Shown piece by piece: positions 1 to 22,469 of a stretch of DNA of 22,469 nucleotides. Both the position numbers and the translations under genes were made by a program. Source of the DNA: a virus. Every line of letters begins with the position of its first letter. The stretch's first letter is position 1. Under the pieces are notes generated by a model. The model saw only the letters and a program-made list of their open reading frames with translations. It did no database searches and was not told the origin of the DNA. Where the stretch lies: IMG/VR virus record IMGVR_UViG_3300034374_005695, positions 1 through 22,469 of that record; one strand, written 5' to 3'.

Positions 1-1
1 T

Positions 2-139
2 GATGCGCAAGTGACACCAACAAATTTTGCTAATGGAACCTCATTTACATTTACTGCTGTTGGACAAACTATTGTTCTTTTATTTACTAATTCAAATTGG
101 ATTGTTATTAGTAATTATGGAACAACAATTAATCCATAA
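2..139 (+). CDS. C-terminal end of a fibre-like virion protein (5' end outside window)
   Basis: An open frame enters from the left edge and stops with TAA at 137-139, leaving 45 visible residues. They are rich in T, N, F, V and I, with no charged residue after the first Asp, and end in alternating hydrophobic/polar strands (FTFTAVGQTIVLLF, then NWIVISNYGTTINP). This beta-type ending is common in phage tail-fibre and virion decoration proteins. The next genes are also virion-like, which supports a structural role. Too little is visible to name the protein. Confidence 0.55.
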   Translation, partial: DAQVTPTNFANGTSFTFTAVGQTIVLLFTNSNWIVISNYGTTINP

Positions 140-150
140 GGAATAAATAC

Positions 151-318
151 ATGGCAATAAGATATGCAGCAAATGGTATGCCAATGGTTGAAAAGAAAGT
201 GCCCAAACCAGTAGTTGATGAAGCGCCCAAGCCAGCAGTTGAGCAACCAAAAGAAGAAAATGTGAAGATTTTAAACGATGATGTAGAAGAAGGTAATGTT
301 TCAGAAGATAACGAATGA
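151..318 (+). CDS. Small Pro/Lys/Glu-rich protein, unknown function
   Basis: 55 residues starting MAIRYAANGMPMVEKK, 11 bases after the preceding stop. The middle carries an imperfect repeat (VPKPVVDEAPKPAVEQPKEE) and the end is strongly acidic, so it looks disordered. It overlaps the next gene by 23 bases. No domain is recognised. The packed context and frame-compatible spacing support a real gene; a role as a small virion accessory protein is only a guess from position. Confidence 0.5.
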   Translation: MAIRYAANGMPMVEKKVPKPVVDEAPKPAVEQPKEENVKILNDDVEEGNVSEDNE

Positions 319-658
319 AAATTTTCTTTTATTCGCAATAAAACATTACGATAATCCTCAGTGTGTAGGTGAAGAAGAGTTTTATGATGACATGAAACGC
401 TTCACCTACATCAAAAAATTATTTTCAAAATATGATGAATCAGGCATTTTAAAAGAAAGACTGATTTTAAATCATATTATAATTATCACCAATCTTTTTG
501 GGGTAGATGCAGGAACAACACTTTTGTTTTTTAGAATAGAACAAAAATATTGGTCCTATTTAAAAACATTTCTTTTATATTTAAACATGTTAAACGAATT
601 CGAACTAAAAGAAATACCAATAAATCAAAAAATAAAAAGCATATTAGAGAAAATTTAA
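296..658 (+). CDS. Conserved T4-like phage protein, unknown function
   Basis: 120 residues, mixed charged and hydrophobic helices with no signal peptide or clear membrane segment. The N-terminal half (NENFLLFAIKHYDNPQC) and the centre (LNHIIIITNLFGVDAGTT) match my recollection of small proteins found beside virion genes in environmental T4-like phages; I cannot name a function. The ATG at 296 overlaps the upstream gene by 23 bases. An ATG at 315 is in another frame and stops at once. The stop directly abuts the next ATG at 659, which suggests translational coupling. Confidence 0.7.
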   Translation: MFQKITNENFLLFAIKHYDNPQCVGEEEFYDDMKRFTYIKKLFSKYDESGILKERLILNHIIIITNLFGVDAGTTLLFFRIEQKYWSYLKTFLLYLNMLNEFELKEIPINQKIKSILEKI

Positions 659-1237
659 ATGGGAAGATTAGTAGATTTATTTGTCACATACAGATTCATA
701 AAATTATTAGTAAAACCATTTAATAAACAAGATGCTTTTACCTATGGTATTATTGATGATAAAGGTTATAGAACTGAAAAAGAAATAGAAACACCTGAAG
801 AAAAAGCATCTTACACTATTCTTCATAAATTGATTTTTAATATCAAAAGATTGATGGGAAAGGTTCCAGGATTGGGGACAAGACTTGGAACATATGCAGC
901 AGCATTATTTCTTTTAAAAGACACATTCAAAGAACAAATAGAAGATTTTGATCAAATACAGAAAATGTTATTAGAAGAAATAATGAAAGATAATAATCTC
1001 AGTTCTGAAATATCTGAAGATTATTTCGGAAGCATTCCTTCTGGTGAGTATAAATTGAGATCAGAAATGATGCTTCCGGATTTTGAGACATTAGCAAAAT
1101 TTGGTGATAGAATTATTTTTGAGAATGATGCCAGCCCTGTTGATAATGTTTTGGGAATTGACATTTATGAAGCAATACATAAAAGAACAAATCAGCCAAT
1201 ATATGTTTCAGTAGATGACATAAGGATTAAGAAATGA
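659..1237 (+). CDS. Conserved T4-like phage protein, unknown function
   Basis: 192 residues. The N-terminus (RLVDLFVTYRFIKLLVKPF) is amphipathic and basic. A central segment around residues 70-90 (KVPGLGTRLGTYAAALFLL) resembles a block conserved in marine T4-like phages near structural genes. The C-terminus (FGDRIIFENDASPVDNVLGIDIYEAI) looks like a small beta/alpha region. Its start abuts the stop of the gene before, and its end overlaps the next gene by 4 bases, so it sits in a tight late operon. A virion or assembly role is inferred from position only. Confidence 0.7.
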   Translation: MGRLVDLFVTYRFIKLLVKPFNKQDAFTYGIIDDKGYRTEKEIETPEEKASYTILHKLIFNIKRLMGKVPGLGTRLGTYAAALFLLKDTFKEQIEDFDQIQKMLLEEIMKDNNLSSEISEDYFGSIPSGEYKLRSEMMLPDFETLAKFGDRIIFENDASPVDNVLGIDIYEAIHKRTNQPIYVSVDDIRIKK

Positions 1238-1467
1238 TTTCTTTTCAAGAACTAATGCAAAAATATTACAGTGATCCTAAATCAGGAATTCGTAATGAAG
1301 AGGCACCAACCAACTCAACTGGTCCAGCAATTGCTAATCCGGATAGACCATTGATTGACAAAAAGAAAAAGAAAGACATGACATATGATGGTCGTACAAA
1401 AATTGTAAAAGAGTTAGTAAAACGAATCATGCTTGCAAGAGAGAAGCGAGCATCAAAGAAAGAATAA
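1234..1467 (+). CDS. Small basic conserved phage protein
   Basis: 77 residues with an ATGA overlap to the upstream gene. The N-terminus (MISFQELMQKYYSD) is an amphipathic helix, the middle has a small-residue stretch (NSTGPAIANPDRP), and the end is highly basic and helical (KIVKELVKRIMLAREKRASKK). The organisation is typical of small virion-associated proteins of T4-like phages. No enzymatic motif is visible. Confidence 0.6.
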   Translation: MISFQELMQKYYSDPKSGIRNEEAPTNSTGPAIANPDRPLIDKKKKKDMTYDGRTKIVKELVKRIMLAREKRASKKE

Positions 1468-1468
1468 T

Positions 1469-2305
1469 ATGGCACAATGGAGTAAATACTCACAGGCTTA
1501 TCTTCCGCAACAAACCACAAATCATGAAGTGGTGATGATTAGCGATGAAGATGGAAACATTATCAACACATTTGGTGCAGCATCAAATGTTGTGATTGCA
1601 GCTGGAAATTTAGAAGGATATTCTGTTATTCATAAATTTGGAAGAAATCCTTCAATTGGTGGTGCTCCAGAAACCATTTGGGGAGGTGGTGGAGTTTATT
1701 CTTATCTTTCTTCTCCTTCCATTGTTTATTGTTATAGTTCAAGTGGAAGCGATGGTGCAGCAGCAATTGGTGCAAGAACTGTTACCGTTCAAGGATTAGA
1801 TGCAAATTATACTGCTGTAGAAGATACCATTGTTGTAGGTGGTGCACCAAGTGCTGTACAATTTTTAAGAGTGTTTCGTGCATTTGTTGTTACATCTGGT
1901 TCAACTGGTACGAATGTAGGAACTCTATCAATATCAGATGCTGCCAGTTTAGGAAAAGTTCTTACTACTATTGATACTTTGGGTGGCGGAACAGTATATG
2001 GAACAGGTCAATCTTTCTCTGGATTTTATACCATACCAGCAGGAAAAACAGGATACATGACACAATGGAATGTTGGTGTTGGAGCATATAATGACCAATG
2101 TACAGCATGGTTAGTGTTTAAACCTTTTGGTGGTGGTGCTTTTAGAACACTAGATGTAATGTGTGTTCCAGGAGGACATTTTACAAGAGATTATAATATT
2201 CCTCTTAAATTTTTAGAAAAGACAGATATAGAAGCAAGAGCATTATGTTCAACAGGTTCAGAAATATCAACAACATTTGACATCATTTTAGTGGATAACG
2301 AATAA
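1469..2305 (+). CDS. Probable virion structural protein, Gly-rich beta protein
   Basis: 278 residues from ATG 1469 (MAQWSKYSQAYLPQQ), one base after the preceding stop. An upstream in-frame start at 1433 lies inside the previous gene and is less likely. The sequence is rich in G, S, T and V, poor in Lys, and has repeating beta-strand patterns (IWGGGGVYSYLSSPS, FYTIPAGKTGYMTQWNVGVGAY, FKPFGGGAFRTLDVM). The 'YTIPAGKTGY' block is frequent in phage fibre, decoration and neck-attached proteins. It is flanked by small late-type genes. I infer a surface or decoration protein; the exact position in the particle is unknown. Confidence 0.65.
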   Translation: MAQWSKYSQAYLPQQTTNHEVVMISDEDGNIINTFGAASNVVIAAGNLEGYSVIHKFGRNPSIGGAPETIWGGGGVYSYLSSPSIVYCYSSSGSDGAAAIGARTVTVQGLDANYTAVEDTIVVGGAPSAVQFLRVFRAFVVTSGSTGTNVGTLSISDAASLGKVLTTIDTLGGGTVYGTGQSFSGFYTIPAGKTGYMTQWNVGVGAYNDQCTAWLVFKPFGGGAFRTLDVMCVPGGHFTRDYNIPLKFLEKTDIEARALCSTGSEISTTFDIILVDNE

Positions 2306-2478
2306 TGGCATCATCATACGTCCCAGTAGATACATATAAACCAATTGCATCATTAAATGACGATGAACCTGTAGATACAGTTATTGTTCAAAAGAAGAAC
2401 AAAAAGAAAGAAATAGAAGAAACACAACCAAGAAGAGTATTGAATATTGTAAAGAATCACAAAAAGAAATATGATTAA
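2305..2478 (+). CDS. Small hydrophilic protein, unknown function
   Basis: 57 residues starting MASSYVPVDTYKPIASLNDDE and ending in a Lys-rich tail (NIVKNHKKKYD). The start shares one base with the previous stop (TAATG), and the end overlaps the inner spanin gene by 8 bases. No domain is recognised. It is too short to be tracked by length alone, but overlaps on both sides and the absence of any alternative frame support it. Confidence 0.5.
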   Translation: MASSYVPVDTYKPIASLNDDEPVDTVIVQKKNKKKEIEETQPRRVLNIVKNHKKKYD

Positions 2479-2860
2479 ACTTTATGCAACAGTGATTGTA
2501 TTAGGTATACTTGGAACAGTATTGTATGGTGGTTATTCTTATTTCAAAGATTCACAAGAAACCATAATACAATTACAAAAGAACATCACAGCATACGAGA
2601 ATGCTGTTAAAGTAACAAATGAAGCTATTGACAGAATGAGAGAAGAATCTGTACAAATGCAGCTTCTTCAAGAAAAGTTACAAACTGAATTACAAGAAGC
2701 TGAAAAATATCAAGATGACCTTCAAAAGAAACTTAATGAACATAATCTAACAAAACTGTCAACAGCAAAACCAGGTCTTATAGAAAAAAGAGTGAATGAT
2801 GCCACAACTAAAATTTTCAAAGAACTGGAAGATATTACTGCTGTCCCTACCACTCCTTAG
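2471..2860 (+). CDS. Inner-membrane spanin subunit (Rz-like)
   Basis: 129 residues. One N-terminal membrane segment (about residues 4-24, ATVIVLGILGTVLYGGYSYF) is followed by a long heptad-like coiled coil (about residues 28-92, rich in Q, E, K and L) and a short acidic/Pro tail. This is the architecture of i-spanins, which join to an outer-membrane lipoprotein and fuse the two membranes in the last step of Gram-negative host lysis. The next gene begins inside it in another frame and encodes a lipoprotein, as in the lambda Rz/Rz1 pair. Identification rests on architecture and arrangement, not sequence similarity. Confidence 0.75.
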   Translation: MIKLYATVIVLGILGTVLYGGYSYFKDSQETIIQLQKNITAYENAVKVTNEAIDRMREESVQMQLLQEKLQTELQEAEKYQDDLQKKLNEHNLTKLSTAKPGLIEKRVNDATTKIFKELEDITAVPTTP

Positions 2861-3203
2861 TAGTTGTTCATTCTTTTCATCCTCTGAACCTCTCCCACCC
2901 AAGATTATTGTAGAAACTAAATATATTGATAAAAAAATTCCTATTCAGGCAAGACCTAAACCACTGAAGATGAATGGTCTTGAATGGTATGTTGTCACTG
3001 ACGAAACCATTGATTCTTTTTTTGATGAATTAAAAAAAGAACAAAATGGTGTGATTGTATTCTTTGCTTTGACACCCAAAGATTATGAAAACTTATCTTT
3101 AAATGTATCAGACATTCGCAGATACATAATACAACAAAAAGAAATCATAGAGTACTATGAAGAAGCAATTAGAGGAAACATCCCAAATGACAATCGAGAC
3201 TGA
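2796..3203 (+). CDS. Outer-membrane lipoprotein spanin subunit (Rz1-like)
   Basis: 135 residues; the two adjacent ATGs at 2796 and 2799 are both possible. A basic start (KFSKNWK) leads to a hydrophobic stretch and a lipobox (LPLLSSC, Cys 24), then a Ser/Pro linker and a soluble periplasmic domain. Lipoproteins of this kind are sorted to the outer membrane and pair with the i-spanin. The first 65 bases overlap the i-spanin gene in the +1 frame, a hallmark of spanin pairs. It is longer than lambda Rz1, and its C-terminal two-thirds (VIVFFALTPKDYENLSLNV, then a helix) look like a folded domain, which is less usual. Confidence 0.72.
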   Translation: MMPQLKFSKNWKILLLSLPLLSSCSFFSSSEPLPPKIIVETKYIDKKIPIQARPKPLKMNGLEWYVVTDETIDSFFDELKKEQNGVIVFFALTPKDYENLSLNVSDIRRYIIQQKEIIEYYEEAIRGNIPNDNRD

Positions 3204-3630
3204 TGTTGCTATTCTTAAAAAAGATATAGCCGATTTAAAACAAATTCATTTACGTTTAGATTCCGCAATTGAAAAGATTGCCGAAGTATCGCAATCATTG
3301 CATACAATTATGGCAGTTCATGAGGAAAAACTAACAAGACAAGAAGATAACATTATTAGTCAGGAAAAGAAATTGCACGATAACATACAAGAACTGCACT
3401 CACGAATTACAACCAATTCTAAAGAAACATTCCTTCATATTGCTGAAACAGAACGAAGACTGACCACAGTAATGGATGAACATAACAAACGAACAACTGA
3501 AGAATTTAAAAAGCTACATAATGAAATATCAAATCGCATAGGAATTCTAGAAAAATGGAGATGGCTAATCATTGGAGGTTCCATTGTTCTAGGATTCATT
3601 ATACAAAAACTACCTATTTGGGGATCGTAA
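3187..3630 (+). CDS. Tail-anchored coiled-coil membrane protein
   Basis: 147 residues from ATG 3187, preceded by AGAGGA at 3171-3176; an in-frame start at 3157 would put more of it inside the o-spanin gene and has no good ribosome site. Nearly the whole protein is predicted coiled coil (AILKKDIADLKQIHLRLDSAIEKI and onward), ending in one membrane segment (WRWLIIGGSIVLGFIIQKL, about residues 123-141) and a short tail. Similar proteins are common in T4-like phages of marine bacteria. Its position behind the spanins suggests a lysis or membrane role, for example holin-like or antiholin-like, but no test is possible here. Confidence 0.68.
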   Translation: MTIETDVAILKKDIADLKQIHLRLDSAIEKIAEVSQSLHTIMAVHEEKLTRQEDNIISQEKKLHDNIQELHSRITTNSKETFLHIAETERRLTTVMDEHNKRTTEEFKKLHNEISNRIGILEKWRWLIIGGSIVLGFIIQKLPIWGS

Positions 3631-3632
3631 AG

Positions 3633-5021
3633 ATGAAAACATTTCGCAACTTTTTAGATGAAGCAAGAAGAAATCCTATTTCAAAGAAAACAGGAAAAGA
3701 ATTAAATCCCAAAATTCCTCTTTATGACAAATTGGAACCATTAGCCAATGATAGTGATGTTTATATTACATATGTTGCTGATGTAGGTTCAATGAGTAAA
3801 AGTGCAGAAGGTTATAAGATTGGAATAAATCCAAATTCAGAATATAATACACCAAATGGTATTTATTCATATCCTCTGAAAGAAATCTGGAAGAAACACA
3901 AAAATCCTGTTGATAAAACTTTGGATGTTCCATTTGCTGGTGAACAACCATTTGTTTATATTTTCAAACCAAAAGCTACAGACAAGATTGTTGATCTGAA
4001 AAAATACAGTTCTGCTAGTTATGATAAAGATTATGATAAACTTGCCAAAATGATTATCAATTTTTTCATGAAGAAGAATAAGATGAATCAATGGTTCAGT
4101 TGGGAAGTGGCGAAAGCAACTCTAGAAGCAGCAACACAGAATTCTAAGAATAGATCCATTGGTGGTCAATTTTGGAACATGACAAGATATACATTTTTTA
4201 TAATGACAGGCCAAATTAGCACAAGATTGATGAAAGAATATGAAGAAGAAGTTCAAGAAGCAATGCTTGATCCTAAGAAACGTGCTAATTTTTCAGACAA
4301 AAAAATTAGAATTGAAGTGTATGAAAACATCAGGAGAGGTTCACCAACAAATCTTTGGAATAAAATTTTTAGGGATCTGGGGTATCATGGTATTGCTGAT
4401 AAAAACGATGCAGGAATCATACATCGTTCAGAACCAACACAAGCAGTATTCTTCAATGCATCATTCATCAAGGTGATTGATGGTGGATATAATAAAAATT
4501 ATAAAATAACAAAATTTGGTTCAGATAAATTTCCATCCGAATATTCTTTAACAAGTAATAGTAAAGAAGTCATGGAAATCATGTCAAACTATCTTGGAGT
4601 TCATGGTTCCTATGGAATGAAGTCTGTTATATTAGCAAATATGTTGAAAAATGTGGCTGATCGGTGTTTAATCAAAGAAAATACAATATATCTAAAAAAT
4701 ACCAAAGAACTAGATATGATGACAGATCCTAATTATCAGGATTATCATTCAGAAACACCTGTTAAATCAAAAATACATTTTTATACAACAGATGGTAATC
4801 GAAAGATGCTGGAAATAAATCAGAAAGGTGGAATTGTTTATGTGCCTGATGGTTGGAAACTTGATAATGATTCAAAAGATTATGTATTCACATATCAGGA
4901 TCTTAGTGGCGCAGCATTCTTAATGAAATTCAAAGATAGATTTTTGATGAGGCTAGTTCCAACCAAGGAACATGTAATTAGCTTCAAGGGACTCTTTGAT
5001 GACATAGATGATCTTGATTAG
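3633..5021 (+). CDS. Possible capsid-packaged protein with ADP-ribosyltransferase-like region
   Basis: 462 residues from ATG 3633; a longer frame starting at 3555 would overlap the previous gene. The start (MKTFRNFLDEA) closely resembles the capsid-targeting start of T4 internal proteins and Alt (MKTYQEFIAEA), which are packed in the head and injected. Residues 43-82 (DVYITYVADVG ... NTPNGIYSYPL) and 249-280 (LGYHGIADKNDAGIIHRSEP, then TQAVFF) recall the ADP-ribosyltransferase-like fold, in which 'GYDGI' and a late E/Q-x-E or 'QAVVF' strand are typical. The C-terminal 180 residues match nothing I know. The packaging signal is a reasonable inference; the enzyme call is tentative. It could also be an ordinary virion protein. 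Confidence 0.5.
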   Translation: MKTFRNFLDEARRNPISKKTGKELNPKIPLYDKLEPLANDSDVYITYVADVGSMSKSAEGYKIGINPNSEYNTPNGIYSYPLKEIWKKHKNPVDKTLDVPFAGEQPFVYIFKPKATDKIVDLKKYSSASYDKDYDKLAKMIINFFMKKNKMNQWFSWEVAKATLEAATQNSKNRSIGGQFWNMTRYTFFIMTGQISTRLMKEYEEEVQEAMLDPKKRANFSDKKIRIEVYENIRRGSPTNLWNKIFRDLGYHGIADKNDAGIIHRSEPTQAVFFNASFIKVIDGGYNKNYKITKFGSDKFPSEYSLTSNSKEVMEIMSNYLGVHGSYGMKSVILANMLKNVADRCLIKENTIYLKNTKELDMMTDPNYQDYHSETPVKSKIHFYTTDGNRKMLEINQKGGIVYVPDGWKLDNDSKDYVFTYQDLSGAAFLMKFKDRFLMRLVPTKEHVISFKGLFDDIDDLD

Positions 5022-5030
5022 AAATTTTAC

Positions 5031-5059
5031 TTGACATTTTGATTCAGAATTAGTATAAT
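5031..5059 (+). promoter_or_regulatory. Sigma70-type promoter for primase operon
   Basis: TTGACA at 5031-5036, 17-base spacer, TATAAT at 5054-5059: full consensus at both boxes. Transcription should start near 5066, followed by GGAG at 5076-5079 and the primase ATG at 5088. It separates the late-type genes upstream from the replication genes downstream. Confidence 0.85.
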
Positions 5060-5087
5060 AAAAGTCTTTTTCTCTGGAGTTTTTGTC

Positions 5088-6083
5088 ATGAGTTATATTG
5101 ATCATAAGTTTGTTTCTCTTCTTTCACCTAGACTTGATAAATTCACTCGGAAAAGTTCCACGTTGTGGAACTTCCGATGCCCTATTTGCGGAGATTCTCA
5201 GAAGAATAAGAATAAAGCTAGAGGATTCATTTATCAGGTAAAACAAGATCTTTTTTATAAGTGTCACAATTGTAGTTTTGGTGCAACATTTTCTAATCTT
5301 CTCAAGCATATTGATTCTAATTTATATGAAGAATATCTTCTAGAGAAATACAAAGAAGGTGAAACTGCATCTGGATTTAGGCCAAAGACTTGCGTTCCAA
5401 CACCAAAGAGCATTCTTCCAAAAAAATCAATTAGTCTGAAATCTTTTGCTGAATTGGATGATGAACATCCAGCAAAAAGTTTATTCAAAAAAAGAATGAT
5501 ACCAAAAGAACACTGGAGAGAATTATATTTTGCTCCAATGTTCTTTAAATTTTGTCAAAGAATGACACAAACTGTGTCAAAAATTATAAATGATCATCCT
5601 AGAATGGTGATACCATTTTATGATGAAGATGGTGAATTGTTTGCTTTTCAGGGTAGAGCATTCGGTGCAGAGCAACCTAAATACATAACTACCATATTAA
5701 ACAAGAAGATTAAGAAAATCTTCGGATTGAATCGTGCCAATTTCAATAAACCTCTACACGTTGTAGAGGGTCCGATAGATAGTTTATTCATTCAAAATGG
5801 AATTGCTGTTGCGCAGGGTGATTTAAGAATACCAAAATACAAAAGCAATTCGATTCTTATTCCAGACAATGAACCTAGAAATAAAGAAATATGTAAGAAT
5901 ATAGAGAAATACCTTAAACAAGATTACAAGGTCGTATTGTGGCCAAAGGAGATTGAGTCAAAGGACATCAATCAAATGATTCTTTCTGGAATGTCAACAG
6001 ATGAAATACAACAAATAATAAATACAAACACTTATTCAGGATTGGAAGGATTGGCAGTCTTTTCAACTTGGAAGAAAATATAG
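5088..6083 (+). CDS. 61: DNA primase, T4 gp61-like
   Basis: 331 residues, close to T4 gp61 (342). It makes RNA primers for lagging-strand synthesis, working with the gp41 helicase. An N-terminal zinc-binding module is visible: C31-P-I-C34-G-D-S and C59-H-N-C62. The Toprim-type catalytic core shows EGPID at 227-231 and PDNEPR at 259-264, the acidic residues that bind metal. GGAG at 5076-5079 precedes the ATG. It is the first gene after the promoter at 5031-5059 and lies 9 bases upstream of what was the reductase start before the homing endonuclease inserted. Confidence 0.93.
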   Translation: MSYIDHKFVSLLSPRLDKFTRKSSTLWNFRCPICGDSQKNKNKARGFIYQVKQDLFYKCHNCSFGATFSNLLKHIDSNLYEEYLLEKYKEGETASGFRPKTCVPTPKSILPKKSISLKSFAELDDEHPAKSLFKKRMIPKEHWRELYFAPMFFKFCQRMTQTVSKIINDHPRMVIPFYDEDGELFAFQGRAFGAEQPKYITTILNKKIKKIFGLNRANFNKPLHVVEGPIDSLFIQNGIAVAQGDLRIPKYKSNSILIPDNEPRNKEICKNIEKYLKQDYKVVLWPKEIESKDINQMILSGMSTDEIQQIINTNTYSGLEGLAVFSTWKKI

Positions 6084-6092
6084 GAGATACAC

Positions 6093-6140
6093 ATGCCATT
6101 ACCTACGGAATATCAAAGTTTTTTATATAAAAAAGGTTGA
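6093..6140 (+). pseudogene. Remnant of the original reductase 5' end
   Basis: A good ribosome site (AGGAGA, 6082-6087) precedes ATG 6093, which opens a 15-codon frame, MPLPTEYQSFLYKKG, closed by TGA. 'LPTEYQSF' is how related phage class II reductases begin, as I recall, and it parallels 'MSEYQQFIHLSRY' at the start of the intact reductase at 6912. The likeness breaks after TTTTTATAT, where the inserted sequence begins. I read it as the severed original start of the reductase gene, left behind when the homing endonuclease gene entered. It may still be translated as a short leader peptide. Confidence 0.6.
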
Positions 6141-6145
6141 TATTG

Positions 6146-6153
6146 TATAAATA
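6146..6153 (+). promoter_or_regulatory. T4-type late promoter (TATAAATA)
   Basis: Exact TATAAATA, the T4 late-promoter -10 element read by RNA polymerase with gp55/gp33. It lies 30 bases before the homing endonuclease ATG, with GGAG at 6172-6175 between. It suggests that the endonuclease is expressed late, separately from the early promoter upstream of the primase. Confidence 0.7.
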
Positions 6154-6183
6154 AACATATAAACAATTGTTGGAGTTATAAAG

Positions 6184-6915
6184 ATGTTTTATGTTTATTT
6201 ACATGTTAATCCAGAAACAGGAATTCCTTTTTATGTAGGAAAGGGAAAAAATAGGAGAGCATATGATGTTAATGGCAGAAGTCAACATCATAAAACATAT
6301 TTTAATAATTTATTAAAAAAATATTCCCTTGACGAAATTGTTAAAATTGTATATTATACAGAAAATGAATTTGATGCCTTTCATAAAGAAATTGATTTAA
6401 TTGAACAATATGGAAGAAAATCAAATCAGACAGGTTCATTATTAAATTTGGCTGTAGGAGGTCTTGGCGGTGATACAGGAGTTAGTGAACGATGGAAAAA
6501 AGAAAGAATTGGAGAAGGAAATCCTAATTATGGCAAAACAAGAACAATAGAACAAATTGAAAATATAAAAAAAGGAATACAAAGATTTTATGATTCTAAA
6601 GAAGGAAAAGAATGTAAACAGATATTATCTGAAAAAATGAAAACAAGACAAGAATCAAAAGGAATAGTAAAAGATTCAATTTGGTGGAATGATGGTGTTA
6701 AAAATAAAAGGTCAAAAGAATCACCTGGAATTGAATGGGTTAAAGGTAGACTACCTTTTCAAAAAAGCACTAAAAATAATTGTTTCATTCACAACAATCC
6801 AAAATCTATATCTTTAGAAATAGATGGTGTAATATATGAATCAAAAACAGACGCCATGAGAAAATTGAATCTTTCAAAATGGAAATTAAACAAATTATTA
6901 AAGGAAAGTAAATGA
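6184..6915 (+). CDS. GIY-YIG homing endonuclease, free-standing
   Basis: 243 residues. The N-terminal catalytic domain has the GIY-YIG signature as Y3-V-Y plus F19-Y-V-G-K-G, followed by a conserved R/Y region and E-x-x-x-I-x-x-Y at about 65-75. The middle has a NUMOD3-like DNA-binding repeat (NPNYGKTRTIEQIENIKKGI). A 'WWNDGVKNKR ... WVKGRL' block is typical of phage homing enzymes. The last 35 residues look like an IENR1/NUMOD helix-turn-helix (SKTDAMRKLNLSKWKLNKLL). Such genes spread by cutting alleles that lack them. It has its own late promoter, and its last codons overlap the reductase start (ATGA), so it now controls that start. Its base composition is even more AT-rich than its neighbours, as expected of a mobile gene. 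Confidence 0.9.
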   Translation: MFYVYLHVNPETGIPFYVGKGKNRRAYDVNGRSQHHKTYFNNLLKKYSLDEIVKIVYYTENEFDAFHKEIDLIEQYGRKSNQTGSLLNLAVGGLGGDTGVSERWKKERIGEGNPNYGKTRTIEQIENIKKGIQRFYDSKEGKECKQILSEKMKTRQESKGIVKDSIWWNDGVKNKRSKESPGIEWVKGRLPFQKSTKNNCFIHNNPKSISLEIDGVIYESKTDAMRKLNLSKWKLNKLLKESK

Positions 6916-8858
6916 CAGATATTAAAATGAGCGAATACCAGCAATTTATACATTTGAGCAGATATGGAAGATGGGATTACAATAAACAAAGAAGAGAGAC
7001 TTGGGAAGAAACTGTAGAACGATATTTCAATTTTTTTGAAGAGTATTTAAAAGAAAATAATAATTATGATCTTGAACCTCAAACAAAACAATATCTAGAA
7101 AATGCTGTAAAAGAATTAAGAGTTATGCCTTCAATGCGTTGTTTGATGACAGCTGGTGAAGCATTGAAGAAAGAAAACATGGCAGGATACAACTGTTCAT
7201 ATGTTAAAGTAGATTCACCAAAAAGTTTTGACGAAATTCTTTATGTACTCATGAATGGAACTGGAGTCGGATTTTCAGTTGAACGTGATTATGTAAGCAA
7301 ATTACCAACCATTGCAGAAGAGTTTTATCCGACTGATACATGTATTGTTGTTGCTGATTCTAAACTTGGCTGGGCAAAATCATTACGAGAATTGATTTCA
7401 CTATTGTATCAAGGATTAATTCCTTCATGGGATACATCTAAGATTCGACCTGCTGGTGCGCCATTGAAAACATTCGGTGGAAGGGCATCTGGTCCAGAAC
7501 CTCTAGAGGATCTATTCAGATTTTGTGTTGACATTTTCAAAGATGCAAAGGGCAGAAAACTGAAATCCGTAGAATGTCATGATATTGTATGTAAAATTGC
7601 CGAAATAGTCGTAGTCGGTGGAGTCCGAAGGAGTGCATTGATTTCTCTTTCCAATCTGACTGATGAGCAAATGAGACATGCAAAGTCAGGACAATGGTGG
7701 GAAAACAATGCTCAAAGAGCACTTGCGAATAATTCTGTCAACTACAAAGAGAAGCCAGATGTAGGAACATTTATGCGTGAATGGTTGGCTCTGTATGATT
7801 CAAAGTCAGGTGAGCGTGGAATGTATAATTCAGCATCTGCGAAAAGACAAGTTGAAAAATTAAATGTTGGCGATCAAATCAGAAGAGCACCACGAGATGA
7901 TTTCGGAACCAATCCTTGTTCTGAGATTATTTTGAGAAGTCGGGAGACTTGTAATTTATCCGAAGTAGTAGTGAGAAAAGATGATATATTGGAGTCTCTT
8001 AAAGAGAAAGTGACCGTAGCGACGATCCTAGGGACTCTCCAGAGCACTCTAACGAATTATAAGTACCTATCGAAGGAATGGAAGATGAACTGTGAAGAAG
8101 AAAGACTTTTGGGTGTTTCTCTCACAGGCATCATGGATAATCCGATTATGAATGGTTCTCGAGGGAAAGATGTTCTTGCTGCGACTCTTGAGGAGTTGAA
8201 GAAGGTTGCTGTTGAAACAAACAAGCAATGGGCTGAAGCATTGGGAATCAATCAATCCGCTGCCATTACATGTGTCAAACCATCTGGAACAGTTTCTCAG
8301 CTTGTAGATTCTGCTTCAGGAATTCATGCAAGACACAATCCATATTACATTCGAACTGTGCGTGCTGACAACAAAGATCCATTGTGTAGATTTATGATCG
8401 ATGCTGGATTTCCGAATGAGCCAGATGTTATGAAACCACAACATACAACAGTCTTTTCGTTTCCAATGAAAAGTCCAGAGGATGCTATATTTCGCTATGA
8501 CATGACAGCAATCGAGCAAATGGAACTTTGGAAAATTTATCAAATTCATTGGTGCGAACATAAACCATCTGTGGCGATTTCTGTCAAGGAACATGAATGG
8601 ATGGAAGTTGGAGCATGGGTGTATGAAAATTTTGATAACATTTCTGGAATCAGCTTTTTGCCATTCAGCGAACATACTTATCGACAAGCACCATATCAAG
8701 ATTGTTCAAAAGAAGAGTATGAAGAATTCTTAACAAAGATGCCTGAAAATGTAGATTGGTCTAAACTTTCTGAGTATGAGGCTGAAGATTACACATCCGG
8801 AGCACAAGAACTCGCATGCACCGCTGGAGTATGTGAAGTTGTGGATTTGGTGGCATAA
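6912..8858 (+). CDS. nrdJ: Adenosylcobalamin-dependent (class II) ribonucleotide reductase
   Basis: 648 residues of the monomeric RTPR type, which makes deoxynucleotides with coenzyme B12. All key residues line up with the Lactobacillus leichmannii enzyme: C95 and C347 (equivalent to C119/C419), the N334-P-C336-S-E338 motif (N406/C408 thiyl/E410), and the C-terminal redox pair C636-TAGV-C641 (C731/C736). 'GAPLKTFGGRASGPEPL' and 'VKPSGT' loops are present. It is about 90 residues shorter than the L. leichmannii enzyme. The start ATG 6912 overlaps the homing endonuclease stop. The first residues (MTDIKM) appear newly acquired; MSEYQQF onward is the conserved start. The host must make or import B12, or the phage relies on environmental supply. 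Confidence 0.93.
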   Translation: MTDIKMSEYQQFIHLSRYGRWDYNKQRRETWEETVERYFNFFEEYLKENNNYDLEPQTKQYLENAVKELRVMPSMRCLMTAGEALKKENMAGYNCSYVKVDSPKSFDEILYVLMNGTGVGFSVERDYVSKLPTIAEEFYPTDTCIVVADSKLGWAKSLRELISLLYQGLIPSWDTSKIRPAGAPLKTFGGRASGPEPLEDLFRFCVDIFKDAKGRKLKSVECHDIVCKIAEIVVVGGVRRSALISLSNLTDEQMRHAKSGQWWENNAQRALANNSVNYKEKPDVGTFMREWLALYDSKSGERGMYNSASAKRQVEKLNVGDQIRRAPRDDFGTNPCSEIILRSRETCNLSEVVVRKDDILESLKEKVTVATILGTLQSTLTNYKYLSKEWKMNCEEERLLGVSLTGIMDNPIMNGSRGKDVLAATLEELKKVAVETNKQWAEALGINQSAAITCVKPSGTVSQLVDSASGIHARHNPYYIRTVRADNKDPLCRFMIDAGFPNEPDVMKPQHTTVFSFPMKSPEDAIFRYDMTAIEQMELWKIYQIHWCEHKPSVAISVKEHEWMEVGAWVYENFDNISGISFLPFSEHTYRQAPYQDCSKEEYEEFLTKMPENVDWSKLSEYEAEDYTSGAQELACTAGVCEVVDLVA

Positions 8859-9521
8859 ATGTTTCTTGTTGCAAATCTTCCGCCAGTTGAATGCTTTGTT
8901 CGAAAGGAATATTTGTATGATCTAGATGGCAGAGGTGAGGGGGAATTCACACCTGCCATCTGGGTGTCAGTCAAAAGCATAAGAGGAAGAGCACTGTATT
9001 TTGAATCCCTGCTCACAGAATATGGTGCACTATACGATAAACTTCCTCTTTCAGCCTATGTCTGGAGAACATCTCTTGGTTATGAATTGCCATTAGATTA
9101 TCTTGAAATATGGGATTCTTTTTCATATCATATTGCTGTGATCGAAAAGGCAACGTTGAAAGGATTGAGATGTGCAATGTATGCCAAGGATAAAGAGTTT
9201 TATCATGGCGAATATATGTTCACAATTGATAGCTGTCATGATGATCCAAATATGCTAAATACAACTTTATCCGAAACACCAAATGAACACAAATCTTTTA
9301 ATATCATAAAACTTGACAACGGACAATTTGCTGCGCAACCAAATAATAGAATTAAATGGTTTGAACAAAGTTTGATTGCGCATGAAACCAAAAATCCTGA
9401 TTTCAAAGTTTCTACAAAATATTTTTCTGTTGAGCAAAATCCAAAGTGGAGTGCAGGAAATCAGGATCGGTATTTTTATGAGATTGAAGAGGTTTATGAT
9501 TTTAAAACAAAAAAGAAATGA
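8859..9521 (+). CDS. Conserved phage protein next to reductase, unknown function
   Basis: 220 residues, ATG directly after the reductase stop, so probably co-translated. The N-terminal half is strongly conserved in marine T4-like phages as I recall it (ANLPPVECFVRKEYLYD, TPAIWVSVKSIRGRALYFE, LLTEYGALYDKLPLSAYVW). It is soluble, mixed alpha/beta, without metal-binding clusters, signal peptide or membrane helix. The C-terminus is hydrophilic (YFYEIEEVYDFKTKKK). I do not know the function. The fixed place behind the reductase could reflect a nucleotide-metabolism role but this is only a positional guess. Confidence 0.72.
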   Translation: MFLVANLPPVECFVRKEYLYDLDGRGEGEFTPAIWVSVKSIRGRALYFESLLTEYGALYDKLPLSAYVWRTSLGYELPLDYLEIWDSFSYHIAVIEKATLKGLRCAMYAKDKEFYHGEYMFTIDSCHDDPNMLNTTLSETPNEHKSFNIIKLDNGQFAAQPNNRIKWFEQSLIAHETKNPDFKVSTKYFSVEQNPKWSAGNQDRYFYEIEEVYDFKTKKK

Positions 9522-9544
9522 TCTGGCAACTTAGAGGAGAGTCT

Positions 9545-9694
9545 ATGTATCAAAAAGTTATTGCATGCGAATCATGTAATGCAGAATTCACTATTAAACA
9601 TGATATGATGGAAGAAACTTATATTCCAAGTTTTTGTCCATTTTGCGGAGAAGATATATTGATTGAAGAAGATGGAAACGAAGAGGAATGGTAA
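9545..9694 (+). CDS. Small zinc-ribbon protein
   Basis: 49 residues, too short for most gene lists, with a strong ribosome site (GAGGAGA, 9534-9540). It contains two zinc knuckles: C8-E-S-C11 and C32-P-F-C35-G, then an acidic tail (EEDGNEEEW). Small zinc ribbons like this bind nucleic acid or protein; the partner is unknown. It overlaps the next gene by 7 bases. Confidence 0.68.
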   Translation: MYQKVIACESCNAEFTIKHDMMEETYIPSFCPFCGEDILIEEDGNEEEW

Positions 9695-9852
9695 TTGTTT
9701 GTATTGGCGTTTGTAAAATGAACATGGAGCAAACACATTGTATTGGTTGCAAAAGAAGTTTGCTTGAAATTGAACAATGGCGTGAATATACTGATGAAAA
9801 AAGAAATGAAATTAAAATGAAACTTGAGCGGAGAAAGATTAATGCATGGTGA
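9688..9852 (+). CDS. DUF1289 family small Cys-rich protein
   Basis: 54 residues. The pattern C5-I-G-V-C9-K and C18-I-G-C21-K-R-S-L-x-E-I-x-x-W is the DUF1289 signature (bacterial YdhL-like proteins of unknown function, with a likely metal or Fe-S site). The C-terminal half is a charged helix. It overlaps the zinc-ribbon gene upstream (7 bases) and the next gene (11 bases), making a chain of overlapping small genes. Confidence 0.75.
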   Translation: MVIVCIGVCKMNMEQTHCIGCKRSLLEIEQWREYTDEKRNEIKMKLERRKINAW

Positions 9853-10030
9853 ATGGGAAGGTGGAAAGGGATCTTGTTTTCGTAAACTAAATAATCAAAA
9901 ACAATTTGATGAAAATTGGGATTTGATATTTGGTGAACATAATGAAAACACAATCAGCGAAAGCAAAAGGAAGAAGACTCCAGCAGTGGATGAGAGATAT
10001 CTTGATCGAGGATTTGGATATACATCCTGA
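9842..10030 (+). CDS. Small conserved phage protein
   Basis: 62 residues from ATG 9842 (MHGEWEGGKGSCFRKLNNQ); a TTG at 9824 in frame is less likely. The core 'GGKGS-x-x-R ... FDENWDLIFG' resembles a small protein found in many T4-like and other phages ('GKGxxxRP ... FxxNWDxIFG'). Its function is unknown. The last 30 codons lie inside the next gene in another frame, so that tail is constrained by two reading frames and may be of little importance. Confidence 0.6.
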   Translation: MHGEWEGGKGSCFRKLNNQKQFDENWDLIFGEHNENTISESKRKKTPAVDERYLDRGFGYTS

Positions 10031-10277
10031 AGACATCGAGTCTCGGAGTATGGGTGCAGGTGGAGAAGACTTGATCATGTCAAGATCTGCCAGAGAGAAA
10101 TTTAGTTATTCGGTTGAATGCAAGAATGTAGAGAAGTTGAACGTCTGGGATGCATATGATCAAGCAAAAGTCAACTCGAAAGATTATGAACCCATCGTGG
10201 TTATGAAGAAAAACGGGAAGAAGCCACTAGTGGTGATTGATGCTGAATATTTTGTAAAGCTACATAAAAAAACTTGA
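9942..10277 (+). CDS. PD-(D/E)XK nuclease-like protein (resolvase type)
   Basis: 111 residues from ATG 9942; an in-frame GTG at 9930 gives three more. The N-terminus is basic (KGRRLQQWMRDIL). 'SRSMGAGGEDLIMSRSAREKF' followed by 'SVECKN' gives the catalytic set D43 and E59-x-K61 of the PD-(D/E)XK fold. Related phage proteins are annotated as Holliday-junction-resolvase-like. A role in resolving DNA branches during replication or packaging would suit the neighbours. Its first third overlaps the small gene before it in a different frame. Confidence 0.75.
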   Translation: MKTQSAKAKGRRLQQWMRDILIEDLDIHPEDIESRSMGAGGEDLIMSRSAREKFSYSVECKNVEKLNVWDAYDQAKVNSKDYEPIVVMKKNGKKPLVVIDAEYFVKLHKKT

Positions 10278-10301
10278 CAACTTAAATTTATGAGGTATAA
10301 T
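10274..10301 (+). promoter_or_regulatory. Sigma70-type promoter ahead of bS21 operon
   Basis: TTGACA at 10274-10279, 16-base spacer, TATAAT at 10296-10301. It begins inside the stop region of the nuclease gene. The expected RNA start (about 10308) leaves only 6-7 bases before ATG 10314, so most of the AAAGGA element (10302-10307) would not be in the message made here. Confidence 0.75.
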
Positions 10302-10313
10302 AAAGGAATACTA

Positions 10314-10538
10314 ATGGAAATAGAATATTGGCAAGCAATCCTTGCCACTGTGGGAATGTGTTTCTCATATTTTTGGGGGAAGTATCTAACCAAGAAAGAA
10401 ATCATTGAAGGTGTAATCATCAACACAATTGAATCACTTGCAGACAATCAATTTGTTATGGTTGAAGAGAGAGAAGATGGTGAGAAATATTTGGTTTCTA
10501 TTCCAGATTGGGTAACAACACTAGAAAAGGCTAAATGA
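10314..10538 (+). CDS. Small membrane protein, unknown function
   Basis: 74 residues from ATG 10314 (MEIEYWQAILATVG). A frame starting at 10290 would put its first codons across the -10 box, so 10314 is preferred. One N-terminal hydrophobic segment (about residues 5-24, WQAILATVGMCFSYFWGKYL) is followed by a cytoplasm-type hydrophilic region (VMVEEREDGEKYLVSIPDW). It overlaps the bS21 gene by 4 bases (ATGA), so the two are coupled. The function is unknown. Confidence 0.68.
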   Translation: MEIEYWQAILATVGMCFSYFWGKYLTKKEIIEGVIINTIESLADNQFVMVEEREDGEKYLVSIPDWVTTLEKAK

Positions 10539-10759
10539 GAAAATATCAACAAGAACCATTAGGATTAACAGTTAATGTAAGAGGTGATGATGTAAATACA
10601 GCAATTAAAGTTTTTAAAAAGAAAGTTCAGAAGTCTGGATTGATTAAAGAACTAAGAGCAAGAAGATATCATTTGACGAAAGGTCAGAAGAGAAAACTTG
10701 CCAAAGAGGCAACTCTTCGTAGATTAAGAAGAGAAACCAGAAAACTTATGAATAAGTGA
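10535..10759 (+). CDS. rpsU: Ribosomal protein bS21 homologue
   Basis: 74 residues. 'VRGDDVNTAIKVFKKKVQKSG' followed by 'LIKELRARRYHLTKGQKRK' and a basic tail ending 'RRLRRETRKLMNK' matches bacterial bS21 over its whole length (E. coli: VREN-FD-ALRRFKRSCEKAG, then EVRRREFYEKPT-ERKR). bS21 sits on the 30S subunit near the anti-Shine-Dalgarno and helps mRNA selection. Phage copies are known from some environmental phages and may replace the host protein to favour phage messages. It is expressed from the promoter at 10274 and coupled to the membrane protein gene upstream. Confidence 0.88.
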   Translation: MRKYQQEPLGLTVNVRGDDVNTAIKVFKKKVQKSGLIKELRARRYHLTKGQKRKLAKEATLRRLRRETRKLMNK

Positions 10760-10765
10760 GACATT

Positions 10766-11323
10766 ATGCCAAGGCAGAAAAAGTCAGATTTAATAAACTT
10801 TTTTAGAAACCAAATTCAAGAGGAGAAACCAAAAGAAAAGCCAAAACGAACAAGAAAGCCTATGACAGAAGAGCAGAAAAAAGCAGCTGCAGAAAGACTG
10901 AAAAAGGCTAGAGAAAAAAGATTAAAAGAAAACCCACCAGCATATAAAAATGTTCATCCTTCAGTATTAACCAGAGGAGAAAAAGATCCTTTGAATTTAC
11001 AAAATGTGAAAGATTGGATAGCAATTAATAGAGAGAAATTAAAAGAAACAAGAGCAAAAGAAAGAAAGGGTGAGAAAGGAGCAAGTGTTGCTGCTTCTAA
11101 TATACAGAATTATATAAGTATAATGGAGAACTTTCTGAGAACAGGGGATTGGTATGGTGTGTTTTGTGGTGAAAACGAAGACCAGTTTGTGAAAACTCAC
11201 TGTGTGGCACAAGCATATCATTCAGATGGAACTCCAAAAAGAACTGTTGGTGTTTTTTATCCGGAAATTGGTGAAGTTTGGACTAGAGAAATGGATGAGG
11301 AGCATCGTAATTTTTTAAATTGA
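10766..11323 (+). CDS. Conserved T4-like phage protein with basic helical N-terminus
   Basis: 185 residues. Residues 17-56 are very rich in K, R and E (EEKPKEKPKRTRKPMTEEQK and on), followed by 'NPPAYKNVHPSVLTRGEKD', a block I recall from T4-like cyanophages. The C-terminal half is a globular domain (NFLRTGDWYGVFCGENEDQF, VGVFYPEIGEVW). No catalytic motif is seen. The basic arm suggests nucleic-acid contact. It lies 6 bases after bS21 and 6 bases before rnh, in the same operon. Confidence 0.68.
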   Translation: MPRQKKSDLINFFRNQIQEEKPKEKPKRTRKPMTEEQKKAAAERLKKAREKRLKENPPAYKNVHPSVLTRGEKDPLNLQNVKDWIAINREKLKETRAKERKGEKGASVAASNIQNYISIMENFLRTGDWYGVFCGENEDQFVKTHCVAQAYHSDGTPKRTVGVFYPEIGEVWTREMDEEHRNFLN

Positions 11324-11329
11324 GTTTTT

Positions 11330-12187
11330 ATGATACTTGTTGATATGAATCAGGTGACCATTTCTAATCTAATGATGCAAGTGGTCAATCAAAAAGATAA
11401 TGAAGTAAATGAAGACATGGTAAGACACATGGTCTTGAATGCGCTTCGTTCTTATCGTTCAAAATTTTATGAAGAATATGGTGAATTAGTAATTTGCTAT
11501 GATGGCAGAAATTATTGGCGAAGAGACATATTCCCATATTACAAACAGAATAGAAAAAAGAGTCGAGAATCATCAGATCTTGATTGGGATATAATCTTTA
11601 AGACTTTAAATAAAATTAAAGATGAAATTAAAGAAGTATTTCCATATAAAGTTCTTGAGATGGAAAATGCTGAAGCAGATGATATTATTGCTTCAATAGT
11701 ATTTGACATGGCAAAAAATCCTTTGCCAGAGAGTATTCTTATTATTTCCAGTGACAAGGATTTCTTTCAATTACAATCTCATTCATTTGTAAAACAATAT
11801 AGTCCAATACTTAAAAAGTTTGTTTCTGGATCAGATCCAAAAGAATATATCAAAGTACATATTCTTAAAGGAGATCGTAGTGACGGTATACCTAATTTTT
11901 TGTCTCCTGATGATACTTTTGTTCATAACTTTAGACAAAAACCTCTAGGTGCAAAAAAGATTGATAAATTAATTGAACAAGATCCTAAAGATTTTTGCAA
12001 TGAAGAGATGTTACGTAACTACCAAAGAAACCAAAAACTTATTGATTTAAGTTTTGTTCCTTCCGATCTACAAGAAAAAATTATTCAACAGTTTAAAGAA
12101 GTCAAATGTGGTAATAGAGCAGGATTGCTCAATTACTTTATTAAAAATAGATTGAAAAATTTAACAGAATCATTATCTGAATTTTAA
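11330..12187 (+). CDS. rnh: RNase H / 5' nuclease, T4 Rnh-like (FEN-1 family)
   Basis: 285 residues (T4 Rnh: 305). It removes RNA primers and adjacent DNA from lagging strands, stimulated by gp32. Metal-binding acidic residues of the FEN family are visible in order: D5 (ILVDMN), D58 (ICYDGRNYWRR), E115 and D117-D118 (AEADDII), D142 and D144 (SSDKDFFQL), and D182/D185 (KGDRSDGIPN). The helix-hairpin-helix region follows (PLGAKKIDKL). Neighbouring primase, gp59 and gp32 complete the lagging-strand set. Confidence 0.92.
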   Translation: MILVDMNQVTISNLMMQVVNQKDNEVNEDMVRHMVLNALRSYRSKFYEEYGELVICYDGRNYWRRDIFPYYKQNRKKSRESSDLDWDIIFKTLNKIKDEIKEVFPYKVLEMENAEADDIIASIVFDMAKNPLPESILIISSDKDFFQLQSHSFVKQYSPILKKFVSGSDPKEYIKVHILKGDRSDGIPNFLSPDDTFVHNFRQKPLGAKKIDKLIEQDPKDFCNEEMLRNYQRNQKLIDLSFVPSDLQEKIIQQFKEVKCGNRAGLLNYFIKNRLKNLTESLSEF

Positions 12188-12196
12188 AGGAGAAAG

Positions 12197-12649
12197 ATGT
12201 CAAATGAAACATACACACCATTATTTTCTGAAATATTAACAAAAGTTAATAATGCAAATACAAAACCAAAGAAAGTTGCCATACTAAAGGAACATGATTG
12301 CGATCCATTAAGAATGGTGCTCAAATCATCTTTTGATCCAAATATTGTATGGTTGCTTCCAAAAGGTGAGGTTCCTTATCAAAAGAATGAATCACCAGAA
12401 GGTACTGAACATACAACTTTGAGATTAGAAGCAAAGAGACTCTATCATTTTATTAAGGGTGGAAATGATAAGCTAGCTCAATTCAAACGTGAAGACATGT
12501 TCATTCAAATGCTAGAAGGTCTCCATGAATCAGAGGCTCAACTTTTGATCAATGCAAAGGATAAAAGGCTCCATCAGGTTTACAAGGGATTGTCTGCAGC
12601 TGCTGTCAAGGAGGCATTCGGCTGGAATGACAACTTTAACAAATCGTAA
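12197..12649 (+). CDS. DUF6433 family protein, T4-like core
   Basis: 150 residues preceded by AAGGAG at 12187-12192. 'EILTKVNNANTKPKKVAILKEH', 'PEGTEHTTLRLEAKRLYHFIKGG' and 'MLEGLHESEAQLLINAKDKRL' match the DUF6433 family as I recall it; it is present in many T4-like phages next to replication genes. All-helical, soluble, without an obvious catalytic centre. The function is unknown; a DNA replication or recombination accessory role is inferred from location. A promoter starts shortly after its stop. Confidence 0.8.
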   Translation: MSNETYTPLFSEILTKVNNANTKPKKVAILKEHDCDPLRMVLKSSFDPNIVWLLPKGEVPYQKNESPEGTEHTTLRLEAKRLYHFIKGGNDKLAQFKREDMFIQMLEGLHESEAQLLINAKDKRLHQVYKGLSAAAVKEAFGWNDNFNKS

Positions 12650-12667
12650 TAGGGTTTAAAAAATTCC

Positions 12668-12695
12668 TTGACATTTTTACCAGATACGGTAAACT
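12668..12695 (+). promoter_or_regulatory. Sigma70-type promoter ahead of metallopeptidase gene
   Basis: TTGACA at 12668-12673, 16-base spacer, TAAACT at 12690-12695. The -10 is weaker than at the other sites. The motif CCTTGACATTTTT is shared with the promoter at 15804. A near-late element (AATAAATA, 12696-12703; one mismatch to TATAAATA) follows directly. Confidence 0.6.
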
Positions 12696-12740
12696 AATAA
12701 ATATTTTTCGACATTCCTGTAAATCTACATCTGGAAATGT

Positions 12741-13178
12741 ATGAATATCATAACCGTATCTGGTTCTACCAAGAAAAAAAGACTCCTCGCTGAATCTGTC
12801 ACATATTTTATGGTTGAGGAATTGCTTCCTCGACATCGAACTCTCCAAATCGAAATTTCTCTTTCCGACCTAATGCTGGAATCCGGAGTCTGTGGATTCT
12901 GTAACGCATTCACTCCTCGTGAATTTTTAATTGAGATTGACAAAAAAATTGATGCTTATGCAATGATTGAAACCATTTGTCATGAGATGATTCACGTCAA
13001 ACAACATGCCAGAAGAGAACTTAAAAACTATGATTACAAAGAGATGAGTGTGCTATGGAAAAATGAAAGATATTCAATTGAACCTGAGAATTATAATAAG
13101 TTTCCATGGGAAAAAGAAGCATATGAGTATGAATTCATATACGCAAAAAAGTTTCTAGAAATGACAGGAGTTTTATGA
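12741..13178 (+). CDS. SprT-like zinc metallopeptidase-like protein
   Basis: 145 residues. A zincin motif H81-E-M-I-H85 follows a hydrophobic helix (AYAMIETIC), with a probable third ligand in W-E-K-E126-A-Y. C51-G-F-C54 lies upstream. Phage proteins of this form are usually labelled SprT-like; SprT/Spartan enzymes degrade proteins bound to DNA. No signal peptide is present, so it acts in the cytoplasm. It is overlapped by the next gene (ATGA). The substrate is unknown. Confidence 0.72.
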   Translation: MNIITVSGSTKKKRLLAESVTYFMVEELLPRHRTLQIEISLSDLMLESGVCGFCNAFTPREFLIEIDKKIDAYAMIETICHEMIHVKQHARRELKNYDYKEMSVLWKNERYSIEPENYNKFPWEKEAYEYEFIYAKKFLEMTGVL

Positions 13179-13456
13179 CAAAAATTGATGAACTTTTTAC
13201 ATGCATTGATTGTCATCAATTATTGGAAACTGGTGATTTGACATACTTTGATGGAACATATGAGCCAGAAATGGCAGATCAACGTGCAGAACAATGTCAA
13301 TCTGGAATGGTTCGACTCATGGAAATTTTTGGAGATTCTGCAAGATTGTATAATGCAGGAAAAGAACTTGACTTCTCTAGATTTCCCTGCCAATGTTGTT
13401 ATAACAAAGATGCAGGAGAAAGATTTAGATTCATAGTGTATCAAGAAAAAACTTGA
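13175..13456 (+). CDS. Cys-rich protein, possible zinc finger, unknown function
   Basis: 93 residues coupled to the metallopeptidase gene by ATGA, with GGAG at 13167-13170. Two Cys clusters, C10-I-D-C13 and C72-Q-C74-C75, may bind one zinc ion across an acidic, helical middle (EPEMADQRAEQCQSGMVRLM). No family is recognised. The end of its coding sequence carries the -35 box of the following promoter. Confidence 0.62.
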   Translation: MTKIDELFTCIDCHQLLETGDLTYFDGTYEPEMADQRAEQCQSGMVRLMEIFGDSARLYNAGKELDFSRFPCQCCYNKDAGERFRFIVYQEKT

Positions 13457-13480
13457 CTTTTATCATTAACAAAGTAGAAT
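13453..13480 (+). promoter_or_regulatory. Sigma70-type promoter
   Basis: TTGACT at 13453-13458, 16-base spacer, TAGAAT at 13475-13480. Expected RNA start near 13487, then GGGGG (13490-13494) as a ribosome site and ATG 13500. It shares the ACTTGAC core with the other promoters in the window. Confidence 0.6.
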
Positions 13481-13499
13481 AGTTGTGTTGGGGGTTGAT

Positions 13500-14039
13500 A
13501 TGAATGTTTTCTATTTATCTAAGAATGCTTCTGAATGTGCTCAAATGCATTGTGATAAGCATACAGTTAAGATGATCATTGAGTATGCTCAATTGATGTC
13601 TACAGCACATAGAATTTTAGACGGTAAACAATATATTGAGGTTCAGAATGGAAGAAGAATCAAAAGATGGAGAATGGAGAGGGATGGATACGAATCAGTT
13701 CTATATAAGGCTTCTCATATTAATCATCCTAGTGCTATTTGGACTCGGAGTAATCGTAACAACTATGAATGGTTATATAAACTCTGGAGAAGTCTCTGCA
13801 ATGAATACACAGTTAGATATGAAAGAATACATTTAACAGAACAAAAGCTATACAGTTTATTAGAAAAGACTCCAATCAATATTGCGAATGGACCATTTAG
13901 TGATCCACCACTAGCAATGCCAGATTATTGCAAATTAGATGATGTGGTTGAGTCTTATAGAAATTATTATAACAAAGAAAAGAGTTTTGCCAAATGGACA
14001 AAACGAGATATTCCAGAATGGTATTATGCCCACATTTAA
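13500..14039 (+). CDS. Conserved phage protein, possible pyrimidine-dimer-glycosylase type
   Basis: 179 residues from ATG 13500 (MNVFYLSKNASECAQMHCDKH); an in-frame GTG at 13485 lies at the predicted RNA start. Strong blocks include 'CAQMHCDKHTVKMIIEYAQLM', 'HINHPSAIWTRSNRNNYEWLY' and 'CNEYTVRYERIH'. I recall relatives in many T4-like phages, sometimes labelled pyrimidine dimer DNA glycosylase-like; the resemblance to T4 DenV is not visible by eye, so the function is uncertain. It overlaps the next gene by 14 bases. Confidence 0.65.
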   Translation: MNVFYLSKNASECAQMHCDKHTVKMIIEYAQLMSTAHRILDGKQYIEVQNGRRIKRWRMERDGYESVLYKASHINHPSAIWTRSNRNNYEWLYKLWRSLCNEYTVRYERIHLTEQKLYSLLEKTPINIANGPFSDPPLAMPDYCKLDDVVESYRNYYNKEKSFAKWTKRDIPEWYYAHI

Positions 14040-14322
14040 ATTCCTAAATAATGAAACACATGAAACATTTGAAGACTTTCTTTCGATTGTTGAGAAAGAA
14101 AGATTGCTTGAAATCAATCCTCACATTAAACAGGTTCCTAATGGATTTGCTATTGTTTCCTCTGTTGGGTCTATTGACAGTAAAAATGATCAAGGTTTCC
14201 GAGAAGTCATGTCCCGTATATCCGAAGCAAATCCAAATTCTCCTCTTGCCGAACGGTACGGTAGACGTTCGACTCGAGAAGTCAAGGTGGCAGAAGCTGT
14301 GAAAAAATGGAAGAATGTTTAG
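14026..14322 (+). CDS. Conserved T4-like protein, FmdB-like start without Cys
   Basis: 98 residues from ATG 14026 (MPTFKFLNNETHETFEDFLSI). The opening resembles FmdB-type zinc-ribbon proteins (MPxYxFxC), but the cysteines are absent. The C-terminus 'FREVMSRISEANPNSPLAERYG' is a known block in T4-like phages. It overlaps the preceding gene by 14 bases and is followed by a late promoter. Function unknown. Confidence 0.65.
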   Translation: MPTFKFLNNETHETFEDFLSIVEKERLLEINPHIKQVPNGFAIVSSVGSIDSKNDQGFREVMSRISEANPNSPLAERYGRRSTREVKVAEAVKKWKNV

Positions 14323-14325
14323 TCA

Positions 14326-14333
14326 TATAAATA
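14326..14333 (+). promoter_or_regulatory. T4-type late promoter (TATAAATA)
   Basis: Exact TATAAATA just after the upstream stop and 27 bases before the phoH ATG at 14361. It would drive phoH and the endolysin gene late in infection, which fits a lysis enzyme. Confidence 0.7.
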
Positions 14334-14360
14334 TTCATAAACTCAACATGGTTGTTTATA

Positions 14361-15062
14361 ATGAGTAACAAAAACAAAGATGTAAGATTCCATAATCTTT
14401 TACAAATCAAACCAGTAACTGAAAATCAAAAGGCAGCATTCAATGCCTACAAGGATAAGAAAAATCTATTTCTTTATGGTGCAGCAGGAACTGGTAAAAC
14501 ATTCATTTCTCTTTATCTTGCCTTAAAAGATGCCCTAAACCCAGAAACAACTCAAGAATGTGTTTATTTGGTTCGTTCAGCTGTTCCGACTCGAGAAATC
14601 GGATTTCTTCCTGGAGATGAAGAAGACAAGACAGCATTGTTTCAAGTACCATATCAAAACATGGTACAATTTATGTTCGAACAACCAAATGAACAAGCAT
14701 TCAATATGTTGTATGATCGTCTAAAGAATCAAGGTTCTTTGATGTTCATGACAACCAGCTTTCTTCGTGGTATTACTCTTGACAATGCTATAATCATTGT
14801 TGATGAATCTCAGAATCTGAATTTTCATGAACTTGATACAATCATTACAAGAGTTGGTCAAGATTCAAAGATTATATTTTGTGGAGATTTTTTTCAAACA
14901 GATTTACAAAAGAATTATGAGAAAGAAGGTCTTCAAGTATTCATGAATATCTTGGATAATATGTCAGAATTTGAAATGATTGAATATACTATTGGTGATA
15001 TTGTTCGTTCAGGATTAGTAAGAAGTTATCTAATATCAAAAATTAAACAAGGAGTAGATTGA
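14361..15062 (+). CDS. phoH: PhoH-like P-loop ATPase
   Basis: 233 residues from ATG 14361; a TTG at 14352 is possible. Walker A is GAAGTGKT (40-47) and Walker B IIIVDESQN (144-152), with 'GDFFQTDL' as the sensor/motif III region. This is the PhoH (RhaK-like helicase-fold) family, common in marine T4-like phages; the biochemical role in infection is unsettled, though RNA-related ATPase activity has been suggested. It has a late promoter and its stop overlaps the endolysin start by one base. Confidence 0.9.
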   Translation: MSNKNKDVRFHNLLQIKPVTENQKAAFNAYKDKKNLFLYGAAGTGKTFISLYLALKDALNPETTQECVYLVRSAVPTREIGFLPGDEEDKTALFQVPYQNMVQFMFEQPNEQAFNMLYDRLKNQGSLMFMTTSFLRGITLDNAIIIVDESQNLNFHELDTIITRVGQDSKIIFCGDFFQTDLQKNYEKEGLQVFMNILDNMSEFEMIEYTIGDIVRSGLVRSYLISKIKQGVD

Positions 15063-15511
15063 TGTTCAAATTATCGGGAAGATCACAAAGCAAATTAGAA
15101 GGTGTTGATCCTCAGTTGGTGGAAGTGGTTGAGAAGGCAATCACATTGACAAAGGTTGACTTTGGTGTCATTGAAGGACTAAGAACTGAAGAAAAACAAA
15201 AAGAGCTAGTTGCAGCTGGCGCTTCTCAAACAATGAAGTCTAAGCATTTACATGGACATGCTGTTGATTTGATGGCATATGTCAATGGAAGAGGATGCTG
15301 GGAATTAAACGTATATGATGACATTGCTGATGCAATGAAAGAGGCAGCTTATGAGCTTGATGTAAAGATTCGTTGGGGAGCAGCTTGGAATATTGATGAT
15401 CTTGCGCTTTGGGAAGGAACAGCTGAAGAAGCCATGAATAACTATATCGATGAAAGAAGAAGTCAAGGTAAAAGACCATTCATCGATGCACCACACTTTG
15501 AATTATCATGA
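15062..15511 (+). CDS. Endolysin, M15 peptidase (L-alanyl-D-glutamate type)
   Basis: 149 residues from ATG 15062 with AAGGAG at 15049-15054. Similar to phage T5 lysin: 'KLEGVDPQLVEVVEKAITL', 'DFGVIEGLRT', 'SKHLHGHAVDL', and 'APHFEL'. Zinc ligands H62, D69 and H145 are in place, with D142 near the active site. It cuts the peptide stem of murein. There is no signal peptide, so a holin is needed for release. A segment at about 110-137 (NIDDLALWEGTAEEAMNNYI) is longer than in T5. The spanins lie 12 kb upstream, so the lysis genes are split. Confidence 0.88.
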   Translation: MFKLSGRSQSKLEGVDPQLVEVVEKAITLTKVDFGVIEGLRTEEKQKELVAAGASQTMKSKHLHGHAVDLMAYVNGRGCWELNVYDDIADAMKEAAYELDVKIRWGAAWNIDDLALWEGTAEEAMNNYIDERRSQGKRPFIDAPHFELS

Positions 15512-15684
15512 GCGCAGAAATAGAAGAACAAAACAAAAATATTAAAGTATATGCTTGGGACTCAACAACCTTTTGGGCTTTGGGAAAGAAAGAATGCCAT
15601 TCCGATTTGATGTTGAAATTAAAAACTTTTATGAAAACCAAAAAACAACATATTCAAAAATTATTCAAGAGCATACAACAATAG
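15508..15684 (+). CDS. Small hypothetical protein (overlapping frame)
   Basis: 58 residues, start coupled to the endolysin stop (ATGA) but with no separate ribosome site. The first 30 residues (MSAEIEEQNKNIKVYAWDST, then TFWALGKKE) read like a real protein; the last 28 lie inside the next gene in another frame and look less natural (Lys/Gln-rich). It may be a real short gene, or the front half of a gene joined to the next one by a frameshift. No family is recognised. Confidence 0.4.
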   Translation: MSAEIEEQNKNIKVYAWDSTTFWALGKKECHSDLMLKLKTFMKTKKQHIQKLFKSIQQ

Positions 15685-15800
15685 GAATGATTGCTGCTCA
15701 ACGTGAAGGAATGAGGAAATTTCGAGAGGAATGGCCAGAGAATACTGATGAAGAAAAATATCTGAATATTAAAACGAAGATAAAGTTTGTCAAAGAATAA
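15594..15800 (+). CDS. Small hypothetical protein
   Basis: 68 residues from ATG 15594 (MPFRFDVEIKNFYENQKTTY), with a purine-rich GGGAAAGAAAG just before. An in-frame TTG at 15555 would add 13 residues (MGLNNLLGFGKER). Helical, charged and soluble ('IAAQREGMRKFREEWPENTDE'). It overlaps the previous frame by 91 bases. The stop precedes a strong promoter by 3 bases. No function can be given. Confidence 0.55.
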   Translation: MPFRFDVEIKNFYENQKTTYSKIIQEHTTIGMIAAQREGMRKFREEWPENTDEEKYLNIKTKIKFVKE

Positions 15801-15803
15801 ACC

Positions 15804-15832
15804 TTGACATTTTTATTAGCATTTAGTATAAT
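15804..15832 (+). promoter_or_regulatory. Sigma70-type promoter touching the next start codon
   Basis: TTGACA at 15804-15809, 17-base spacer, TATAAT at 15827-15832, full consensus. The next ATG (15833) directly abuts the -10 box; the expected RNA start is near 15839. A message from here would begin inside that gene, before an internal ATG at 15845. Confidence 0.82.
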
Positions 15833-16000
15833 ATGAAAATAATAATGATTGTGCTCATTGCACTTGTTGTGAATACTACTATACTATATGCTCCGATTGA
15901 AGAAGATCTAGATCGGAGAAAAACACAATGTCTCTTTCGTGATGTACCTGATCAAAGAGATTATTTCATACATTATTACTACGGAATGAGAGGCTATTAA
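15833..16000 (+). CDS. Small membrane or secreted peptide
   Basis: 55 residues from ATG 15833, or 51 from ATG 15845. A hydrophobic segment (IMIVLIALVVNTTILYA) could be a membrane anchor or signal peptide; the rest is charged and ends 'DYFIHYYYGMRGY'. The -10 box of a strong promoter abuts ATG 15833, so a leaderless message using 15845 is possible. Function unknown. The next gene follows after 5 bases. Confidence 0.55.
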   Translation: MKIIMIVLIALVVNTTILYAPIEEDLDRRKTQCLFRDVPDQRDYFIHYYYGMRGY

Positions 16001-16005
16001 TTATC

Positions 16006-16701
16006 ATGTTTAAGCATCTGAACATTTCATTACCAGAAGCCACTGCTAAAACAGTAGATGGAAAACGATTCTATTTCACTGAATCTGGTGGTGTATTTCC
16101 TTCAATCACCACAGTCCTAGGAGCAACAGAAAGAAAGAAAAAATGGTTGAAAGAATGGAGAGCTTCTGTTGGTTATGATGTTGCCAATTATATTTCAAGA
16201 ACATCTGCATCAAGAGGAACAGCTTTTCATAAGATTTGTGAAGACTATATAAATAATAGTGACATAGAACATCATAAACAAAAGTTTCTACCATGGTGTA
16301 TGTTCACACAACTAAAGCCTGTTCTGGATGAGAATCTGAATAATATTCATCTACAAGAACAGGCAATGTGGAGCGAAAAATACCGTGTGGCAGGACGTGT
16401 TGATTGTATTGGTGAATGGAAAGGTGTACTTTCTGTCATTGATTTCAAGACGTCCAAGTCAGAACGAAACGATGAATATAATACAGACTATTACATTCAA
16501 GGTTCTGCCTATACAGAGATGTATGAAGAAATGACTGGAACACCAATCAATCAGGTTGTGATTCTAACAACAACTGAGGATGGAACTGTTCAAGAGTTTG
16601 TGAAAGAAAAGAAACCTTATCTTCAACCTCTTGTAGAAACCATTGATGAATTTACAACTCAATGGGAGAAAGAAAATGAAGAAATTTCTGCTACTGCTTA
16701 G
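16006..16701 (+). CDS. RecB/Cas4-like PD-(D/E)XK exonuclease
   Basis: 231 residues. RecB-family nuclease motifs in order: 'RGTAFHKI' with H75, 'GRVDCIGEW' with D133, 'VIDFKTSK' with D146 and K148, and 'YYIQGSAYTEMY' with Q165. Similar genes are common in T4-like phages of marine bacteria. It probably trims DNA ends in recombination or host DNA breakdown. The last 26 bases overlap the secreted-protein gene. Confidence 0.85.
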   Translation: MFKHLNISLPEATAKTVDGKRFYFTESGGVFPSITTVLGATERKKKWLKEWRASVGYDVANYISRTSASRGTAFHKICEDYINNSDIEHHKQKFLPWCMFTQLKPVLDENLNNIHLQEQAMWSEKYRVAGRVDCIGEWKGVLSVIDFKTSKSERNDEYNTDYYIQGSAYTEMYEEMTGTPINQVVILTTTEDGTVQEFVKEKKPYLQPLVETIDEFTTQWEKENEEISATA

Positions 16702-17062
16702 TGGGATATTTGCAACCAGTACACTTTATGCTCAACAAATGGCAAACAAGCCGATCTTTTGTGCGCCATTACAGAATGTTGTAGCAATTGCGGAGCAAAG
16801 AGGTGATTATCCTGTAATGTATGGTGACACTACTTTGCAAGCACAACAAGGAACAATGTCTGCAAAGGTTATCATTGCTCACAATTTCCAAACAAAAACA
16901 TATTCAATCATCGAAGTATATAACACAAACTGGGCATGTGTTTTAGCAATAGGAACTAAATTAACAATTATGCCTCCTGATGGTGGTATGGTGCCGAATG
17001 ATAATTCGACAGATCCGTTTAAAGGTATTCCGATTGATCCAGATAACAGTATGGCATTATGA
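16676..17062 (+). CDS. Exported protein with signal peptide, unknown function
   Basis: 128 residues from ATG 16676, with GGGAG at 16664-16668; an in-frame start at 16643 would bury the signal. The N-terminus MKKFLLLLSGIFATSTLYAQ is a clear Sec signal peptide, probably cut after ...LYA. The mature part has two Cys (CAPLQ, WACVL) and beta-rich sequence (KVIIAHNFQTKTYSIIEVYN), ending in a Pro/Asp tail. It would act in the periplasm; envelope or superinfection roles are possible but not shown. It overlaps the exonuclease gene by 26 bases. Confidence 0.7.
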   Translation: MKKFLLLLSGIFATSTLYAQQMANKPIFCAPLQNVVAIAEQRGDYPVMYGDTTLQAQQGTMSAKVIIAHNFQTKTYSIIEVYNTNWACVLAIGTKLTIMPPDGGMVPNDNSTDPFKGIPIDPDNSMAL

Positions 17063-17217
17063 AAAAAAGAAAAGGCAGAAAAGCATCAAAAAGGACAGTA
17101 CGCTGCACCATTTGCACCACACATCGATGGCTGGGTAATAATGAAGGTCGATGGAACATCAATACTCAGAAACGAGAACAATCTGCAAAGGAACAGCTAA
17201 AAGAATTTGCTTGTTGA
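17059..17217 (+). CDS. Small basic conserved phage protein
   Basis: 52 residues with an ATGA overlap to the secreted-protein gene. 'KASKRTVRCTICTTHRWLGNNEGRW' has a CxxC pair and a conserved 'C-T-x-C-T-x-H-R-W-L-G-N' block that I recall from small proteins of T4-like phages. With only two Cys plus His, it might bind zinc. The stop lies directly before the tmRNA region. Function unknown. Confidence 0.62.
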   Translation: MKKRKGRKASKRTVRCTICTTHRWLGNNEGRWNINTQKREQSAKEQLKEFAC

Positions 17218-17229
17218 CATGTGAAGATA

Positions 17230-17268
17230 TTTTTTAGCACGCAGGTTCGATTCCTGCCACCTCCACCA
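17230..17268 (+). other. tmRNA acceptor piece (3' half of tRNA-like domain)
   Basis: It contains the P2 3' strand, a canonical 5-bp T-stem with 7-base loop, the 7-base acceptor strand and an encoded CCA. In an unpermuted gene this would be at the 3' end; here it precedes the coding piece. The mature 5' end is unknown and may lie a little upstream. Confidence 0.85.
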
Positions 17269-17366
17269 TATTCTTTTCAACACATGGGGGTGTAAAGGCA
17301 TTCGACTAGAAAAGAAAATAGCAAAGAGAGCAAATAGGGTAGTGACCAACACTAATTCAATTAGAG

Positions 17367-17414
17367 GCAAACAACTCTGATTATTCTTCTGCGCAAGTAG
17401 CTTTGGCTGCTTGA
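17367..17414 (+). other. tmRNA proteolysis-tag reading frame
   Basis: GCA resume codon, then codons for ANNSDYSSAQVALAA and TGA. The N-terminal 'AN' and the terminal 'ALAA' are standard tmRNA tag features; ALAA directs the tagged product to ClpXP-type proteases. The middle (SDYSSAQV) differs from tags I can recall. A 4-bp hairpin AGAG/CTCT can form around the resume codon. Confidence 0.88.
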
Positions 17415-17421
17415 TGCAGGT

Positions 17422-17454
17422 GGGTTTGTGGCAAACCTAGAAACAGAATTGCCA
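17422..17454 (+). other. tmRNA pseudoknot downstream of the tag
   Basis: H-type pseudoknot: stem 1 GGGTTT (17422-17427) with AAACCT (17433-17438), and stem 2 TGGC (17429-17432) with GCCA (17451-17454), with a 12-base A-rich loop between. This is the position of PK2 in tmRNAs. Confidence 0.75.
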
Positions 17455-17485
17455 CATTCACATCACACACATAAGGAAAAGTAAC

Positions 17486-17662
17486 ATGGATCTTTCATGC
17501 TTACATCATGACAATTCTGAATTAAAATCATATTTTAAGGCAGAATACAAAAATGATTGGGAATATGCATATGCTGATTTTCTGGAAGAGAAAAGAAGCA
17601 AAAGAAAAAACATTTTCAAAACAATTATGGCAACACTTTTTCACACACACAAAGGAGAATAA
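17486..17662 (+). CDS. Small hydrophilic protein, unknown function
   Basis: 58 residues (MDLSCLHHDNSELKSYFKAE), preceded by AAGGAAAAG. Aromatic and charged residues dominate (NDWEYAYADFLEEKRSKRKN); no membrane segment. Its leader (CACACACATAAGGA) is nearly repeated before the next gene, 3 bases after its stop. No family recognised. It is the first gene after the tmRNA and may share its transcript. Confidence 0.55.
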   Translation: MDLSCLHHDNSELKSYFKAEYKNDWEYAYADFLEEKRSKRKNIFKTIMATLFHTHKGE

Positions 17663-17665
17663 GAC

Positions 17666-17947
17666 ATGGCAGAAGTAAACAAGAATCCATTCCAAATTCG
17701 GCAAGAATTATTGAGCACTGCAAAAGAATACATGGTATCCATGTATGAATTGCAGCAAACCTATTTTGACCGCCAGTTCTATTTAGCTGAAGAAATGATG
17801 AAAAAAAATTCAGAGGAAGGAATGAAATTGTATCAAGAAGCAATGAATTCCACTGAAAAATTCTATAAGAATTATCCAGGAGTTGAACAAATTTTAGGAG
17901 TTGCAAAACAATTTCAAGAGTTTGTGGATAATAAAGACAAGAAATGA
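17666..17947 (+). CDS. Conserved helical T4-like phage protein
   Basis: 93 residues with AAAGGAGA at 17651-17658. Entirely helical; the start 'NKNPFQIRQELLSTAKEYM' parallels proteins with 'NPFEIR-x-LL-x-x-AK' in many T4-like cyanophages. A coiled-coil, possibly oligomeric, role is likely. It overlaps the next gene by 4 bases (ATGA). Function unknown. Confidence 0.68.
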   Translation: MAEVNKNPFQIRQELLSTAKEYMVSMYELQQTYFDRQFYLAEEMMKKNSEEGMKLYQEAMNSTEKFYKNYPGVEQILGVAKQFQEFVDNKDKK

Positions 17948-18210
17948 AAAAACATGAATTAATGCCTAAATGGTTGAGAGGATTTTTTCCAAAAAAATTT
18001 ACTGCTATAACCATTTCTAAAAATACTGCATGGTATCGTGATCTCAAGACACTTGATGATGAAAGTATTCGGAGACATGAAGAAGTTCATATGATGCAGT
18101 ATGAAAGGCATGGTTGGTTTGTTTTTATAATTCTTTATTTTTGGTACACAATTAAACATGGATATTGGAATAATCCATTAGAAATTGAAGCCAGAGAAAA
18201 ATCTAAATAA
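17944..18210 (+). CDS. Small HExxH metallopeptidase-like protein
   Basis: 88 residues. 'IRRHEEVHMMQYERHGW' gives a zincin motif H45-E-E-V-H49, followed by a hydrophobic helix (FVFIILYFWY, about 59-69) and 'NPLEIEARE', which supplies a likely third ligand (E80 or E82). The order resembles short phage DUF4157-like metallopeptidase proteins. The hydrophobic helix may anchor it to the membrane. Substrate unknown. It follows the helical protein in the same operon. Confidence 0.68.
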   Translation: MKKHELMPKWLRGFFPKKFTAITISKNTAWYRDLKTLDDESIRRHEEVHMMQYERHGWFVFIILYFWYTIKHGYWNNPLEIEAREKSK

Positions 18211-18218
18211 GCAGTTTA

Positions 18219-18243
18219 TGGAGGTTCTGCCAAAAAACCTCCA
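18219..18243 (+). other. Stable hairpin between genes
   Basis: TGGAGGTT (18219-18226) pairs with AACCTCCA (18236-18243), 8 bp around a 9-base loop. There is no T-tract afterwards, so it is not a standard terminator. It sits just before the ribosome site of gene 33, where it may protect or process the RNA. Confidence 0.6.
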
Positions 18244-18261
18244 ACATAAAGGAAAAATTAA

Positions 18262-18495
18262 ATGATGTTTGAAGAATTAAAAATTATGAGTGCGAAAAAA
18301 TTTTCATATGAGATTGAAGAATTTGTAAATCGAACTGGTATCTCATATCTTGATGCAGTTCTGGAATATTGTTCTGAAAACAAAATAGAACCAGAAACTG
18401 TGGCATCACTTATTACCAAACCTCTTAAAGAAAAGATTGAAGTGGACGCTATGAAACTCAATCTTATCCCCAAAGTTTCTCAGTTACCTGTATAA
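18262..18495 (+). CDS. 33: Late-transcription co-activator, T4 gp33-like
   Basis: 77 residues (start 18262 or 18265), preceded by AAAGGAAAA. 'TGISYLDAVLEYCSENKIEP' followed by 'ETVASLITKPLKEKIEVDAM' aligns with T4 gp33 (GMSYLEATTAFLEENSIPET ... IIEKIQSEAI). gp33 binds RNA polymerase and links it to the gp45 clamp for late transcription. T4 gp33 is 112 residues; here the N-terminal part and C-terminal tail are shorter. It should work with the TATAAATA promoters in this window. Confidence 0.8.
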   Translation: MMFEELKIMSAKKFSYEIEEFVNRTGISYLDAVLEYCSENKIEPETVASLITKPLKEKIEVDAMKLNLIPKVSQLPV

Positions 18496-18501
18496 AAATA
18501 C

Positions 18502-18530
18502 TTGACATTTTTCCTGAGAAGGAGTATAAT
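18502..18530 (+). promoter_or_regulatory. Sigma70-type promoter overlapping the gp59 start
   Basis: TTGACA at 18502-18507, 17-base spacer, TATAAT at 18525-18530, full consensus. The last two bases of the -10 box are the first two of ATG 18529. The expected RNA start (about 18537) coincides with a second ATG at 18538. AAGGAG lies in the spacer at 18519-18524. Confidence 0.82.
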
Positions 18531-19122
18531 GTTTGCTATGGAAAGTTGGGATGCCTATAAAATCTATCTTGGCTTAAAACTACATTTTACCAAAGAACAT
18601 TATGATTTTAAAAAGTATTCTGGCAAAACAAATGCAAAGAAGTCTTCATTTCTTAAAAGAAACGATAGATTTTTCTTTCATCGGATTGGTCGTAAGTATG
18701 GTGATAATACACTTGACTATTTTGTCGCTAATATAATCAAGAATCCAAAAGCATGGATTGGTGATTATGATGAGCAGACTTACATTGATTGGAAAAAGAC
18801 TCAACAGAGTATTGGTTATGTTTTTCAGACAGATATGGAAAAACTTCTCAGAACAGAATCAATTGATTCTTCCAACTTCAATACACTTTTCACTTGCGTT
18901 TTAGGACAACATCCGCTATTATTAAAGAGATTTCTTGGTGGCCAAATTCACCTCGAAACAATGGTCATACTCAATCAGATTCTGAGTTATCTAGATCAAT
19001 TTGATCGTGATATAAAGGAAAACATTGTATGGCCACAGAAACGTAATCTTATTCTTAAATATGCATCTTTTATAGAAACTGATATAAAAAGATGCAAACA
19101 ATATCTTATCAATATGCTGTAG
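18529..19122 (+). CDS. 59: Helicase loader, T4 gp59-like
   Basis: 197 residues (T4: 217). 'YKIYLGLKLHF', 'KRNDRFFFHRIGRKYGDNTL', 'NPKAWIGD' and the C-terminal helical half align with T4 gp59 (YKLYLMIKQHM, KRRDKYFFQKLSEKY, NQDAWIGD). gp59 loads gp41 helicase on gp32-coated forks. Two starts are possible: 18529 (4 bases after AAGGAG, within the -10 box) or 18538 (leaderless from the overlapping promoter). A TTG at 18502 is rejected because it is the -35 box. Confidence 0.88.
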   Translation: MFAMESWDAYKIYLGLKLHFTKEHYDFKKYSGKTNAKKSSFLKRNDRFFFHRIGRKYGDNTLDYFVANIIKNPKAWIGDYDEQTYIDWKKTQQSIGYVFQTDMEKLLRTESIDSSNFNTLFTCVLGQHPLLLKRFLGGQIHLETMVILNQILSYLDQFDRDIKENIVWPQKRNLILKYASFIETDIKRCKQYLINML

Positions 19123-19129
19123 AGGAAAT

Positions 19130-19351
19130 ATGGCAAAACAAACAATTGAAGATGTAATTCGTGATCGTGATCATCTGGCTCTAAAAGTACAACAACTTGA
19201 GACACGTGTTCGTGAGCTTGAGTTTGACTGTGCAACATTACAAAGACGTGATGGTGAGTTGAATCAACGTCTCAAAGAGCTTTCTTATCAGAAAGTGCTT
19301 GCACATCGTCAACAAAATCCATCACCAAGAAGGAATTTTAATCGCAGATGA
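19130..19351 (+). CDS. Small coiled-coil protein
   Basis: 73 residues with GAGGAAA before the ATG. A heptad coiled coil spans about residues 5-52 (DVIRDRDHLALKVQQLETRV and on), then a basic Pro/Arg/Asn tail (NPSPRRNFNRR) that may bind nucleic acid. It overlaps thyX by 4 bases (ATGA). No family recognised. Confidence 0.65.
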   Translation: MAKQTIEDVIRDRDHLALKVQQLETRVRELEFDCATLQRRDGELNQRLKELSYQKVLAHRQQNPSPRRNFNRR

Positions 19352-20019
19352 GTGTTAAACTAATAAGCTATACTCAGGCATCACCTGAGTTTTTGCAATC
19401 AATATCGGAGGATTTAAATGTCCAAGATCTCGTTGCGTATTGTGCCCGTGTATCGAATCCCTCGAACCAACACAACACTGAAACGTCCGAAAGGCTCCTA
19501 CGCTACCTTATCAAACACAAGCATTGGTCCCCATTCGAGATGGTTAGTGCTTGCCTAGAAATTGAAACAACACGTGACATCGCACATCAGATTGTTCGAC
19601 ATCGCAGTTTCAGTTTTCAGGAATTTAGTCAACGATATGCTAATCCTAATGAGATTAAAAACACATTTGTCAAAAGAGAATGTCGAATTCAGGATATAAA
19701 GAATCGACAAAATTCTATTGATTGCGATGATCAGAAACTCATCTGGCAATGGGATCAACGGCAGTCTGAATTGATTGAACAGGCAAGACAAATCTATGAT
19801 TGGGCTATTGCTCAAGGAATTGCCAAGGAACAAGCAAGAGCAGTTCTTCCAGAGGGATTGACAAAAACCAGATTGATGATGCATGGAACACTTCGTTCAT
19901 GGATTCATTATGTGGAGTTGAGATCCTCAAATGGAACGCAAAAGGAACATGCTGAGATAGCAAAACAATGTGGAAATATTCTTGGATTTATTTTTCCAAT
20001 GATGCTTGAGAGGAAATAA
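19348..20019 (+). CDS. thyX: Flavin-dependent thymidylate synthase ThyX
   Basis: 223 residues. The ThyX signature RHR-x7-S is R84-H-R86 ... S94, followed by QR. 'HKHWSPFEM' (about 57-65) and 'MMHGTLRSWIHYVELRSSNG' with 'TQKEHAEIA' form the rest of the flavin and dUMP site. It makes dTMP using FAD and methylene-tetrahydrofolate, complementing the reductase. It lies in a coupled run with the coiled-coil protein and the next gene. Confidence 0.94.
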   Translation: MSVKLISYTQASPEFLQSISEDLNVQDLVAYCARVSNPSNQHNTETSERLLRYLIKHKHWSPFEMVSACLEIETTRDIAHQIVRHRSFSFQEFSQRYANPNEIKNTFVKRECRIQDIKNRQNSIDCDDQKLIWQWDQRQSELIEQARQIYDWAIAQGIAKEQARAVLPEGLTKTRLMMHGTLRSWIHYVELRSSNGTQKEHAEIAKQCGNILGFIFPMMLERK

Positions 20020-20225
20020 TGCTGTATAATTCATACATTGAATTTAGATATGTAAACAATCATAAAGGACAAGAATCTGAAATTACACATCGAATACCAT
20101 TAGATCATTCATTGAATGATGTTCTAGAACATTTTGAACAGTTCTTACATGGTCTTGGATATGTTTTTGATGGCACAATAGATTTAGTAGAATCAGACCA
20201 AACACCATATGAATATGTAAAATGA
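20019..20225 (+). CDS. Small conserved phage protein
   Basis: 68 residues; the start shares a base with the thyX stop (TAATG), and the end overlaps the next gene (ATGA). 'HRIPLDHSLNDVLEHFEQFLHG' followed by 'LGYVFDGTIDLVE' is acidic, alpha/beta and soluble. I recall short proteins of this kind in T4-like phages; their function is unknown. Confidence 0.6.
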   Translation: MLYNSYIEFRYVNNHKGQESEITHRIPLDHSLNDVLEHFEQFLHGLGYVFDGTIDLVESDQTPYEYVK

Positions 20226-21052
20226 AATACTTCGTATTAGGAAATGGTGAATCTAGACTTCAATTAGATTTGAAAGCATTAGGAAGATGTGGAGGAGTTT
20301 ATGGTTGCAATGCTTTGTATCGTGATTATACACCTGATGCATTGATTGCAGTTGATGGAGGCATGATGCATGAGATTGCATCAAGCGGATACATCTATAA
20401 CAATGTTTGCTATTTTAGAAGCTGGTCTAAACTTCCAGAATATGCATATGATTCACTGGTTGAAGATAATTTCTTTGAAGGATGGCATGAAAGTCTAAAA
20501 ACAGAAAATGAAAAGAAACATTTTAATAACTTTGTAATGAATGGAACAGATCCAAATCAGATCATGAGACTCTTTCATATGATCAAACAACAATATGAAA
20601 AACGAAATGAACCTTTTGATTCTGATGATATTCGGCAGAAACTAGGAAATCATCATCAATGGATCACATGGGTAGATGAGGAGGATGAGGTATATCTCAT
20701 TCCAGAACCATATTCTGGTTGGAGTGCTGGATCGATTGCTGTCAGAATGATGATGATTGACTATGAACCCAAAGAAGTTTACATGATTGGTTTTGACATG
20801 AAGTCAGATACAGGAAAGGTGAACAATGTCTATAAAGGGACTTCAAACTACATTCCTCAAGATGCGAATGAGGTTCCATCTGTCAATTGGAAAAATCAGC
20901 ATGCTGTTAATTTCAAAGATTATCCCAAAACCAAATTTTATCAAGCCACTCCAGATGGAGATGAGGTAGAAGAGTGGTCTGAATATGAGAATGTCAAGTA
21001 TATTACTTTTGAAAAGTTGAATAAAAAACTTGACTATAATATTATCTTGTAG
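20222..21052 (+). CDS. Rossmann-like protein, DUF115/MptE-type
   Basis: 276 residues. It opens with a beta strand and loop 'YFVLGNGESRLQLDLKAL', then 'VYGCNALYRDYTPDALIAVD', a pattern of the DUF115/MptE-like and related sugar-transferase families, in which 'G-x-G-x-S' and 'N-x-x' contact nucleotide. Later 'PEPYSGWSAGSIAVRMMMI' and 'EVYMIGFDMKS' form a second conserved region. Many T4-like phages have it; the substrate is unknown. Surface or nucleotide modification is possible. The -35 of the gp32 promoter lies in its final codons. Confidence 0.62.
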   Translation: MKYFVLGNGESRLQLDLKALGRCGGVYGCNALYRDYTPDALIAVDGGMMHEIASSGYIYNNVCYFRSWSKLPEYAYDSLVEDNFFEGWHESLKTENEKKHFNNFVMNGTDPNQIMRLFHMIKQQYEKRNEPFDSDDIRQKLGNHHQWITWVDEEDEVYLIPEPYSGWSAGSIAVRMMMIDYEPKEVYMIGFDMKSDTGKVNNVYKGTSNYIPQDANEVPSVNWKNQHAVNFKDYPKTKFYQATPDGDEVEEWSEYENVKYITFEKLNKKLDYNIIL

Positions 21053-21058
21053 TAAGAT
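21030..21058 (+). promoter_or_regulatory. Sigma70-type promoter for gene 32
   Basis: TTGACT at 21030-21035, 17-base spacer, TAAGAT at 21053-21058. It is about 60 bases before the gp32 ATG. A late-like GATAAATA (21056-21063, one mismatch to TATAAATA) overlaps the -10, so gene 32 may be read both early and late. Confidence 0.6.
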
Positions 21059-21120
21059 AAATAAGATATATGATGAAATTTGTGAAATACTTAAACATAC
21101 GACAACATACGGAGAATACC

Positions 21121-22008
21121 ATGTCTAACATTAGCTCACTTCGCAAAAACAACGCACTCGACAAACTTCTGGCTCAAGTAGCAAAAGAAGAATCCCCAAC
21201 TGAAAAAGCATCATACATTGATGATCGACTTTGGAAGCCACAGGTAGATAAATCTGGGAATGGATTTGCTGTTCTAAGATTTCTTCCAGCTACAGAAGGA
21301 GATCAACTTCCATGGGTTCGTGTATGGAATCACGCATTCCAAGGACCAACTGGAATGTGGTTTATTGAGAATTGCTTGACATCCGTTAACGGAAAATGTC
21401 CATGTTGCGAGCATAACTCTGGGCTTTGGAATTCAGGCATTGAGACTGATAAAGAGATTGCTCGAAAACAAAAACGCAAGCTACAATACTACAGTAATGT
21501 GTTGGTTGTTTCTGATTCATCAAATCCTGATAATGAAGGTAAAGTCATGCTTTACAAGTATGGCAAGAAAATCTTTGACAAAATCATGGAAGCAATGCAA
21601 CCAGAATTTGAAGATGAAACACCGATCAATCCATTTGATGCATGGGAAGGAGCAAATTTCAAACTGAAGATTCGCAAGGTAGATGGTTACTGGAATTATG
21701 ACAAGAGCGAATTTGACAAAGTTTCAAAGATTGGTGATGATGATAAGATTGAGAAAGTGATTTCCAAAACACATTCTCTTTCTGACTTTCTTGGAGAATC
21801 AAACTTCAAGAGTTATGATGAGCTTCGAAAAAGGCTGGATGCTGTTTTGACTGGCAAACAGTCTGTTGGTAAACCAATTGCTGAAGTGATTGATGATGAG
21901 GAAGAATATACACCTTCCTACAAATCATCTCCAGTCCCAAGTATGGTAACTGAAGATGATGATGAAGACAGTGCAATGAGTTATTTTGAGAAACTTGCTA
22001 ACGAGTAA
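21121..22008 (+). CDS. 32: Single-stranded DNA-binding protein, T4 gp32-like
   Basis: 295 residues (T4: 301) from ATG 21121, preceded by GGAGA at 21111-21115; an in-frame start at 21070 is too far upstream of this site. The N-terminus (ISSLRKNNALDKLLAQV) is the cooperative-binding region. The zinc site is H71 ... C85-x7-C93-P-C-C96, matching T4 H64/C77/C87/C90. The acidic, disordered C-terminus (DDEEEYTPSYKSS, EDDDEDSAM) contacts partners such as gp59, primase and polymerase. The stop is 3 bases from the stop of the minus-strand gene. Confidence 0.92.
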   Translation: MSNISSLRKNNALDKLLAQVAKEESPTEKASYIDDRLWKPQVDKSGNGFAVLRFLPATEGDQLPWVRVWNHAFQGPTGMWFIENCLTSVNGKCPCCEHNSGLWNSGIETDKEIARKQKRKLQYYSNVLVVSDSSNPDNEGKVMLYKYGKKIFDKIMEAMQPEFEDETPINPFDAWEGANFKLKIRKVDGYWNYDKSEFDKVSKIGDDDKIEKVISKTHSLSDFLGESNFKSYDELRKRLDAVLTGKQSVGKPIAEVIDDEEEYTPSYKSSPVPSMVTEDDDEDSAMSYFEKLANE

Positions 22009-22011
22009 GTT

Positions 22012-22469
22012 TTAAAGAACACTAGCTGCAACAGCAGCCAGTAGTTGTGAATGAGGATTGGTGACAGGCTTAGGCATTGGAATTACAGCAGCACCTCCAC
22101 CTCCACCTTGTGTTACATTATTATTTGTGACATTGTTAATGACTACTGGCTGTTGATTTGCAGCCATTTCTTTAGACCCTTCTTCCATTGACAAAGTTCT
22201 GTTATTCACACCATTTGTAGATGATTCTAATGTAGCAAGATCAACTGTTGGATCATTTGCTAACCTCATGAATTGTTCTTTATTTAGACCAATTTCTTTT
22301 GCCTTTAGAGCAAGTTTAGTTAAATCATCTTCATCAGGACTTGATTCTGATAATTCATCTTTTAAATCACTTCGTAATTCTTCATAACTTTCTTTTCTTG
22401 ATGTATAAAGAGATCCTAGTGCTTCTCCAAGGAATGTATCGAGATATGTAACAAGATTATCAATTAGAC
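22012..22469 (-). CDS. Probable virion protein, C-terminal part (start outside window)
   Basis: An open minus-strand frame runs from the right edge to TAA at 22014-22012, giving 151 residues. Order: helical acidic region (TYLDTFLGEALGSLYTSRKE, SESSPDEDDL), a short helix 'GLNKEQFMRLANDPTVDLA', then a low-complexity stretch (QQPVVINNVTNNNVTQGGGG) and a Pro/Ala end. Asn/Gln/Gly linkers like this occur in phage tail and baseplate-associated proteins. The family is not identified. It is the only minus-strand gene seen. Confidence 0.55.
   Translation of the reverse strand, partial: LIDNLVTYLDTFLGEALGSLYTSRKESYEELRSDLKDELSESSPDEDDLTKLALKAKEIGLNKEQFMRLANDPTVDLATLESSTNGVNNRTLSMEEGSKEMAANQQPVVINNVTNNNVTQGGGGGAAVIPMPKPVTNPHSQLLAAVAASVL

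Follow-up and report, generated by a model that had tools for sequence, protein, structure and literature searches.

Judged by its sequence, the segment at positions 17203-17460 of the window (the whole 22,469-nucleotide stretch of IMG/VR record IMGVR_UViG_3300034374_005695 analysed here) is a circularly permuted two-piece tmRNA gene of a marine T4-like phage. Because its helices stay paired through two-sided changes and its tag peptide is kept through mostly silent changes, we regard it as a maintained gene under selection. The same gene in the same slot has already been described in print for Melnitz and Mosig, two other phages, and the kind itself is not new.

Searching the window against all Rfam families, we found a match to the complete permuted tmRNA model RF04321 (tmRNA_permuted, model positions 1-213) at 17206-17414, with 86.4 bits compared to a cut-off of 47 (E 1.2e-15). 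ARAGORN also called a permuted tmRNA at 17176-17505, with the tag ANNSDYSSAQVALAA. Both results bear out the initial annotation, which had read a permuted two-piece tmRNA here and had suggested scoring it with the alpha, beta and cyano covariance models. Compared with the bacterial permuted tmRNAs, the window passes the merged model but no subtype cut-off, since beta_tmRNA (RF01850, 55.7 bits, cut-off 84), cyano_tmRNA (RF01851, 43.8 bits, cut-off 70) and alpha_tmRNA (RF01849, 28.1 bits, cut-off 50) all matched below threshold. According to the available text of PMC11915505, the merged model finds every permuted sequence of its database, and no older subtype model does. In a control with 14 named genomes, RF04321 gave weak matches in five and exceeded its cut-off in one only, so records were counted by the cut-off. 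The linear RNA had a folding z-score of -3.73, and none of 200 shuffles was equally stable. In its minimum-energy fold, the linear precursor formed the acceptor stem and lacked the T-arm and P2.

All parts of the gene lie on the plus strand, and the acceptor piece with its encoded CCA precedes the coding piece, as had been annotated. The acceptor piece spans 17203-17268, and its 5' end is approximate (the block conserved in six aligned sequences begins at about 17203, the RF04321 match at 17206 and the ARAGORN call at 17176). The 5' limit of 17218 given initially is too short: the stretch 17205-17215 pairs with 17320-17335 and is invariant in the six sequences. These far P2 strands (17205-17211 with 17329-17335, 17212-17215 with 17320-17323) were paired in 6/6 sequences. 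A 52-amino-acid frame at 17059-17217, for which no Pfam match was found, extends into the beginning of the acceptor piece, so that the conserved tmRNA block includes its final codons.

The other elements named initially are all present. The 8-bp P2 helix across the pieces joins 17230-17237 to 17306-17313, and the T-arm (17241-17257) has a 5-bp stem, kept with a double change in L160, and a canonical TTCGATT loop. The 3' strand of the acceptor stem (17258-17264) pairs over 7 bp with the sequence GGGGGUG at 17286-17292, where the sequence, RF04321 and the alignment place the start of the coding piece. Its single G-U is pair 3, the position at which tmRNA and tRNA-Ala carry G3-U70, their alanine identity pair. 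The discriminator A (17265) and the CCA (17266-17268) are invariant in the six aligned sequences. Between the pieces lies an intervening segment of 17 nt (17269-17285), positioned by homology to permuted tmRNA and expected to be removed. In the pairing scan described below, this segment measured 16-17 nt in close relatives, 27 nt in L160 and up to 186 nt elsewhere; across these phages (L106, L061, L099 and others) it thus ranges from 16 to 186 nt. The coding piece continues with the D-loop region (17293-17305, from the RF04321 alignment), the 5' strands of P2 within 17306-17335 (17306-17313, 17320-17323 and 17329-17335, from aligned pairing), a pre-tag hairpin of four counted pairs (17341-17353), and the tag frame (17367-17411) with its stop codon (17412-17414). 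A pseudoknot follows at 17421-17455, formed by 17421-17425 with 17435-17439 and 17428-17432 with 17451-17455, and its ten pairs were kept in 6/6 sequences. The gene is as compact as first described, with under 175 bases from the start of the coding piece to the end of the pseudoknot.

The pairing was evaluated in an alignment of six distinct clade sequences (the window, L151, L155, L157, L158 and L160). With the corrected structure, 45 pairs in 8 helices were paired in every sequence (270/270 cells). This figure follows two corrections: the helix strand 17212-17215, of which 40% of cells had been paired, was moved by one base, and an eleventh pseudoknot pair, failing in three of the six sequences, was dropped. 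The first structure was 92.6% paired and held the same 6 double changes. These 6 two-sided changes compare with a mean of 1.7 in shuffled alignments; 0/500 shuffles were as high, and slid controls gave 0 or 1. The 11 further pair types found in the six sequences showed no excess over shuffles (268/500 reached 11). Within the 8-bp P2 helix, two pairs changed on both sides, two on one side, and none was broken. Relative to the window, a P2 G-C pair is replaced by A-U in L155, L157 and L158, an acceptor-stem C-G pair by U-A in L151, and a T-stem A-U pair by C-G in L160, which also carries two double changes in the pre-tag hairpin. The far P2 strand 17205-17211 is invariant in the six sequences and hence has no covariation support. 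The first pseudoknot stem is likewise invariant and without covariation; one pseudoknot pair alone varies, on one side, and the support for this element comes from conservation. The initial annotation had named loss of pairing in close relatives as evidence against a tmRNA; we found pairing kept there, by compensatory changes.

A wider pairing scan, in which at least 6/7 acceptor, 4/5 T-stem and 5/8 P2 pairs and 17/20 overall were required, gave loci in 95 of 220 sequences, a count that contains near-copies and duplicate loci. Two earlier, stricter scans had given 11 loci each. Among 27 distinct haplotypes, 189/189 acceptor, 135/135 T-stem and 168/216 P2 cells were paired, percentages that are biased upward since the scan chose its loci by pairing. 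Each of the three values exceeded all 2000 strand shuffles. The unpaired P2 cells (48/216) were concentrated at positions 4 to 6, which held 44 of them, and acceptor pair 3 was G-U in 27/27 haplotypes.

The tag frame also bears marks of selection. The peptide ANNSDYSSAQVALAA, as given by ARAGORN, has a resume Ala codon, a hydrophobic end with Ala-Ala and a stop. Comparing the window with L160, we found 14 base differences in the tag, which amount to 9 silent and 2 conservative codon changes; among 20000 random draws, none reached so low a number of amino-acid changes. In L157 a single Ser is replaced by Pro. Within the limits of sequence evidence, the tag is translated and selected. All 95 scan loci have tags ending in LAA or IAA, a count to be read with the preference of the tag picker for ANDN-like starts and LAA-like ends.

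The surrounding genes, assigned with PHROGs, agree with the T4-like replication setting that had been proposed, with relatives of gp33, gp59, ThyX, gp32, PhoH and primase. On the upstream side, a PhoH-like gene, an exonuclease and small genes without a match precede the tmRNA on the same strand; downstream, also on the same strand, are small genes, gp33, the gp59 helicase loader, ThyX and gp32. The late-promoter coactivator gp33 (18262-18495, plus strand; PHROG 254, E 4.6e-24) serves as the syntenic marker. Primase and ribonucleotide reductase lie farther upstream, and a homing-endonuclease-like gene was observed between them at 6184-6915.

We also found a perfect sigma-70 consensus promoter (15804-15832, plus strand; 12/12 matches, 17-nt spacer) about 1.4 kb upstream of the tmRNA, and we infer that the two are linked. 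The plus strand of the window holds four perfect TTGACA-16/17-TATAAT sequences (5031-5059, 10274-10301, 15804-15832 and 18502-18530) compared with 0.01 expected, and these are probably early promoters. SmpB was found in 0/13 phage records (Melnitz and Mosig complete, the others fragments), and the same search found it in 10/14 control genomes. Given its absence from the phage records searched, the tmRNA most likely works with host SmpB.

The gene recurs in related phages. Among 50 IMG/VR records that encode a gp33 relative, 42 matched RF04321 and 39 passed its cut-off; these 50 are among 80 loci retained from 152 encoding a gp33 relative, are mostly those nearest to the window's gp33, and include near-copies. 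Two of the unmatched records (L195 and L196) have room for a tmRNA upstream of gp33 and gave no RF04321 match, and the other six (L152, L153, L154, L156, L159 and L197) end 364-1092 bases upstream of gp33, where the room may or may not suffice. Of ten loci found through gp59, five have a permuted tmRNA by ARAGORN and a further three, missed by ARAGORN, by Rfam; of the remaining two, L055 starts 905 bases before gp33 and L056 inside gp33. A gp33 relative follows the tmRNA at a distance of 336 to 1875 bases in all 95 loci of the pairing scan, most of which had been collected through similarity to gp33 or gp59. The initial view that a permuted tmRNA in such a region is a rarity was thus overstated, both by the 39/50 gp33-bearing viral records above the cut-off and by the published slot in Melnitz and Mosig.

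Within the phage collection, Melnitz comes closest, with 64.6% identity in gp32 and 49.0% in gp59; a DNA search of that collection gave no match. The ssrA gene of Melnitz EXVC044M (MZ577097.1, gene 86) resembles that of the window: it is permuted, lies on the same strand and sits between a nuclease gene upstream and gp33 downstream. Unlike the window, it is alpha-type (106.7 bits in Rfam), and it encodes the tag ANDNYVPVDYALAA instead of ANNSDYSSAQVALAA. Its T-loop is GGCAGTA and its intervening segment 142 nt, whereas the window has TTCGATT and 17 nt. Melnitz further has a glutamine riboswitch aptamer at the 3' end of the tmRNA, for which the window gave no Rfam match at E up to 1. This aptamer (4440-4488 of the Melnitz locus L061, 52.8 bits) begins after the alpha_tmRNA match, which ends at 4432, and it overlaps the annotated tmRNA 3' end (4478). 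Given this placement, the riboswitch may act on what follows, rather than controlling the tmRNA as the abstract of the Melnitz paper words it (PMC9004378). The ssrA gene of Pelagibacter phage Mosig EXVC030M (MT647606.1) is likewise permuted and in the same slot before gp33, but it passes the alpha model with 67.6 bits, and its tag is GEDNFALAA.

The available text of PMC9004378 describes the two-piece tmRNA of Melnitz as preceding a transcription coactivator, and names Mosig as another example, which has a riboswitch. It counts tmRNA in 402 of 18,146 phage genomes and two-piece forms in 53 of 133 unique phage tmRNAs, 50 of the 53 being marine or aquatic. Permuted tmRNA is given there for 17/47 Melnitz-like contigs, a lower share than the 39/50 found here. 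Another count, in the accessible part of PMC11915505, is 79 unique phage tmRNA sequences, and earlier phage tmRNAs are listed in the part of PMC4131195 at hand. We found neither covariation nor tag selection in the accessible sections of the Melnitz paper (PMC9004378).

A second class of permuted tmRNA was found in 49 viral contigs (L002-L050), some of which have many tRNA genes. Like the window, 47/49 pass RF04321, but their T-arm register differs from that of the window; the search pattern that gave them was one base out of register with the window's T-arm. None of the 32 that entered the tmRNA tree fell inside the window clade; omitted from the tree were L004, L006, L018, L034, L035, L048 and L049 (7/49 contigs) and pieces that were identical or too short. 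In this tree of 86 rows, the window clade is held together (6 rows, support 100/99) on a long branch, and its deeper place is unsettled.

These phage genes are not cleanly separated by the subtype models: 11 of 14 representatives pass the alpha model (not the window, L151 or L157) and two (L182 and L124) pass the beta model. The particulars of the clade, as found in the window, are scores below all alpha, beta and cyano cut-offs, a tag of its own and the 17-nt intervening segment. Its member L160 reaches 56.9 bits with alpha_tmRNA (cut-off 50), and L157 has no alpha_tmRNA match. That L160 lies above the alpha cut-off while the window, L151 and L157 do not would fit divergence from the alpha-type gene of the relatives. 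Two scans of bacterial genome contigs for a host or donor lineage, with T-arm patterns in the register of the window, gave 0 matches and hence no bacterial source, which, with patterns this strict, is weak evidence of absence.

Taken together, this data makes it very probable that the gene is a working permuted tmRNA of a Melnitz-like T4-type marine phage, processed by the host, dependent on host SmpB and sustaining ribosome rescue. Sequence comparison shows the gene, the pairing and the selection acting on the tag; processing, charging, the use of SmpB and the benefit go beyond it. One precursor RNA would be transcribed, probably early. Host tRNA-processing enzymes would generate the 3' end of the acceptor piece at CCA and the 5' end of the coding piece at 17286, with loss of the 17-nt segment, and the acceptor and P2 helices would hold the two pieces together. 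Host alanyl-tRNA synthetase and host SmpB would then load the tmRNA onto stalled ribosomes, where the tag ANNSDYSSAQVALAA would mark the stalled product for host proteases. The likely benefit to the phage would be steady ribosome rescue during the dismantling of host RNA and DNA.

A different use was suggested by the Melnitz authors as one possibility, namely that host proteins are tagged and destroyed to recycle amino acids, and in the available text the Melnitz tmRNA directly follows an early promoter (PMC9004378). In our case the perfect promoter lies 1.4 kb upstream, and the tag end is of the degradation type, both in keeping with the targeting of host proteins. However, we saw no feature of selectivity in the window sequence, and tmRNA acts wherever ribosomes stall and does not select particular proteins, which makes such targeting unlikely. 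Still less probable is that the RNA sequesters host SmpB or protease as a decoy. Such an effect is reported for the tag-less RNA of phage DS6A (available text of PMC11915505 and PMC4131195), but the tag frame of the window is intact, is under selection, and has its resume Ala codon and stop.

The alpha, beta and cyano scores below cut-off and the long branch of the clade might also be expected of a captured host fragment in decay. We consider this very improbable, since the compensatory changes, the silent changes in the tag and the same slot kept in many phages speak for an intact gene. For a chance resemblance or an unrelated structured leader we found no supporting evidence at all, and the E value of 1.2e-15 and the annotated homologues in the same slot of Melnitz and Mosig leave this reading a negligible probability. 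The preferred reading thus remains that of a working tmRNA in ribosome rescue.

These observations suggest that in these phages the tmRNA regularly accompanies gp33 and is not there by accident, and the window clade, divergent and clearly under selection, enlarges the set of two-piece phage tmRNAs. A bolder view, which we hold tentatively and think rather doubtful, is that the tmRNA is a standing gene beside gp33 in this phage group, and that the window clade has diverged from the bacterial lineages to become a form specific to phages, with a tag of its own and adapted to their needs. If true, such a use could consist, for example, in outcompeting the host tmRNA or in steering tagged products to another protease. 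The clade offers intact material for testing why a lytic phage retains ribosome rescue.
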